64,000 bases of DNA from positions 129,934 through 193,933 of the forward strand of contig JAAHGL010000007.1 of NCBI GenBank assembly GCA_010692635.1, given 5' to 3'. Position numbers and translations under genes: made by a program. This document shows, in pieces, positions 1-64,000 of the stretch. The first letter of the stretch is position 1. The number at the start of each line of letters is the position of its first letter. The notes beneath the pieces are model-generated. The model made no database searches and was not told where the DNA came from. It saw nothing but the letters and a program-made list of their open reading frames with translations. This DNA comes from Symploca sp. SIO2C1 (GTDB lineage: Bacteria > Cyanobacteriota > Cyanobacteriia > Cyanobacteriales > Coleofasciculaceae).

Positions 1-69
1 GTTTAGAATAGTCTTTAAAGGGGATTATGGGTTAAGAAGATGCAAGGAAATTGCATTGATGAGCTCAAT

Positions 70-151
70 TTTCTTGCACTTTTCAAGGAAAATAAAAGCT
101 TGAAAGCTATACCAGACAGCGCTTTCATACTCTTGCAGCAAGCCCTAGCTA
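70..151. repeat. Dispersed repeat, copy 1 of 2
   Basis: A stretch running from a TTCTTGCACTT segment to CAGCAAGCCCTAG resembles 50606-50688. The shared blocks are TTGCACTT, a GAAAGCT segment and TGCAGCAAGCCCTAG. Read on the minus strand it begins with CTAGGGCTTGCTGCA, which resembles insertion-element ends. No transposase is present. It lies directly upstream of the first Rpn-type gene. Confidence 0.5.
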
Positions 152-206
152 GAGCAGTGTGAACGAAATTTAAAGTAATATCAGTAGTAAAATCAGCATA
201 CCGACC

Positions 207-1175
207 ATGCCTTCGAGACATATTCGCTTTGATTGGGCTATCAAAAAACTACTGCGTAATAAGGCTAATTATGTAGTCTTGGAAGGGTTTTTAAGCGAGT
301 TATTACATACTGATCTCAAGATCAAAACTCTTCTCGAAAGTGAGAGCAACCAACAGACTCAGGGTGATAAAGCCAACCGCGTAGATATTCTTGCTGAAAC
401 TCAAAACTCTGAGTTAATCCTTATCGAAGTGCAAAATAACTCCCAACTCGATTATTTTCATCGTATGCTCTACGGTGTTTCCCAGCTAGTCACCGAATAT
501 CTCGAACAAGGACAAGAGTACGGCCAAATTAGGAAAATCTACTCAGTGAATATCGTATACTTTAACCTCGGCAAGGGAGATGATTATATTTATCGTTTGC
601 GTCCGGAGTTCGTTGGGATGAATCTCGGAGATGTCCTGGAACCGACCCCAGCTCAAGAAAGAAAATTTAAGATAGAAAAAGTAGCTGATATCTTCCCAGA
701 ATACTACCTGCTGAAAGTGAAGAATTTTAAGGGGTTAGTGAAAAGTAGTCTAGAGGAGTGGATCTATTTTCTCAAAAACAGCGAGATCAAAGAGGAATTT
801 GCTGCTAAAGGAATGGAAGAAGCCAAGGAAACCCTAAGAGTAAATAATTTATCAGAACAAGAAAGAGTAGCATACAAGCGTTATATGGAAAACAAGCGTT
901 ACGAAGCAAGTATCTTGAGTACCCAAGAGTTTGAGGCGCAATGGGAAATTGAACAGATTGAACAGGCTCAAATCAGAGGTAGGGAAGAAGGTATCCAACA
1001 AGGTATCCAGCAAGGTATACAGCAAGGTATCCAGCAAGGTATCCAGCAAGGTATACAACAAGGTATACAACAAAAAACAATAGCGATCGCTCGTTCCTGT
1101 AAACAGCAAGGTTTAGATGTGGAGACTATTATGGAAATAACCCAACTATCTAGGGAAGATATTGAAGCTTTGTAA
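207..1175 (+). CDS. Rpn-family PD-(D/E)XK nuclease / putative transposase
   Basis: A 322-residue protein of the Rpn recombination-promoting nuclease family, abundant and variable in filamentous cyanobacteria. The N-terminal part holds a PD-(D/E)XK-like core: Asp in NRVDILAE, then the E-x-Q of LILIEVQN at about residues 65-80. The C-terminal fifth contains seven GIQQ tetrapeptides encoded by 12-bp tandem units, followed by a short helical tail (SREDIEAL). Family members are thought to cut DNA and stimulate RecA-independent recombination; this particular activity is inferred. It stands alone and is convergent with the TpsB gene. A second, divergent member lies at 20709. Confidence 0.8.
   Translation: MPSRHIRFDWAIKKLLRNKANYVVLEGFLSELLHTDLKIKTLLESESNQQTQGDKANRVDILAETQNSELILIEVQNNSQLDYFHRMLYGVSQLVTEYLEQGQEYGQIRKIYSVNIVYFNLGKGDDYIYRLRPEFVGMNLGDVLEPTPAQERKFKIEKVADIFPEYYLLKVKNFKGLVKSSLEEWIYFLKNSEIKEEFAAKGMEEAKETLRVNNLSEQERVAYKRYMENKRYEASILSTQEFEAQWEIEQIEQAQIRGREEGIQQGIQQGIQQGIQQGIQQGIQQGIQQKTIAIARSCKQQGLDVETIMEITQLSREDIEAL
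990..1073 (+). repeat. 12-bp coding tandem repeat (7 units)
   Basis: Seven consecutive 12-bp units of the form GGTATCCAGCAA, with A/C and A/G variants, encode (GIQQ)7 inside the Rpn-family gene. The units keep the reading frame, so copy-number change alters protein length without a frameshift. Confidence 0.9.
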
Positions 1176-1192
1176 ATTCTCAATGCGCTCAT

Positions 1193-3028
1193 TTAAAATG
1201 AGTAACCAAAACTAAAATGCATCCGAACATCACCAGGATTACTCAACAGTGCACCATCCAACACATAACCCACATCCACCACTGCATTAAACCGATTCTG
1301 GTAGTTCCAGCGCCAGCCTAATCCAACAGTCCAAATACTATCACTCTCGACTTCTCCTGGTAGAGCCTCTTCTCGCCAATATTGCCCAAAGTCAGTAAAA
1401 GTCAGGAAACGATGACCATTAGCGATCGCAGGGGTGTAAACTTCTAGACTAGCCAGTATCCCATCATCTCCTGCTACCTCCCGCTCCTGCAAACCCCGAA
1501 TTGAGTGCAACCCACCTAAACGAAACTGTTCTCCGGAAATCAAAGGTTCACCGGCGTACTGGCTCTCTCCTCGAATATTCAATAGCCAACCACTATCCCA
1601 GGTGTGCTGGTAACTGCCGTTAATTTGCCACAAGTCCCAATCTGCATTTGCCTCAACGCGACTTTCCGTATAGGCTTGGTTGTTATTTCTCCCAACTACC
1701 CCTGGGATATTCCGCACATAGCGAATTCCTGTAGAGAAGGCATTGCTTCCTCTATTAGTAGAGTACTGATAAGCGATACTCACAGGTAAAGCCGCAACAT
1801 CCACCCCTAAATCTCTGCCAACAAAGTCTACCGTGTTATCAAACAGGCGATAGCCTAAGCCGATATCTAAAGTTTGGCGGTCTAAGGCAGTGCGACTGAT
1901 ATGCTGTACCCAGTTGATACTGGTAGCAAATCCTTGTCCAGACACATCAAAAATATCAGCGATGCGTCCACTGTCAACATCTGAATAACTGGCACTAAAG
2001 TTGATCGTATCCCCCCACCTTGGTATAGGAGCTTGATAGAAGAAGCCGAATTGTTTTACTTTGTCTAGCTTCTCAGGTGAGATGGTAACACTAAAGGCAG
2101 CTAAGTGACCCCGGTCAAAAATGTTACTATTTTGGGCAATGAGGCTTAAGCGAGTATTTCCTGTCTCTTCTGTACCAATGTTATTTAGTCGCACTCCCCA
2201 GCGTTGAGTATTTTGATCTTTGACTTGAATTTCCACATCTGTCTTACCTACTTCTCCCTGTTGATAATTGAGAACTAGCTGGCGGGAGGGGTTGTCATTA
2301 GCTAAAAACAGTTGCTGAGATAGAGCATTGAGATTGGGGGAATTACCTTCTTGCAATTCAGGTAAAGCAATGCGGATAGCCTGTTCACTGAAAGACTGGT
2401 TGCCTGTAACTGTAATGCTGTTAACCTTGAGTTCAATGATTTTAATCTGAAATATCCCTTTGAGATGTAAGCGTTCCGGCAAGCTAATGTTGACTAAGGG
2501 ATAACCTGCATGACTATAGATTTCAATAAGGTCATTCTGCACTGCTGTGAGGTCATCAAGGGTTCTGTCTTCTCCCAGGTAGTCTTGGAGTATGCCTTGT
2601 AATTCTTCGTCTGAGAATAGAGTATTGCCCTGGAAGCGAAATTCTTTGATGGGAAAACGCAGAAGCTCTGGTGAGTCAAGCAGTGAGCTTGTTGGTGTAT
2701 CTTCTGGCTGTTGCTTCAGTATCTTGGGCGTCTGGGAAGTTTGGGCTAATAATGAGGGAGATTGTATAAACAGGACAATCGGTTGAGGGGGAAGTTCTGG
2801 TGTTGGCAATGGGCTTGGAGTAGTTGGGTAGATCCAGGTGTTTGAGGGTGTTCTAATGGGAAGTAGCACAAAGCTTCTATCTTTCCATTTTATACTAGTA
2901 CCGCTGCGCGGAATTATATCAAGTTCGGATAAACAGTTATAATACCAAATCCGCTTTACCAAGGGTCTATTAAAAAAAATCAAAGCCTTTGTCTGGAAAA
3001 GATTTGGGGATTTTGATAAGTACCCCAC
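1193..3028 (-). CDS. ShlB/FhaC/HecB-type two-partner secretion transporter (TpsB)
   Basis: An outer-membrane transporter of the TpsB class (Omp85 superfamily) that would export a large TpsA exoprotein. After a linker, a POTRA domain begins near FPIKEFRFQGNTLF (about residue 125). The rest is a 16-strand-type barrel with the conserved GLHSIRGLQ region (VRGY/IRGF equivalent) and a C-terminal Phe (FSFGYSF), typical of BAM substrates. A hydrophobic VLFIQSPSLLAQ segment near residue 85 looks like a displaced signal peptide. The first 40 or so residues are encoded by an inverted-repeat element, so the start is doubtful and the true 5' end may have been replaced. No TpsA partner is in the window. 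Confidence 0.82.
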   Translation of the reverse strand: MGYLSKSPNLFQTKALIFFNRPLVKRIWYYNCLSELDIIPRSGTSIKWKDRSFVLLPIRTPSNTWIYPTTPSPLPTPELPPQPIVLFIQSPSLLAQTSQTPKILKQQPEDTPTSSLLDSPELLRFPIKEFRFQGNTLFSDEELQGILQDYLGEDRTLDDLTAVQNDLIEIYSHAGYPLVNISLPERLHLKGIFQIKIIELKVNSITVTGNQSFSEQAIRIALPELQEGNSPNLNALSQQLFLANDNPSRQLVLNYQQGEVGKTDVEIQVKDQNTQRWGVRLNNIGTEETGNTRLSLIAQNSNIFDRGHLAAFSVTISPEKLDKVKQFGFFYQAPIPRWGDTINFSASYSDVDSGRIADIFDVSGQGFATSINWVQHISRTALDRQTLDIGLGYRLFDNTVDFVGRDLGVDVAALPVSIAYQYSTNRGSNAFSTGIRYVRNIPGVVGRNNNQAYTESRVEANADWDLWQINGSYQHTWDSGWLLNIRGESQYAGEPLISGEQFRLGGLHSIRGLQEREVAGDDGILASLEVYTPAIANGHRFLTFTDFGQYWREEALPGEVESDSIWTVGLGWRWNYQNRFNAVVDVGYVLDGALLSNPGDVRMHFSFGYSF

Positions 3029-3045
3029 AATAACCGGATTTGGTA
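2943..3045. repeat. Inverted-repeat element across the TpsB 5' end
   Basis: The 11-bp arms TACCAAATCCG (2943-2953) and CGGATTTGGTA (3035-3045) are perfect complements; flanking AATTATA/TATAATT partly extends them. The annotated start of the TpsB reading frame (3028) lies inside it. Confidence 0.6.
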
Positions 3046-3115
3046 TAATTCCTTTCTACCTTGCAACCTTCTTTCTTCCCTTCTGCCTCCTGCCTTCTTG
3101 TACTAGTAAATGCCA

Positions 3116-3148
3116 AGATACCCGACTTCTTGAATAAGTCGGGTATCT
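3116..3148. repeat. Hairpin downstream of lexA
   Basis: A perfect 13-bp stem, AGATACCCGACTT / AAGTCGGGTATCT, with a 7-base loop. It lies 27 bp beyond the lexA stop and could help end that transcript, but no T-run follows on either strand. A related arm pair (AGATCCCCGACTTCT) occurs at 53906-53971, so it is probably a dispersed palindrome. Confidence 0.6.
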
Positions 3149-3174
3149 GAACCGCCAATAACCAATGACACTCC

Positions 3175-3789
3175 TTATTGCTTGGCATCAAAGCCGCGCC
3201 AGACTCCTACTAATACTCCTTGCACCTCTACCCTGTTGGCCATTGCCTCTATGGGGAGATACTTAGCATTAGCAGGCTTGAGAGTGACTAGCTCACCCTG
3301 ACGGTAGTAACGTTTCAAGGTAGTGCCTTTTCCTTCTACCCGTGCCGCGACAATCCGACCATTTTTTAGTTGCTCTGGATCAAGGACTGGTCGCATAATT
3401 ACTACATCTCCTTCGGTAATTAGGTCTTCGATCATGCTGTCTCCTGTAACCCGCAAAGCAAAATTACCTTTTTGATAGAACAAGCTAGATAAATCTAGAT
3501 GCTCCACAGTGTCAGTGAACGGTTCTACTAAACCACCAGCTGCGATCGCTCCGAACACAGGAATTCCCTTGGAAGCGGGACCCAGAATCCGAATTGTGCG
3601 AGCTTTTCCTTCTGTCCAATCAATGTATCCTTTGTTTCGCAAATGTTCTAGGCGACTTTGAACTGGTGCTGGTGAACGTAATTTCATTGCCCGCATCATT
3701 TGCCGGATGGAAGGGGCATGTTGGGAGGTACGAATATAATCTACCAACCAATCATAAAGTTCTTGTTGCGCTGGAGTAAGGGCATTCAT
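3175..3789 (-). CDS. lexA: LexA repressor
   Basis: A 204-residue LexA of normal length. Residues 1-70 form the winged-helix DNA-binding domain (SIRQMMRAMKLRSPAPVQSR). The self-cleavage site Ala84-Gly85 sits in AIAAGG. The catalytic dyad is Ser118 (VTGDSM) and Lys159 (TTLKRY). Both are intact, so RecA-stimulated autoproteolysis is possible, although in some cyanobacteria LexA regulates carbon or redox genes rather than a classic SOS regulon. A matching operator lies 123 bp upstream, consistent with autoregulation. The start is the only ATG giving the normal N-terminus. Confidence 0.96.
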   Translation of the reverse strand: MNALTPAQQELYDWLVDYIRTSQHAPSIRQMMRAMKLRSPAPVQSRLEHLRNKGYIDWTEGKARTIRILGPASKGIPVFGAIAAGGLVEPFTDTVEHLDLSSLFYQKGNFALRVTGDSMIEDLITEGDVVIMRPVLDPEQLKNGRIVAARVEGKGTTLKRYYRQGELVTLKPANAKYLPIEAMANRVEVQGVLVGVWRGFDAKQ

Positions 3790-3911
3790 AATCCTAATGT
3801 GGGATAAAATAGAGTTATGAGTTGGCTAGAGACAAAATTTATTGCCTTTGGGGTTGTGAATTGAAATGATTAACTAATCATTTTTTGTAAGGCTAGATGA
3901 ATAATGTCTCT

Positions 3912-3925
3912 AGAACACTTGTACT
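3912..3925 (-). promoter_or_regulatory. LexA operator upstream of lexA
   Basis: Read on the minus strand the site is AGTACAAGTGTTCT. It fits the cyanobacterial LexA consensus RGTACNNNDGTWCB at every position and lies 123 bp upstream of the lexA ATG. Confidence 0.75.
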
Positions 3926-3987
3926 TCTAAATCCCCCCATTTGTCTAGTAGTTAACTACCAAAAGAAGAAATTTTTCTCCTCCCCAC

Positions 3988-4022
3988 AATTCCTAATTCC
4001 CAATTCCCAATTCCCAATTCCC
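3988..4022. repeat. Heptamer tandem repeat (TTCCCAA type)
   Basis: About five units of a TTCCCAA/TTCCTAA heptamer lie directly against the argF stop codon. The same heptamer is expanded at 14482-14570. Confidence 0.85.
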
Positions 4023-4943
4023 TCAATCTGCCCCCAAAAGACTCACAAGTAAGGCTTTTTGAGCATACATCCGGTTTTCTGCCTGCTCCCAAACCCGCGA
4101 TTGCTTACCTTCGATCACCTCATCGGTAATTTCTTCTCCCCGGTGCGCCGGTAAACAGTGCAAAACAATAGCTTCTGGATCAGCGTTGGTTAACAATTGT
4201 TCATTCACCTGGTAAGGCTCAAAAATCGGAATGCGAGTCTCGGCTAAATCTTCTTGACCCATACTTGCCCAAACATCAGTGTAAATGACTTGGCTTCCCT
4301 TCGTAGCAGTAAGTGGATCATCAGTGAGTGTTACCTCTGTCTTACCTGCAGCAATTTTTTGTGCCTGCTCGACAAGATCAGCAACCGGTTGATAGTCTGG
4401 TGGGGTAGCAACTCTGATATTCATACCCATCAAGGCACATCCCAACATCAGAGAATGAGCAACATTGTTGCCATCTCCCAAATAAGTCAAGGTAATCCCC
4501 TCAACAGAGCCAAAGCACTCCTGAATAGTCAACAAATCTGCTAAAACCTGACAAGGGTGCTCCCAATCAGTCAGAGCATTAATCACAGGTATCTGAGCAT
4601 ATTCGGCAAAGGTTTCCAGTTCTTTCTGTTCATAAGTGCGAATTGCCAGGATGTCCAAATAACGATTCAAGACTCGCGCTGTATCTATTACTGGTTCTCC
4701 TCGACCAACTTGGGTCATTTTGGGATTTAAGTCAATTACCTGACCCCCTAATTGATACATAGCTACAGAAAAACTGACCCGTGTTCGTGTGGAAGCCTTA
4801 TAGAACAAAAGACCCAGCACTTTAGAGCACTGCATTTTTACCTTGCCTGCTTTCAACTGAGCAGCAAGTTGCAACAGCTCCTGAATTTCACCGGCACTTA
4901 AATCGGTTAAACCCAAAAAATCTCTTCCTTTTAGTGCCTCCAT
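4023..4943 (-). CDS. argF: Ornithine carbamoyltransferase
   Basis: Converts ornithine and carbamoyl phosphate to citrulline in arginine synthesis. It has the carbamoyl-phosphate loop STRTR (FYKASTRTRVSF), the HPCQ motif (WEHPCQVLADL) and the ornithine/active-site HCLPA motif. I placed the start at the ATG giving MEALKGRDFLGL (306 residues, family length). An upstream in-frame ATG at 4997 would add 18 residues not typical of the family. argH, two steps later in the pathway, is also in the window (25338) but unlinked. Confidence 0.95.
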   Translation of the reverse strand: MEALKGRDFLGLTDLSAGEIQELLQLAAQLKAGKVKMQCSKVLGLLFYKASTRTRVSFSVAMYQLGGQVIDLNPKMTQVGRGEPVIDTARVLNRYLDILAIRTYEQKELETFAEYAQIPVINALTDWEHPCQVLADLLTIQECFGSVEGITLTYLGDGNNVAHSLMLGCALMGMNIRVATPPDYQPVADLVEQAQKIAAGKTEVTLTDDPLTATKGSQVIYTDVWASMGQEDLAETRIPIFEPYQVNEQLLTNADPEAIVLHCLPAHRGEEITDEVIEGKQSRVWEQAENRMYAQKALLVSLLGAD

Positions 4944-5254
4944 ATTCTTCCCCCGATGAATAAATTGCTCTGTTCTCAACCTAAGCGCTACAGGCAATCG
5001 CCCAAAAAAGTTAGCGCGCTTTTGAGGTAAGCCTCAGCTTCCCAAGGCTACTTAGTTATTTTACAGAAATACTGTTTTTAAGAACCTACCAGATTTTCCT
5101 GAGATTATTCCAGTTTGTGGAGAATGATGATGTCACAATTTTTTTTTTAGTTTATCTTAGAACCAATTCTCATCTTGCCCATTAGCTGTTTTTCAAATTC
5201 TGAATTTGAGCTTACCACTACCAGAGAATTTTAACTTCAAACAAACTTTAAATT
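4944..5254. other. Intergenic region between divergent genes
   Basis: 311 bases separate argF and the cyclase gene, which diverge. The region is AT-rich near 5130-5160 with a run of nine Ts, and should hold both promoters. I see no repeat, RNA gene or recognised operator. Confidence 0.5.
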
Positions 5255-6982
5255 ATGGAGTCATATTTAGGGACAAAATTAGTTATAATTATTACTTTTA
5301 CCTTTTGGTTGATTACCAGTACCAGCCTTTACTTTTTTTATCTTGTTGTCTTACACCTTGGTGATGATTTCACTGAAAATTTAGATCAACTTTGGGAATT
5401 ACGGTACTTTGGCTTAGGTATTACAAGTGCTAGCTTACTCTTGTCATTATTTGCCGCATTGTTACTATCACGTTGGTTAGGACACCCTCTTGCTAAATTA
5501 CAGGAAGCTGTAGAAAAAGTCCGAGCTGGTGAGTTGAATACCTTCATTGAGATTGATCGCCAAGACCGACTAGGACTTCTGGTTGAGACATTTAACTCAA
5601 TGGTAGCAGCGGTGCAGGAGCAGACTCAATCAATTGTTATCAGTAGTGAGCTTATTGAGCATTATAAGCTAAAAAATAAATATTCTAAGGTAACCATTTA
5701 CCCGGTAGATTTGCAAAAGATTACTAAACCATACAATCCACAAACTAAAACTATGACCACTGGTGGAGCATCAACAGCTTCTACAGGTAAATTTACCATC
5801 CTAGTAGTAGATGATGATAAAACTAACCTACAAGTACTCACTAAGTTGCTTATTCCCCACCACTATGAAGTAGTACAGGCATCTAGTGGTATGCAGGCTT
5901 TAGATGAGATGGAAAAAGGTTTAGAACCAGATTTGATTATTCTGGATATTATGATGCCTCAGATGGATGGCTATGAGGTATGCCAAAAAATTAGGCAATT
6001 TTTTCCAGCGAATCAACTACCAATCATTATGTTAACTGCCAAAGACCAACCATCAGATTTAGTAGAAGGCTTGAGTCGTGGTGCTAATGATTATTTAGTT
6101 AAACCAATTAACCGTAGTGAATTGCTAGCTCGCGTTAAAACTCATATTCAATTAGCTAAAGTTAATACAGCTTATAGTCGCTTTGTACCTAACGAATTTA
6201 TCCGACTTTTGGGACATGAGAGCATCCTGGATGTCAAGCTAGGAGATCATGTGAAGAAGGAAATGGCGATTCTTTTTTCTGATATTCGCTCCTTTACTAC
6301 TCTGTCTGAGCAAATGTCACCAGAAGAAAACTTTGCTTTCATTAATTCCTATTTAAAAATGGTTGTACCGGCAATTAGGAACCACAACGGATTTATTGAT
6401 AAGTACATCGGCGATGCAGTAATGGCAGTTTTTCACCAGCAGGCGGAAGATGCCTTACTAGCAGCGATTGAAATGCAAAAACAGGTACTGCGCTACAATT
6501 GCGATCGCGTAGCTGATGGTAAAGTGCCTATTGCTATAGGTACTGGCATCCATGTCGGTAGTTTGATGCTGGGAACTGTGGGAGAAGAACAACGCATGGA
6601 AGAAACTGTGATTTCTGATGCCGTGAATGTGGCTTCTCGCTTGGAAGGGTTAACCAAGATTTTTGGCTCTACTGTAATCTTTAGTGAGAAGATTTTAATT
6701 GAGCTAGAAGATCCCACCCAATATAAGTATCGATTTTTAGGGAAGGTTCCAGTCAAAGGTAGGAAAGATGCCATATCAGTATTTGAAGCTTTTGAAGGTG
6801 AAGCTCCAGAGATTATTGAACTTAAGGTGAAGACGAGAATTGATTTTGAGCTAGGAATTAATTTTTACTATGATAGAAAGTTTACTGAAGGTACTGAAAT
6901 GTTTGAAAGAGTTTTAAAGAAGAATCAAGCTGATAAAGCAGCTCAGTTATACTTAGAGCGCTGTCGTAAATTTAGCAAGTAA
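5255..6982 (+). CDS. Membrane adenylate cyclase with HAMP and response-receiver domains
   Basis: A 575-residue signalling protein. Two transmembrane helices (about residues 8-30 and 52-72) enclose only a short periplasmic loop. A HAMP domain follows (LGHPLAKLQEAVEKVRAGEL). A receiver domain then has acidic VVDDDKTN, phospho-acceptor Asp in LIILDIMMPQ, and Lys in VKPINRSEL. A class III cyclase domain begins near residue 335 (FSDIRSFTTL). The two metal Asp residues, the adenine-type Lys (DKYIGDAVMAVF) and the transition-state Asn/Arg (NVASRLEG) are present, so ATP to cAMP is expected. Phosphorylation by an unlinked histidine kinase probably controls it. A short helical, possibly TPR-like tail ends the protein. 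Confidence 0.88.
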   Translation: MESYLGTKLVIIITFTFWLITSTSLYFFYLVVLHLGDDFTENLDQLWELRYFGLGITSASLLLSLFAALLLSRWLGHPLAKLQEAVEKVRAGELNTFIEIDRQDRLGLLVETFNSMVAAVQEQTQSIVISSELIEHYKLKNKYSKVTIYPVDLQKITKPYNPQTKTMTTGGASTASTGKFTILVVDDDKTNLQVLTKLLIPHHYEVVQASSGMQALDEMEKGLEPDLIILDIMMPQMDGYEVCQKIRQFFPANQLPIIMLTAKDQPSDLVEGLSRGANDYLVKPINRSELLARVKTHIQLAKVNTAYSRFVPNEFIRLLGHESILDVKLGDHVKKEMAILFSDIRSFTTLSEQMSPEENFAFINSYLKMVVPAIRNHNGFIDKYIGDAVMAVFHQQAEDALLAAIEMQKQVLRYNCDRVADGKVPIAIGTGIHVGSLMLGTVGEEQRMEETVISDAVNVASRLEGLTKIFGSTVIFSEKILIELEDPTQYKYRFLGKVPVKGRKDAISVFEAFEGEAPEIIELKVKTRIDFELGINFYYDRKFTEGTEMFERVLKKNQADKAAQLYLERCRKFSK

Positions 6983-7123
6983 GTTTGTTATCAATTGATA
7001 ATTGATAATTGTCAATTAATGAAATTGAGATTTGCGAGTTGAATCAATTATCGTGGGCTACAACTCAGAAAGATTGGCAGATGCCGAGTGTTAACATTCC
7101 TTATGAAATATAGCTTTGTCGAA

Positions 7124-7195
7124 AGCCCGTGACGAGGATTGAACTCGTGACCTCACCCTTACCAAGGGTGTGCTCTACCACTGAGCTACACGGGC
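7124..7195 (-). tRNA. tRNA-Thr (GGT anticodon)
   Basis: A 72-nt cloverleaf on the minus strand. The acceptor stem is GCCCGTG/CACGGGC, the anticodon loop TTGGTAA gives GGT, and the T-loop TTCAATC is standard. The CCA is not encoded. Confidence 0.95.
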
Positions 7196-7293
7196 AATTG
7201 AAGATATTTGGTATTGAGCTAAGTTTTGTGTCTTGAGTAGTGAGCTAAAAACTTTAAGACTTTTAACTTAACCTAGACAATAACTCCACTTTG

Positions 7294-7378
7294 TGGTGGG
7301 CCGAGCTGGATTTGAACCAGCGTAGGCGTAGCCAGCGGATTTACAGTCCGCCCCCATTAACCACTCGGGCATCGACCC
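7294..7378 (-). tRNA. tRNA-Tyr (GTA anticodon), CCA encoded
   Basis: A class II tRNA on the minus strand with a long variable arm. The acceptor pair is GGGTCGA/TCGGCCC, the anticodon stem is GCGGA/TCCGC around CTGTAAA (anticodon GTA), and the T-arm is GCTGG/CCAGC. The discriminator A is followed by CCA in the genome. It lies about 100 bp upstream of tRNA-Thr on the same strand. Confidence 0.95.
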
Positions 7379-7436
7379 ATTTGAACCACAGTTATTTATT
7401 GTAGCAGAATTAATATCTTAAAATCAATAGGGTATT

Positions 7437-7577
7437 TTATCCCACGGTGTAAGCGGCTTGAAGTGCCCACCAAATCAAAAAGCTGATACTGCCAAAAACA
7501 AGCACTGCCGAAATAGCAATCACTTTAGGGCTATCAGCTCCCTTGAACTTCATGATTCCACGATTTAGATCTGACAT
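7437..7577 (-). CDS. Small single-span membrane protein (46 aa)
   Basis: A 46-codon frame, below the usual size cut-off, encodes a protein starting MSDLNRGIMKFKGADSPKV, with one hydrophobic helix (about residues 19-41, ending in LIWWAL) and a short tail. The compact layout (charged N-terminus, single span) resembles small subunits or assembly factors of thylakoid complexes, but I do not recognise it as a named Psb, Pet or Ndh subunit. It lies just upstream of tRNA-Tyr on the same strand, so the tRNAs could be read through from its promoter. A start at the internal ATG (residue 9) is possible. Confidence 0.7.
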   Translation of the reverse strand: MSDLNRGIMKFKGADSPKVIAISAVLVFGSISFLIWWALQAAYTVG

Positions 7578-7720
7578 ATGGCAATGATTATTCCTTGAGC
7601 GGGCGTGCAACAGTTTGTAGAAATTAGATTATCCATGACTAGGCTAGCCAGTAAAAGAGCAATCGTCTATAACCTAAATCTGAATTATTGATTAAGAATA
7701 AATTCTGAGCTACCCTTAAT

Positions 7721-7840
7721 TTATCCCTCTTCTGTCAGACTCCGAAAAATAGGGTTCAAACCCTGATTCTCTCGTTAGGTGTCGTTGGCTGTAATGACGC
7801 AATTTCGTCAGAATTTCGGAAAGTGACAGAAGAGGGATAA
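7721..7840. mobile_element. 120-bp miniature inverted-repeat element
   Basis: Perfect 17-bp terminal inverted repeats, TTATCCCTCTTCTGTCA (7721-7737) and its complement (7824-7840), continue imperfectly inwards (a TCCGAAA segment on both sides). The interior has no coding capacity. No clear target duplication is visible. The compact, non-coding, terminally inverted form is that of a MITE or a large hairpin repeat. Confidence 0.7.
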
Positions 7841-7878
7841 GTCGATAAATCACGAATTTCACGCATTCTATGCTTGGC

Positions 7879-8385
7879 TTATTCATCCGACTCATCTGAG
7901 TCGGATTCAGTTTGGTCTCCCAACTTCTTTGTCTTCTCCTCCAGTTCCTTTTCTCTTTGTTTCAATTCTTCTTCCAAGGTTTCAATTCGTTCGCGACGGG
8001 CTTCCATTTCTAGGCGCTGACGGGTCAAGTTTTGACTTTGCAAAGTTAAGTCTTGTCGCCATTGTTCGGTGCGCTCAGCTTCTTCCTTTAAGAAGGTTGG
8101 AGTAACGCCAGTAGTTAAGTATTGCTCTACCACCTCCAACACCCAGTCTTTGGCAGGTTGGATATTCAGGATCTCTTGGTTTTCAGAAATATCTACCAAA
8201 ACCAACAAACCTTCGTTTGCCGCCGCGTTGTGGAGAATAGGAGAACCAGCAGAGAAGGGTTCAGTCAGTGGAACATTTTCTGGGTCAATTAATTCCCAAC
8301 AAGTCTCAGATTGTTGGCGAGCCAGCAATCTTAGTTCCAATTCACCAGCATTCTCATTTTTTTTGACTTGAGCCAGGTTTAGCAT
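7879..8385 (-). CDS. Conserved cyanobacterial coiled-coil protein of unknown function
   Basis: A 168-residue soluble protein. The first 105 residues form a compact globular part (ELELRLLARQ ... LVLVDISENQ). They are followed by a strongly charged coiled coil (about residues 106-155, rich in Glu, Arg and Lys) and an acidic tail (SDSDESDE). I do not recognise a named domain. It lies 41 bp downstream of valS on the same strand and may be co-transcribed. A scaffold or adaptor role would be a guess. Confidence 0.75.
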   Translation of the reverse strand: MLNLAQVKKNENAGELELRLLARQQSETCWELIDPENVPLTEPFSAGSPILHNAAANEGLLVLVDISENQEILNIQPAKDWVLEVVEQYLTTGVTPTFLKEEAERTEQWRQDLTLQSQNLTRQRLEMEARRERIETLEEELKQREKELEEKTKKLGDQTESDSDESDE

Positions 8386-8426
8386 TGCCTGTCAGTTTCT
8401 TGGGTTTGTTAGTGGCTAGAAGCTCC

Positions 8427-11216
8427 TCAAGGATTTTCTGCGAGTCGATTAAGGCGACTTCTCAAAATTTCCTCTTGCTGTTGGGCTTCAGCTAAAGCCT
8501 TTTTCGCCCCTTGCACCACAGCATCCGGGGCTTTGCTGACAAAATTAGGATTGCCTAGACGTCCGGTAAGGGATTTGACTTCTGCTTCTACTTTGCTCAG
8601 GCTGTTTTCTAGCTTAGTGCGCAAAGCGTCCACATCGACAACACCGGTAAGGGGTATCAGAATCTCAACAGTACCAAAAACACCTGCCATCGTTGTCTTT
8701 AGTTCATTCTCTAGCACTGGAGTGATGGTTAATGTTTCCACTTTACCTAAATCTTGGATGTAGGACTTCCCAAACTCAAGGATTTGACGTTCGCTACGGT
8801 TCCCAGTTTGTAGAATAACTGGCACTTTCACCCCTTGCTTGACATCAGCGTCAGCTCTGAGGTTACGGATGGTACGGATTGTACCAATTAATAGCTCGAA
8901 TTGTTGCTCGAGTTCTGGGTCAATTAGGGGGGATGAGTCACTAGCATTTTCTGGTTTACCGTTGTGAAGTTTGGAGGTAAATACTTCTGGATAGGGTTGC
9001 AGTGCCAGAAACTCCCCAGATGTTTGGGTTAGAGTCTGCCAAATTTCTTCGGTTATATGAGGCATAAAAGGATGGAGCAGTTTGAGGGTTCTTTCGAGTA
9101 CGTAAGCAAGAGTTTGCTGGGCTAATTGCCGGGAAGGACTTGTTGCGTCCTCCCACAACCGGGATTTCACTAGTTCAATATACCAGTCACAAAAGTCACC
9201 CCAGATGAATTCGTAAAGTCCTTTGGCAGCTTCTCCTAAACCATCAACATCTAAATAATCCCTAGTTTGTCCTACCACTTGCTCGAAGCGAGAGAGAATC
9301 CAGCGATCGCTTAATTCTAATTTTTGTAGATTATCTAGGGGGGAACCCAGCTGTTGGGGAGTCTTCCCATCCAAATTTAGCATGACAAACCGGGCGGCAT
9401 TCCATAGCTTGTTGGCAAAATTGCGGGCTGCTTCTACTGAGGAGGATTCATCAGTCTTGCGATTATACTCCAAGCGGATATCTTGACCAGCTCCTGCAAC
9501 TTCCTTAATCAGGCTATACCTTAGGGCATCGGTACCATATTTGTCGATCAGCAATAGGGGATCAATGCCATTACCAGCAGTTTTGGACATTTTCTTGCCA
9601 TTTTCATCCAGTACCAAGCCGTGGATGTAGACGGATTTAAAGGGTATCTGACTAGTGAAATGTCCTGCCATCATCGTCATCCTGGCAACCCAGAAAAAGA
9701 TGATATCAAAACCGGTTACTAAGGTGGCGTTGGGATAGTAGGTTTTGAGGTCTACTGTTTCCTCTGGCCAACCCATAGTTGAGAAGGGCCACAAACCAGA
9801 AGAAAACCAGGTGTCTAGAACATCAGTATCTTGTTCTAGCTTGACATTTTCGCCAAATTGTGAAATAGCTTTTTGTCTCGCTTCTTCCTGATTATGAGCA
9901 ACAATAAATGGTGTTGTTGCGGTGATTTCCCCATTAGTTTCACTGACTACATACCAGGCAGGAATTTGATGCCCCCACCACAGTTGGCGCGAGATACACC
10001 AGTCTTTTAGCTTTACCAGCCAATCCCGATAGACTTTTCGCCAGCGTTCTGGGATAAACTCTGGAGAATGCTGCTGGTCGAGGAAATTGAGAGCAGGGTC
10101 AGCTAAAGGGCGAATTTTGACGAACCATTGTGTAGAGAGGAGGGGTTCGATGGGGACTTTGCCGCGATCGCTATAGGGTACGGTATGTTTGTAGTCCTCT
10201 ACCTTCACTAGGACACCATCAGCTTCTAGCTGCTTTACCAGTTTCTTCCTAGCTTCAAATCTGTCTTGTCCTTGAAAGGAACCGGCATTTTCATTGAGAG
10301 TACCATTCTTGTTCATAATATTGATGAATGGCAGATTGTGGCGCTGTCCCATCTCAAAATCATTGGGGTCATGAGCTGGAGTCACCTTCACACAACCTGT
10401 GCCAAACTCCGGATCCACCAACTCATCGGCAAAAATTGGAATTTCCCGCCCCGAAATCGGTAATGTCACCGTTTTGCCAATCAAATTCTGGTAGCGTTGA
10501 TCAGTAGGATTTACTGCTACTCCTGTATCCCCTAACATGGTTTCCGGTCGAGTGGTTGCCACTTCCACATAGCCGCTGCCATCGGTGAGAGGGTAACGAA
10601 TGTGCCACAGATGCCCTTCTACTTCCTTATTTTCCACCTCTAAATCAGAGACAGCAGACTCAGAAGCTGGGCACCAATTCACCATGTACTCGCCTCGGTA
10701 AATTAGTCCTTCTTCATAAAGCCGGACAAAGGCTTCTTTCACTGCCTTCGATAAGCCTTCATCGAGCGTAAACCTTTCCCGCGACCAATCTACGGAGACA
10801 CCCAAGCGTCGTAGTTGATTGACTATATTGCCTTTGGATTGAGCCTTCCATTGCCAAGCTCTTTCGAGAAACTTCTCCCGTCCCAAGTCAAAGCGAGTTT
10901 TCCCTTCTGCCGTCAGCTGCTTTTCGAGCATGGTATGTACAGCAATACTGGCATGGTCAGTTCCCGGTAACCACAGGGTATTGCAACCTTTCATGCGGTG
11001 GTAGCGTACCAGGGTGTCAATTAAGGCAGCCTCAAAGGCGTGACCCATGTGCAAGCTACCAGTAACATTGGGTGGGGGAATAACAATGCTGTAGGGTTCA
11101 CCACTGTGATTTGGGTCAGCTTTAAAGACTTGGTTTTCTTCCCAAGACTTTTGCCACTTGGCTTCAGTTGTGGTGGCGTCGTATTTAGTTGGCAGGGCAG
11201 GGGTGGTTGCAGTCAT
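8427..11216 (-). CDS. valS: Valyl-tRNA synthetase
   Basis: Class I aminoacyl-tRNA synthetase of 929 residues that charges tRNA-Val. The HIGH signature appears as HMGH in [14 protein letters not shown], and the KMSKS loop as KMSKT in [14 protein letters not shown]. The editing (CP1) domain with the [10 protein letters not shown] motif lies between them. An anticodon-binding helical domain and a C-terminal coiled coil ([14 protein letters not shown] to the end) complete the usual ValS architecture. Length and start ([13 protein letters not shown]) are normal. Confidence 0.97.
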
Positions 11217-11423
11217 GCAAGAGATATTAAATCAGGATTAGTTTACCTAAATAAATTTTGCCATAGTGTAGGAGTGGGTATTTAGGACTATTCTACAAAT
11301 CCTTGGAGTAACTACTAGACATTTGCATTATTCTGTATACTGCCTCCTGTGCAGTATTTAATTACTACATCCTTATTCATTCGCTGGCTCTACTCAACCC
11401 TCCGGAATATTGAAACGATAGTT

Positions 11424-13049
11424 TTATTGAATATTACTGTAATCTACCCCTTGAGTTGTATCTCTACCATATAGCTTTGTAGTGAGACCAGTTATATTTT
11501 CTAGAGTTTTCCTTACTTGTGCTGAAGTAATGGTATTGAGGGGTACACCTAACTGCTTTGCTACCCCTGCTGCTACTCCCACTCCTTGTCCTTGGTAAAC
11601 ATTGACTGTCTGAATACGCCCTACCGATACTGCCATGCCTAAATAGCCAGAGGAACGACCAACAATTGCTAAATTGTTCACATCTCTTGCCAAAGTATTT
11701 TCTATGCCAAAATTATAGATGGGAATCGGTGGTATTCTAATTGACAAACCATTCACTCCTCCTCTTAAGTCAAAATTGTAAGAGAAACTGCCGATTGAAT
11801 TTTCTGGCGTTGTTCCCCCTTTGATAATTTCTTGTCCTGTTAAAGGCTTGATAACATCTCTAATACTCAATGTGTGTCTGATATAAATTTCCTGGGGAGT
11901 AATTACTTTAACATCTTCTTTACCAGAAAGTTCCCGTAACCAAGCCTCAAATGCTACCAGTTCTTCCTTCATATCCTGGGTTGGTTTGCGACCATTCTCT
12001 TCTATCTCAAGTAGCTGGTTAACTTGGTACTTAAACAGAAGACCATTCCAGGATAAAGAATTATCTGGTAATAGGCAAATATTACTTCTATCTAAAAAGA
12101 ATCCTTCCAAACTAAAAGGCAGATTACGGTGGAGTTGGTAGGCTGCACCAAAAGCTATACTTTTGTGATAATAACCATCAGCTGATGAGTGGTAAAGAGG
12201 TGTTCTAAAATTGCTGAGCCAGAATCTTGCACCTTCTGGATCTTCATTATCTCTAATACTAGTTTCTATTTGGTTCATGAGGTCGCCATTAGAGAAAATA
12301 TTCTGTTCTATGGCTCTTAATTCGGAGATAGTCAAACCAGTAATCAGGGGTACAATCGAAACCGACAAAGTTTCATTAGCTAGTTCAGGACTTTGGGATT
12401 CATAACCCCGATAATAAGCTAAACCAGCTTTTCTGGCTAATTCCGCATCTTGAGTAGCATCAATGTAGGAATCTGCTTGTAGGCGAACATTGTTTTGTTG
12501 AACATCAACATATTGGATAGTTTGATTTTCTACCTGGGGAATGAGAGGAGATTCGTTGATGATACTCACTCCCGCTTCTGTTAACATTTCTTGCATCGCT
12601 TGCTCAGCTTTATCAGCTGCTAAGCAAGATACTACAACATTAGCTCTTTTTAAAAAATCACGAAAACATTGGGCAACTGGTTGGTTGTACCAATTAGTTT
12701 TGTCATAATCAAGAAAAGCTAAGCCTCCCCGTGTCAATAAACCACCCAATGGTTTATTAGCTACATTAGAACGTACTAAGGCAACTTTGCCCTCATCACC
12801 TAAAGTCTTTTTGGCCCAAATAGCAGCACATATTCCTTGCAGTTCATCTCCGTAAACTACTACATCAAAGTTTTTTGTTATTATAGGTACTGAAGAGTTA
12901 TTGTTAAGGTTATTAGTGTCTGTATCAGAATCTTGTTGTGAATTGATAATAGTTTGAAATAGTTGTTCAAAGGAATCAGTAGTGCTACCAATTGTTAAGG
13001 CGATTAAACCAACCAGTATAACTCCTAAAATCTTGAAATTATAGGTCAT
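11424..13049 (-). CDS. FAD-dependent oxidoreductase, membrane-anchored or exported
   Basis: A 541-residue flavoprotein of the FAD_oxidored type. An N-terminal hydrophobic segment (ILGVILVGLIALTIG, about residues 7-21) acts as signal or anchor. After a Ser/Asn linker, a dinucleotide-binding strand-turn-helix starts at about residue 62 (FDVVVYGDELQGICAA) with an altered GxGxxG. LLTRGGLAFLD and the YIDATQDAELARKAG segment are family hallmarks of the FAD fold. A C-terminal LAIVGRSSGYLGMA segment closes the FAD site. The substrate is unknown. It is monocistronic, with a miniature element 175 bp downstream of its promoter side. Confidence 0.8.
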   Translation of the reverse strand: MTYNFKILGVILVGLIALTIGSTTDSFEQLFQTIINSQQDSDTDTNNLNNNSSVPIITKNFDVVVYGDELQGICAAIWAKKTLGDEGKVALVRSNVANKPLGGLLTRGGLAFLDYDKTNWYNQPVAQCFRDFLKRANVVVSCLAADKAEQAMQEMLTEAGVSIINESPLIPQVENQTIQYVDVQQNNVRLQADSYIDATQDAELARKAGLAYYRGYESQSPELANETLSVSIVPLITGLTISELRAIEQNIFSNGDLMNQIETSIRDNEDPEGARFWLSNFRTPLYHSSADGYYHKSIAFGAAYQLHRNLPFSLEGFFLDRSNICLLPDNSLSWNGLLFKYQVNQLLEIEENGRKPTQDMKEELVAFEAWLRELSGKEDVKVITPQEIYIRHTLSIRDVIKPLTGQEIIKGGTTPENSIGSFSYNFDLRGGVNGLSIRIPPIPIYNFGIENTLARDVNNLAIVGRSSGYLGMAVSVGRIQTVNVYQGQGVGVAAGVAKQLGVPLNTITSAQVRKTLENITGLTTKLYGRDTTQGVDYSNIQ

Positions 13050-13224
13050 ATTGTTAGGTGTTAGGTAATGGAATTGTTGAGTTGTTTTTTAAGGAAAGCG
13101 AGCAACTATAATAAATGAAAGCGAGCAGGATGCTCGCACTACTTTCTTTGCCAAAATGGGATATTTCATATGCGATCGCACTAAATATGGTACTTGATTT
13201 TTTTGCTAGTCCCTTATAGCCCAA

Positions 13225-13326
13225 GGGTGAACGAAATTTTGCCTGGGATTTTCATTCTCCGCGTCTCTGCGTCTCCGCGTCTCCGTGTCTGCTGACTCGT
13301 TTCCCCACGCTTTTTTTCGCTCACCC
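13225..13326. mobile_element. Miniature element copy A (9-bp target duplication)
   Basis: Ends GGGTGAACGAAATTTTG (left) and CTTTTTTTCGCTCACCC (right) are mutually inverted over the outer 12 or so bases. Flanks ATAGCCCAA (13216-13224) and ATAGCCCGA (13327-13335) agree at 8 of 9 positions. The interior is a pyrimidine-rich tract of GTCTCCGC-type repeats. Same family as the elements at 16024, 24804 and 42757. Confidence 0.85.
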
Positions 13327-13389
13327 ATAGCCCGAACGCTTTCGCCCCTACATCTAATTCTGGTTACAATACACAAAGGTAACAGCTAG

Positions 13390-14418
13390 CTAAAAAACCC
13401 GAATGGGAATCTCTGCTGGTGCTAGTAATAACTCTTTCAATTCATCATTCACCTTGCACAAGGTAATTGACATTCCTGCCATTTCCAACGAAGTACAGTA
13501 TTCCCCTACATAGCTACGCCAGACTTTGATGCCCTTAGCTTCCAATTGTTCGTGAGCATAGCCATACAACAAATACAGCTCAGAAATGGGAGTACCGCCT
13601 AAACCATTGATCATCAGAGCCACTTCATCCCCACTATTAAAGATAGGAGCAGCCGTTTCTGTTTCTGATATCGGCTTGGAATCGGTTAGGATAGCTTCCA
13701 ACATCTGATCGACTATTTCATTAGCGCTAGCTAGTTTTTGACGCGCTCTGCCCGGTTCACCGTGAATACCCACACCCATCTCGACTTCATCCTCGGCTAG
13801 GGTGAAAATGGGAGCACCTTTAGCTGGGGGTGTGCAGCCGCTCAAAGCCATTCCCATCGAGCGGATGACATCATTAACTCGATTACCCAGAGCCACCAAT
13901 TCATCTAGCGAAGCACCTTTTTCTGCCGCTGCGCCAACTGCTTTGATGACAAAAAAGTTGCCAGCCACGCCACGGCGACCTACAGTGTAGAGGCTGTCTT
14001 TAACAGCCACATCATCATCCACAAAAATAGTTTTTACAGTAATCCCTTCATCTTCCAATTCTTCGGCCGCATCACGGAAAGCAGCGCGATCGCCAGTATA
14101 GTTGTTAACAATATGCAGCACACCTTTGGCTGAGTTGAGTAGTTTGGAAGACTCAATCACATAATCAATCGGAGGAGCAGCAAAGACATCACCAGGACAA
14201 GCACCATCCAGCATCCCCTTACCTACAATCATTACATGAGCGGGTTCATGACCGGAGCCGGAGCCCTGAAGGATCGAGACTTTATTGTCATTAGGAGCGT
14301 CGGCACGCATGATTAGGTTGTAGTCGGGTTCATACTTGACCTTACCAGGATTAGCCAGCAAAATGCCCTTCAACATTTCGGGAACAAATTGTTTGGGATC
14401 ATTAACAAACTTCTTCAT
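13390..14418 (-). CDS. dhaK: Dihydroxyacetone kinase subunit DhaK
   Basis: A 342-residue substrate-binding subunit of the dihydroxyacetone kinase. Recognisable features are the GSGSGHEPAH loop near residue 55, the catalytic Asp in NNYTGDRAAF, and the covalent substrate-binding His in VGIHGEPGRA. No PTS subunit (DhaM, EI, HPr) is seen here and cyanobacteria generally lack the PTS, so with DhaL (16144) it probably uses ATP directly. The two subunits are separated by a permease-like gene on the same strand, suggesting one operon, dhaL-permease-dhaK. Confidence 0.93.
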   Translation of the reverse strand: MKKFVNDPKQFVPEMLKGILLANPGKVKYEPDYNLIMRADAPNDNKVSILQGSGSGHEPAHVMIVGKGMLDGACPGDVFAAPPIDYVIESSKLLNSAKGVLHIVNNYTGDRAAFRDAAEELEDEGITVKTIFVDDDVAVKDSLYTVGRRGVAGNFFVIKAVGAAAEKGASLDELVALGNRVNDVIRSMGMALSGCTPPAKGAPIFTLAEDEVEMGVGIHGEPGRARQKLASANEIVDQMLEAILTDSKPISETETAAPIFNSGDEVALMINGLGGTPISELYLLYGYAHEQLEAKGIKVWRSYVGEYCTSLEMAGMSITLCKVNDELKELLLAPAEIPIRVF

Positions 14419-14481
14419 GGATTTTTTTCCTTTGACTGACCGATCAAGTCAATTTATCATACAGGTGATGAAAGTCAGCTG

Positions 14482-14570
14482 TTCCCAATTCCCAATTCCC
14501 AATTCCCGATTCCCAATTCCCGATTCCCGATTCCCAATTCCCAATTCCCAATTCCCAATTCCCAATTCCC
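14482..14570. repeat. Heptamer tandem repeat (TTCCCAA/TTCCCGA)
   Basis: About thirteen uninterrupted 7-bp units fill the gap between the permease gene and dhaK. This is the STRR type of cyanobacterial intergenic repeat; the shared heptamer also lies at 3988-4022. Confidence 0.95.
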
Positions 14571-14594
14571 TACTTACAAGTCAGGTGGCAAATG

Positions 14595-15956
14595 TTAACC
14601 AGCCCAGAATAAACTGGACAAGATACAAGCAGCTATAAGTCCTGTAGCATCGGCAAGAAGTCCTGCGGCAAGAGCATGGCGAATGCTCGTAATGCCAACC
14701 GCCCCAAAATACACAGCAAGAACATAAAAAGTTGTTTCCGTACTCCCCATCATCGTAGAAGCAACAAAGGCACTATAGGAATCAGGGGAGCGCTCAACTA
14801 ACTCACTCATGATGCCAAAAGCTCCACCACCAGAAAGGGGGCGCAGTAGTGCCATAGGTAAGACTTCCGCAGGCATGCCGATTAAATTAGTTAAGGGACT
14901 AAGTAAGTTAGAGACTGTTTCCATCGCACCAGAAGCACGAAACATCCCAATCGCAACTAGAATGGCAACTAAAAAGGGAATAATACGAATAGCAATATCA
15001 AAACCCTGCTTGGCTCCTTCAGTGACAGCTTCATAGACTTTTACCCCTCGCCCGACTCCGTAGGTAATAATTAGTAGCATCAAGATTGGCATCAACCAAT
15101 GAGAAATGAAATCTTGGTTAAAGAAATCCCCTAGATTACCACTGCGAATCACACCATAGACTATGGTGCCACCAAAACCGAGGATAAATGACCAAGCAAT
15201 AATTTGAGAACCTCTACCAGTGGGATAGAGAAGGTGAGAATAATCGGATTCTTCAACTTGATTGTCGCTGCTCTCTATCTCCCCTTCCTCTGGGGACGAC
15301 TCGTTGACAGATTCAACCTCCTGTGAGTCAGATTCGAGGGATAGCCTATCTTTTCTACCCAACCAAGTAGCAACCGAGACTCCGACAACAGTAGAACAAA
15401 TGGAAGCTAATAAGGTAGGAAGGTAAATAGCAGCAGGATTACTACTATTGGCGGCTGCTCTCACACCAATGACTCCCAACGGAAACAAAGCAACACTGGA
15501 GGTATTGATAGCGAGAAACAAGCACATGGCATTGGTAGCAGTCCCCTTCAGGGGATTAAGCTTGTTGAGTTCAACCATTGCCTTGATGCCAAAAGGAGTA
15601 GCAGCATTTCCCAGCCCCAGCATATTAGCAGAAATATTGAGGATCATTGCCCCCATTGCTGGATGGGTGGGTGGAACATCAGGAAACAGCTTAACCATCA
15701 AGGGTTTAAGGATATTAGCCAGAGTGTACATTAGTCCTCCGGCTTCTAGTACCCGCACCAAACCTAGCCAAAGTGCCATCACGCCAATTAAACCAATCGC
15801 CAGATTGACTGCAGTTTTGGCTGACTCAAAACTAGCTTGAGTAATCTCTTCCATTTTGCCTGTATAACCGGCAAAGAGAATGGCGACAGCAATGAAACCA
15901 ACAAAAACAATATTGATGGCGCTGGGTTTTTCTGATGGTTGATTTGCTTGAGACAT
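14595..15956 (-). CDS. Gate-domain (nucleoside-recognition/SpmA-SpmB-like) membrane protein
   Basis: A 453-residue polytopic membrane protein with two Gate domains. The first has the GLGNAATPFGIKAM and INTSSVALFPLG motifs (residues 115-165); the second has PLSGGGAFGIMSELVERSPDS and STMMGSTETTFYVLAVYFG (residues 375-425). An acidic cytoplasmic linker joins the halves (about 205-240). Homologues include spore maturation proteins A and B, which are fused here. Its place between dhaK and dhaL suggests transport of dihydroxyacetone or a related polyol, but no substrate can be read from sequence. The start is MSQANQPSEKP. Confidence 0.82.
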   Translation of the reverse strand: MSQANQPSEKPSAINIVFVGFIAVAILFAGYTGKMEEITQASFESAKTAVNLAIGLIGVMALWLGLVRVLEAGGLMYTLANILKPLMVKLFPDVPPTHPAMGAMILNISANMLGLGNAATPFGIKAMVELNKLNPLKGTATNAMCLFLAINTSSVALFPLGVIGVRAAANSSNPAAIYLPTLLASICSTVVGVSVATWLGRKDRLSLESDSQEVESVNESSPEEGEIESSDNQVEESDYSHLLYPTGRGSQIIAWSFILGFGGTIVYGVIRSGNLGDFFNQDFISHWLMPILMLLIITYGVGRGVKVYEAVTEGAKQGFDIAIRIIPFLVAILVAIGMFRASGAMETVSNLLSPLTNLIGMPAEVLPMALLRPLSGGGAFGIMSELVERSPDSYSAFVASTMMGSTETTFYVLAVYFGAVGITSIRHALAAGLLADATGLIAACILSSLFWAG

Positions 15957-16023
15957 TTTGAGTAGATCACCAAAACCGTTAATTATAATAATGCTGATTG
16001 CACAATCAAGATTTTGCTCAGGT

Positions 16024-16149
16024 GGGTAAGGTCAAATTTTGGGCGGGATTTCCAAGCCTTGTATCCAAGAATTATAAGTTCTCTCTTGTCCTTCAGCTCC
16101 CTGAGATCCCTCAGCTTCCCCAGCTCCCCACCCTTTTTTTCGCTCACCC
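16024..16149. mobile_element. Miniature element copy B, overlapping the dhaL 3' end
   Basis: The left end is decayed (GGGTAAGGTCAAATTTTG); the right end CCCTTTTTTTCGCTCACCC is intact. Flanks TGCTCAGGT (16015-16023) and TGCCCAGGC (16150-16158) agree at 7 of 9 positions. Its interior closely matches the reverse complement of copy C. Its terminal TCACCC gives dhaL its last Gly codon and TGA stop. Confidence 0.8.
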
Positions 16150-16779
16150 TGCCCAGGCAGTGGCAACATTCTCAGCCATCGTCGCCACCGCTACTGCACC
16201 AGGATCATAAGTATCTTTACTCCGTTCGCCAGTGTAGGATGCACGACCTCGCTTGGCAACCCAAGCTTTACTTACTTCTGCCTGCTCTCGCGCTGCTTTG
16301 GCAGCTGCATCGACAGCTTGCTGAGTATTACCGCCATTCTTGATAGTTTTCTCAAAGGCATCTACAGCTGGCACTAAGGCATCAAGTAACGTTTTGTCAC
16401 CCAAATTTGCCCCCCCACGATCCATAATTCCGTCTGCCACACTGCGGAACATAGTTACTACATCTTCACTAGTCAGCATTTCTTTGCCGCTAATGCTCTT
16501 GCCAGCATTCCGAAAAGCTGCTCGCCAAATTGAGCCGGAAGTACCACCGATATTTCTGGAGATAATTTTGGCGCACCCAAGCAAAAAACTCTCACCGCTA
16601 CTATGATCAAGGGTGTCCCATTGTTCCAAAATAACACTAAAGCCGCTGGCTAGTGAAATACCGAAGTCGCCATCACCGACAACACCGTCCAATTCGGTAA
16701 AGTACTTTTCGTTATCAATGGATGTTTGGGCGATTGTTCGCACGACAAGCTCGATATTCTCCAAACTACTTTGGGGCAT
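16144..16779 (-). CDS. dhaL: Dihydroxyacetone kinase subunit DhaL
   Basis: The nucleotide-binding subunit, 211 residues from the ATG preceded by AAGGAAAAAAAT. An upstream in-frame ATG at 16848 lacks family similarity. The Mg-ADP/ATP site is shown by LDGVVGDGDFG (Asp triad), GGTSGSIWRAAF, and GANLGDKTLLDAL. The RASYTGERSKDTYDPGA segment is the usual C-terminal signature. The final codons GGG TGA belong to the miniature element inserted here; removing the element and one target copy would give a C-terminus of AWAKS. Activity should not be affected. Confidence 0.93.
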   Translation of the reverse strand: MPQSSLENIELVVRTIAQTSIDNEKYFTELDGVVGDGDFGISLASGFSVILEQWDTLDHSSGESFLLGCAKIISRNIGGTSGSIWRAAFRNAGKSISGKEMLTSEDVVTMFRSVADGIMDRGGANLGDKTLLDALVPAVDAFEKTIKNGGNTQQAVDAAAKAAREQAEVSKAWVAKRGRASYTGERSKDTYDPGAVAVATMAENVATAWAG

Positions 16780-16956
16780 ATTTTTTTCCTTGTTATATTC
16801 AGTAGATCGCAAAGTTAAGAAATAATCAGGGTTTAGTGGTTTTAACAAACAAGGCAGGAGGGGAACAGAAGGAAAGAGGATTTTATTTGTTTCTTCAATT
16901 CATTGCGGATGCCGCCGCGCCCGTCAGGTGCTTGTAAGTGATATCGAATGCTTACC

Positions 16957-17451
16957 CTACCACGAATATTTTGGCGATCGAGCAACTTCTATCGAAAACA
17001 TTGGCAGAAGTCTACCTGGAATACTAGCTGACTCACGCCTGCCAATCAGTTGGGCTCCTACTGCTCGATAGAATCCTTCAGCATTCGGATCGCCCTGAAT
17101 GCTCAGGGTACCTCCTCCGCACACTCCAATATAACTCTTGGCATGACTGATTAAAGCACGACCAACACCTGAACCGATGTCTACTGGCTCAACAAACAGA
17201 GCTTCCAACTCAAACTGGAACGGTGACAAACGTTCCACACCGTAAAATCCAACAATTTTATCTGCTGTTTCTGCAACAACGAAGTAGAACACACTATTCT
17301 GAATCTTCTCCGGTGTTACGGTTAACTCTTCCCTACAGGCTTCCATGAATTCATCAGAGTAACCCCAATAAGCTTTCGATCGCATTGCGAGCTTACTCAG
17401 GATGGTAGCTTCTTCTGGCTTGGCTTCTCGAAAAGTAATGGAGTTGCTCAT
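16957..17451 (-). CDS. GNAT-family N-acetyltransferase
   Basis: A single-domain GNAT of 164 residues from the ATG giving MSNSITFREAKPEE; an ATG two codons upstream is equally possible. The acetyl-CoA loop appears in motif A, ALFVEPVDIGSGVGRALISHA, around residues 86-106, in the variant form G-S-G-V-G-R. NAEGFYRAVGAQLIG is motif B. The acyl acceptor is unknown. It follows dhaL on the same strand with about 175 bp between, so it may have its own promoter. Confidence 0.88.
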   Translation of the reverse strand: MSNSITFREAKPEEATILSKLAMRSKAYWGYSDEFMEACREELTVTPEKIQNSVFYFVVAETADKIVGFYGVERLSPFQFELEALFVEPVDIGSGVGRALISHAKSYIGVCGGGTLSIQGDPNAEGFYRAVGAQLIGRRESASIPGRLLPMFSIEVARSPKYSW

Positions 17452-17538
17452 TACCAATGAATAATTAATAATTGATAATTAATAATTTTTTAATTTGGTT
17501 TAAAGCCTCTTAGTTTACGAAGAAATGATTCAATTAGG

Positions 17539-17619
17539 TGTAGGTTGGGTGAAGCGATAGCGCAACCCAACATTGGAGTGTGCTGCGTTGGGTTTCACTT
17601 CGTTCCACCCAACCTACAT
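17539..17619. repeat. Dispersed palindromic repeat (GTAGGTTGGGT family)
   Basis: TGTAGGTTGGGTG and CACCCAACCTACA form outer inverted arms, with an inner CAACCCAAC/GTTGGGTTT pair. Related copies lie at 18617-18715 and 62842-62922. This is a common cyanobacterial REP-like intergenic sequence. Confidence 0.85.
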
Positions 17620-17688
17620 TTTTAGTCGTGTCGCGTCAGTAGGTGCAAGCTTTCTCCTAGAGTAACCCAATATCAGTAAGGTTTCCCT

Positions 17689-18300
17689 TTAAACCTCTCC
17701 TACATCAGGTGTAATTCCCCCATCCACCTGATCAAAATTCACCTTGTTATAGATATCTGAGATAGAAATTTCTAACGATACTGAAGCTAGACGTATAGTA
17801 ACATCAGATTCATCATAATCGCTAAACAACCATTGCTTATCATCGGTCTTCTGATAATGTTCGATATATATCCGGGTTTGGTCAATTAACAAGTATTCCT
17901 GAAACGTCGGAATCGTGCGGTATCCTTCAAACTTTTTACTCTTATCGTATCCCTTGGTTGAAGGTGACAAAACCTCGATAATCAATTGAGGATTAGTAAT
18001 CGTATCCGTGCGATTATTATAATACTCCGGTTTTCCAGCCACTAACATCACATCAGGATAGGTATAGATGCGCCGCTTAGGTATCCACAAGCGCACATCA
18101 CTCATAAAAGCATCGTAATCCTCATTTTTGAAAGCAAAATTTAACGCGGCATAGAAATTGCCAGCAATCCGATTATGATTAGTAGAGCCACCTGCCATGG
18201 GAAATATTTCACCGTCAATATATTCGCTTTTATCCTCAGCAGCTTCCTCCAGTGCTAGATATTCCTCTGGAGAGTAGTATCGTTGTTGTGTAGCTTGCAT
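17689..18300 (-). CDS. Uma2-family (DUF820) PD-(D/E)XK endonuclease-like protein
   Basis: A 203-residue Uma2/DUF820 protein, a family greatly expanded in cyanobacteria. The restriction-endonuclease-like core reads YPDVMLVAGKPE (Asp) and LIIEVLSPSTKGYDKSKKF (Glu and Lys), with the N-terminal YIDGEIFPMAGG hairpin. The N-terminus MQATQQRYYSPEEYLALEE is typical. The biological role of the family is unknown. Flanked by repeats, it has no obvious operon partner. Confidence 0.9.
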   Translation of the reverse strand: MQATQQRYYSPEEYLALEEAAEDKSEYIDGEIFPMAGGSTNHNRIAGNFYAALNFAFKNEDYDAFMSDVRLWIPKRRIYTYPDVMLVAGKPEYYNNRTDTITNPQLIIEVLSPSTKGYDKSKKFEGYRTIPTFQEYLLIDQTRIYIEHYQKTDDKQWLFSDYDESDVTIRLASVSLEISISDIYNKVNFDQVDGGITPDVGEV

Positions 18301-18407
18301 GGTTCGATGGGGAGCATGTGAGCGAAATTTACTTTTACCTTAGCACTGATCGTAAGCTTTGCCTGTTCTCAACTATTCGAGTTTTAGCTCTTTCCAGGCA
18401 AATTATA

Positions 18408-18456
18408 TAGAATTTAGAATTTAGAATTTAGAATTTAGAATTTAGAATTTAGAATT
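18408..18456. repeat. Heptamer tandem repeat (TAGAATT)
   Basis: About seven head-to-tail TAGAATT units in the intergenic region upstream of the Uma2 gene. Confidence 0.95.
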
Positions 18457-18616
18457 GCACCTTCGTAGCAAATTCTCTAACACCTAACACCTATGGCAAC
18501 CGAGAATTACCATCTTTTCAGCAATCTTTATATATGGGCGCACACTTCATCCATTATGAAAAAAATAATATCAAAAAATAAAGGTAATATCAAGAGAAAG
18601 CTCACTCAATGATCTC

Positions 18617-18715
18617 GTAGGTTGGGTAAAGCGTTGTTTAGGATTTAACCTATTATCTCTGGGGCAAAACCAAAAGCGAAACCCAACACCAGTTTTGCTG
18701 CGTTGGGCTTCGCTT
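18617..18715. repeat. Dispersed palindromic repeat (GTAGGTTGGGT family)
   Basis: GTAGGTTGGGTAAAGCG at one side and GCGAAACCCAAC...GTTGGGCTTCGC at the other repeat the motif seen at 17539. With the heptamers and the hairpin at 18801 it fills the 569-base gap between the Uma2 and HAD genes, in which I see no coding sequence. Confidence 0.7.
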
Positions 18716-18800
18716 ATTATGCGATCGCATAATCAACTAACAATTAAGCTCATCCGACGACTAAAGTACGTGGGATTTCGCGTCATTAGTAAGCGGCGGG

Positions 18801-18850
18801 GCGACATTTCCTCCAACCCCTTGAAGGAGTTGGAGGAAATGTCGCTTTTT
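18801..18850 (+). terminator. Strong hairpin with T-tract (intrinsic-terminator-like)
   Basis: A perfect 17-bp stem, GCGACATTTCCTCCAAC / GTTGGAGGAAATGTCGC, with an 11-base loop, followed on the plus strand by TTTTT. No plus-strand gene lies upstream within several kilobases, so it may end an unrecognised transcript or be a dispersed hairpin. It also lies 20 bp beyond the HAD gene stop, where on the minus strand it lacks a T-tract. Confidence 0.6.
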
Positions 18851-18869
18851 GTAACAAGTTTTGAGTTAG

Positions 18870-19658
18870 CTATGTCCGAGAATAAGCCAAAACCTTCTTC
18901 AGATCATCTACGCTAAAGTACTGCTCTGGTTTAGCATCAGTAAGATTTTGGGCTATAGTAATCGACTCTTTACCAGGTTCTCCAAAATCCGACAGCACGA
19001 TCGCTGCTTCACTGAAATCCTCATCCTTGGTCAAATCATTATAGGTGACGATACAGGTCATCTCTGCTGCAACAGCAGCCAACAATCCATTCCGCGAGTC
19101 TTCTACTACTAAACAGTTGGCAGGCTCTAAGTTTAATTTGGCAACAGCTAGATTGTAGACATCAGGGGCAGGTTTTTTGGCTTTGACCATATCCCCAGCA
19201 AAAACCCCGGCGAATTGACTAGCCAGTTCAATTCCCATAACCTGATGTAACACCGCCTTAACAGAAGCGATCGCTGAAGTTGAACAAACTGCTAGGAGCC
19301 AACCGTTTGCCAAAGCTGCCTCTGTTAGCCGTTTAATACCAGGACGCCCGGGTATTGCTCCTGAAGTGATCAGCTCTTTATAAATTTCACTTTTGCGCTT
19401 GTGCCAGCCTCTAACAATATTCCACCATGCTTCCTCCGACTCTGGAACAGAGTACACAGCCCGAAAGTCATCATCTTGCCTCAAGCTGAACATTCGCTCT
19501 TTGCCGCCACCAATTTTGACCTTCTGTGCATATTGAGCAAGGCTCCACTGCCAATTTACGCCATGTTCGCGCCACATTTGGTTGAAGGCGACTAGATGCC
19601 CATCTCGCTCGGTGTCTGCCAGCACACCATCGCAATCAAAAATCAGTGCTTTTTTCAT
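18870..19658 (-). CDS. HAD-IA hydrolase, CbbY/beta-phosphoglucomutase-like
   Basis: A 262-residue haloacid-dehalogenase phosphatase. Motif I is FDCDGVLADTERDGH with the nucleophile/acid Asp pair, motif II is LLAVCSTSA, the Lys of motif III is in DMVKAKKPAPDVY, and motif IV is CLVVEDSRNGLLAA. The alpha-helical C1 cap (residues 20-95) is of CbbY type; CbbY enzymes dephosphorylate xylulose-1,5-bisphosphate and other sugar phosphates. Its ATG overlaps the aldolase stop by four bases (ATGA), so the two are translationally coupled and probably act on related ketose phosphates. Confidence 0.88.
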   Translation of the reverse strand: MKKALIFDCDGVLADTERDGHLVAFNQMWREHGVNWQWSLAQYAQKVKIGGGKERMFSLRQDDDFRAVYSVPESEEAWWNIVRGWHKRKSEIYKELITSGAIPGRPGIKRLTEAALANGWLLAVCSTSAIASVKAVLHQVMGIELASQFAGVFAGDMVKAKKPAPDVYNLAVAKLNLEPANCLVVEDSRNGLLAAVAAEMTCIVTYNDLTKDEDFSEAAIVLSDFGEPGKESITIAQNLTDAKPEQYFSVDDLKKVLAYSRT

Positions 19659-20506
19659 GCTTTTCCTTCGCTACCAAACAATTTAAAATAGTGCCGCGCC
19701 AATTTGATCACATCACTGTGCACAGCTCCAATCAATTTTAGGGGGTTGTATTCTGTTGGGCGCTCTTCAAGGTATGTGCGAAAGCTATCGGCATAAGCTT
19801 GCTTGAGTGCAGTTGAGATATTCACCTTAGCTGTTCCAAGAGCAATCAGCCGTTGAAAGACATCATCAGTTAAACCACTACCGCCGTGCAATACCATTGG
19901 GGTATTGGTAGCCTCCACTAAATGCTGCATTCGCTCGTAGCGAATTTCTGGTGTAGCCTTGTAAAAACCGTGTGCTGTGCCGATGGCAGGTGCATAGCAG
20001 TAAATACCAGTTTCTTGGACAAAAGCGATCGCTTTGTCAACGGATATTAGTTGCCCTTCTGTATCGCTGCCTATGTCATCTTCAACACCAGCCACAGCTA
20101 CCACTTCCCCTTCTACGTGAGCACCGTACTGAGCAGCATATTTTGTGATTTCTTGAGTCGTCCGAAAGTTTTCCTCAAAAGACAACTCTGAGCCATCAAA
20201 CAGTACTGAGTTCCAGCCCAACCGAAGACATTCTTGGGCAACCTCGGGTTCAGGGCAGTGATCTAAGTGGAGCGCTACCGGTACAGAGACTCGTTCAGCC
20301 ATGTTGCTAAACATCTCCTTGATCACTTTGGCTCCCCAGAATTTAATGGTTTTAACTGAGATCTGAATAATTAAGGGGGAGCGAGACTCCTGGGCCCCCT
20401 TAATCAAGCCATCCATTGTAATATCATCGACAGCATTAAATGCAGGAACACCGTACCTATTTTCAAAGGCCGGATTCATAATCTCTGGTAGGGTAACAAC
20501 TGTCAT
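19655..20506 (-). CDS. Class II (zinc) ketose-bisphosphate aldolase family protein
   Basis: A 283-residue class II aldolase fold that would cleave or form ketose (bis)phosphates through dihydroxyacetone phosphate. Zinc ligands are visible: LHLDHCPE, the His of GAHVEGEV, TAHGFYKA and LHGGSGL. The DHAP phosphate loop is GGSG...NIST. It is shorter than cyanobacterial housekeeping FbaA (about 350 residues) and closer to the GatY/KbaY/FbaB-like catabolic branch, so a substrate other than fructose-1,6-bisphosphate is likely. First gene of a coupled pair with the HAD phosphatase, downstream of the dha genes on the same strand. Confidence 0.87.
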   Translation of the reverse strand: MTVVTLPEIMNPAFENRYGVPAFNAVDDITMDGLIKGAQESRSPLIIQISVKTIKFWGAKVIKEMFSNMAERVSVPVALHLDHCPEPEVAQECLRLGWNSVLFDGSELSFEENFRTTQEITKYAAQYGAHVEGEVVAVAGVEDDIGSDTEGQLISVDKAIAFVQETGIYCYAPAIGTAHGFYKATPEIRYERMQHLVEATNTPMVLHGGSGLTDDVFQRLIALGTAKVNISTALKQAYADSFRTYLEERPTEYNPLKLIGAVHSDVIKLARHYFKLFGSEGKA

Positions 20507-20708
20507 ATTCTTTCCTTGCTGAAAACTGCTATACCTCTGAGTTTATTTTGGCTCTTGTTGAGAGTGTTTATTCAATCAACTATAAAATTCTCCTAACTGT
20601 TTGAACAAGCCTGTACTTTTATCTTTAATTTTATCCTGATATGAGTCACTATTTATTGTGATAAAATCAAAATATATTCCATAATTTTAGGCTAAAAAGA
20701 GAAAAGTA

Positions 20709-21665
20709 ATGAAATTTATCAGCCCCAAGGTCGATTATGCCTTTAAAAAAATATTTGGCTCGGCACAAAGCAAAGAAATCTTAATCAGCTTTCTCAATGC
20801 GATAATTTATGGGGGAGACAAAGTTATTCAATCTTTAACCATTATTAACCCCTATAATCCAGGTCAGGTACTGAGCTTAAAAGAGACTTATTTAGATATC
20901 AAAGCTGTTTTAGCTAATGGCTCAATTGTCGTCATTGAAATGCAAATAGCGTCGATGACTGCTTTTAATAAACGAGTGGCTTACAACTTGGCAAAAGCTT
21001 ATGCTAATCAGTTAGTAACAGGAGAAGATTACCCACTTCTCAATCCAACGATCGCCGTGACAATTACAGATTTTCGCCTTTTTAAAAACACTGAGGAGGT
21101 GATCAGTCAATTTGTCTTTCATGAGAAAAAGAAAAAATTTAAATTTCTCGATGAAGAATTGCAGCTAATTTTTGTAGAATTGCCGAAATTTAAGAAAACT
21201 CTCTCAGAGTTAAAAAGCTTGACAGATAAGTGGATTTATTTTCTCAAAGAAGCTGCCAGTTTAGATACGATTCCTGAGGGTTTGGGAGAAGTATCAGAGA
21301 TAGAACTAGCTTTAAATCTTGCCAACCAAGCAAAAATGACAGTAGCAGAATTAGAAATCGTCGATCGCCGAGGGATGATGTTACAAGATGAGAAAGGGCG
21401 GATTAGTTATGCCAAAGAAGAAGGAAAAAAAGAAGGAAAAGAAGAAGGAAAAGAAGAAGGAAAAGAAGAAGGAAAAGAAGAAGGTAGACTAACTGAAGCG
21501 CTCGCTCTAGTTATGCGTTTACTTAAAAAGCGTTTTGGAGAAATTCCGACAGCAATAAGTAGCCAAGTTGAAAGCTTATCTATTGAAGATTTGGAAAGTT
21601 TAGGAGAAGATTTTTTAGACTTCAACAGTTTGGAAAATTTGTCTAGTTGGCTGGAGGGGCGATAA
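20709..21665 (+). CDS. Rpn-family PD-(D/E)XK nuclease / putative transposase (second copy)
   Basis: A 318-residue Rpn-family protein beginning MKFISPKVDYAFKKIFG, the classic N-terminus of this group. The catalytic segment is YLDIKAVLANGSIVVIEMQ (Asp, then E-x-Q). A KEEG tetrapeptide array of 12-bp units (about 21420-21482) precedes a short helical C-terminal domain (SIEDLESLGEDFLDF). It belongs to a different subgroup from the copy at 207. No operon partner. Confidence 0.85.
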   Translation: MKFISPKVDYAFKKIFGSAQSKEILISFLNAIIYGGDKVIQSLTIINPYNPGQVLSLKETYLDIKAVLANGSIVVIEMQIASMTAFNKRVAYNLAKAYANQLVTGEDYPLLNPTIAVTITDFRLFKNTEEVISQFVFHEKKKKFKFLDEELQLIFVELPKFKKTLSELKSLTDKWIYFLKEAASLDTIPEGLGEVSEIELALNLANQAKMTVAELEIVDRRGMMLQDEKGRISYAKEEGKKEGKEEGKEEGKEEGKEEGRLTEALALVMRLLKKRFGEIPTAISSQVESLSIEDLESLGEDFLDFNSLENLSSWLEGR

Positions 21666-21798
21666 ATAGGGTTTGCTGAATAAGTCAAAAGGCGGGCATT
21701 GCACCGGAATCCTATCGCAGCCATTTTAAATTTTTGACAATGCCCACCCTAAAGCTAATGAAGAATGAAGAATCGGGAATTGCTCCCTTTTACCTGCT

Positions 21799-22005
21799 CT
21801 AAATCTTAATGTAGGCAATTGCCTGAAGCCAAATAATCATTTGTTGTTCTTCCTGAGTACTCAGACAGATACAGTTTTGATCCTGCCAGCGCAGTTTACC
21901 ATTGAGCAAATCCCCAGTAAGCAGCTTGAGTTCTACCTCTTGTCCCTCTTTAATGAAGTTTTGAATTTGACGGACGCTGGGTAAACCGGTTTGTAATTCA
22001 GTCAT
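21799..22005 (-). CDS. hfq: Cyanobacterial Hfq-type Sm-like protein
   Basis: A 68-residue Sm-fold protein: GLPSVRQIQNFIKEG is the N-terminal helix, ELKLLTGDLLNGKLRWQD the Sm1 strands and IWLQAIAYIKI the Sm2 strands. Cyanobacterial Hfq lacks the usual RNA-binding residues and, in Synechocystis, is needed for motility through binding the pilus ATPase PilB1. The ATG start (22005) is preferred to an upstream TTG. Its promoter diverges from dapF, the usual cyanobacterial arrangement, which supports the call. Confidence 0.9.
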   Translation of the reverse strand: MTELQTGLPSVRQIQNFIKEGQEVELKLLTGDLLNGKLRWQDQNCICLSTQEEQQMIIWLQAIAYIKI

Positions 22006-22091
22006 AGTCAAATATTTAGCCAAAGGAGAACACGACCAGAAAATCTTACTATTATTTGAGAATGAGAGGTGTTGTTTAGACAGAGATATTT

Positions 22092-22934
22092 ATGGCAGTC
22101 GAATTTACTAAGTACCACGGTTTGGGTAATGATTTCATTCTGATTGATAATCGTGCTGACTCTGAACCAGCAGTCACACCAGAACAAGCAATTCAGCTGT
22201 GCGATCGCCATTTTGGTATCGGTGGTGATGGAGTCATCTTCGCTTTGCCAGGACAGGATGGCACTGACTATACCATGCGAATTTACAATTCTGATGGTTC
22301 TGAGGCGCAGATGTGTGGCAATGGCATTCGCTGTTTAGCAGACTTCTTGGCAAGTTTAGAGGGAGCAGATGCTAAGACAGCATATCGCATTCATACTCCA
22401 GCGGGTGTGATTGTCCCCAAACTGGAAGCTGACGGCAGGATTAAGGTTGATATGGGAATACCTTTGCTGGAAGCAGGACAAGTTCCCACAACTTTAGCTG
22501 AGGCTGACCAAAAAGTGGTCAATACTCCCATCAAAGTAGCAGAACAATCCTGGGAGGTTACTTGTGTGGGTATGGGTAATCCTCACTGCATTACCTTTGT
22601 TGAAGATGTTGCTGCCATTCCTCTAGAAACTATTGGTCCCGAATTTGAGCATCACCCAGCTTTTCCTGAAAAGACGAATACGGAATTTATTCAAGTGATG
22701 CGTCCAGACTATCTAAAAATGCGGGTGTGGGAACGTGGTGCTGGACTAACTTTGGCTTGTGGGACAGGTGCTTGTGCTTCAGTAGTAGCTGGTGTGTTGG
22801 CTCAAAAATGCGATCATACTGCCACTGTAGAACTTCCTGGTGGCTGTCTGGAAATTGAATGGTCCCAATTAGATCAGCGTCTGTACATGACTGGACCAGC
22901 TGAGTGCGTATTTACAGGTCGATGGGAAGGATAA
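22092..22934 (+). CDS. dapF: Diaminopimelate epimerase
   Basis: A 280-residue cofactor-independent epimerase interconverting LL- and meso-diaminopimelate for lysine and peptidoglycan. The two active-site cysteines are in MCGNGIRC and [10 protein letters not shown], and the N-terminal [13 protein letters not shown] loop is present. Length and both pseudo-symmetric halves are normal. Divergent from hfq. Confidence 0.97.
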
Positions 22935-23281
22935 TGTTGGTTTGTCAAGTGTCATTAGTCAAGTGTCTTTTGTACTAATGACCAATGACACTTGACAATG
23001 GACAGGAAATCCCAACTAATCAAGTACACAAAATTCCCTATACAATATCTAGAACTAGACTTTAGAACAGCTATAATCACCAAGAAGTGTTATGGTATGG
23101 TACTTAACCCGTTGGGATCTACGTTGGTGAATTAATCTTCTTTGAGTAGTTTTCCGGAAAGTTACAAATTGCTAAGGAAATACTTCTAGCTCAGACTGTA
23201 TTTCAATCTCTATAGCCAAAAATCTAAGAAAATACCAGCTCTTCCTAACTTATTAACCTGATTGTTTCTGTTCCTCAACCA
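22935..23281. other. Intergenic region with an inverted repeat
   Basis: A 13-bp perfect inverted pair, GTCAAGTGTCATT (22944-22956) and AATGACACTTGAC (22984-22996), follows the dapF stop by 10 bp and may end its transcript, though no T-run follows. The remaining 280 bases should hold the promoter of the phosphatase gene; I see no RNA gene or ORF there. Confidence 0.6.
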
Positions 23282-24760
23282 ATGTTCTCCACGCCTGATG
23301 CTATGACAGCAAGGCCATTTCCTCGCCAATCTTCAAGTTCCGATAACAGCAGCCTTGGTGCTGCTGAAAGAACTCCTGTGGCTGCCCTTAAAGAACTAGT
23401 GGCACGCTTACACCGAGAACAACACAAGATTCAAAACTTGTTGAGTTCACTAGGGTTTGCCTTACGCAGTTTCAACAATTTAAATCAGTTTTTGGAATTA
23501 ATTCCTCTCATGGCAGCTCGCGTAACTGATGCTGACGGTGGTGCTTTAATCTTGTTGAACTCTAACGGTCAGGTAAGGCTAGAGCTGTTACATTGTCAGA
23601 AAGGTCAGGCTTGTCAGGATATTCGTCAGGCGATAGAAATGGCAACTCGTCAACTCACTACTATTGATGGAGATACTGATGGAGATACTGAAGCAACAAC
23701 ACCAACGCTACTATTTACTGACCTCCAAGAATCTCTTGATGAGCAGGTTAGCCATTACCTAGGAGCAGATGTTCAGTTATTTGGGGCATCAATTCTGATC
23801 AAAAACGCCGAACGGGGTCGTTTATATATCTTTAGCCGTGATCCAGAATATAGCTGGACAGCAACCCGACAAAGGTTAGTGCGATTGGTAGCAGATCAAA
23901 CAGCAGTAGCGATCGCTAATGATGAGCTTACAGTTGAGCTACGTAAAAAAGAACGGTTGGATCGGGAGTTGGAAATTGGTGCTGATATCCAACTGCGTCT
24001 GTTACCGCGCCAATGCCCTGAAATTGAAGGGGTTGAGCTAGCGGCTATGTGTAAAACTGCTGATAGAGTTGGAGGCGACTATTACGATTTTATTCCGACG
24101 AACTACGATCAGCTAAGGGACACAAATACCGACCCTGACGAAGCAAGCGATGGTCACAAAACTTCTGTACCTTGGAGCATTGTCATAGGCGATGTCATGG
24201 GTAAAGGAGTACCAGCTGGCTTGATTATGACTATGACTCGAGGGATGCTGCGTGCGGAAGTCCTCAATCGTCACTCACCAGCAAAAATTTTACAACACTT
24301 GAACCGGGTAATGTATGCTGACTTGGAAAATTCCCACCGGTTTGTCACCCTATTTTATTCCGAATACGACCCCGATACTAAGATTCTCTCTTATAGCAAT
24401 GCAGCTCACAATCCACCTTTACTGTGGCAGGCGTCAACTCGTTCCCTCAAACCTCTGGATACTTTGGGAATGTTAATTGGTCTAGAGGTAGATTCTCAGT
24501 ACGAAGAAGCTCAGGTGCAGCTAGCTCCAGGAGACACAATTATTTACTATACTGACGGGTTTACCGATGCAGCTAATCAAAATGGTGAGCGGTTTGATGA
24601 AGAACAGTTAGTACAAGCTTTCCGATGGGCTTGTGAGCATTGTAGTGGTTCCCAAGAGGTTCTGGATTACCTCTTTGAGCAAGTACAGCAGTTTATCGGC
24701 GCAACAAACCGTAATGGAGATGATATGACATTAGTCGTTATGCAGGTAAAAGGGAATTGA
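23282..24760 (+). CDS. RsbU-type GAF-PP2C (SpoIIE) protein phosphatase
   Basis: A 492-residue soluble phosphatase. A GAF sensor domain spans about residues 50-210 (AARVTDADGGALILL to ADQTAVAIANDEL), followed by a short coiled linker (ELEIGADIQLRLLPRQ). A PP2C/SpoIIE catalytic domain then has metal-binding Asp residues in DRVGGDYYDF, VIGDVMGKGVPAG, YYTDGFTDA and NGDDMTLVV. Such proteins dephosphorylate anti-sigma-factor antagonists in partner-switching pathways; no antagonist or anti-sigma gene is adjacent. The start could be the second Met (MTARPFPRQ). Confidence 0.9.
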   Translation: MFSTPDAMTARPFPRQSSSSDNSSLGAAERTPVAALKELVARLHREQHKIQNLLSSLGFALRSFNNLNQFLELIPLMAARVTDADGGALILLNSNGQVRLELLHCQKGQACQDIRQAIEMATRQLTTIDGDTDGDTEATTPTLLFTDLQESLDEQVSHYLGADVQLFGASILIKNAERGRLYIFSRDPEYSWTATRQRLVRLVADQTAVAIANDELTVELRKKERLDRELEIGADIQLRLLPRQCPEIEGVELAAMCKTADRVGGDYYDFIPTNYDQLRDTNTDPDEASDGHKTSVPWSIVIGDVMGKGVPAGLIMTMTRGMLRAEVLNRHSPAKILQHLNRVMYADLENSHRFVTLFYSEYDPDTKILSYSNAAHNPPLLWQASTRSLKPLDTLGMLIGLEVDSQYEEAQVQLAPGDTIIYYTDGFTDAANQNGERFDEEQLVQAFRWACEHCSGSQEVLDYLFEQVQQFIGATNRNGDDMTLVVMQVKGN

Positions 24761-24803
24761 GAATTAAGAATTAAGAATTGAGAATGGGGAGTAGGCAACG
24801 GGG

Positions 24804-24928
24804 GGGTGAGCGAAAAAAAGGGTGGGGATCTGGGGGAGCTGGGGGAGCTGAGGGAGCTGAGGGAGAAGAGAGAACTTATAATTTTTGGATACTTAGCTAG
24901 GAAATCCCACCCAAAATTTCGTTCACCC
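24804..24928. mobile_element. Miniature element copy C (perfect 9-bp target duplication)
   Basis: Inverted ends GGGTGAGCGAAAAAAAG and CAAAATTTCGTTCACCC bound a purine-rich tract of GGGGGAGCTG-like repeats. Exact 9-bp direct repeats GCAACGGGG flank it (24795-24803 and 24929-24937). It is in the opposite orientation to copies A, B and D. Confidence 0.92.
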
Positions 24929-25029
24929 GCAACGGGGAACCGGAATCTATAGCTTCTGAACTTCTGAACTTCTGAACTCCTTTGGTAAAATCTTCCGAGT
25001 ACACTATTTTTGATGAGGTAATAATTGCC

Positions 25030-25278
25030 ATGGTTGTAGAAATGCAAGTAATAACCCCCCTTTGGCACAGCATCAGCTATTGCCATGACACTTTGGGAGT
25101 ACTCAGCTCTCACTTAAATCTTGATTGGCTGGTGTTGGCTCAAACCATTGAGGATCCAGATCTTTTAGGTCAGATACAAGATACATGGAACAATTTTGTT
25201 AAGTCTGGTCAAATTTGGGCATTACTGATTGGGATAGTTATTGGTTACTTCTTTAGAAATTTCACTTCTTTTGGCTAA
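25030..25278 (+). CDS. Small membrane-tail hypothetical protein
   Basis: An 82-residue protein from the ATG at 25030, preceded by GAGGT at a suitable distance; the frame is open upstream to 24982. The N-terminal two-thirds are soluble (LNLDWLVLAQTIEDPDLLGQ), and a C-terminal helix (IWALLIGIVIGYFF, about residues 60-75) probably anchors it in a membrane. I do not recognise the family. It precedes argH by 59 bp on the same strand and could be co-transcribed. Confidence 0.6.
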   Translation: MVVEMQVITPLWHSISYCHDTLGVLSSHLNLDWLVLAQTIEDPDLLGQIQDTWNNFVKSGQIWALLIGIVIGYFFRNFTSFG

Positions 25279-25337
25279 ATGGTTATTGGTCATTGGTCAT
25301 ACAAACAACAAATAACAAATAACGAATAACAAATAAA

Positions 25338-26723
25338 GTGACTAAACCAACAACTTGGAGTCAGAGGTTTGAATCAGCGCTACATCCGGCTATCGCTCGC
25401 TTCAATGCTAGTATTGGCTTCGACATTGAACTAATTGAGTATGACCTCACCGGTTCTGTGGCTCATGCCAAAATGCTGGCTCATACCAGTATTATCTCCG
25501 AGTTGGAAGGAGAGCAGTTAGTGAGTGGGCTAGAGCAAATTCGCTCAGAATATCGGGAAGGTAAATTTAATCCTGGTGTTGAGGCTGAAGATGTCCATTT
25601 TGCTGTAGAAAGGCGACTGACGGAGATTGTCGGTGATGTAGGCAAAAAGTTGCATACTGCTCGTTCACGCAATGATCAGGTAGGAACTGATACCAGACTC
25701 TATCTCCGGGAAGAAATTACCCAAATTCGTACCCAGTTGCGGGAGTTACAAACTGTGCTCCTCAACTTGGCTGAAGGGAATGTGGAAACTCTTATCCCTG
25801 GCTACACCCACCTACAACGAGCTCAGCCGTTAAGTTTAGCCCATCACTTGCTAGCTTACTGGGAAATGCTTCAGCGGGACTGGGAGCGGCTAGGTGAAAT
25901 TTACCAACGAGTGAATATCTCACCTTTGGGTTGCGGCGCACTCGCTGGTACTACTTTCCCGATTGACCGTCACTATACGGCAAAAACTTTGCATTTTGGC
26001 GGAATTTATGCCAATAGCTTGGATGGGGTTAGCGATCGCGATTTTGCGATTGAATTCTTAAGTGCTGCCAGCCTGATTATGGTTCACCTGAGCCGTTTAT
26101 CAGAGGAAATTATTCTCTGGGCATCAGAGGAATTTAGCTTTGTGATCCTTAAGGACAACTGCTCCACTGGTTCTAGCATTATGCCCCAAAAGAAAAACCC
26201 CGATGTCCCGGAACTAGTGCGAGGGAAGACGGGTCGAGTTTTTGGTCATCTGCAAGCTATGTTGGTGTTGATGAAAGGGCTACCCTTGGCATATAACAAA
26301 GATTTGCAAGAGGATAAAGAAGCTCTGTTTGATGGGGTAAAGACGGTTCGAGGTTGTCTGGAAGCGATGACAATTCTCTGGCGGGAAGGACTGGAATTTC
26401 GCACAAAAAGGTTGGCTTCAGCAGTTGCCGAGGATTTCTCCAATGCTACAGATGTAGCCGACTATTTAGCAGGAAAAGGTGTACCTTTCCGAGAGGCATA
26501 CAATTTAGTGGGTAAGTCTGTTAAAACCTGTCTAGCAGCTGGTAAACTTCTCAAAGATTTGACTCTCCCAGAATGGAAAGAACTGCATCCAGCCTTTGAA
26601 GAAGATATTTATCAAGCGATCGCACCTACTCAAGTTGTAGCAGCACGTAACAGTTACGGCGGTACTGGTTTTGAGCAGGTACGGGAAGCTCTCGCAGATG
26701 CCCGCAAGCGCTCAATAAGCTAA
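25338..26723 (+). CDS. argH: Argininosuccinate lyase
   Basis: The last step of arginine synthesis, 461 residues from a GTG start ([12 protein letters not shown]). The fumarase/aspartase superfamily signature [12 protein letters not shown] is intact with its catalytic Ser. The TARSRNDQ and [10 protein letters not shown] motifs, which supply substrate and catalytic residues, are present. Normal length. Confidence 0.97.
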
Positions 26724-26977
26724 CGTGCATTAGTTTTGGAGACTATCCTCTGAATCCTATACTTAAACTGGAAACCTTTTTCAATTGTTGTTTTGCGATC
26801 GCACTTTTGCCTTCTCTTGTTCTTACAAATGCAGGAAAACCGCTGATATACTAATGCGAGATTGTCGTTTAGGCAAGCTTTGTAGGGCGATTGCTAATCA
26901 TGTTGAATGGTTTAACGACCAGTACTTCAAAGTAAAATAGAACCAGTATCTCTCCCTTTAACTCACGCCATGCACCG

Positions 26978-27310
26978 ATGGTTTTCTTACCACAGGATGC
27001 ACTAATTGCAGAAGCGAAACTAACTCAATATTTACTTGTACCCTTGCCGAAGGACGATAAATCAAAATTTCTGGCTCAGGCTGGTTATACGTTGGACAAA
27101 TGGGAGCAACTTGAGCAAGATCTCCGTACCCAAGTCTTAACACAACCTGCCGATCTAATTGAGACAACTCGCTACGGGGAAAAGTATGCCATTCGTGCGT
27201 GTCTGCAAGGAGTTAATGGGGTTGAACTCGACATTCTTACGATTTGGATGGTTGTTAATGGTGTAACCAAATTTGTCACTTTAGTGCCAGATAAAGGAGC
27301 TAATCCATGA
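26978..27310 (+). CDS. DUF6883-type protein
   Basis: A 110-residue protein with the look of the DUF6883 family: LPQDALIAEAKLTQYLL, a central RYGEKYAIRACLQG, and a final LTIWMVVNGVTKFVTLVPDK. Its role is unproven. The gene overlaps the next by four bases (ATGA), and this pairing with a DUF4926 protein recurs, as I remember it, in cyanobacteria. The layout is that of a small two-gene module such as toxin-antitoxin, which I infer only from size and coupling. Confidence 0.75.
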   Translation: MVFLPQDALIAEAKLTQYLLVPLPKDDKSKFLAQAGYTLDKWEQLEQDLRTQVLTQPADLIETTRYGEKYAIRACLQGVNGVELDILTIWMVVNGVTKFVTLVPDKGANP

Positions 27311-27633
27311 AGGTAAAGCATTTCCTATTTTCACAAGTTGTCCTAGCTCAAGACTTACCAGAATACAACCTAAAACGGGGAGATTTGGCAACAATTGTGG
27401 AGCATTACCCCATGCCGGAAGAAGAAGAGGATGGGTATAGTTTAGAAGGGTTCGATGTACCTCAGGTTACGATTGAGGTAACCGCCTCACAAATTATTCC
27501 CATTGCTCAATGGCATCGAGAAGAAATGATTTTAGGCAAGCTCCGTCAGCTATCTGAAGCAAAGTTACTGCAACTAGAAGATTTTCTTGATTTTTTGTGG
27601 CAAAAAGATAAAGTTGAGCAAAAAAACATCTGA
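27307..27633 (+). CDS. DUF4926 protein with DUF2281-like tail
   Basis: A 108-residue protein whose first 70 residues match the DUF4926 pattern (VLAQDLPEYNLKRGDLATIVEHY ... YSLEGFDV), a small beta domain. The C-terminal ILGKLRQLSEAKLLQLEDFLDFL is a DUF2281-like helical segment often seen in antitoxin-type proteins. Its ATG overlaps the stop of the DUF6883 gene. It is plausibly the partner or neutraliser of that protein. Confidence 0.75.
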   Translation: MKVKHFLFSQVVLAQDLPEYNLKRGDLATIVEHYPMPEEEEDGYSLEGFDVPQVTIEVTASQIIPIAQWHREEMILGKLRQLSEAKLLQLEDFLDFLWQKDKVEQKNI

Positions 27634-27778
27634 GAATATCGTTACATAGGGCTTGCTAATTAGACAACCCAGCATTTTAGATTAGACAGGCTAGTAGGTT
27701 AAATTAAGTGATAGCAAAACCCAACTTACAGCTGACTGTAAAATACTTTATTTTTACCCAGAGGAAGAACAGCTTTTG

Positions 27779-28332
27779 ATGAAGAGAAATCAACACATAA
27801 ATTTAAGCAGACAAGCAGAATTTTCAGAATCAGAGTTTGAAAGCTTAAAACATAGTTTATGGGAGATTGATTGATGCTCATGCACTAACTCTAGCAGTTG
27901 CAATTGAGAGCATAGTCTCAATCGAATTTGCTCATCTTGGCAAGTTAACTTCAAAAGAAAAAGAGGCTATACAAAAAGCTCTGGAATATTTAGATTCTTG
28001 GGAAAATGATATAGCAATTAAAGAACGTATTAAAGGGTCAATTAAGGCACTTCTTGAACCTCGTGTAGGCGACAAAATGAAAGCCTTAGAAAAATCTGGT
28101 GCAATAACAAAAGCGCAGAAAAAAAGCTTGGCAAAAGCTTCGTAACAAGAGTACTCATTCTTATCAAAACCACACCTCAAAAAACTCTGAATTTGTTGAA
28201 CTAATTTTTCAGATAAACGTTCTTTTTTATCATCTTATTTTCCACACTATTGGCTATAAAGGACCGTACATGGATGTTAGTGAACTTGGTTTTCCAATTA
28301 AGCAATACCCAGCCGCTGACAAGACAGACTAA
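27779..28332 (+). pseudogene. Frameshifted HEPN-like gene (5'-truncated)
   Basis: Three frames read in succession give one coherent protein: FSESEFESLKHSLWEI (frame of 27779), then DAHALTLAVAIESIVSIEF to AITKAQKK (frame of 27867), then AWQKLRNKSTH to PIKQYPAADKTD ending with TAA at 28330. Two +1 shifts join them, one near 27870 and one in a run of seven As at 28119-28125. The LRNKSTH segment fits the R-x4-6-H motif of HEPN ribonuclease-like domains, and the C-terminal GYKGPYMD is characteristic of ApeA-like HEPN proteins as I recall them. It is broken unless the homopolymer is a sequencing error. The part upstream of 27779 is lost or unrecognisable. Confidence 0.7.
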
Positions 28333-28521
28333 TGGGACTTTGACAAAAAATGAGCCGAAAAAGGACTGAAAGCTTTATAGAACTCATTTTAGATCTATGG
28401 CTATAACTTTGATATGCTAAGGTTTTCAGCTTAGAATTGCTATATCAGTATTATTAGCTCAAAAACACCTAAACCCAATTATAGTCAGGGTTTGGTGTGA
28501 TTAGATATTTTTGGAAATCAC

Positions 28522-29184
28522 CTAAGCTCGTGCCTTTTGCTGCCGACGACGTTTGATGATGAGCGATACCCACTTTTTCCAGGCTTCAAAAGCCTCATCA
28601 TCCGGTTCAGTTTGTTGCCACGACTCCCGTGCCATGATGCGCTTATACCAGGCAGCAATCGGTGGATGCTCTTTCAAATCAACACCAAGTCGAACTATCA
28701 GAGGTAATAGCGCCCCTGCTGTAAGATCTGCTAAAGACAAATTATCTCCACCAAAATAGGGAGAATCACCAAGTTGTTCACTGAAAAAATCCAGACCTGT
28801 TGCAATATGTCTAAATGTTATCCTATCAGGCTCTGGGGAATCACTTGCCATCAATAGCGCAGGTATTTTGGTGGTAAGTTCATTGCTTGTCACCATTTGC
28901 ACCATCCGCATTTTTGCCATCGCTGCTGGCTCTTTAGGTATCAGAGGTGGGGAGGGATGCTTTGTTTCCAAATAGTCCAAAATTGCTAGAGATTCCAGGA
29001 TTCGCAGCTCCCCATCTACTACAACTGGAATATGATGAAACGGATTTAGGGATAAGAATTCAGGCTCGAATTGTTCCCCTTTGAGGTTCACAATGACTGG
29101 CTCAAAAGAAATTCCTTTTTCCAGAAGTCCAATCCAAACCCGTCGGCTGATTGGTGATAGGGGATGGTGATAAAACTTCAGCAT
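28522..29184 (-). CDS. Glutathione S-transferase family protein
   Basis: A 220-residue two-domain GST. The N-terminal thioredoxin-like domain has the Ser motif in HHPLSPISRRVW, cis-Pro in HHIPVVVDG and the gamma-Glu-binding ESLAILDYLE. The helical C-terminal domain has LSLADLTAGALL. It would conjugate or reduce electrophiles with glutathione. A palindrome AGACC-N4-GGTCT lies 39 bp upstream, and a TetR gene of the NemR/AcuR kind (33189) plus a truncated copy (29290) are nearby, so electrophile-induced derepression is likely. Confidence 0.92.
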   Translation of the reverse strand: MLKFYHHPLSPISRRVWIGLLEKGISFEPVIVNLKGEQFEPEFLSLNPFHHIPVVVDGELRILESLAILDYLETKHPSPPLIPKEPAAMAKMRMVQMVTSNELTTKIPALLMASDSPEPDRITFRHIATGLDFFSEQLGDSPYFGGDNLSLADLTAGALLPLIVRLGVDLKEHPPIAAWYKRIMARESWQQTEPDDEAFEAWKKWVSLIIKRRRQQKARA

Positions 29185-29221
29185 TAAAATCTCCAGTGAG
29201 GTTTGTCATGTTCAATATTTT

Positions 29222-29237
29222 AAGACCGATTGGTCTT
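29222..29237. promoter_or_regulatory. Probable TetR operator upstream of the GST gene
   Basis: AAGACCGATTGGTCTT has perfect 6-bp inverted arms around a 4-bp spacer, matching the AGACC-N4-GGTCT core known for the NemR operator. Degenerate versions precede the two TetR reading frames at 29407-29420 and 33795-33808. Confidence 0.72.
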
Positions 29238-29289
29238 TGTAGGGTGTGTTAGCGCAGCGTAACGCACCGTCCGGCAGGTACTTTCATTT

Positions 29290-29400
29290 TCAGAGATCAC
29301 CTAAGATGTCTGACATAGAAGCTCCGGCATAACCCTGCTGGTTAAACAAGTCTGCAGCTTGCTGAATAATTCTCTTTTTAGTTTTTTCAGCTTTGGACAT
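29290..29400 (-). pseudogene. Truncated TetR regulator (N-terminal remnant)
   Basis: Starting at the ATG at 29400, 33 residues (MSKAEKTKKRIIQQAADL ... GASMSDIL) are almost identical to the start of the intact TetR at 33189-33788, after which the frame ends in an unrelated GDL and stop. Only the first half of the DNA-binding domain survives, without the recognition helix. The upstream DNA is also similar to that before the intact gene. Confidence 0.85.
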
Positions 29401-29499
29401 TATTAGAGACCAATCGGTTTTTTTTAGGTTAACAGAGTTATCTGGAAAAAGCAAAAGGTTTTCCTTGTTCCGGGTGAGGTAAAATTTTGGGGATGAATT

Positions 29500-29772
29500 C
29501 ATTTGTTGTTACCATTTTCACCATCCGCATTTTGGCTATTTGTGCTGGCTATTGAGACATCAATGATGGGGAAGGATGTTTTGCTTCCAAGCAGTCCAAA
29601 ATCGCTAGAGATTCTATAATTTGCAGATCCCCACCTACTACAACCGGAACATGATGAAACCGATTGACAGATAAGAATTCCGGCTTGAGTTTTTCCCCTG
29701 TAAGGTTGACTATAACTGTCTCAAAGGGAATCCCTTTTTCGAGAAGTCCAATCCAAACTCGTCGAGCAATTT
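29500..29772 (-). pseudogene. GST gene fragment
   Basis: The minus strand shows extended nucleotide similarity to 28880-29140 of the intact GST gene, from the region encoding ARRVWIGLLEKGI-like sequence through LSVNRFHHVPVVV-like sequence to MRMVKMVT-like sequence. It covers roughly residues 15-100. It has an in-frame stop (TCA read as TGA near 29552), no start and no C-terminal domain. Its position after a truncated tetR points to a tandem duplication of the GST-tetR pair followed by decay. Confidence 0.8.
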
Positions 29773-29939
29773 AACTACACAGTTATTAAAATATCGCTTA
29801 CTATAGGAGCAGAATAATATTTCACTCCTTGCTCAAAAAATGCGGCTGAGTTGCAAAGGAGCGACTTAATTCATTCACTAGCAGGATATCAGGGTTAGTG
29901 CATTGATTTTTGCGATTACCGCTCAAAGTATTATTCTTA

Positions 29940-31448
29940 ATGTCTAAACAAAGGTCTAAAAGCTCAAGGTATAAAAGATATTGGGGTTTGCAAGGTTGGA
30001 AAGTATGCTTGCCCTTGACAGCAATCATAATTCTCTTATCTGCCGGGGTCGCAGTAGCCCAGAATCAAGCTTCTGAGACTCCCAGTGACTATCAATCTCT
30101 CAAAATTGCTCTGGATACTATCTGGGTGGTATTCACAGCTTGTTTAGTGTTCTTTATGAACGCAGGCTTTGGCATGTTAGAGGCAGGTCTTTGCCGTCAC
30201 AAGAACGCCGCTAACATTTTGACTAAAAACCTGATTGTCTTTGCGCTGTCTACAGTAGCTTACTGGGCAATTGGTTTTGCTTTGATGTTTGGCGATGGAA
30301 ATTTTCTACTCGGTATAAATGGATTTTTCTTGGCAGGACCGGACAATAGCCCTATGACAGGATCGGATTATGAGGGGGTTTTTCGCTCACTTAACTGGAC
30401 TGGTATACCTCTCAACGCCAAGTTCTTTTTTCAATTAGTTTTTGCTGGAACTGCTGCCACTATTGTTTCAGGGGCTGTAGCTGAGCGGATCAAATTTTCC
30501 GCATTTTGTCTGTTCAGTCTTTTTCTTGTGGGCATCATTTACCCAATCACAGGGCACTGGATTTGGGGAGGAGGTTGGCTACAACAGCTGGGATTTCAGG
30601 ACTTTGCTGGTTCAACTGTAGTACATTCGGTAGGAGGTTGGTCTGCCTTAATGGGTGCTTATTTTTTGGAACCGCGCAAAGGGAAATATATAGGCGGTGA
30701 GACTTATTCACTACCTGGACACAATCTTAGCCTTGCGACTCTAGGTTGCTTGATTTTATGGCTGGGCTGGTTTGGTTTTAATCCCGGCTCAACAATGAAG
30801 TTAGAACCTGAAGCAATTAGCCATATTATCGTAACTACTAATACAGCAGCTTGCGCAGGGGGTATTACAGCAGCTCTAGCTACCTGGTTGGATCCAAGGA
30901 ATTCTCATAGTAAACCTGACCCTACTATGATTATTAACGGAGTGCTATCCGGCTTAGTTGCCATTACTGCATCTTGTCGATTTGTCAGCATTGGTAGTGC
31001 TATCTTTATAGGCTTGATTGCCGGTATATTGGTAGTCTTTTCGGTGGAATTTTGGGACAGGATTAAAATTGATGATCCAGTCGGTGCTATTTCTGTTCAT
31101 CTTGTTGGTGGAGTCTGGGGAACACTAGCTTTAGGTTTGTTCAGTGAAGGCTCTGGTAGTAGTGAGGGTCCTGTAAAAGGACTGTTTCTTTTTGGCGGGA
31201 TGGAAAGTCTCAAGCAACTTTCTATTCAGCTACTCGGTATTTTTGTAGTTGGTGTGTCAGTACTTATCATGAGTTCGCTTGCTTGGTTATTAGTTAAATT
31301 CATACTCTCCTCAAGTTTAAGGGTTTCAGAAGAAGCAGAAGATGACGGTCTAGATTTACACGAACACAGTATGAGTGCTTACGGTGGTTTCTTGTTCAAG
31401 CAGGATGTAAAGCAGGAAGTGCTGACAGAACGTAAAAGAAATAATTAA
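29940..31448 (+). CDS. amt: Ammonium transporter (Amt family)
   Basis: A 502-residue Amt protein. A basic N-terminus and signal peptide (LPLTAIIILLSAGVAVAQ) precede eleven membrane helices. FMNAGFGMLEAGLCRHKNAAN is the family signature, and the twin pore histidines lie in VVHSVGGWSAL and SVHLVGGVWGTLALG. The chosen ATG gives MSKQRSKSSRYKR; a further ATG at 29910 is less likely. No GlnK gene is adjacent and I see no convincing NtcA box (GTA-N8-TAC) upstream. It is flanked by gene debris on the left. Confidence 0.93.
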   Translation: MSKQRSKSSRYKRYWGLQGWKVCLPLTAIIILLSAGVAVAQNQASETPSDYQSLKIALDTIWVVFTACLVFFMNAGFGMLEAGLCRHKNAANILTKNLIVFALSTVAYWAIGFALMFGDGNFLLGINGFFLAGPDNSPMTGSDYEGVFRSLNWTGIPLNAKFFFQLVFAGTAATIVSGAVAERIKFSAFCLFSLFLVGIIYPITGHWIWGGGWLQQLGFQDFAGSTVVHSVGGWSALMGAYFLEPRKGKYIGGETYSLPGHNLSLATLGCLILWLGWFGFNPGSTMKLEPEAISHIIVTTNTAACAGGITAALATWLDPRNSHSKPDPTMIINGVLSGLVAITASCRFVSIGSAIFIGLIAGILVVFSVEFWDRIKIDDPVGAISVHLVGGVWGTLALGLFSEGSGSSEGPVKGLFLFGGMESLKQLSIQLLGIFVVGVSVLIMSSLAWLLVKFILSSSLRVSEEAEDDGLDLHEHSMSAYGGFLFKQDVKQEVLTERKRNN

Positions 31449-31483
31449 CAAACTAAATAATTAGGAGCATAATCATGACAATG

Positions 31484-32665
31484 ATGGAAAAGGAGCTAGA
31501 AAAAATTGTTCAAGAAATGAAAGCTCCGAATATAGCGATAATTGGTAAGACTGGTGCAGGAAAAAGTACTCTTATTAATAAAGTATTTGGTGTAGAGAAA
31601 GCTGAAACTAATACCGGATGGCCTGTGAGTAGAGATTTCAAACTTTATACTCCAGATCATAATTCTGTAGATACAAATAAACCAATTAATTTGTATGACT
31701 CTGCAGGTTATGAAGCCAATAAAGAAAATAATTTTTTAGAACGTTTATTTGCGTTTATAGAAGACAAAAAAAACGAAGGATTAGAATCACAAATACACTT
31801 AGTCTGGTACGTTGTCAATGCTGCATCCAAAAGATTTGAAGGCTTTGATGTGGAGATAATTAACAAAATAAATAGATTAGAAATTCCCGTAATCATAGTC
31901 TTGTCTCAGTGCGATATTGTAAGCTATGAAGACATTTACAAGCTTAAAGAAATAATGGATAATTGTGAATTTAAGAAGGCTTATGAAATTATCGAGGTGG
32001 CAGCTAAGCCTTTAGAAATTAACAATCAACCTATTCGCCAAGCTTTTGGACTAGAAGAGTTGGTCAATAAAACAGTTGAATTATTACCAACTATATATTC
32101 AGATGCCATAGTTGCCAATCAAATAGTCAGTATTGGAGATAAGAAAAAGGTAGCCTGGAAATATATTGCAGCGGCAGCAGCAACTTGCTTTGGGGCAGGC
32201 TTTATTCCTGTCCCTCTTTCATCGGTAATAGCAATGACTTCATCTCAATATGGTCTCCTAAAAGCTATAGCTCAATTATATAATTCCGATGATATTATCG
32301 AAATCATACAGCCAATTAGTGGTCAAACAATCACTACGGCACTTACTGTTGCAGCAACCGGAGCTTTAGAAATCTCAGCAAGCTTTTTAGTTGGTTTGTT
32401 TCCTCCTGGCTTTCTGGCAACGGAGGCAGCTGCAGGAACAATAGCGGCTAGTTATGTAGTAATTATGGGGTTAACCTATACATCGGTTTTTGAGAAGTTT
32501 TCTGAAAGGCGCTTGACTAGTTCAGAAGGTAAGCAAGAAATCAAGCAATTTCTTGAAAGAACATTTACAGAAGAACTTAATAAATATCTCAAAATTAGGG
32601 TTACTTCTAAAGAAGATCTTAATCAGATAAAGGAAAATTTTTTAGAAAATCACAAGCGAAAGTAG
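31484..32665 (+). CDS. Membrane-associated GTPase with hydrophobic C-terminal region
   Basis: A 393-residue GTPase. The P-loop is GKTGAGKST (residues 21-29), the G3 motif is in YDSAGYEA, and G4 is SQCD, replacing NKxD. After the G domain (to about residue 205) come hydrophobic stretches (KYIAAAAATCFGAGFIPVP and TALTVAATGALEISAS, LAT EAAAGTIAASYVVIMG) reminiscent of DUF697-type or dynamin-like bacterial GTPases that contact membranes, then a charged tail. I chose the second Met, MEKELEKI. It is followed 34 bp later by a Roadblock-fold protein, a typical GTPase partner. Confidence 0.82.
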   Translation: MEKELEKIVQEMKAPNIAIIGKTGAGKSTLINKVFGVEKAETNTGWPVSRDFKLYTPDHNSVDTNKPINLYDSAGYEANKENNFLERLFAFIEDKKNEGLESQIHLVWYVVNAASKRFEGFDVEIINKINRLEIPVIIVLSQCDIVSYEDIYKLKEIMDNCEFKKAYEIIEVAAKPLEINNQPIRQAFGLEELVNKTVELLPTIYSDAIVANQIVSIGDKKKVAWKYIAAAAATCFGAGFIPVPLSSVIAMTSSQYGLLKAIAQLYNSDDIIEIIQPISGQTITTALTVAATGALEISASFLVGLFPPGFLATEAAAGTIAASYVVIMGLTYTSVFEKFSERRLTSSEGKQEIKQFLERTFTEELNKYLKIRVTSKEDLNQIKENFLENHKRK

Positions 32666-32699
32666 TTTATTCACTATTAAGCATCTGGTCAGAATTAAT

Positions 32700-33161
32700 A
32701 TGTCAACCAAAAAAAATTACGAGAGTATTATCACTGAATTAGTAGCTGATGATGATGATATTTTAGGTGCAGTTATTATTTCTGAAGAATGTTGTCCTGT
32801 TACCAACTATATTGGAGAATTAAACGAAGATGAAATTCTATATATAGCAAATATGCTACTAGAATTTCGCGAAAAACTTGTCACAGGTACGAGCATAAAA
32901 AACACAGAACAAATTTGGATTGAAGCTAAAGAAACATTTTTAATTGTTGTTTTTTACGCTGATGATTCGCTACTGCTAGTAAAGGCTAACAAAACGAAGA
33001 AGCTTGGCATGATTAGGAATGCTATTGGAAAAACACTGCGCAATATTCAGTCTTTAGTTGAGCTTCAAGTAGCTTCTGAAAATGGTAATCAGTCTTATAT
33101 CAAGAAACCAAACAAAGAGGAAATAATTTACAGGAAGCATCCGCAAAGTCCTGAATATTAG
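32700..33161 (+). CDS. Roadblock/LC7-like protein
   Basis: A 153-residue protein whose first 115 residues have the Roadblock/longin pattern: ILGAVIISEECCPVTNYIG strand pair, a helix LYIANMLLEFREKLV, and the strands IWIEAKETFLIVVFYADDSLLLVKANKTKKLGMI. The C-terminal tail is basic and probably disordered. Bacterial Roadblock proteins such as MglB regulate Ras-like GTPases, and this one lies 34 bp after a GTPase gene, so a regulator role is a fair inference. Confidence 0.7.
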   Translation: MSTKKNYESIITELVADDDDILGAVIISEECCPVTNYIGELNEDEILYIANMLLEFREKLVTGTSIKNTEQIWIEAKETFLIVVFYADDSLLLVKANKTKKLGMIRNAIGKTLRNIQSLVELQVASENGNQSYIKKPNKEEIIYRKHPQSPEY

Positions 33162-33188
33162 ACAAATCTGCTTTGAACATTCCCTTTA

Positions 33189-33788
33189 TTATTCAAGAGA
33201 TGTCTGCAAACCCTCCACATATTGATAAAGATGATCTTTCGCCCGTTCCAAGTGGATGCGATCGCCATACAATTTTGTTAGCATGAGCGCTCCTTCCATA
33301 GTCGAAATTAAAATCGTTGCCACTGCATTGGGATCAACACCAAACTGAATTTCCTCCCTTTCTATGCCTTTTTGAACAACCTGATGAATCAGATTACGCC
33401 ACTGATACATGGCACTTTGCGCCCGCTCCCGCAAGGCTGGATGGGTGTCATCGCTCTCAATGGCGGTGTTGAGCAATGGACATCCGCCTTTGATGGAAAA
33501 CTCATCGGGAGTCGTGGAAAAAGTGTGGATGAGAGCCTTGAGACGGGTGATTGCTCCCCGCTTACCTTTGAGCGCCTGGAGATAACGCTGGCTCAACTGC
33601 TCAGCAGCGAAATCAAAAGCTGCGATCGCTAACTCATCTTTGCTGGCAAAGTGGTTGTAAATCCCGCCTTTTTTTAACCCCGTTGCTGCCATTATGTCTG
33701 ACATAGAAGCTCCGGCATAACCCTGTTGGTTAAACAGGTTTGCCGCTTGCTGAATAATTCTATTTTTAGTTTCTTCAGCTTTTGACAT
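33189..33788 (-). CDS. TetR/AcrR-family regulator (NemR/AcuR-like)
   Basis: A 199-residue repressor. Residues 8-55 form the HTH (RIIQQAANLFNQQGYAGASMSDIMAATGLKKGGIYNHFASKDELA), and the C-terminal domain resembles the TetR_C group that senses electrophiles (GCPLLNTAIESDD carries a cysteine in the NemR position). An operator half-match lies just upstream at 33795. A truncated near-identical N-terminus at 29290 shows that the gene was once duplicated beside a GST gene. Confidence 0.9.
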   Translation of the reverse strand: MSKAEETKNRIIQQAANLFNQQGYAGASMSDIMAATGLKKGGIYNHFASKDELAIAAFDFAAEQLSQRYLQALKGKRGAITRLKALIHTFSTTPDEFSIKGGCPLLNTAIESDDTHPALRERAQSAMYQWRNLIHQVVQKGIEREEIQFGVDPNAVATILISTMEGALMLTKLYGDRIHLERAKDHLYQYVEGLQTSLE

Positions 33789-33794
33789 AAATGG

Positions 33795-33808
33795 AAACCA
33801 ATCGGTCT
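33795..33808. promoter_or_regulatory. Probable TetR autoregulatory operator
   Basis: AAACC-AATC-GGTCT differs at one base from AGACC-N4-GGTCT and lies 6 bp before the TetR ATG, where binding would block initiation. Confidence 0.6.
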
Positions 33809-33977
33809 TTTTTAGGTTATCAGAATCATATCAATAAAGCAATAATCGTCTTTGGGCCAACTTAGGACTTATGGAGTTTAGACTCGTTAACAGCTTGAAT
33901 GGTTTGAGAGTAACTCATTGTCGAGATGCCCAACGCAATGAAGTAGTTCGCAGAAATTGGGGTCAACGATCAACTAA

Positions 33978-35774
33978 ATGATAGCTAGAATAGCATCAGT
34001 CAATTCACTAACCAGCTTACTGGTAAAAGAGCCTATCGAAACTATCTACGGTAATCTCAAGGGTCTGAAGTCCAGCCAGCTCAAGCAGCTAAAACGGCTG
34101 TATCACCAGCGCTTACCAGGTGATCACCTTACAACGCCAGAGTTTGCCCAGCGACTGGCAGCCATTAGCAGTGAGCTTAAACAACCTTTGTGTACTTACA
34201 TCAACCGTCGAGGACAAGTAATTCGCGTCGCAATTGGTACTCCGGCTCAGACTAAAATTCCGCCGCGAGAATTACCACGTTACGGCGCAGAGCGCTTATG
34301 TGGGATTCGCTGCCTTGCTACTCAGCTTAAACCAGAAACCCCTAAACAATCTTATCTCACTGCCATGGCGATTCAGCGACTGGACGCCTTAGTGGTGTTG
34401 AATATTACCGGTTCAGGATTTGAACGCAGGGGTGGTGGTGCAACAGGTTATGTTAAGGAAACCTATTTGGCTCATCTACTACCTCCTAATGAACAGGAAC
34501 TCAACAATCCTGAGGAGACTGACACTACTAACTTCGGACTCAGTTGGAGTCTATCACCACCCTTAAGCCTCGATATTCTCACTAAGCAAGATTTCCTAGA
34601 TTTAGTCGAAGGACTAGAAGCTGAATTCCGCCGACAATTCATTGTCCAACAATTAGATGCTAGAGATATTGAACAAGACCGAGTGCTAATTGTAGGATTA
34701 ATGACTTCAGATGTAACTTCAGAGCATTTTGAAGCTGGTTTAGCAGAAATCAGGCGGTTGGTAGAAACTGCTGGTGGTAAAGTGTTACAAACGATCCAGC
34801 AAAAGCGTTCAAGACCCCATCCTCAAACAGTGGTTGGTGCTGGTAAAGTCGATGAGATTGCTTTGATACTGCAAACCTTAGGAGGGAATCTAGTAGTATT
34901 TGACCGGGATCTATCACCGGCTCAAGTCCGTAACCTGGAATCTCGACTGGGTGTAAGTGTAGTAGATCGTACAGAAGTAATTCTCGATATTTTCGCCCAA
35001 AGAGCCCAATCCCGCGCTGGTAAATTGCAGGTGGAACTTGCCCAGCTTGAATACATATTACCCCGTCTTACTGGTCGCGGTCAGGCAATGTCGAGGTTAG
35101 GTGGTGGTATTGGTACTCGTGGTCCTGGTGAAACTAAACTGGAAACTGAACGCCGTGCTATTCAACGTCGTATTGCTCGACTACAGCGGGAAGTAAACCA
35201 GTTGCAAGCTTATCGCTCCCGACAGCGACAGCGCAGGCAAAAGCAAGAAGTACCTACGGTAGCTTTAGTCGGTTATACCAATGCTGGGAAATCCACTCTG
35301 TTAAATACACTGACTAATGCAGAAGTCTACACTGCTGATCAATTGTTTGCTACCCTTGACCCCACAACTAGAAGGTTAACAGTTCCTAATGTTGCAACTA
35401 ATGAACCAATTTCCCTTCTGCTCACCGATACTGTTGGATTTATCCATGAACTGCCGCCTTCTTTGGTAGATGCTTTCCGCGCCACCCTCGAAGAAGTCAC
35501 TGACGCCGATGCACTAGTGCATGTAGTGGATTTATCCCATCCTGCGTGGCAAAGTCACATTCGTTCTGTAATGTCAATTCTGTCAGAAATGCCGATTACA
35601 CCAGGACCTATACTAGTGGCATTCAATAAAGTTGATGGGGTAGATAGTGAAACTTTGACCTTAGCTCAAGAAGAATTTCCTCAAGGAGTGTTTATCTCCG
35701 CTAGTAAGCGTTTAGGACTAGAAACCCTGCGTCAACAACTAGCTCAGCTAATTCATTATGCGATCGCACTTTAG
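33978..35774 (+). CDS. hflX: GTPase HflX
   Basis: A 598-residue ribosome-associated GTPase. A long cyanobacterial N-terminal extension (to about residue 235) precedes the HflX N-domain (VETAGGKVLQTIQQKRSRPHPQTVVGAGKVDEI), a Gly-rich linker (GGGIGTRGPGETKLETERR), and the G domain with GYTNAGKSTLLN, DTVGFI and NKVD. HflX splits stalled or heat-damaged 70S ribosomes. Probably monocistronic, ended by a palindrome. Confidence 0.95.
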   Translation: MIARIASVNSLTSLLVKEPIETIYGNLKGLKSSQLKQLKRLYHQRLPGDHLTTPEFAQRLAAISSELKQPLCTYINRRGQVIRVAIGTPAQTKIPPRELPRYGAERLCGIRCLATQLKPETPKQSYLTAMAIQRLDALVVLNITGSGFERRGGGATGYVKETYLAHLLPPNEQELNNPEETDTTNFGLSWSLSPPLSLDILTKQDFLDLVEGLEAEFRRQFIVQQLDARDIEQDRVLIVGLMTSDVTSEHFEAGLAEIRRLVETAGGKVLQTIQQKRSRPHPQTVVGAGKVDEIALILQTLGGNLVVFDRDLSPAQVRNLESRLGVSVVDRTEVILDIFAQRAQSRAGKLQVELAQLEYILPRLTGRGQAMSRLGGGIGTRGPGETKLETERRAIQRRIARLQREVNQLQAYRSRQRQRRQKQEVPTVALVGYTNAGKSTLLNTLTNAEVYTADQLFATLDPTTRRLTVPNVATNEPISLLLTDTVGFIHELPPSLVDAFRATLEEVTDADALVHVVDLSHPAWQSHIRSVMSILSEMPITPGPILVAFNKVDGVDSETLTLAQEEFPQGVFISASKRLGLETLRQQLAQLIHYAIAL

Positions 35775-35788
35775 TATTAAAGTTACCC

Positions 35789-35818
35789 TGTAGAGACGTT
35801 GCATGCAACGTCTCTACA
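35789..35818. repeat. Perfect 30-bp palindrome after hflX
   Basis: The two 15-base halves, TGTAGAGACGTTGCA and TGCAACGTCTCTACA, are exact complements with no loop. This GTAGAGACGT type is a widespread cyanobacterial intergenic repeat. It lies 14 bp after the hflX stop; no T-run follows. Confidence 0.9.
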
Positions 35819-35922
35819 ATCTCATGCTGAGGTGATAGTGAAGCCTCTGAGCCGTCTGGAGATCCTTCGCTACCGCTCAGGATGACATAATTCCGTGACG
35901 GTGCGTAAGTCCTATTTTTGCT

Positions 35923-38900
35923 CTAAGCTGCATATGCGATTTGGCAGCTATCGGAGAGTTCCCCTCTCTTCAATAAGTAAGCAAAGTAGGTTTGGAGCAA
36001 GCTAGTATCAACTGCTGGACAAACGGTGTTAGTTCCCGCTATTCCTGCTAAGGTGTTTTGGTAGTCAAATGCCTGAGATACTAAAGCAGCTGTCTCTAGA
36101 TAAGGTCGTTCGTTGCCAGTTACCCAGTCTGTAAACAGAAACAGCAGGGGACTGAGGGCATTATCTGCTTGAGCGCTAGCCACTTTGAGTAGTTTAGCTT
36201 GCCACTGATCATAGTCACTCCACTGAATAAAGTAGCCAAAGTCATGGATTGATTTCACCAGCTCACGGAAGTGTAAGGCGTGAGGACTAACTAGGTGAAA
36301 AGCTTTGCCTAAGGATGTTGGCTGTTGAGATAAATGAACGATCGCGCGGCTAACATAGTCTACAGGAGTTAGACTTAGTTTTAAGTCTAAGTCAGGGGCG
36401 CTACCTAGTTGAATCAAGCCTTTGATTAAGCGGGCGATTAGGTCATCTACTGAAGAAGCACCAGTTTGACTATCACCTGTAATCATACTAGGTCTGTAGA
36501 TAGAACCAGGAATACCCCTAGCATGAGCTGCCATCACTAACTGTTCACCTACCCATTTACTCTGAGCGTAGCCATCGGAAAGTCCTTCACACTCAAGGTT
36601 GATATCTTCTGAAATTACTTCCATGCCAGCATATTGGGGAGATTGGAAGACATCAAGGGTAGAGATGAAATGAACGGGTTTGACTTTGATTTGGCTGGCT
36701 AATTTCAGAATTTCCTTCGTTCCCAGCACATTAGCTGTCCGGAGGGCAGTATAGGGATAGATTAAATTAACAAATGCCCCGTTGTGATAAATAGTGTCAA
36801 TCTCTGTAGCTAACTGGCGAAACTGCTCCTCTGAAAACCCGAACAGAGGCTGAGTTAAATCGCCGCGAACTGGTACAATCCGATGCTCTAGATTTTCATC
36901 AGAAAGTAAATAGCGCTTTAGATTGCTGCGGAGCTTTTGTTTGCCTATCTCAAGATTGGGACAACGGACTAAGCAATGAATCGTAGCTTCGGTTTGTTGG
37001 AGAAGTTCGTGTAGTAAAAAAGCTCCCAGAAAACCAGTTGCTCCTGTTAAGAAGATCTGTTGAGGCTGAGTCCCAGAGTTAGTATAGGGTACTTCTGGAT
37101 AGATAGTTGGTTCGAGAACTGCATCCGCCTGTAACTTCTCAACTATGGTGCTGGCTGGCTGTGAGCTAAATTGGGAATTTTGAACTACTGTAATTTCCTG
37201 AGCCAGTTCAGCAATTGTGGGAGCTTCAAACAAAGACAGCAATGGTAATTCTACCCGGAAGATTTCTCTTATCTGAGATAGTAGCTGAGCAGTGAGGAGA
37301 GAATGTCCCCCCAATTCAAAGAAGTTGTCATGAATACCCACTCGGTTAATCTCCAGAACCTCGCTCCAGATTTGGACTAACTCTTCTTCAATGGGAGTCC
37401 GGGGAGGCACAAACTGGTCCATTAAAACTAGCTTGGCTTGGTTTGGTGCTGGTAGTGCTTTGCGGTCTACTTTGAGGTTAGGCGTTAATGGGAATGAATC
37501 TAGTAAGATGAAAGCTGAAGGTATCATGTACTCAGGTAGTGTCTTCTTGAGAAAGGAGCGCAAGTGGCTCAAAGATAATCCTTGGGTTTCGATGATGTAA
37601 TCTATGCTCTGAGAAATTTGAGCTACTCGGGGTTGTGCAGCATCGAATACTAGCCCAGCAGATTCTCCAAAGTGCCAAACGACAGTTCCCCTTAACCAAA
37701 GCTCGTCTTGAATTCCAGGTAGTTGTAGCTTGAGGCGAAGGCGTTGGCCCTCTTGCCAAAGATCTGTAGTCTTCGTTTCGCTTTGCTCACCATGTTTAGA
37801 TGCTGTTAAGCGGATACCACCACGACTGATATTTTGCGTAGTCACCTCTAGGGTTTGACCTGACTTAAATTTTGCTAGGCAAGTGCTGTTAAAAGGTATC
37901 CGAGGCTCTGTACGACGTATATCCTTTACTGCTAATCCCTCGGTTTGCAAGATCTGCTTGATGCCTTGATTCAATAGAGCTTGCTTTATGGGTGTGGTTT
38001 GGAAGAGAACTCCAGCATGTTCCTGCTCTCGCCAAGCGAGGGTTCCTTCTAACTTTAGTTCTTGCTCAAGTCCGGGCAACTGGAGGTGGAGGTGGAGGTG
38101 TTGTCCTTGCTGCCAGACTGCTGGTATATCCGTTAGACAGATGCCAGTTGGGGAAAGATCTACAGTAGTTACCGTAACTGCAGGTCCACCGTCCCATTCT
38201 ACTAGGCAACTACTTTGTAGCTGTACTCGTTCTACACTGAGGTCGGTCAATAAATAGGCTACTAGACGCTTTTCTCCAAGATCTTCCTCTACTGGCACTA
38301 CCACTGCCTCTTTGATACCAGGGTGTTGGTAGAGAGCAGATTCAATTTCCCCCAGCTCAATGCGAAAGCCACGAATTTTCACCTGATGGTCGATGCGGCC
38401 TAGGCATTCTATCGTACCGTCTGGTAAGTAACGTGCTAAGTCTCCGGTACGATAGAGACGAGCTCCAGGCTTGTTGCTGAAAGGGTCTGGAATAAACTTT
38501 TTTTCAGTAAGTTCAGGTCGATTGAGGTAACCCCGAGCCAATCCTACTCCACCAATGAGTAACTCCCCTGGCTCTCCTAATGGGACTAACTGAAGCTGCT
38601 CATCTTTCTGGTTTCGTTCTGTATCTACTAGATAGATTTGGGTATTAGCAATCGGTCTGCCAATGGGAACATTACTATTCTGTAGCTCTACTTGCTGTAC
38701 TGTTGACCAAACAGTGGTTTCAGTAGGGCCGTACATGTTCCAAACTGAGCTACTTCTAGCAAGAAGTTGATTAGCTAGCTCTCTAGACATAGCTTCCCCA
38801 CCACAGAGAATTTTGAGGTTAGGAGAACCTTGCCAAGCTGCGGCTAAGAGCATTCGCCAAGTGGCGGGTGTTGCTTGCATGACGGTTGCACCGGATTGCT

Positions 38901-39657
38901 CTATGACTTTGATTAACTCGATGGCGTCTGAGGCAACTTCCCGTGTCACCAACTCCACACGAGCTCCGACGAGCATTGGTAAGTAGAGCTCTAAGCCAGC
39001 AATATCAAAGGAGATGGTGGTAACAGCCAGTAAGACATCTTCTGGGATAAGTCCAGGTGCTTGGCTCATGGATGTGAGGAAATTAACCAGTGCTCGATGG
39101 GTAATTTGCACACCTTTGGGCTTACCTGTAGAGCCAGAAGTATAGATGATATAAGCCAAGTTGTCTGGAGTGACTCTACTGTCAGGATTCTGTTGGCTGT
39201 ATTGAGCAATTGTTTCCCAATCAGTATCCAGACATACAACTTTAGCTTGATGGTCGGGTAACTTCGCTACCTGTTCACTATCACTCAAAAGCACTCTACA
39301 TTGGCAATCTTCGATCATGAAAGCCAAGCGATCTTGAGGGTAGCTAGGATCTAGAGGCACATAGGCTCCACCGGCTTTGAGAATCCCCAGCAATCCAATT
39401 ACCATGTCTAGCGATCGCTTCAAGGAAATTCCCACTAGTGCATCCGGTCCAACTCCCAATGTCTGCAAATAGCGAGCCATTTGATTTGCTCTATTATTAA
39501 GTTCTCTGTAAGTAAGGGAGCTGTTCTCAAAACTAACGGCCACGCTGTCGGGAGTGCGTTCTACTTGAAAGTCAACTAACTGATGCATGCACTGATTTGG
39601 ATAATCAGCTTGAGTGTTATTCCAGTTTCCAAGTAGTTTGTGATCGATCAAATTCAT
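35923..39657 (-). CDS. NRPS-like synthetase: adenylation domain interrupted by two PilZ domains, carrier, thioester reductase
   Basis: A 1244-residue multidomain enzyme. The adenylation core runs from residue 1 to 470 (A3 YTSGSTGKPKG at 172-182, A5 NMYGPTET, A7 YRTGDL, A8 to 440), and its C-terminal lobe resumes at about 695 with catalytic Lys729 (TPNLKVDRKAL). Between them lie two PilZ domains: 474-572 (DLSPTG at 500-505, but R477-x3-Q481) and 580-690 (R582-x3-R586 and N609-I-S-R-G-G614, the full cyclic-di-GMP motif). A carrier domain follows (LGGHSLL, Ser786), then a reductase (TGATGFLG at 871; Tyr1030-x3-Lys1034). The pocket residues read D-I-L-Q-C-G-M-V-W-K, close to glycine-type codes, so an amino acid, perhaps glycine, is loaded and released as aldehyde or alcohol. 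There is no condensation domain. Confidence 0.93.
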   Translation of the reverse strand: MNLIDHKLLGNWNNTQADYPNQCMHQLVDFQVERTPDSVAVSFENSSLTYRELNNRANQMARYLQTLGVGPDALVGISLKRSLDMVIGLLGILKAGGAYVPLDPSYPQDRLAFMIEDCQCRVLLSDSEQVAKLPDHQAKVVCLDTDWETIAQYSQQNPDSRVTPDNLAYIIYTSGSTGKPKGVQITHRALVNFLTSMSQAPGLIPEDVLLAVTTISFDIAGLELYLPMLVGARVELVTREVASDAIELIKVIEQSGATVMQATPATWRMLLAAAWQGSPNLKILCGGEAMSRELANQLLARSSSVWNMYGPTETTVWSTVQQVELQNSNVPIGRPIANTQIYLVDTERNQKDEQLQLVPLGEPGELLIGGVGLARGYLNRPELTEKKFIPDPFSNKPGARLYRTGDLARYLPDGTIECLGRIDHQVKIRGFRIELGEIESALYQHPGIKEAVVVPVEEDLGEKRLVAYLLTDLSVERVQLQSSCLVEWDGGPAVTVTTVDLSPTGICLTDIPAVWQQGQHLHLHLQLPGLEQELKLEGTLAWREQEHAGVLFQTTPIKQALLNQGIKQILQTEGLAVKDIRRTEPRIPFNSTCLAKFKSGQTLEVTTQNISRGGIRLTASKHGEQSETKTTDLWQEGQRLRLKLQLPGIQDELWLRGTVVWHFGESAGLVFDAAQPRVAQISQSIDYIIETQGLSLSHLRSFLKKTLPEYMIPSAFILLDSFPLTPNLKVDRKALPAPNQAKLVLMDQFVPPRTPIEEELVQIWSEVLEINRVGIHDNFFELGGHSLLTAQLLSQIREIFRVELPLLSLFEAPTIAELAQEITVVQNSQFSSQPASTIVEKLQADAVLEPTIYPEVPYTNSGTQPQQIFLTGATGFLGAFLLHELLQQTEATIHCLVRCPNLEIGKQKLRSNLKRYLLSDENLEHRIVPVRGDLTQPLFGFSEEQFRQLATEIDTIYHNGAFVNLIYPYTALRTANVLGTKEILKLASQIKVKPVHFISTLDVFQSPQYAGMEVISEDINLECEGLSDGYAQSKWVGEQLVMAAHARGIPGSIYRPSMITGDSQTGASSVDDLIARLIKGLIQLGSAPDLDLKLSLTPVDYVSRAIVHLSQQPTSLGKAFHLVSPHALHFRELVKSIHDFGYFIQWSDYDQWQAKLLKVASAQADNALSPLLFLFTDWVTGNERPYLETAALVSQAFDYQNTLAGIAGTNTVCPAVDTSLLQTYFAYLLKRGELSDSCQIAYAA

Positions 39658-40836
39658 AGTTGTTTAATACGGCAATTGTTTACAGTAGCGTTGTTCTAAA
39701 TCTTGAGACTAATAACCCCTTTTATTGAAACGAGCCAAGATCTAGGAGAAAATAGTGATGACTCTCAGTAAAAGGGTAGCTATTAGAGTAGATACAATTT
39801 TTAAAATCAACTTCAGGCTAGCAATAAGCGTGCTGAGATACGAGCAACTAAGGAAAAATTTACTTGGTTATCATCAAATACTCAGTTTATAAAGCTTGAT
39901 GATAGTTAGCAAAAGAGTTAATTGTACTTGACTTACTTTTGAAATATGGTGGATAATTTATATGATACAAATTTAGACTGACAATCTTCATATAATGTTC
40001 CCAAAATTGATGACTAATCTTTGAATCCATATAATATCTATTTTAAACATTCAATGTTGATATATTTGGTATCAATGATTACCATGAACAATCTTATCTG
40101 GCAACTTAACGTAAAGTTTAAAAAATGTCTGTCTTACTTGCTGTCTTACTTGTTTTATGGTTTCATAGCTATTTTGTACTAAATCTCTATTTTTTAGGCT
40201 CTAGTTTTGGAGTAATAAGTTAGTTGTGGACTAGGAAATCTACAGAATTGCGTTAGTACCTTGATAACCATATAACAATCTTTGAATTGGACTATGGTTT
40301 TTTATTTAATTTTAGCAAAATCCAGTTGAAATGCAGGATAGTAGCATCGCCTTCTACAGAAGAGTTCTACTATCGAGAAATAACTCTCTTTTTTTTGAAC
40401 TAACAAAAAAGCTTTATTTTACGCTATATCTCAGTAATTACTCGTATATAGCGTAAAATTGAACAACAAATACAGCGTTTTGTAAGTTCGTGAGGTACAC
40501 TGTTTTATCCCTTATTCCTGATAAATCAATCTTTTCTCATAATCTTGGTATGCCTCATAAACCTGAGATCTGCTGTATGAATTAACCCACATTGCGCACA
40601 ACAAAATGTTATATTTTGTCCATAGAGTTGAAATTAAGCAGAAATACTCAATGAAGTCCTTCCAGAAAAAGCTACATTTGAACTGTAACACTTCCATCTT
40701 ACAGAATTATCCTCTACAGTAAAAGCGTATTTTTACTGAATTACCTCTACGGTAAAAGCGTATTTTTACTGAATTTTGCTAATTTAGCTATTGATTTTTA
40801 AGACAAGCTCTTAGATTGAAGTCTATGCTAGTAGAG
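39658..40836. other. 1.2-kb AT-rich intergenic region with inverted and tandem repeats
   Basis: It lies upstream of the NRPS-like gene and downstream of the kinase gene, both on the minus strand. A 13-bp inverted pair TTTTACGCTATAT / ATATAGCGTAAAA is at 40417-40458. A 33-bp tandem duplication (40711-40743 and 40744-40775) holds two copies of a CAGTAAAA...TTTTACTG-type hairpin, 60 bp beyond the kinase stop, possibly tandem terminators. The only frame (40512-40697, minus) shows no coding character. A long leader or distal promoter for the synthetase is likely. Confidence 0.6.
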
Positions 40837-42729
40837 CTAAGAAAACAGTTGCCAAATCTTAATTGTCCGGTCATCACTGCCGCTAACCAAGAAGTAGCCA
40901 TCGGGACTAAAGGCAACAGAGCGAATAGAATTAGAATGACCAGAAAGAGTGCGTAGTCGTTTGCCTGTGTGCCAATGCCACAACTCAATGCTCTTGTCAC
41001 TGCCACTGGCCAAAGTCTGAGCATCGGCACTAAAGGCAACAGAGGTAATACGATTAAACTTGGTGGAAAAAGCATGCAGTCGTTTACCGAGATGTGGCTC
41101 CCACAGCTCAATAGTCTTGCCACTGCTAGTGGCTAAGGTTCGACTATCTGCACTAAAGGCAATAGAGGTAATGCCACCGGAGCGATTAGAATTACTACGT
41201 AGTCGTTCCCCAGTGTTAAGATTCCAAAGTTCTAAGCTACCGTCCAGGCTGCCAATAATGCAAGTCTGACCATCTGGACTAAAAGTAGCAATTCGAGCGG
41301 AGATTGAACGTCCAGTCAAAGGACGTAGCAGTTGGCTTGTACCCACAACCCAGAGTTTGACTTCTGAATCACTGGTGCTAATTAGGGTCTGACCATCGGG
41401 ACTAAAGGCAATATATCGAACTTTTCCTGAGTTTCTGGGGAAGGTATGTAGCAGTTCTCCTGAGGAAAGATCCCAAAGCTTGATAGTCCTGTCGTAACTA
41501 CTGCTGGCTAGAAACTTACCATCTGGGCTGATGGCAATGGAAGTAACTCGATTAGTATGACCAGAGAGAGTACCTAGCAGTTTCCCAGAAGGCAACTCCC
41601 ATAGCCTAATAGTTTTATCGTAACTACCACTAACCATAGTCTGACCGTCCGGAGTGATGGCAACTGCCTTAACAGTATTTTTATGTCCAGACAGGGTACG
41701 ACGCAGTTGAACTTTTTGCCAGGAACTGGTTGACGGTTCGCTGGGGAGGAAGCTAGCTACAAAACTGGAAGCCTTAACTAGGAAAGAATTTTCTTTTTGG
41801 GTAATGATAGGATTACCGGAGGGAGTAACTGATGCAGGTACTCCGATAGTCTTCCCATTGGGAGTATCAGTAGGTACAGGTAATGGGGTGATGATGTCCT
41901 TGAGGCAGCGCCTAATCATCTGTGGCGTCTGGGGTCGTCCACCGGGAAAGGTAGCCATTAAATAATCAATCAAACCAGCAAACTCCGTCGAAACCTGAGA
42001 AGCACTGTCTCGCCAATACAATTTACCTGTTCGGAAGTCTTTCTCAAAATTAGTAGGATGTTGACCCGTCAACAAATAGACTAGGGTACGTCCAAGAGCA
42101 AAGAAATCAGATTGGGGTACAGATTGACCTTCAGCCTGCTCCGGTGGCGTATAGCCTACGGAAATAATCACTGTACCCGTCACATTCTTGGCTTGCTTCT
42201 GCAAGTAGGTATCTGTAATTTCCCGAACCGCACCAAAGTCAATCAAGACTAATTGTCCATTGGGCCTAAGTAAGATATTAGATGGCTTAATATCCCGGTG
42301 AATCAACTCTTGCTGATGGAGTTGAGCTAAGATCTCTGAGAGTTGTTCCAACCACACGATCGCTTGTTCTTGAGTAATCGGTTGATTGTCCCGATTCTTC
42401 ATCCATTTCTTTAAATTGATGCCATCGATTTTCTCCATCACTAAGCAGTACAGTATTTCACCACTGTCGTCAGCCAAGGTAAAATATCCATCTGGTTCAA
42501 CTCTAGGAATACCAGGATGATTTAACCGACTTAAGACTGCTCCCTCTCGCTGGAATAGAGATACTGCCTTTTGTTGAGTTTCTGAAGAGTAGAAACGATC
42601 TAGATTGAGAACTTTTAAAACCTTGGGGATACCGCCATCATCCACCTCAAAGGTTTGACCAAATCCCCCTTTCCCTAGTGGTTCCAGAACTCGATAGCGG
42701 TTTTGTACTAATAAACCTGGATGAATCAT
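40837..42729 (-). CDS. Ser/Thr protein kinase with C-terminal WD40 propeller
   Basis: A 630-residue Hanks-type kinase. The Gly-loop is LGKGGFGQTFEV, the catalytic loop HRDIKPSNILL, and the DFG segment DFGAVRE; the kinase domain ends near 275. After a Pro/Thr linker (280-345) come seven WD40 repeats (from LSGHKNTVKAVAITPDG to DDRTIKIWQLFS), enough for one propeller as a substrate- or partner-docking module. Its ATG overlaps the ancestral stop of the NB-ARC gene (see 42757), so it was probably the second gene of a coupled operon. Confidence 0.93.
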   Translation of the reverse strand: MIHPGLLVQNRYRVLEPLGKGGFGQTFEVDDGGIPKVLKVLNLDRFYSSETQQKAVSLFQREGAVLSRLNHPGIPRVEPDGYFTLADDSGEILYCLVMEKIDGINLKKWMKNRDNQPITQEQAIVWLEQLSEILAQLHQQELIHRDIKPSNILLRPNGQLVLIDFGAVREITDTYLQKQAKNVTGTVIISVGYTPPEQAEGQSVPQSDFFALGRTLVYLLTGQHPTNFEKDFRTGKLYWRDSASQVSTEFAGLIDYLMATFPGGRPQTPQMIRRCLKDIITPLPVPTDTPNGKTIGVPASVTPSGNPIITQKENSFLVKASSFVASFLPSEPSTSSWQKVQLRRTLSGHKNTVKAVAITPDGQTMVSGSYDKTIRLWELPSGKLLGTLSGHTNRVTSIAISPDGKFLASSSYDRTIKLWDLSSGELLHTFPRNSGKVRYIAFSPDGQTLISTSDSEVKLWVVGTSQLLRPLTGRSISARIATFSPDGQTCIIGSLDGSLELWNLNTGERLRSNSNRSGGITSIAFSADSRTLATSSGKTIELWEPHLGKRLHAFSTKFNRITSVAFSADAQTLASGSDKSIELWHWHTGKRLRTLSGHSNSIRSVAFSPDGYFLVSGSDDRTIKIWQLFS

Positions 42730-42756
42730 CGCTGCTGCAATTTACCCCCGATCACC

Positions 42757-42879
42757 GGGTGAGCGAAATTAGGGAAGGAATTTCTAGCGAAGTATCCTTT
42801 CAAATTATTAGTTCTCCTTTGTTTCCTCATCTCCCCATCTCCCTATCTCCCTATCTCCCCACCCTTTTTTCGTTCACCC
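42757..42879. mobile_element. Miniature element copy D, inserted between the NB-ARC and kinase genes
   Basis: The ends GGGTGAGCGAAATTAGG and CCCTTTTTTCGTTCACCC are inverted, and exact 9-bp direct repeats CCGATCACC flank it (42748-42756 and 42880-42888). The interior has the same order as copy B: a GTATCC segment, an ATTATTAGTTCTC segment and a CTCCCTAT-type pyrimidine tract. Its right end now codes for the last residues and the stop of the NB-ARC protein. Confidence 0.94.
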
Positions 42880-44489
42880 CCGATCACCTCTAGTAAATTG
42901 AGAATATTGGTTTGGGCATATCCTACTGCTTGTGGGGAGTGCCGTTGTAGCATTGATAGAACCTGATTTAGCTGCTCTTCAAGAGGATTTGCCTCGGTTA
43001 AGGTCAGATATAATTTATCTACAATCCGTGTCAGAATCAGGCGAACTTGAATTTGTTTTACCTCTTTTGTTGTCTGTTCCTTAACCAATGCATGAGTTCT
43101 TAGGAGTCCCAATTTACTGACTGACTGAGTTGCCACTGTTGTCATTATATCTTTACAGACCTGCTCAATCAATTGGTTAATAACATACTTCATCACCACC
43201 GGTTGTAGGGTAAAAATAGCCTCATTCCCTTCTCGGTTTGATGCTTTTTCCAGTAGCGAGCGTCGCTTCAGAGATTCAAGAGCTGCTACTAATTTAGATA
43301 ACGATGATACAGAAAACTGCATATCTGCTTTCAATTGAAGCAATGATATGGGTTGATTTTCCAGAGCAAACCAATAGACAATTCCCATTTCTAAGGTTGA
43401 CAATCGTTCAAAATGCTGATTTAACAGGCTCAGAAGAATATCACCAATGACTAAGGTACTTTGCTCTAGTAATTCATAAATATCGCCATTAAATATCTCC
43501 TGAATCGTGGTAGCAATTATTTTTAAAGCTAAGGGATTACCTCTATATAGCTGAATCAGTTCTTCAGAACCCCTCTTTAAATTAGAGAAACCTTTAGTTT
43601 CCAAGAGTTTTTTGGCATCTTCGAGTTGTAATCCCTTAAGTTTTAACTCCCTAACCGGTAAAGTGGCTCCTGCCAAAGACGAAATTTCTATCGGTTTCTC
43701 GCGACTGATGAGAAGTAAACAACTTTGATGCCTTTCTTGTCCTACTCGCCTAATTAACTTGCCATAATCTTCATAACCTTCTCGATATTGCCCTGCTAGT
43801 TCTCCGCTGCGCATTACTGTTTCCCAATCATCCAGTATCAGGAAACAGCGATGTACTTGTAAATACTCAATTAGTCGCGAAATTCTACCATCTACAGTTG
43901 TTGGTACATCTGTCTTCTGCCCATTGGCTAAAAATTTGAGCCAATCTGCTAAGATATCTTGAATCGGTGGGGCGTTGCGTAGAGAACGCCAGATTAGGTA
44001 CTCAAAAGATTGTTGAATTTGCTCTGCAAGCTTAGCTGAGAGTGCTGTTTTACCAATTCCACCCATGCCTAGCAGTGCTACTAAGTGACAAGACTCAACC
44101 ACAATCCATTGCTCTAGCTGAATTAGTTCTGTGGTACGACCATAAAAGGTAGAGATATCAATCGCTTCTCCCCAGTCTTGACAAGTCTTAGTGGGCGTTA
44201 GGCTGCGGCGCTCAACAACCTCTTCCCACTTTAGTCCGAGAACTTGACAGTAGGCTTTGAAGGCTGCTGCACTAATAGGTTGCTTTCCTGCCAAAAACCG
44301 TTTCCAAGTTCCTCCTGAGATACCCTCAGCATAAGAACCATCTAGAAACCAGTTTTTGTTAGGCTCTAAAACCTTACTAGCCTCCACGAGGCAGGTGTCA
44401 TCTTCATCAATACTCCAACCCCACCCCTTTTCATTTCTAGCTTGCTTAATTTTGGCTATTCCCAGTCGAGAGGCTTTAAGCGTCGGCAC
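42843..44489 (-). CDS. NB-ARC (STAND-type) ATPase
   Basis: A 548-residue STAND NTPase. The N-terminal 95 residues form a helical, HTH-like module common in cyanobacterial NB-ARC proteins (WKRFLAGKQPISAAAFKAYCQ). The NB-ARC core begins at FYGRTTELIQLEQW with Walker A GMGGIGKTAL, Walker B CFLILDDWE, the RNBS-like LLISREKP and GLPL-like GNPLALKII. A helical ARC/winged-helix part follows. The usual sensor repeats are absent. The C-terminus is ERKKGGEIGR from the inserted element; without it the gene would end KLQQR and overlap the kinase start (ATGA). That kinase carries the WD40 propeller often fused to such ATPases. The start codon could be downstream. Confidence 0.88.
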   Translation of the reverse strand: MPTLKASRLGIAKIKQARNEKGWGWSIDEDDTCLVEASKVLEPNKNWFLDGSYAEGISGGTWKRFLAGKQPISAAAFKAYCQVLGLKWEEVVERRSLTPTKTCQDWGEAIDISTFYGRTTELIQLEQWIVVESCHLVALLGMGGIGKTALSAKLAEQIQQSFEYLIWRSLRNAPPIQDILADWLKFLANGQKTDVPTTVDGRISRLIEYLQVHRCFLILDDWETVMRSGELAGQYREGYEDYGKLIRRVGQERHQSCLLLISREKPIEISSLAGATLPVRELKLKGLQLEDAKKLLETKGFSNLKRGSEELIQLYRGNPLALKIIATTIQEIFNGDIYELLEQSTLVIGDILLSLLNQHFERLSTLEMGIVYWFALENQPISLLQLKADMQFSVSSLSKLVAALESLKRRSLLEKASNREGNEAIFTLQPVVMKYVINQLIEQVCKDIMTTVATQSVSKLGLLRTHALVKEQTTKEVKQIQVRLILTRIVDKLYLTLTEANPLEEQLNQVLSMLQRHSPQAVGYAQTNILNLLEVIGGERKKGGEIGR

Positions 44490-44622
44490 TTGTGCACCCT
44501 ATTTTTCCGATTGTCAAGATCAATTTTAGATCGGTTCTGCTGGTTTCAAGATCAGCATTTTAGTGCAGAAGCTTTGACATCAATGATATCGTTGATGTCA
44601 ATGAGTGCAGAAGGAAGTGCCT

Positions 44623-44868
44623 ATGGCCAGCATTACTATTCGTGATATACCTGATGCTACTAAAGAAGCGCTACGTATTCAGGCTGCACAATCGGGCTTG
44701 TCCCTTGAGGCATATTTGCGCCATGTGCTCAAACAGTTATCATGCAAAGAGACTACAGCAAATATTAATATCTTGGACATAGCGCAACAATGTTTCGGTA
44801 CAAAACACGGTATTGACCTTGAATTACCGGAACGTCATTCAAGACGTTCATCTGTTACGTTTGATTGA
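44623..44868 (+). CDS. FitA-like antitoxin (ribbon-helix-helix)
   Basis: An 81-residue protein starting MASITIRDIPDATKEALRIQ, the standard RHH DNA-binding N-terminus of FitA/VapB antitoxins, followed by a flexible tail (LPERHSRRSSVTFD) expected to bind the toxin. An upstream frame to 44605 adds six residues. It overlaps the PIN-domain toxin gene by one base (TGATG). It would repress its own operon together with the toxin. Confidence 0.93.
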   Translation: MASITIRDIPDATKEALRIQAAQSGLSLEAYLRHVLKQLSCKETTANINILDIAQQCFGTKHGIDLELPERHSRRSSVTFD

Positions 44869-45293
44869 TGATTATTTTGGATACGAATGTGATCTCTGAA
44901 CTGATGCGTGAAGCACCAAATCAAGCAGTAGCTGAGTGGATCGCCTCTCATAAATCTTTTCATCTGGCATTGACGACTATTTCTATTGCTGAAATTCAGC
45001 GTGGCTTGGCGCGGTTACCCAAAGGTAAGCGACGTACTGAACTTGAAAGCAACTTCTCAAGCTTTATCAAACAGGCATTTAGTGGCCGCATCTATACTTT
45101 TGATGAAGATGCAGCATATACTTATGGCAACGTATCCATGCAACGAGAAACGATAGGCTTACATGCTGATGCAGTCGATATGATGATTGCGGCGATTGCT
45201 ACATCGCAAAATGCATCTATAGCAACACGCAACGTTAAGGACTTTGAAGAGTGCGGGGTTCATATTATCAATCCATGGGATTATGTATCCTAA
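44868..45293 (+). CDS. FitB/VapC-like PIN-domain toxin
   Basis: A 141-residue PIN ribonuclease. Acidic residues are in LDTNVISELMRE (Asp and Glu), TISIAEIQRGLARLP (Glu), and ADAVDMMIAAIATSQNASIATRNVKDFE (two Asp). The last block is the FitB/VapC signature. It would cleave tRNA or other RNA when freed from the FitA-like antitoxin. All catalytic acids are present, so the system looks intact. Confidence 0.94.
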   Translation: MIILDTNVISELMREAPNQAVAEWIASHKSFHLALTTISIAEIQRGLARLPKGKRRTELESNFSSFIKQAFSGRIYTFDEDAAYTYGNVSMQRETIGLHADAVDMMIAAIATSQNASIATRNVKDFEECGVHIINPWDYVS

Positions 45294-45454
45294 ATTATCA
45301 ATGGACGATTGATAATTGATTAATTTGGTCTAAGACCTCTTCAGCCAGGGGTGAGAATTTTCGCTAGATTAGATTTGGTACAGAAGCAATACAGCCTTAC
45401 TTTTCCTCGTCTCAAAAGCTTGCCTTATCTTCTCTCATAATTGGTAACCTCCCT

Positions 45455-46462
45455 ATGAAAGACTTGAATCTTGACCTAGTGACAGACTTGAATCTTGACC
45501 CAGTGACAGGCGTTATCAAAGCGATCGCTCGCATAGCAGCTTCCCCGATTAAAAACCAGCTTGAGCGTGATAAGAGGGTAATTCAAGTGCTCAAGAAACT
45601 GAAGCTCAATCCTGAGCATCCACCAGCAGATTTCACTGGGGTTTATCGCTATGCCCTTGCAGAGTATGGTGTTGACAAACCACAGCCAGTTCTAGAACTC
45701 TTTGAGCAAAAAGCAATAATGCAGGCGTTTCGGCAAGCCTTTGAGCAGAATGACCAATCAATTCTTTTGCAGGAAGGAGAGGATTTTCTCGACTGGAATA
45801 TATTAGGTGATCGCATCCGAGAAGTTAAGATTGATATTCAGCGAGAGTTTGCTGATTTTCAAGCAGTCTTTATTAAGGTGGCAAACTCTACGCGGACACC
45901 TGCTGATGTTATTCAAAGCCAGAAAATAGATCACTTAGCAAAGATTTTAGAAGAGATTGAGGCTAGGATACCAGCACTACCACCACTTACCCTTGACCAC
46001 CTCTGGGAGTTATTGCTTGACAAAGCGACTAAAACTGACCAAATGAAACCAGAAATTGCCAATAATTTGGGCATGTGGAATCCTGCACCCAAAGTACCAA
46101 AAGGCACACCATTTTATTTCGTGGTTAATCTTGAGACTTCCGGTTATTTGATTCTGCTGGAAAAGAACCCTGAAAGACAAATTTGGTGTTTATCACCATC
46201 ATTTTTAGCACCACCGTCATTTCTGGAAGCAGGACAAGTGAAGTTACCCTTGGCAGATCAAGATACTTTTACCGCCGATAGTGTTGGTAGAGAGCAGATG
46301 GTGGCGATTATTAGTCACGAGCAGCTTAATTTCGATTGGTTGCCGGGGAGTGATGATGAACCTTTGGAAATGCGGAAGGTGCATTTAAATCAATTATTAG
46401 AATATTGTAAAAAATTCCCAGACAGCAAAATATTATCTTCGGAATATACAGTGATTTTCTAA
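45455..46462 (+). CDS. NACHT-associated N-domain protein with DUF4384-like C-terminal domain
   Basis: A 335-residue protein. Residues 15-165 (KLNPEHPPADFTGVYRYALAEYG ... FLDWNILGD ... ANSTRTPADV) match an all-helical module that I know from the N-termini of cyanobacterial NACHT NTPases, here without the NTPase. The C-terminal 125 residues (FYFVVNLETSGYLILLEK ... REQMVAIISHEQL) are a DUF4384-like beta domain. The first 16 residues contain a duplicated DLNLD-VTG unit from a 24-bp direct repeat. It precedes the TPR-CHAT gene by 44 bp on the same strand, so it is likely an adaptor or sensor for that protease-like protein. Confidence 0.65.
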   Translation: MKDLNLDLVTDLNLDPVTGVIKAIARIAASPIKNQLERDKRVIQVLKKLKLNPEHPPADFTGVYRYALAEYGVDKPQPVLELFEQKAIMQAFRQAFEQNDQSILLQEGEDFLDWNILGDRIREVKIDIQREFADFQAVFIKVANSTRTPADVIQSQKIDHLAKILEEIEARIPALPPLTLDHLWELLLDKATKTDQMKPEIANNLGMWNPAPKVPKGTPFYFVVNLETSGYLILLEKNPERQIWCLSPSFLAPPSFLEAGQVKLPLADQDTFTADSVGREQMVAIISHEQLNFDWLPGSDDEPLEMRKVHLNQLLEYCKKFPDSKILSSEYTVIF

Positions 46463-46506
46463 AATTCAAGGTGATTTGCTACCATTTGTAATTCCAGTTA
46501 AGAGAT

Positions 46507-49500
46507 ATGACAACGTCTATTTGGTTATTAATACTAATTACTTCTATTTTGTTGATCTCTTTTGTTCTTTACAAGAAAATAGAGCATTTTATGCGACTAC
46601 GTAAGCTTGCTCAGCTCAATCAAATAGTTACTCAACTATATCAGCGTGGTGATTCTGAACAAGTCCTAATGATAGCAGAGAAATCCTTGGAATTAAGTAA
46701 AAAACTGCAAAAAAGAGATTACTATGATACAGCCAATAGCTTTAACAATCTCGCGATAATATACTCTGACAAAAGGCGCTATTCAGAAGCAGAAATTTTA
46801 TATTTAGAAGCTTTAGCAATATGGAGACGTTTGTTGGGAGACAATCATATTAATATAGTACAAACTTTAAATAATTTGGCATACATATATGAAAAGCAAG
46901 GTCGCTATAAGGAATCAGAAACTTTGTATGTAGAAGCTTTGGATATTCGGGAAAGCTTGCTAGGTTCTGAGCACCTTGATGTAGCACTGAGTTTAAATAA
47001 TTTGGGAGGAATTTACACGTCTCAAGGTCGCTATAAGGAAGCAGAGCCTTTGTATGTAAAAGCTTTGGATATTCGGGAAAGCTTGCTAGGTTCTGAGCAC
47101 CTTGATGTAGCACTGAGTTTAAATAATTTGGGAGGAATTTACACGTCTCAAGGTCGCTATAAGGAAGCAGAGCCTTTGTATGTAAAAGCTTTGGATATTC
47201 GGGAAAGCTTGCTAGGTTCTGAGCATCTTGATGTAGCATCTAGCTTTAATAACCTAGCATTTCTACACTACTCTCAAGGACATTACTTGGAATCTGAAGC
47301 ATTGTACCTGAAAGCCTTAGATATGCGAAAGCGATTATTAAAAACTGAGGAGCACCCTGATATAGCAACTAGTCTGAATAATCTAGGAGCACTTTACGAA
47401 GATCAGGGTCGTTACTTAGAAGCAGAACAAAAGTATCTCAAAGCTTTAGCAATGCGACAGCACTTTCTAGGCAAACAACATCCTTATGTAGCAACTACTT
47501 TAAACAACCTGGCAGAACTTTACAAAGATCAAGGACGCTTCGTAGATGCAGAACGAAAATATCTAGAAGCTTTGGCGATATTACAGCATCTCCTAGGTAA
47601 CCAACATCCCTATGTAGCAACTACTTTAAACAACCTGGCAGAACTTTACAAAGATCAAGGACGCTTTGTAGATGCAGAACAAAAGCATCTGGAAGCTTTA
47701 TCAATGGAACAACGTTTGTTTGGAGATGAACATCCTAGTGTGGCACGCAGTCTGAAAAATTTGGCAACACTTTATGTCTCTCAAGGGCGTTATTCAGAAG
47801 CAGAACAAAAATATCTAGAAGCTTTATCAATGCGACAACGTTTACTAGGCAATGAACATCCTAGTATAGCAACTAACTTAGACAGTTTGGCAATACTTTA
47901 TGTTTCTCAAGGGCGTTATTCAGAAGCAGAACAAAAATATCTAGAAGCTTTATCAATGCGACAACGTTTACTAGGCAATGAACATCCTAGTATAGCAACT
48001 AGCTTGAATAATATAGCAACACTTTATGCTTCTCAAAGGCGTTACTCAGAAGCAGAACAAAAGTCTATCGAAGCTTTGTCAATGCGACAACGTTTACTAG
48101 GCAATGAACATCCTAGTATAGCAACTAGCTTGAATAATATAGCAACACTTTATGCTTCTCAAAGGCGTTACTCAGAAGCAGAACAAAAGTCTATCGAAGC
48201 TTTGTCAATGCAACAAAATTTGCTAGGCAATGAGCATCCTGATGTGGCAGTTAGTTTAAATAATTTAGCAGCAATCTACGCCAATCAAGGACGTTACTTA
48301 GAAGCAGAAGAAAGATATTCAAAAGCTTTATCAATGCGACAAAACTTGCTAGGCAATGAGCATCCTAGTCTAGTAACCAGCTTAAATAATCTAGCGGCTG
48401 TGTTTGCTACTACTGGTTGCTCTACTAAATCTCTATCAAACATGCTCCAAGCAAATAAGATAGATGATCAGATAATAAATGATATCTTTGCCTTTAGTTC
48501 AGAAGGTGATCGCCTTGCCTATCTAAAAACAATCAGAGGTAATTTTCATGCTTTTCTTTCCCTAGTCTGCAAGTGTTTTTCTAACTCTCCTCAAGCAGTG
48601 CAAAAGGCACTAGATGTAATTTTAAAACGTAAAGTCCTTACTGCATCAGCACTTGCTGTCCAAAATGAAGTTCTCTACAGCGATCGCTATCCCCATCTTA
48701 CCGAAGACTTCCACAAACTCCGCGACTTAAGCGAACAAATAATCTACCTCACCTTTTCCATCCCACAAACTACAGATTTCACTACTTACCAGCAACAATT
48801 AGCACAACTACAAGCCGAACATAACAACTTGCAAAAAAATCTGGCGTCTCAAGTGCCAGAAATCCAATTACAAGAACAACTTCCTAACCGTAGCGATATC
48901 GCATCAAAGTTGCCAGCAGGTTCAATATTGGTCGAGTTTGTTCGCTTTGATGTCTTCAATTTCAAAGCAATCCCAGCCAAAGGAGAAGCACAATGGCAAC
49001 CTGCCCGCTATCTTGCCTTTATCTTACCCGCAGGACAGCCAGAATCAGTAGAGATGATCGATATTGGGGAAGCAGAATATATTGATAGCTTAATTCGAGA
49101 ATTTAGAGGGTTGGTATCTGGAACAGGTACAAATCCAGAAAATCAGCTAGGAATGTTCAACAAACGGAATTCTAAATTAATTTTTAGAGAATATCATCCC
49201 CAAGCAGGTAGCAAACTAGGGCAAGCGATATTTGACAAACTTCGCCCCTATATCCAAGAACACCAACATTTAATTATTGCCCCAGATGGAGAATTGAACC
49301 TAGTCCCATTTCAAATTCTCCCTAGCGACGACAGTGGAAAGAAAATGCTGATGGATGAATTTACCATCAGTTATTTAACTGTCGGACGAGACATCCTGCG
49401 GCAGAAAGTAGAGACAAAACGCACTGCATCCCTAAAAGCTTTAGTATTGGCTTCTCCGAATTTTGACTTGAATGCAGAAACCGTTACCCCTCAGGCATCA

Positions 49501-50382
49501 CCAGAGCAACAAAATATGCACTCAGCCAATTTGCGAGAATCTATTGCTAGCAATCCTTTAAAACCTGCTACAGGAACGGGCATACTAGGAGAACGAATCG
49601 CACAGAAGTTAAATGTAGCACCCTATTTGGAAGATCAAGCACTAGAAAACTACTTCAATCCCAGACAATGTCCCCGCATTTTATTAGTTGCTACTCATGG
49701 TTTATTTTTACCCAACCAGCCAGAAGATCCTACTCCCACCCCGATTTATCATAGAGAAAGTGATTTACTCCAACGCGATCGCATTTCTCGTCGAGTAGAA
49801 AATCCCATGTTGCGATCGGCACTTGCCTTAGCTGGAGCTAACACCTGGGCAAAAGGCGGTAAACTACCCCCAGAAGCGGGAAAAGGCATCCTCTTTGCTC
49901 AAGATGTAGCTGGACTCGACCTTTGGGCGAATGAAATCACTGTCCTCTCCGCCTGCGAAACTGGAATAGGAGATATCGCCATTGGGGAAGGAGTATTTGG
50001 TTTAAGGCGAGCTTTTGCTGTTGCAGGAGCAAAAACCCTGATCATGAGCTTATGGTCAGTTAATGGGTGGACAACTACCTTACTAATGGAACGCTTTTTT
50101 GATAATTGTGAAGCAGGATTAGGCCGTACTATGGCATTACAAGAAGCTCAGAATTACCTGCGAAATATAACTGTTAGAGAATTGCAGCAATTTGAACTAG
50201 GGCAAGACATCCTCAAATACGAATTTAATAACGGTAGAAAATTAGATGCAGCAATTTTGGCTCGTCAAGCTGAAGATAAACCTCTGGCACATCCTAAATA
50301 CTGGGGTGCGTGGATTTGTCAAGGGGAGACAAAAGCTGTAGAAATATTCAAGCTTGATGAAGTTGAGTGGCAAGATTTTTAG
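46507..50382 (+). CDS. TPR-CHAT caspase-like protein
   Basis: A 1291-residue protein. A signal-anchor helix (IWLLILITSILLISFVLY, residues 5-22) is followed by about fourteen 42-residue Kinesin-light-chain-type TPRs (residues 65-660), a helical linker, and a CHAT domain (about 950-1285) of caspase/separase fold. The catalytic His1064 lies in LLVATHGLF and Cys1150 in VLSACETGIG; both are intact. CHAT proteins act as regulated proteases in cell-death and defence circuits. TPR units include near-identical neighbours at 46960-47220 and 47780-48200, showing recent duplication in units of 126 bp. The upstream gene is likely co-transcribed. Confidence 0.93.
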   Translation: MTTSIWLLILITSILLISFVLYKKIEHFMRLRKLAQLNQIVTQLYQRGDSEQVLMIAEKSLELSKKLQKRDYYDTANSFNNLAIIYSDKRRYSEAEILYLEALAIWRRLLGDNHINIVQTLNNLAYIYEKQGRYKESETLYVEALDIRESLLGSEHLDVALSLNNLGGIYTSQGRYKEAEPLYVKALDIRESLLGSEHLDVALSLNNLGGIYTSQGRYKEAEPLYVKALDIRESLLGSEHLDVASSFNNLAFLHYSQGHYLESEALYLKALDMRKRLLKTEEHPDIATSLNNLGALYEDQGRYLEAEQKYLKALAMRQHFLGKQHPYVATTLNNLAELYKDQGRFVDAERKYLEALAILQHLLGNQHPYVATTLNNLAELYKDQGRFVDAEQKHLEALSMEQRLFGDEHPSVARSLKNLATLYVSQGRYSEAEQKYLEALSMRQRLLGNEHPSIATNLDSLAILYVSQGRYSEAEQKYLEALSMRQRLLGNEHPSIATSLNNIATLYASQRRYSEAEQKSIEALSMRQRLLGNEHPSIATSLNNIATLYASQRRYSEAEQKSIEALSMQQNLLGNEHPDVAVSLNNLAAIYANQGRYLEAEERYSKALSMRQNLLGNEHPSLVTSLNNLAAVFATTGCSTKSLSNMLQANKIDDQIINDIFAFSSEGDRLAYLKTIRGNFHAFLSLVCKCFSNSPQAVQKALDVILKRKVLTASALAVQNEVLYSDRYPHLTEDFHKLRDLSEQIIYLTFSIPQTTDFTTYQQQLAQLQAEHNNLQKNLASQVPEIQLQEQLPNRSDIASKLPAGSILVEFVRFDVFNFKAIPAKGEAQWQPARYLAFILPAGQPESVEMIDIGEAEYIDSLIREFRGLVSGTGTNPENQLGMFNKRNSKLIFREYHPQAGSKLGQAIFDKLRPYIQEHQHLIIAPDGELNLVPFQILPSDDSGKKMLMDEFTISYLTVGRDILRQKVETKRTASLKALVLASPNFDLNAETVTPQASPEQQNMHSANLRESIASNPLKPATGTGILGERIAQKLNVAPYLEDQALENYFNPRQCPRILLVATHGLFLPNQPEDPTPTPIYHRESDLLQRDRISRRVENPMLRSALALAGANTWAKGGKLPPEAGKGILFAQDVAGLDLWANEITVLSACETGIGDIAIGEGVFGLRRAFAVAGAKTLIMSLWSVNGWTTTLLMERFFDNCEAGLGRTMALQEAQNYLRNITVRELQQFELGQDILKYEFNNGRKLDAAILARQAEDKPLAHPKYWGAWICQGETKAVEIFKLDEVEWQDF

Positions 50383-50497
50383 CTCAAGGTTTGTTTGAGC
50401 TTTTTGCTGAGCTGCTGCATTACTTTAAGTGCAACTTCTAACTCTGCTGCATCCATACCCTGAGCAAAAGATTCCGCTTCCTGGGCAATCTGTTCTG
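50379..50497 (-). pseudogene. C-terminal remnant of a MarR-like regulator
   Basis: The minus strand encodes about 38 residues ending FAQGMDAAELEVALKVMQQL and a Lys-rich tail before TAA, similar to the last helix-pair of MarR regulators. The frame is interrupted upstream by heptamer repeats, and no HTH region remains. The stop overlaps the end of the CHAT gene. Identification rests on a short pattern. Confidence 0.35.
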
Positions 50498-50541
50498 TAA
50501 TGAGTAATGAGTAATGAGTAATGAGTGATGAGTAATGAGTG
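50497..50541. repeat. Heptamer tandem repeat (AATGAGT)
   Basis: Six units of TAATGAG/TGATGAG lie within the 426-base gap between the CHAT gene and the gene at 50809. They adjoin the MarR-like remnant. Confidence 0.95.
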
Positions 50542-50605
50542 AATTACCCCTCGATTAGCTCCCAGATTTGTTCAATTGTGCAAGCTTTTTGAGCCAAAAG
50601 GTATA

Positions 50606-50688
50606 ATTTCCTTGCACTTATTTGGCTTGCAAAATGATTGAAAGCTTTGTTTGGCATAGCTTCCACACTTATGCAGCAAGCCCTAGGT
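50606..50688. repeat. Dispersed repeat, copy 2 of 2
   Basis: Matches 70-151 in order: TTGCACTT, GAAAGCTTTG, ATGCAGCAAGCCCTAG. Neither copy encodes a protein. Confidence 0.5.
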
Positions 50689-50808
50689 ATCAAAAACTAA
50701 GGTGATTTTTGAGAGCTGAAAGTACCAGTAAATTCAAGGGATGGTGCGTTACGCTATCGCTAACAGCACCCTACGAATATCGATATAATTCTTACTCTAT
50801 AAGCATTC

Positions 50809-51648
50809 TTAATTCTTAATTCCGCGCAGCGGTACTAGTAGCTCCCTGAGCAAGCGTTCCTCGTCATTTTTTTCTGGTAACGCTTCTAGCTGAGCAAGGA
50901 AGTTGTAGAGTAATCCTAAGCTAACTGAGCGTAGGGAATGATGGGCAGGTAGAGCAACTAATTCTAATAGTGCTTGATGGCGTACTTTTTCTCGCCCCAA
51001 AAGCCTTAGCCATAGCGTTTTATTGTTGTGCGGTAACTCATCAATCACCACCAATCCAGTTAACATTGCCGGAGGTAGGAAATAAATCCCAGTCTCCTCT
51101 TCTGTGCTTTCTTCCGCTCCAAATCCTGTTAAAGTCTCTTCTGAGATGGTGGGAGTCAAAATCCATAACCAGGGTAAGTCCGACTCATTCCATTGCAATG
51201 TTTCTCTCTCTGCAGCTCGGTGAAACTCTCCCTGAACTTCTAGTAATTTGATCATACTAGCGGTGATCTCATCAGACGTGACAGGATGGTGATAGGGTTC
51301 AAACAAGACTCTGGTCTTAGCTAGTCTCGCTAATAATCCTAACTCTTTGGGTAATTCGGATACACTAGGAGCAAACCATAAGTCGATGTCTCGTCTAGGG
51401 GAGATGGTGAAGGTTCGCTCAACTTCTATTTTCCCATAAGGGGAGAGCAACTTTTCGAGGTAGTCTTTACTAAACTGCTCATAAATAAATCTTCTCAAGT
51501 CTATAGGTTCTTCTTCCTCATCAAGCTCGATAGCAAGCTCAAAATCGTCACATAAATGAGCTTTACCAATATAATCAGGTGCTACGGCACAAAAGTTTTC
51601 ATCTAGTTCATAATAGCGACATATACGACAGCTTTTTGTCTTCTTCAT
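50809..51648 (-). CDS. Conserved cyanobacterial protein with N-terminal cysteine cluster
   Basis: A 279-residue protein. A CxxC-type metal site is suggested at the N-terminus (SCRICRYYELDENFCAVAP ... LCDDFE: Cys7, Cys10 and two more before residue 35), followed by an acidic linker and an alpha/beta body of unknown fold (DIDLWFAPSVSELPKELGLLARLAKTR). A helical C-terminus (LRSVSLGLLYNFLAQLEAL) resembles proteins sometimes labelled flagellar assembly protein H in cyanobacterial annotation, although no flagellum is implied. Function unknown. Confidence 0.65.
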   Translation of the reverse strand: MKKTKSCRICRYYELDENFCAVAPDYIGKAHLCDDFELAIELDEEEEPIDLRRFIYEQFSKDYLEKLLSPYGKIEVERTFTISPRRDIDLWFAPSVSELPKELGLLARLAKTRVLFEPYHHPVTSDEITASMIKLLEVQGEFHRAAERETLQWNESDLPWLWILTPTISEETLTGFGAEESTEEETGIYFLPPAMLTGLVVIDELPHNNKTLWLRLLGREKVRHQALLELVALPAHHSLRSVSLGLLYNFLAQLEALPEKNDEERLLRELLVPLRGIKN

Positions 51649-51705
51649 CGTCTTGTAAGATTGTATTAAAACTAAATCAACTATTTTAAAACTATTTGTG
51701 GGATT

Positions 51706-51816
51706 ATGGTTAAAGGAAGTTGTCTTTGCGGTGAAATTCAGTTTGAAGTAGAACTTATTCCTGTCTCAAGTGATATTCCTTCCTATGAAGGCATACCAAA
51801 AGAAATATTGGACTAA
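51706..51816 (+). pseudogene. GFA-family gene with internal deletion
   Basis: A 36-residue frame begins MVKGSCLCGEIQFEV, the N-terminus of glutathione-dependent formaldehyde-activating-type (GFA) proteins with the first CxC zinc ligands. It ends SDIPSYEGIPKEILD, a usual C-terminus of that family. The middle 80-90 residues with the remaining ligands are missing, so it looks like an in-frame internal deletion. It cannot fold into the GFA domain. Confidence 0.7.
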
Positions 51817-51921
51817 CTCGTAATATCAAGTTCTGTTGAATACTTACACTTTGGTGTAAACAAGGCAGAAGGCAGAGGGCAGAAGGATATGATAACTGTT
51901 TAGGCCGACATCATATAAACT

Positions 51922-52560
51922 ATGGAAGAATACTTACAATCGAGTGCCATCATTGACTGGCAGCATTCAGCAATTTTAGAACTTGCTGAGAAAATTGCCT
52001 CAGGATATCACACACCGGAAGCGATCGCAAAAGCTTGCTTTGAATGGGTCAGAGATGAGATTTACCATAGCTGTGACTATCAGATGAACCCTGTTACCTA
52101 TCGAGCCTCAGATGTACTTCAATACAAGACAGGTTACTGTTATGCCAAAAGCCATTTGCTAGCTGCATTACTACGAGCAAATGGTATTCCAGCAGGGTTT
52201 TGCTATCAGCGATTGAGTATTGATGATCAGGGTGCGCCTTATAGTTTACACGGTTTCAACGCAGTTTATTTACCTCAAGTTGGTTGGTATCGTATTGATC
52301 CTAGAGGCAATCGAGAAGGTGTTGATGCTCAGTTTATACCACCCCAAGAAAAGTTAGCTTTCCAGATTCAGTTTCCTGAAGAAGCAGATTGGAAATCTGT
52401 ACTCTCGGAGCCGCTTTCAATTGTTGTAGAAGCTTTACAAGCTCACAGTACTTGGGATGAGATGCTTCAAAATCTTCCAGATATCTCTTCGGAGTCGGCT
52501 ACAAGTTATGGTTTAGTTGCCGAAGGTGCAGAACTAGTGCAGCTTGGCGGAAATAAGTGA
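51922..52560 (+). CDS. Transglutaminase-like (papain-fold) protein
   Basis: A 212-residue cytoplasmic protein with a transglutaminase-like core. The catalytic Cys is in QYKTGYCYAKSHLLAALLRANGIPAG, the His in LHGFNAVYLP and the Asp in YRIDPRG, in the canonical order. In bacteria this fold usually hydrolyses amides or peptides. There is no signal peptide. No operon partner; repeats flank it. Confidence 0.88.
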   Translation: MEEYLQSSAIIDWQHSAILELAEKIASGYHTPEAIAKACFEWVRDEIYHSCDYQMNPVTYRASDVLQYKTGYCYAKSHLLAALLRANGIPAGFCYQRLSIDDQGAPYSLHGFNAVYLPQVGWYRIDPRGNREGVDAQFIPPQEKLAFQIQFPEEADWKSVLSEPLSIVVEALQAHSTWDEMLQNLPDISSESATSYGLVAEGAELVQLGGNK

Positions 52561-52756
52561 CTAGTAAAAAAAAGGTTCAAACTCAGATACAGTAAGCTTT
52601 CTTCCCTTCTGCCTTCTGTTCCCCTCCTTGGAGGGGTTAGGGGTGGGTTGGTGCCTTCTGCCTTCTTGTACTAGCAAATTTGAGGAAGTGATGGCGTTTC
52701 ATGATTAAATTGAGAGTTTAGAGCTAACGCTCCCAGCTCCTGAATTTTGCAAAAAT

Positions 52757-53674
52757 ATGTCCACCAAGGTTTTTTCTGGGACGGATGCTGCCGTCGTTTT
52801 AGCTATTCCTGGCTTAGCCGCTATTTCCTGGGGGGTTCCGGAACGTTATTGGCAAAAGATTTGCCGTCGATTAGGACCAATTGCCATTCCCACGATAACT
52901 GAGAATCCGCAATTGCTTCTCCAAGTAATCCAGGAGACATTAGGCGATCGCAAAATCACCCAATCACCGGAGGCTATTTTAACTCAAATGGCTGGTGAGC
53001 AAATCCTTTCCAGGCTACAACTTCTGAAAGATTACCTTCCCGGTGGCTGGAAACCCAAACTCCAACTCATAGGTCGTGAACATATTGATACTGCCATAGA
53101 AAGCGGTCATGGGGTTATCTTGTGGCTAGGATACTTTGTTTTATGTGACCTACTCCCCAAGATAGCCTTCCATCGTGCTGGTTTAGCAGTGCACCATCTG
53201 AGTAGTGCTCGCCACGGGTTCTCTTCGACTCGTTTTGGTACAGGCTACCTCAATCCCATTCAAACTACCATTGAGGATCGATATTTAGCAGAACGGGTAG
53301 TATTATCTCCAGAAAATCCCACTAAGGCAATGTTGACCCTAGCCTACCGCTTGCGGGATAACCAAATCATATCCATTACTGCTCATAAGAACGCCAAAAA
53401 CCCCCTTAAGGTAAAGTTTCTAGACGGATATTTATACTTAGCACCAGGAGCACCCCTCCTAGCTCAGAATACCAAGGCAGCATTGCTACCGGTGTTGCCG
53501 TTAAGGGATCAGGCAGGGGAGCTAACAGTTACTGTTGAAGCGCCGCTCCAGATATCAGGGGACATCTCAAAGCGTGAGGTCACAAAGCACCTTGCTCAAC
53601 AGTATGCCAAATTATTGGAGCCTTATGTCATCAAATTCCCCGGTCAATGGCTCGGGTGGAACCACTTGTCATAG
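52757..53674 (+). CDS. LpxL/HtrB-like acyltransferase-family protein, altered HX4D motif
   Basis: A 305-residue protein with the LpxL/LpxM (lysophospholipid acyltransferase-like) layout: an N-terminal hydrophobic segment (AAVVLAIPGLAAISWGV), a central GHGVILWLGYFVLCDLL block, and a LAPGAPLLAQNTKAALLPVLP segment typical of the substrate-binding core. Where active enzymes have His-x4-Asp/Glu, this one reads Tyr-x4-Asp (GYFVLCD), so catalysis may be lost or changed. The acyl acceptor is unknown. Confidence 0.75.
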   Translation: MSTKVFSGTDAAVVLAIPGLAAISWGVPERYWQKICRRLGPIAIPTITENPQLLLQVIQETLGDRKITQSPEAILTQMAGEQILSRLQLLKDYLPGGWKPKLQLIGREHIDTAIESGHGVILWLGYFVLCDLLPKIAFHRAGLAVHHLSSARHGFSSTRFGTGYLNPIQTTIEDRYLAERVVLSPENPTKAMLTLAYRLRDNQIISITAHKNAKNPLKVKFLDGYLYLAPGAPLLAQNTKAALLPVLPLRDQAGELTVTVEAPLQISGDISKREVTKHLAQQYAKLLEPYVIKFPGQWLGWNHLS

Positions 53675-53905
53675 CCAGGACTAATGATTGCACTTGCTGG
53701 AGTAGGAATAACCACAAAGGCACAAAGTACACAAAGGTTTATCAGGGACTGTGGCAGCTAACTTCAATATCTTGTGTAACCGACATCTTGCTTGTCACGC
53801 ACAATGCTTTGCTGACCCTACAGGCGCACACTTATTCCATTATGTAAAAGAATACCACAATAATGTTGCCGAGGTTGCGATCGCACTTCTTTAAATAGCA
53901 GCATA

Positions 53906-53971
53906 AGATCCCCGACTTCTCGATTGCACCTGTGATTTCCACGACAAACCGGAAGAAGAAGTCGGGGATCT
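53906..53971. repeat. Inverted repeat (AGATCCCCGACTTCT arms)
   Basis: Perfect 15-bp arms, AGATCCCCGACTTCT (53906-53920) and AGAAGTCGGGGATCT (53957-53971), around a 36-base loop. Related to the hairpin at 3116. Together with nondescript sequence it fills the 396-base gap after the acyltransferase gene. Confidence 0.85.
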
Positions 53972-54070
53972 AGTACCGCTGTTGGTGGTTTCTGCACCCG
54001 AGGAAATCACGATCGCTTTACTACAAATACTTTTTAACTCATGCCGAATACGACAAAGGCAAGTGGAAAA

Positions 54071-54307
54071 ATGACCCTTACTTTTAACCAAGCTACTTAT
54101 CGTAATCTACTAGCTAAATTTGCTCCCAAAGTAATTGAGACAGCACAGGAGTATGATCACATCTTAGCCGTGGCAGAGGGGTTAACATTTAAGAAAAATC
54201 GCACTCCAGAGGAGCAGGCTTTACACAAGTTGTTAGTTACCCTAATTGAAGCCTATGAGGTACAGAATGATCCAATGGCTCAAGCCGCACCTCATGAAAT
54301 TCATTGA
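54071..54307 (+). CDS. Truncated HigA-type antitoxin, lacking the HTH domain
   Basis: A 78-residue protein from MTLTFNQATYRN; an upstream ATG at 54041 adds ten residues. The EYDHILAVAEGLTFKKNRTPEEQALHKLLVTLIEAYE segment is the N-terminal, toxin-neutralising region of HigA-like antitoxins. The family continues with an HTH_3 DNA-binding domain of 50-60 residues, absent here: the frame ends ten or so residues after IEAYE. No HigB toxin gene is adjacent. It is either a remnant or a stand-alone neutraliser. Confidence 0.65.
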   Translation: MTLTFNQATYRNLLAKFAPKVIETAQEYDHILAVAEGLTFKKNRTPEEQALHKLLVTLIEAYEVQNDPMAQAAPHEIH

Positions 54308-54328
54308 AGTTAAGGAAAATATTTTTTT

Positions 54329-54874
54329 ATGGCGAAATTTTACAATGAGATTAACCCATCATTACAAAACTTTATCCAAGAACAAAAAATATTTTTCACA
54401 GCAACAGCACCTACTAAAGGTCGAATAAATTTATCACCCAAAGGTATAGATACTTTTCGCTGTATTGATAGCAAAACTGTTGCTTATCTGGATTTGACTG
54501 GCAGTGGTAACGAAACTTCTGCCCATCTCGAAGAAAATGGCAGAATGACAATCATGTTTTGCAGTTTTTCTGATAAACCTCTAATTTTACGCCTGTATGG
54601 TCAAGGGCAGGTAATTCGCCCCAGAGAGCCAAAATGGCAAGAGTTTTACTCTCTATTTGCTTCTCTACCAGGAGAACGGCAAATAATTGTCCTGGAAGTT
54701 GAATCTGTACAAACTTCTTGTGGTTTTGGTGTACCACTTTATGACTTTAAATCAGAAAGAGAAACTCTTGTACAATGGGCTTCTAATAAGGGACAAGAGG
54801 GAATTCATGAATATTGGCAAGGAAAAAATCTCCAGAGTATTGATGGCCTACCAACTAAACTGTTATCAGATTGA
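54329..54874 (+). CDS. Pyridoxamine 5'-phosphate oxidase family protein (flavin split-barrel)
   Basis: A 181-residue FMN-binding split-barrel protein: FFTATAPTKGRINLSPKGIDTF is the N-terminal strand set, LTGSGNETSAHLEENGRMTIMFCSF the FMN phosphate and dimer region, and QTSCGFGVPLYDF a C-terminal segment specific to this subgroup. Unlike PdxH it lacks the C-terminal PNPOx extension, so it is more likely an FMN-dependent reductase or oxidase of unknown substrate. It lies 21 bp downstream of the antitoxin-like gene on the same strand. Confidence 0.87.
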   Translation: MAKFYNEINPSLQNFIQEQKIFFTATAPTKGRINLSPKGIDTFRCIDSKTVAYLDLTGSGNETSAHLEENGRMTIMFCSFSDKPLILRLYGQGQVIRPREPKWQEFYSLFASLPGERQIIVLEVESVQTSCGFGVPLYDFKSERETLVQWASNKGQEGIHEYWQGKNLQSIDGLPTKLLSD

Positions 54875-54968
54875 GAGTTCCAACAGAAGCGCTTTGCATC
54901 CCCAATTGAATGGGAGAAACAATTCTCTTACCTATTGCCAGACTTGCAGACTCGGTGTTTATTCAGAG

Positions 54969-55057
54969 ATTAGCAATTAGCAATTAGCAATTAGCTTTGA
55001 GCATGTTTCTCGAGAGCAATTAACAATTAGCCATTAGCCATTAGCTATTAGCCATTA
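54969..55057. repeat. Heptamer tandem repeats (AATTAGC, CATTAGC)
   Basis: Two clusters of 7-bp units (54969-54996 and 55021-55057) separated by about 24 bases, between convergent genes. Confidence 0.9.
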
Positions 55058-55076
55058 TTTTTTGAGACAACTGATA

Positions 55077-56597
55077 CTAATCCCTTAAATTCGATGAATC
55101 TTTGGAAGGTGGTAAGTTATCAAATGTTGGTGGAATGCGAATGCGACTTAACTGATTCATTGCCCATTGCGCTGTTTCTTTAACTTCTGGATCCGGATCA
55201 TCGGCAGCATGGTACAACATCTGACTCATCTGCGCCACTACTTCATAAATTCGCGTCAAGTCCCGAATAGCATTTTTCCGCACCTGAGCATTGTCATCCT
55301 GTAAAGAGAGAGCCAAAGCCTTATTAAGAGGTTTAAGAGTTTTGTTGCCAATTTGGGATAGTGCCTCCAAAATTAGGCTCCGCTGCTGAGAATCTGAATC
55401 AATCATCAAATCTACTAGAGGCTTGACTGCTCTAGAATCTCCCTGTTGAGCTAGTTCCCAAATGGCTTTACGCCGTTTTTGTGGTGAGCCTTGTTGTAAG
55501 TCTTTAATTAATTCATCAACAATATTAATTTTGGCAAGGCGAGTGGTTTTTTCTAGGGGTAAGTTATCCTCTACTGTCTGAGGTTTCGGTTGAGTTGGGA
55601 AGTTGCTGCTTTGGGAGTTGGCATTGGAGGGGTTGTGATGTGAATTAGAGGAGTTTGGGGGTGAAACAGATAAATTAGAAGAGTTGTAGCCGTTATTATG
55701 ATCTTCTTGGTAAGATGACTGGGTTTGCTCAAGAGCCTCAGTTTGGTCAAACTCTTCAGTTTGTTCAAGTATCCCAGTTTGTAATTGAGATGGCTGTGTT
55801 GGCTCAAGAGTCTCAGTTTGGTCAAACTCTTCAGTTTGTTCAAGTATCCCAGTTTGTAATTGAGATGGCTGGGTTTGTTCAAGAGCCTCAGTTTGTTCAA
55901 GTATCCCGGTTTGTAGTTGAGATGGCTGGGTTTGCTCGAGAGCCTCAGTTTGGTCAAACTCTTCCGTTTGCTCTAAGGCGTTAGTGTTGGCTTCTAACTG
56001 TACTGACTCAGGATTTTCTCTACTTATATAATCATCTTTATCCGACGGAAATTGGGGCTCTGGAAATTTTTTTTGTTTACTCAGCCATCTGAACAAGAAT
56101 AATCCCCCACCAATTGCTCCGCAGACCAATATGCTACTAAGTAGCAACAAAAGTCGTTTCCCACCCTTGCTAGTAGCCTTCTCAGCATCTGGTTCGGGAG
56201 TTTCCGCTTCTGCTAGTTCTGGTTGTTCAGCTACAGTAGCTTGCAGTTTACTCCAGGTAGTGGGACCAACTATACCATCAGCTTCAAGGCCAACAGATTT
56301 TTGAAATTTGATAATGGCAAGCTCTGTAGCTTCTGAGTAGCTACCATCAGCTAAGCCATCGTAGTAGCCTAGCTGCTTAAGCTTTTCTTGCAGCGCGATG
56401 ATTGGTTCTCCCTGACTACCTTTTTCTAGAGGTAGTTGTACCGGTTCAAGGGGAACTTGAGCCACTTCTAGGGAGAAAGCCTGAACTGAGGAATAGGCAA
56501 TTGCTGAGTTTAGTTCAGAGTTATGGCACTCACCTAGAATCGAACCTAAGCAAGTAATACAGGTAGCAAAAAGTAGAGTAGAGCGATGGCTGATCAT
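55077..56597 (-). CDS. Peptidoglycan-binding, HEAT-repeat membrane protein
   Basis: A 506-residue protein. A signal-like N-terminus (LLFATCITCLGSILG) is followed by a PG_binding_1 domain (about 55-112: GSQGEPIIALQEKLKQLGYY, DGIVGPTTWSKLQ). A membrane helix (LLLLLSSILVCGAIGGGLFLF, 148-168) and a low-complexity Gln/Glu/Thr region with LEQTE-type repeats (about 205-285) follow, then HEAT/PBS-lyase repeats (375-490: RRKAIWELAQQGDSRAVKPL, LILEALSQIG). The first domain would lie in the periplasm and the HEAT part in the cytoplasm, so it may tie the cell wall to a cytoplasmic partner. The repeats are coded by similar 57-75 bp units. Confidence 0.87.
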   Translation of the reverse strand: MISHRSTLLFATCITCLGSILGECHNSELNSAIAYSSVQAFSLEVAQVPLEPVQLPLEKGSQGEPIIALQEKLKQLGYYDGLADGSYSEATELAIIKFQKSVGLEADGIVGPTTWSKLQATVAEQPELAEAETPEPDAEKATSKGGKRLLLLLSSILVCGAIGGGLFLFRWLSKQKKFPEPQFPSDKDDYISRENPESVQLEANTNALEQTEEFDQTEALEQTQPSQLQTGILEQTEALEQTQPSQLQTGILEQTEEFDQTETLEPTQPSQLQTGILEQTEEFDQTEALEQTQSSYQEDHNNGYNSSNLSVSPPNSSNSHHNPSNANSQSSNFPTQPKPQTVEDNLPLEKTTRLAKINIVDELIKDLQQGSPQKRRKAIWELAQQGDSRAVKPLVDLMIDSDSQQRSLILEALSQIGNKTLKPLNKALALSLQDDNAQVRKNAIRDLTRIYEVVAQMSQMLYHAADDPDPEVKETAQWAMNQLSRIRIPPTFDNLPPSKDSSNLRD

Positions 56598-56708
56598 AGA
56601 AGAGCCGGAGACTTATCAAGTGTAGCCGGTGTTAATAATGGAAATCTCACTCCAAGTTAGCTCAATCCTATACTGCTTTTAATGGTTAGGAACTAGTTGA
56701 GAAAAGAA

Positions 56709-57725
56709 TTAAGTAATTTTACGGAAACTTTTTAGTGCCTGAAGCTGAACAGTTTCAGATTGCTCGAAGATTGATTTTAACTTATTGGTGATTTGTTCGC
56801 GCTGGTTAATCAGATAAATGCTTACTAAAGTCATACAGACGCCCATCCACTGTAAAGGAGTGAGGACTTCGGACAATATTAAGCCACCAAACAGCAGGGC
56901 AAATACCGGGGTAAGGAATGTCAGGGCACTCAAACTAGTGAGATTTCTAGTAGAAGCAAAATAGAAGAATAGACCATAAGCGATCGCAGTACCAAAAATT
57001 GTTGAGTAAGCCAGCGCCATCCAGTTGGATAGCTCAAGATGCACCCATTGCTGATTTTCCCAGACACTGGAGAGGATAAACAAGGGTAAGCCACCCAAAA
57101 TCATATGCCAGCCTGTCGCGATTACCGGATCTGCGTATCGAGTTACCAAGCGAATCATTATCGTCCCTACTGCCATTGATAAGGATGCCAACAGCATCAG
57201 TAGTTCTCCACTGTGTAACAGTTGCTGCCAGTTGAATCCTAAAGCGAGGAAATCGCCCTGAAGGAGGCTGAAAATCAACTCATGGGGCAAACCAATCAAG
57301 CTAATTCCCAAAATACCAATTCCCAGTCCTAACCAACCCCACAGACCAATAATTTCACCAAATAGTAACGCTGAAAGGAGAGCTACTGTTAGGGGTTGAG
57401 AGTCAATCATTACTGAACCCAAACCAGCACCAGTTTTCACCAATCCTTCTGCTAAAAATCCTTGAAACAGTGCCCCATCAACTAAAGCAAACAAACTAAT
57501 CCAGAGCCATGCTAACCAACTTTTCGGCTGGGGACGTCCCATGACCGTTGCTACCACTAATACTAAAACTCCTGCTGGTAGCAAGCGCACTCCTGCCATA
57601 AACAGGGGCGTTGTGTTTGGAATTACACCTTTCATTGCCACCATTGCTGTCCCCCACAGTAAAAAAGGTGCAATCAGCAAGGAAGACAACCAAGGCGCTT
57701 CAGGGGTGATTCTCTTAGGGTGCAT
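56709..57725 (-). CDS. EamA/DMT-family transporter
   Basis: A 338-residue member of the drug/metabolite transporter superfamily with ten predicted membrane helices in two EamA halves (MAGVRLLPAGVLVLVVA in the first, LTFLTPVFALLFGGLILSE in the second). Usual roles are export of metabolites or amino acids; the substrate is not readable. Repeats with an inverted GTCATTTGTC/GACAAATGAC pair lie upstream. Confidence 0.9.
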   Translation of the reverse strand: MHPKRITPEAPWLSSLLIAPFLLWGTAMVAMKGVIPNTTPLFMAGVRLLPAGVLVLVVATVMGRPQPKSWLAWLWISLFALVDGALFQGFLAEGLVKTGAGLGSVMIDSQPLTVALLSALLFGEIIGLWGWLGLGIGILGISLIGLPHELIFSLLQGDFLALGFNWQQLLHSGELLMLLASLSMAVGTIMIRLVTRYADPVIATGWHMILGGLPLFILSSVWENQQWVHLELSNWMALAYSTIFGTAIAYGLFFYFASTRNLTSLSALTFLTPVFALLFGGLILSEVLTPLQWMGVCMTLVSIYLINQREQITNKLKSIFEQSETVQLQALKSFRKIT

Positions 57726-57966
57726 ATGATTTTGGCTTTGAAAAAATAATTCTTTATGATTCTTTACATAATTGTACTAAATTTTATACTATTCACTGGT
57801 TATTGGTCATTTGTCTTTTGTCATTGGTCATTGAGATAAAGGACAAATGACGTATATTGTCACGTAATACAAGTTGTAGAATGAGCTAAGTTGTCAACTT
57901 CTGGTAGAATTGTAAGAATTGCCCATTCGATCCCATGTGCTCATAAAAAAAATTCGTTAATTGCTC

Positions 57967-58791
57967 ATGCCCTGGCCTTTTAATCGCAAGTCTCGTAAAC
58001 AAATTGCTCGCATTGAAGTCACTGGTGTGATCGCTGGTGCTACCCGTAAAAGGCTTCTGGAAGCTCTAAAAACGGTTGAAGAAAAAAAGTTTCCTGCCTT
58101 ACTTTTGCGGATTGACAGCCCTGGCGGTACTGTTGGTGATTCTCAAGAAATCTACAGTGCTCTCATGCGCCTGCGAGAAAAGGTCAAAATTGTTGCTAGC
58201 TTTGGTAATATCTCTGCATCTGGGGGGGTTTACATTGGTATGGGGGCAGAACATATCGTGGCTAACCCTGGTACAATAACTGGGAGCATCGGGGTAATTC
58301 TGCGGGGAAATAATTTGGAACGCTTGTTAGAGAAAATCGGCGTTTCTTTCAAAGTAATTAAGTCTGGTCCTTATAAAGATATTCTAGCTTTTGACCGAGA
58401 GCTGACAGAGCCAGAAAAAAGCATTCTTCAAGAGCTGATTGATACTAGTTATCAGCAGTTTGTGCAAACAGTCGCTGACGCTCGCCAACTGGCAGTAGAA
58501 AAGGTAAAATCCTTTGCCGATGGTCGCATTTTTACTGGTCAGCAAGCAAAAGAATTGGGTGTAGTTGATCGACTCGGAAGTGAAGAAGATGCTCGTCGCT
58601 GGGCTGCAGAATTAGTAGATCTAGACCCCGAGAAAACTGAATGTTTCACTATTGAGGAGCCAAAACCTTTCTGGAGTCGTCTGTTACCTGGTAGCAGAAC
58701 TCAAACGAGTTTAGGACTTATAAATGGGATAGATTGGGTAGAATTTGAACTGTCTACGAGTGGTCAGCCTTTATGGCTATATCGACCATAG
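57967..58791 (+). CDS. sppA: Signal peptide peptidase SppA
   Basis: A 274-residue S49 peptidase of the short, single-domain type. The nucleophile Ser is in SASGGVYIGMGA and the general-base Lys in KVIKSGPYKD. ALLLRIDSPGGTVGDSQEIY is the family's N-terminal signature. I chose the ATG (MPWPFNRKSRK); a TTG two codons upstream is also open. It would degrade cleaved signal peptides, or membrane or phycobilisome proteins as reported for cyanobacterial SppA homologues. The next gene, aroH, follows by 28 bp and is probably co-transcribed. Confidence 0.92.
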   Translation: MPWPFNRKSRKQIARIEVTGVIAGATRKRLLEALKTVEEKKFPALLLRIDSPGGTVGDSQEIYSALMRLREKVKIVASFGNISASGGVYIGMGAEHIVANPGTITGSIGVILRGNNLERLLEKIGVSFKVIKSGPYKDILAFDRELTEPEKSILQELIDTSYQQFVQTVADARQLAVEKVKSFADGRIFTGQQAKELGVVDRLGSEEDARRWAAELVDLDPEKTECFTIEEPKPFWSRLLPGSRTQTSLGLINGIDWVEFELSTSGQPLWLYRP

Positions 58792-58819
58792 CAAAAATGG
58801 TAACCTGGAGGATTTTATA

Positions 58820-59221
58820 GTGGAGTGGCGAATGCGAGCAATTCGTGGAGCAACAACTGCCTCAGAAAATACAGTTGAGGCAATTCGAGAGGCAGTGATG
58901 GAACTGCTCGATGAACTAGAAGCTTACAATCAGATCGACCACGACCACATTATTAGTGCTATATTTACAACCACCCGTGATTTGGATGCTATTTTTCCCG
59001 CTGCGATCGCACGAGAGCGTCCCCGCTGGAATAATTTAGCTTTACTGGATCTCCAGCAAATGCATGTAGAGGGTAGCTTAAAGCGCTGTATCCGTTGCTT
59101 AGTCCACGTCAACATGCCAGCCTCAAAACTACAAATTTACCATCCTTATCTGCAAAAAGCGAAAAATTTAAGACCAGATTGGAGTTTAGCTCAAGCTAGT
59201 CTAACTATGTCATCTAGGTGA
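58820..59221 (+). CDS. aroH: Chorismate mutase, AroH type
   Basis: A 133-residue AroH-class mutase converting chorismate to prephenate. The GTG start is preceded by GGAGG at eight bases and gives VEWRMRAIRGATTASENT, the usual N-terminus. IRGATT, FTTTRDLDAIFPA, ARERPRWNNLALLDLQQM and RCIRCLVHVN carry the active-site Arg and Glu residues. The last 12 bases overlap the 3' end of the convergent symporter gene. Confidence 0.95.
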   Translation: MEWRMRAIRGATTASENTVEAIREAVMELLDELEAYNQIDHDHIISAIFTTTRDLDAIFPAAIARERPRWNNLALLDLQQMHVEGSLKRCIRCLVHVNMPASKLQIYHPYLQKAKNLRPDWSLAQASLTMSSR

Positions 59222-60640
59222 ACTCGGCAGAATCATTCTCCCCCCTACAATAATCAAAGAACAGACAGCAACTATTGGCACAACTGGCAAGAAACCCAAA
59301 GTCCAACTTGAGGGAATCAGCTTCAGTTGAAAGCCAATTAACATAGCTTCTCCAACTAGAATAGAAATTATACAACTAAGGGGAGGAATATTTTTCCCAT
59401 ATAAAGCGGCAATTACTGTAGGAAAGAGAACTGCCAAGCCGGTAAAAGATTGAGTAGTAATAGCTAAAATTGTATCTGGTGGATTTAAGGCAATTATCAG
59501 TCCAATGATTGCTAACATAACAATCAACACTCGACCAATAAATGTTTGTTCTTTGAGAGATGCCTGGGGACGGAGATAGGATATATAGATATCTCTAGTT
59601 AGCATCGAACTCAGGGCTAGTAGTTGAGAATCTAAAGTTGACATAAATGCAGCTAAGGCTCCTACCATCACCAGAGAGCTAACCCAGATAGGCGTATACT
59701 CTGCCAACATAATCGGCAAAATTTGATCGGTATCCTTGCCAACTAAATCGGGGAACTGAATATGTCCCCACATGCCTATAAGTACAGGACAAATAAACAG
59801 TATGATCGTTACCACAGGATAGAGAACTGAAGAAACTTTTAGGGAATTAGATGTTTTAGGTAAATAAAACCGCATGAACATTTGTGGAAACATTGGCACA
59901 CAGAGAAACCAGAGCAACATATAGCTAAACCACTTAGGTTTAGTAAAAAAGTTGTCTAAACCTCCTCGCAGAAACAGTTCTGGTTTTAGTTCATGAACAG
60001 TAAGGTTAGCTTGGCTAATGCCTCCTAGATTATGAGCGACAGTCAAAAGGGCTACAATAATTAAAATAAACATCAAAATCCCTTGCATTACATCTGTCAG
60101 AGCTACACTCTTCATCCCTCCCATAAAGACGTAAAAGACAATAACAAATGTTAAAAGACTAGCTCCAGCAAAATAAGGGATTTGTCCATTAGTTAAATTT
60201 TCTATTAGATAGCCAGCACCAATAGGCTGTAATGCTAAATAAGGTAGAGTAAAAATAACCATAACCGCCAGAAAAATTAACTTTAGCGTCTGGCTACGGC
60301 AACAATATTCAATCAACTCTGAGGGGGTAATAAAGCCTTTTTCTTTACCCAAAATCCAGACTCTATGACCAATAACATAGAATGATAAAGCGATTAACCC
60401 ACTTCCTAGGGACATCATCGGGTAATAACTAATACCAATGCGATAGCCTGCTCCAGCAAAGCCAAGAAAAAAGAAGGAACTGAAATTGGTGGCGATTAAA
60501 GTAAAAAATAGTACAAAAGTTCCAATTTTTCTATCGGCGAGGAAGTAGTCATCAGGGGTATTTTTTTGTTGACGATAACCAACAATACCCAAACCAAGAC
60601 TTGACAATAAATAAATAGCAATAATTAGGTAGGGAATCAT
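59210..60640 (-). CDS. Sodium:solute symporter (SSS family)
   Basis: A 476-residue SSS transporter with about thirteen membrane helices. ATNFSSFFFLGFAGAGYRIG is the TM1-TM2 sodium-site region, FMGGMKSVALTDVMQGILM the family signature, and MVGALAAFMSTLDSQLLALSSMLTRDIY the TM8 region with the sodium-coordinating Ser residues. Substrate unknown. The small hydrophobic protein just upstream (60682) is a typical accessory subunit of this group. Confidence 0.92.
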   Translation of the reverse strand: MIPYLIIAIYLLSSLGLGIVGYRQQKNTPDDYFLADRKIGTFVLFFTLIATNFSSFFFLGFAGAGYRIGISYYPMMSLGSGLIALSFYVIGHRVWILGKEKGFITPSELIEYCCRSQTLKLIFLAVMVIFTLPYLALQPIGAGYLIENLTNGQIPYFAGASLLTFVIVFYVFMGGMKSVALTDVMQGILMFILIIVALLTVAHNLGGISQANLTVHELKPELFLRGGLDNFFTKPKWFSYMLLWFLCVPMFPQMFMRFYLPKTSNSLKVSSVLYPVVTIILFICPVLIGMWGHIQFPDLVGKDTDQILPIMLAEYTPIWVSSLVMVGALAAFMSTLDSQLLALSSMLTRDIYISYLRPQASLKEQTFIGRVLIVMLAIIGLIIALNPPDTILAITTQSFTGLAVLFPTVIAALYGKNIPPLSCIISILVGEAMLIGFQLKLIPSSWTLGFLPVVPIVAVCSLIIVGGRMILPSSPR

Positions 60641-60681
60641 TTTTTAAGCAAAATAAAATCTAAAATCTAAAATCCTTTAAC

Positions 60682-60891
60682 CTACTTCGACAGAGTTTCC
60701 CAGAAAGTTAGAGAAAAGACTAACAAAGCGATAATCAACACAATCTGCAAACCGATAAAATAGAATAGCCAAGTAGGAAGATAAAACCAGGAAAAAGATA
60801 TTTCTTGTTCCCAAGACCAAAAATCAAGGGAAAGGAAGAAAATTAAGGTAAAGCAGAAAAACCAGAAAAATGATGATTGAAAAATCTTCAT
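60682..60891 (-). CDS. Small accessory membrane protein of the SSS symporter (DUF3311-like)
   Basis: A 69-residue protein with two membrane helices (FFWFFCFTLIFFLSLDFW and LFYFIGLQIVLIIALLVFSL), ending in the cytoplasm. Such short two-helix proteins (DUF3311, DUF997/YhdT) are encoded next to SSS symporters. It lies 41 bp upstream of the symporter gene on the same strand. Confidence 0.75.
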   Translation of the reverse strand: MKIFQSSFFWFFCFTLIFFLSLDFWSWEQEISFSWFYLPTWLFYFIGLQIVLIIALLVFSLTFWETLSK

Positions 60892-61406
60892 CGCAAGGTT
60901 ACGTCATTAACAGAAGTCCCATTCTAATTAGATCTTGCACCAGTCGCAACAAAGATGTAAGGGCAATACTACTCGGATAAGCCCTAATCCCTCTCCCCCA
61001 GCTTTTTAATCGCTTCTTCTGTTCAAGGTTAAAAAAAACTTCGCTTGGGTATTAGGCCAAGCGAAGATCACCGTCAAATTAAACAGGGTTGTATTCTGAA
61101 TATTAAATTATGGTTAGGGTCTTTATATTGGCTGACCCCATTTGAATTAATATTAAGAATCTCATAAAACTTCCATTAAGTATCATTAGTTAAGGTTTTC
61201 TTTATATTTCGGTTGATTGAAATTCATCAAAATTAGTCAAGTTTTGTTACAGCATCTCCAACATGACGACTTTAGGTGGTGCTGCCTTTCTCTTTGAGAT
61301 GAAAGCGATCGCCACAAGCTGATGTCGTCAAGTGTTGAGTTACCCTATTGCTAACCCAACCTACCATTGAGGTTCATTACATCGTACTAATTTTAGGAGA
61401 TACAAG
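60892..61406. other. Divergent intergenic region (515 bp) with a minus-strand terminator
   Basis: It separates the minus-strand symporter operon from the plus-strand methyltransferase. It contains the terminator-like hairpin at 61031-61066, AT-rich sequence at 61100-61260, and a GTTGGGTT-type half-repeat near 61335-61365. No ORF is supported. Confidence 0.6.
61031..61066 (-). terminator. Intrinsic terminator on the minus strand
   Basis: Perfect 10-bp stem CTTCGCTTGG/CCAAGCGAAG with an 8-base loop. Read on the minus strand it is followed by eight Ts. It lies upstream of the symporter operon on that strand with no gene before it, so it would end a leader or small RNA that begins between 61070 and 61400. 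Confidence 0.75.
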
Positions 61407-62351
61407 ATGGCAAGATATAGAAACAATTTGCCACAATTATCCAGTGATTTATTCCTCACCGATGGTGGTATGGAAACAACACTCATTTTTCACGAAGGAC
61501 TTGATTTACCTGAGTTTGCCGCTTTTGATTTGTTGAAGAATGATAAAGGGTATCAAGCTCTTGAGAAATACTTCCACACTTATGCCACCATTGCCAAAAA
61601 TAATGAAGTTGGATTCATTCTTGAGAGTGCTACTTGGCGTGCTAATCCAGATTGGGGTACAAAATTGGGTTATGACGATCAAGCTTTGGCAGATATGAAC
61701 CGGAAAGCGATCGCGTTACTCCATGATATTCGTGCCGAATACGAAACTGAAAAAACTAAGATGGTGATTAGTGGCTGTATAGGGCCGCGCGGAGATGGAT
61801 ATAATCCCTCTGAGCAGATGAGCGAGACTGAAGCCGAGCAATATCACCGACAGCAAATTGCAACATTTCGAGATGCAGATGCAGATATGGTGACAGCAAT
61901 TACCATGACTTATACGGAAGAAGCAATTGGTATTGTACGAGCAGCCAAATCAGTTGGGATGCCAGTGGCGATCTCCTTTACAGTGGAAACAGATGGCAGA
62001 TTGCCAACCAGTCAAACCCTCAAAGATGCGATCGCACAAATTGATGCAACTACCAACAACGCACCCGCCTATTACATGATCAACTGTGCTCATCCAACTC
62101 ACTTTGCCGATGTTTTAGTTCCAGGTGAACCTTGGTTAGAACGAATTCGCGGTATCCGAGCCAATGCTTCCACCAAAAGTCATGCTGAACTCGATGAGTC
62201 GGAGGAACTCGATGACGGCAACCCAGAGGAACTCGGCACTCAATATCATGAACTCAAAGACAGATTGAAAAATTTAAATATTTTGGGTGGTTGCTGTGGA
62301 ACAGATCACCGTCATCTTGAAGCAATCTCCAAAGCCTGTATTTCCATGTGA
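61407..62351 (+). CDS. Homocysteine S-methyltransferase family protein
   Basis: A 314-residue methyltransferase preceded by an AGGAG ribosome site. The zinc cysteines are in YMINCAHPTHF and GGCCGTDHRHL. DGGMETTLIFHEGLDLPEFAAF is the N-terminal barrel start. The family (MmuM, BHMT, selenocysteine methyltransferases) transfers a methyl group from S-methylmethionine, SAM or betaine to homocysteine, or acts on related thiols. The donor here is unknown. Monocistronic. Confidence 0.9.
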   Translation: MARYRNNLPQLSSDLFLTDGGMETTLIFHEGLDLPEFAAFDLLKNDKGYQALEKYFHTYATIAKNNEVGFILESATWRANPDWGTKLGYDDQALADMNRKAIALLHDIRAEYETEKTKMVISGCIGPRGDGYNPSEQMSETEAEQYHRQQIATFRDADADMVTAITMTYTEEAIGIVRAAKSVGMPVAISFTVETDGRLPTSQTLKDAIAQIDATTNNAPAYYMINCAHPTHFADVLVPGEPWLERIRGIRANASTKSHAELDESEELDDGNPEELGTQYHELKDRLKNLNILGGCCGTDHRHLEAISKACISM

Positions 62352-63016
62352 TTGGTGTGTACCCACAAACTCAATTCTCAATTACTGACTCAGGACTTAC
62401 GCCGCTGTACCACATATAGATTCAAAGGTGCGTTACGCTACGCTGGTGGCAAAATATTTCGTAATGTCGTGAAGCGACTGGAAGACCCCTAAATCCCCAT
62501 TGGATCCCCCTCCCGTCCCCCTTTCCAAGGGGGAAGCCAAATGTTTCTTTGATACCAACTGGTTATGAATTGCAAAACAAGCGCAGGTGTTACACTCTAT
62601 CTAGGGTGTATTTTCAAAATCAAATATCTAATATAAAGACGTTAGTATTTGGGGAATAATTCATCACTTAAACTCCAGATAAGCTGTTCTGCATTTAAAT
62701 TTTTCAGGCAAACCTTTTGATATAAAAAATCTGGGCTTCAAAAATTCCAATTTAAATGCATTTTTGCTTCTACAGTTCCAAGGCTGACGCTCTTTATGTC
62801 ACTACTACTAGTAGTTCGTCCAGACTAAAACTGTGGGTATGAGTGTAGGTTGGGTTGAGGAACGAAACCCAACGATGTCGGGATTTGTTGGGTGTCGCTA
62901 GCGCTCTACCCAACCTACAGATTTAGCATTGTTTTCCCACTAGGCTAATGCCCTCCAACGGACGAAAAAATAAACCCTAGAGTATTGAGAACAGTGTTGT
63001 CATAGCTTCTATCACA
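62352..63016. other. Intergenic region (665 bp) with dispersed repeats
   Basis: Contains a GC-rich CCCCCTTTCCAAGGGGGAAG hairpin near 62517 and the palindromic repeat at 62842-62922. The only reading frame (62945-63136, minus) opposes the real GAF gene and is not supported. The remainder looks non-functional apart from promoter sequence for that gene. Confidence 0.6.
62842..62922. repeat. Dispersed palindromic repeat (GTAGGTTGGGT family)
   Basis: TGTAGGTTGGGTTGAGG and CTACCCAACCTACAG arms around a CGAAACCCAACG/GTTGGGTGTCGC core. Third clear copy in the window (see 17539, 18617). Confidence 0.88.
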
Positions 63017-64000
63017 ATGAAAGGTGAATTTAGTGATGAATTTCAGCAGCAGATTCTGGAAGCTGAAAATCGGATAGCAAAAGCGATTTCCAAACTTTTC
63101 GATTTGGAAGATGTCCTTCAGGATGTTTGTTACCAAATCAAATCACAACTGGGTTTTGACTTTGTTGGTATTTCCTTAGTTTTGCTGGCACAGAATACGA
63201 TCGAGGCGGTATATGGAGTAGGTACTGCAGTAGATTGGGCTGACAGGGCAAAGCATTATCTAGAAGAAGAGCCAAATCTCCGGGATATTCAGGCAGATAT
63301 TGTCAAAACAGGTCGAACTGAAATCATTGCTGGCTGGGATGAGCGATTTGATCGTTGGATTTACGATACATTTGGTCATGATCGGATGAATCGCATCTTT
63401 ACACCTATTATTCTGATTCGGGATGGAAGTGGGAAAGTAAAAGAAGATTGGTTTGAGAATTATGATTGGGAGCATCACTTTAACCCTCAAGAAGATGATA
63501 GCGGAGAGCATCACACTATCATCGATATGGAATTCCCTCCTGATCTTTCACCTCAAGTGATTGGCACGCTCGAAGCAGGATATCAAAATCTCAATAGATC
63601 AATACCTTATGAAAAGGCTGTTCAGCTGACTAAATTCTCTGCTAGACAAGCGTTGGAAATTTGGCAAACGCGCCTGAGCTATGTGTTAGAACTCATTGCT
63701 CAAAACGCCCAACAAATTTTGCAGGCTGACTTAGTCACATTACATTTTTTATTGGACTCCCATCGAAATTGTTACATCTATGAAGTCAACTCAGGTGCAA
63801 CAAATTATCCGCAGTCTGAGAAATTTCCACCTCGTTTGCATGAACAAGGATTAGGATGGCATGCAATTCGAGAAAGACGTCCAAAATTTATTAGCTCAGA
63901 TCTAGAATCTTTTAATCCAACTGCATATGAGGAGGGATCGAGATCATATGCAGCTTTCCCATTATTGATTGATCGCAACAAACAAAAAGTTATTCATCAG
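63017..64000 (+). CDS. GAF-domain protein, cut by the window end
   Basis: An open frame of 328 codons from ATG 63017 that continues beyond the window, beginning MKGEFSDEFQQQILEAENRI. Residues 20-180 form one GAF domain (LEDVLQDVCYQIKSQLGFDFVGISLV) and residues 215-328 a second (VLELIAQNAQQILQADLVTLHFLL ... AAFPLLIDR). A region rich in acidic and His residues (WEHHFNPQEDDSGEHHTI) lies between. The output domain, probably a kinase, cyclase or phosphatase, is not in view. The frame has no stop and is therefore easy to overlook in ORF searches. Confidence 0.85.
   Translation, partial: MKGEFSDEFQQQILEAENRIAKAISKLFDLEDVLQDVCYQIKSQLGFDFVGISLVLLAQNTIEAVYGVGTAVDWADRAKHYLEEEPNLRDIQADIVKTGRTEIIAGWDERFDRWIYDTFGHDRMNRIFTPIILIRDGSGKVKEDWFENYDWEHHFNPQEDDSGEHHTIIDMEFPPDLSPQVIGTLEAGYQNLNRSIPYEKAVQLTKFSARQALEIWQTRLSYVLELIAQNAQQILQADLVTLHFLLDSHRNCYIYEVNSGATNYPQSEKFPPRLHEQGLGWHAIRERRPKFISSDLESFNPTAYEEGSRSYAAFPLLIDRNKQKVIHQ

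Follow-up and report, generated by a model that had tools for sequence, protein, structure and literature searches.

Domain organization of the NRPS-like gene

The reverse strand of the analyzed window, a 64,000-nucleotide stretch of the Symploca sp. SIO2C1 genome, carries a single unbroken open reading frame at 35923-39657 that encodes an A-PilZ-PilZ-A'-T-R protein of 1,244 amino acids resembling a nonribosomal peptide synthetase (NRPS). An adenylation (A) core is followed by half of the Asub lobe, two PilZ domains (PilZ1 and PilZ2), the remainder of Asub, a carrier (T) domain and a thioester reductase (R) domain; all of these features, recognized by domain matches, lie on the same strand. 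The A core (residues ~25-436, 38350-39585) was identified by Pfam AMP-binding (residues 31-378, E 1.3e-93), by TIGR01733 and by its specificity code, D-I-L-Q-L-G-M-V-W-K. The first part of Asub with the A8 motif (residues 437-471, 38245-38349) was delimited by the Pfam AMP-binding_C match, which is restricted to 437-471, and by the structural model, and the second part with A9 and A10 (residues ~693-740, 37438-37581) by alignment and the model. Motifs A3, A5, A7, A8 and A10 (K729) are legible in the protein sequence. The T domain (residues ~757-823, 37189-37389; Pfam PP-binding at 759-821) contains LGGHSLL, and the R domain (residues ~867-1232, 35962-37059; Pfam NAD_binding_4 at 870-1106; TIGR01746, 351 bits against a cut-off of 213) contains TGATGFLG and YAQSK. 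Both the amino-acid adenylation and the thioester-reductase subfamilies of NCBIfam scored above cut-off. Because it combines an A, a T and a thioester reductase domain in a single chain and has no C domain, the protein is an A-T-R module.

The initial annotation had described two PilZ domains between A8 and the A10 lysine in one continuous frame, and both the Pfam matches and the position of K729 in the alignment agree with that description. AMP-binding_C is broken at residue 471, A9/A10 follow at ~696-735 and K729 is retained, as in an A domain interrupted at the A8/A9 site. Pfam PilZ matched in two stretches (E=2e-22, 79.9 bits against a curated cut-off of 22.5), so that the PilZ assignment passed the profile check proposed for it, and PilZ1 and PilZ2 each exceeded the PF07238 cut-off when scored singly. 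PilZ1 (residues ~472-575, 37933-38244) was placed by the second Pfam stretch, alignments and a model pLDDT near 90, and PilZ2 with its C-terminal helix (residues ~578-692, 37582-37926) by Pfam PilZ at 581-676 and by fold matches. Membership of the insert in PF07238 is supported by both the profile score and a six-stranded barrel in the model.

No methyltransferase, reductase or oxidase profile matched the insert, which had PilZ matches only; a tailoring enzyme was thus ruled out, profile and fold matches giving only PilZ and the codes of the host A domains being varied. A chance PilZ match was ruled out by the presence of the insert in relatives from other genera and at the same site of other NRPSs, and an assembly artefact by its presence in near-complete genomes (G007, 9 contigs; G391, 4 contigs). 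With the insert as phmmer query, PDB sequences yielded no PilZ match, a tblastn search of plasmids found no match, and a search of genome contigs with the whole protein was dominated by ordinary A domains.

Genes at 40837-50382, next to the NRPS gene, encode a Ser/Thr kinase with WD40 repeats and NB-ARC, NNH5/DUF4384 and TPR-CHAT proteins, and look like STAND/CHAT signalling or defence genes as judged from their predicted domains.

PilZ motifs and predicted structure

PilZ is a fold that senses c-di-GMP in other proteins. Sequence and alignment indicated that PilZ2 reads R582-T-E-P-R586 (37900-37914) and N609-I-S-R-G-G614 (37816-37833), the complete RxxxR and [D/N]xSxxG signature of c-di-GMP receptors that the initial annotation had assigned to it. 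PilZ1, which lacks the complete signature, had been credited with DxSxxG and with Gln in place of the second Arg; D500xSxxG505 is indeed present, but the alignments put the loss at the first Arg (Leu or a gap), with R477 as the second Arg of RxxxR. Canonical c-di-GMP binding by PilZ2 is likely, as far as these motifs indicate.

An AlphaFold2 model of the A domain with its insert (40 rows; mean pLDDT 86.4, pTM 0.71) bore out the expectation of two PilZ folds at the A8/A9 loop. Past the Asub strand at 462-471 the chain forms a six-stranded barrel and a helix, and it repeats this arrangement once before it reaches the A9 helix at 696-704. Averaged over blocks, pLDDT came close to 90 in PilZ1 and ranged from about 48 to 84 in PilZ2 with its linker. 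Fold matches of the whole model were A domains, including the methyltransferase-interrupted A domain 5wmm. When PilZ2 was modelled alone from four rows, the best model had a pLDDT of 74.7 and the other four were near 50; the top of its list of PDB fold matches consisted of PilZ structures (BcsA, CesA PilZ, Alg44, MapZ, YcgR and VCA0042), and many of the PDB matches contain c-di-GMP.

Orthologues and probable loss of the PilZ domains in a congener

Among genomes of the window's own family, G002, G004, G006 and G007 have a gene with two PilZ domains and G010 and G011 one with three, whereas the gene of the congener G001 has no PilZ domain. The three-PilZ orthologue of G011 (L022:10922-15114) is split over two frames near an ambiguous base at a repeat, which may reflect misassembly or a true frameshift.

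The G001 linker, VER-IPQSMDYLIETQGLSL, has 27 residues, whereas 26 uninterrupted A domains have linkers of 11-15; the extra residues correspond to the C-terminal helix of PilZ2, the end of which remains, and an ancestral empty site was therefore ruled out. Alignment of the DNA indicated an in-frame deletion of about 0.6 kb relative to the insert-bearing gene, and a short similarity, TAGA-C, can be read from it at both break sites. Because of the long linker, the leftover helix end and the in-frame deletion, the PilZ domains of G001 were most likely lost secondarily. For the A core and R domain of G001, pairwise comparison with G000 and G002 gave an NG86 dN/dS of about 0.11-0.14, as expected under purifying selection. 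Retention of the enzyme in G001 after the in-frame deletion means that the two PilZ domains are dispensable for keeping it.

Where present, PilZ1 and PilZ2 also show purifying selection, with NG86 dN/dS values between orthologues of about 0.1-0.4. In the orthologue alignment G002 and G004 read RHxEPR, so that the closest insert-bearing orthologue, G002, has His where the first motif Arg is expected, and G006 and G007 read NIGRGG; the strict motif is therefore not fixed even between orthologues.

PilZ-interrupted A domains in other cyanobacterial NRPSs

Genomes were searched with the window insert and then with single inserts as queries, and PilZ domains in NRPS-sized frames were counted. Such frames were found in 9 of the 390 genomes of the class sample and in 49 of 391 genomes (32 of 150 genera) of the order sample. 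Seven members of the order sample come from the family of the window genome, and two have the stand-alone form only. The mapping of the insertion site across genomes that had been suggested at the outset placed the insert at the same A8/A9 site in the relatives and in other NRPSs; in most loci read, GEIE (A8) precedes the insert and LPxYMxP follows it. The PilZ-bearing NRPS-sized frames contained 58 PilZ sites (two of them stand-alone) and 81 A cores. Inserts consist of one PilZ domain or of a tandem of two or three at the same loop, and the interrupted A domains occur in first, internal and last modules of proteins, some of which end in R or TE. Their codes are of many amino-acid types, which we take to be Gly, Val, Phe, Thr, Ser, Cys, Ala, Asn and others. 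Outside Cyanobacteria, 193 sampled genomes of the Corallococcus phylum had no NRPS-sized frame that matched the same profile, and 249 of the Bradyrhizobium phylum had no match at all; beyond these samples the insertion may still occur there.

Alignment of 48 rows of single inserts showed the second Arg in 47, Asp in 45, Ser in 47, Gly in 46 and the first Arg in none, and the first copies of the tandems had an identical motif pattern. Canonical c-di-GMP binding by the single-insert class is doubtful, because the first Arg of RxxxR is missing. The distal tandem copies (12 rows, with the G004 row disturbed by a 20-residue insertion) have the first Arg in 10, the second Arg in 11, Asn/Asp in 12, Ser in 10 and Gly in 12. 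First and distal copies fell in separate groups in the trees; the tandem copies lay beside the singles in the tree without an outgroup, and the distal copies lay nearer the root, on long branches, when free PilZ domains were the outgroup.

Some NRPSs (L191:6652-14148, reverse strand; L196:2943-10457, forward strand; also in G453 and G052) carry a second, repeated Asub-PilZ block behind a partial T domain. These blocks are without an A core of their own, and the PilZ pairs are about 0.7 kb apart. By their predicted domain order, modules of this type consist of an A domain and then a spare PilZ-bearing lobe.

In two species (G042 and G437), a protein of 355-359 amino acids consists of two Asub parts around a tandem PilZ, without an A core (L188:3388-4452, reverse strand; L189:3354-4430, forward strand). 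Its A10 Lys is replaced by Arg, and Pfam matches PilZ only. In both species the gene adjoins genes for a sensor histidine kinase and a response regulator, as named by sequence, and a module retained after catalysis was lost would fit a signalling role.

Substrate, gene neighbourhood and host signalling

The adenylation code of the window A domain, DILQLGMVWK, is presumably Gly-type; a literature search for a Gly code string found no match. Homologues of a gene for an ethanolamine-permease-like APC transporter (L023:7053-8546, L024:4810-6321, L025:13032-14495, L022:15800-17263 and L027:342-1817) are located close to the A-T-R gene in G001, G002, G004, G007 and G011, and the permease of G001 scored 364 bits with the ethanolamine permease model TIGR00908, just below the cut-off of 381.75. 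In the window genome the permease lies on a different contig from the A-T-R gene. Because of the Gly-type code and the frequent permease neighbour, the enzyme may load glycine or a close relative and reduce it to an amino aldehyde or amino alcohol. The window genome encodes 9 GGDEF domains and has three further PilZ places.

Possible function of the PilZ inserts

For the tandem class, tuning by c-di-GMP is the best single explanation, with a ligand-independent scaffold a close second. From the sequences and models we infer ligand binding, its effect on catalysis, the substrate and the product as follows. In the tandem class, c-di-GMP is most likely bound by the distal PilZ; the ligand would make the PilZ arm on the Asub lobe stiffer or change its orientation, and this would tune, without acting as an absolute gate, the adenylation of a small amino acid (Gly-type code) and its conversion to a thioester, from which the R domain would then release it by reduction. 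For the class as a whole, we tentatively read the PilZ domains, single or tandem, as an accessory signal-sensing module in the mobile lobe, with tuning of the enzyme through c-di-GMP bound by the distal PilZ of the tandems, and regard this reading as somewhat short of probable. It is favoured by the location of the insert in the mobile lobe, by the PilZ family score and fold, by the near-invariant DxSxxG and second Arg of the singles and the RxxxR and [N/D]xSxxG of most distal copies, by purifying selection on both PilZ domains, by the GGDEF domains that supply c-di-GMP synthesis and by the two-species association of the stand-alone gene with the kinase and response regulator. Occurrence at the same site in dozens of NRPSs with different codes is more easily reconciled with a general control element than with a substrate-specific enzyme. 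The missing first Arg of the single class, the motif variants among orthologues, the PilZ-free enzyme of G001 and the derivation of the PilZ2 model from four rows weigh against tuning. Gating of amino-acid activation in the tandem class by c-di-GMP that locks or releases lobe rotation, as the initial annotation proposed, is plausible, but a strict form of it is opposed by the loss of both PilZ domains from the otherwise kept enzyme of G001, by the singles and G002, which are without the first motif Arg, and by known catalytic inserts at a8/a9, with which an A domain can still work (PMC8949500). The broadest formulation, in which c-di-GMP acts as a direct allosteric regulator of NRPSs in cyanobacteria by way of PilZ domains in the rotating lobe, with the tandem and stand-alone forms as sensor variants, is possible but rather doubtful.

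Alternatively, the PilZ barrels might be a ligand-independent scaffold or docking surface for T, R, C or a partner, the motif residues serving the fold or an interface. The absence of the first Arg from all 48 rows of the singles, the commonest form, despite the conserved remainder, together with motif variation between orthologues and the occurrence of PilZ in A domains for many substrates and at various module positions, makes this a real possibility, if well below probable; a pure scaffold would not need the signature kept by most distal copies, and the signalling neighbourhood of the stand-alone derivative also speaks against it. Several PilZ receptors are generally known to place proteins, and here too c-di-GMP binding could bring the enzyme to the membrane or to a partner protein with catalysis unaltered, as might suit the stand-alone protein without a catalytic core, but a site within the catalytic lobe is odd for a mere tether, so that we consider placement improbable. 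Slightly less likely still is a functionless passenger, carried by A-domain recombination in a loop that tolerates inserts: the permissive site, the differing specificities of the host A domains and the in-frame loss in G001 would suit it, but purifying selection, the nearly invariant surface motif, the conserved stand-alone derivative and persistence over many families of the order do not.

NRPS assembly lines are generally regarded as controlled at transcription. If tuning by c-di-GMP is true, a PilZ domain in an A domain would make NRPS activity switchable by a second messenger, and the A8/A9 site would offer a naturally used position for building ligand control into A domains. Cyanobacterial c-di-GMP has been linked to light-dependent aggregation and phototaxis (PMC5871770, PMC9090330).

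Comparison with known systems

The initial annotation knew of no described NRPS with an inserted c-di-GMP receptor, and our search of the open literature for PilZ with NRPS or adenylation likewise found no description. The available part of a c-di-GMP receptor table (PMC10519070) names no NRPS, and in Microcystis PilZ is reported solely in CelA or alone (PMC7063779). PilZ-interrupted NRPS A domains are apparently an undescribed class, which suggests that a common architecture has been overlooked in a heavily mined group of producers, although it may already be visible in the domain listings of databases.

The single C-less module with a terminal thioester reductase resembles the L-aminoadipate reductase type and the terminal module of MxcG, with NCBIfam matches that fall short of the equivalog cut-offs; the window protein is set apart by its presumed Gly-type code, one R domain and PilZ insert. 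As in the cellulose synthase BcsA and in Alg44, whose PilZ domains are among the best fold matches of PilZ2, PilZ is fused to an enzyme, but in those proteins it lies outside any adenylation domain and control by c-di-GMP is established, whereas here it is putative. In position the insert resembles those of interrupted A domains such as A-M-A of TioS (PDB 5wmm), in which the insert also lies between A8 and A9/A10 of Asub in an otherwise complete A domain. Inserts in A domains include methyltransferases, monooxygenases, oxidases and reductases, generally at a8/a9 (PMC8949500). In those systems the inserts are catalytic tailoring domains, whereas the inserts described here are one to three PilZ domains, members of a receptor family without known catalysis.
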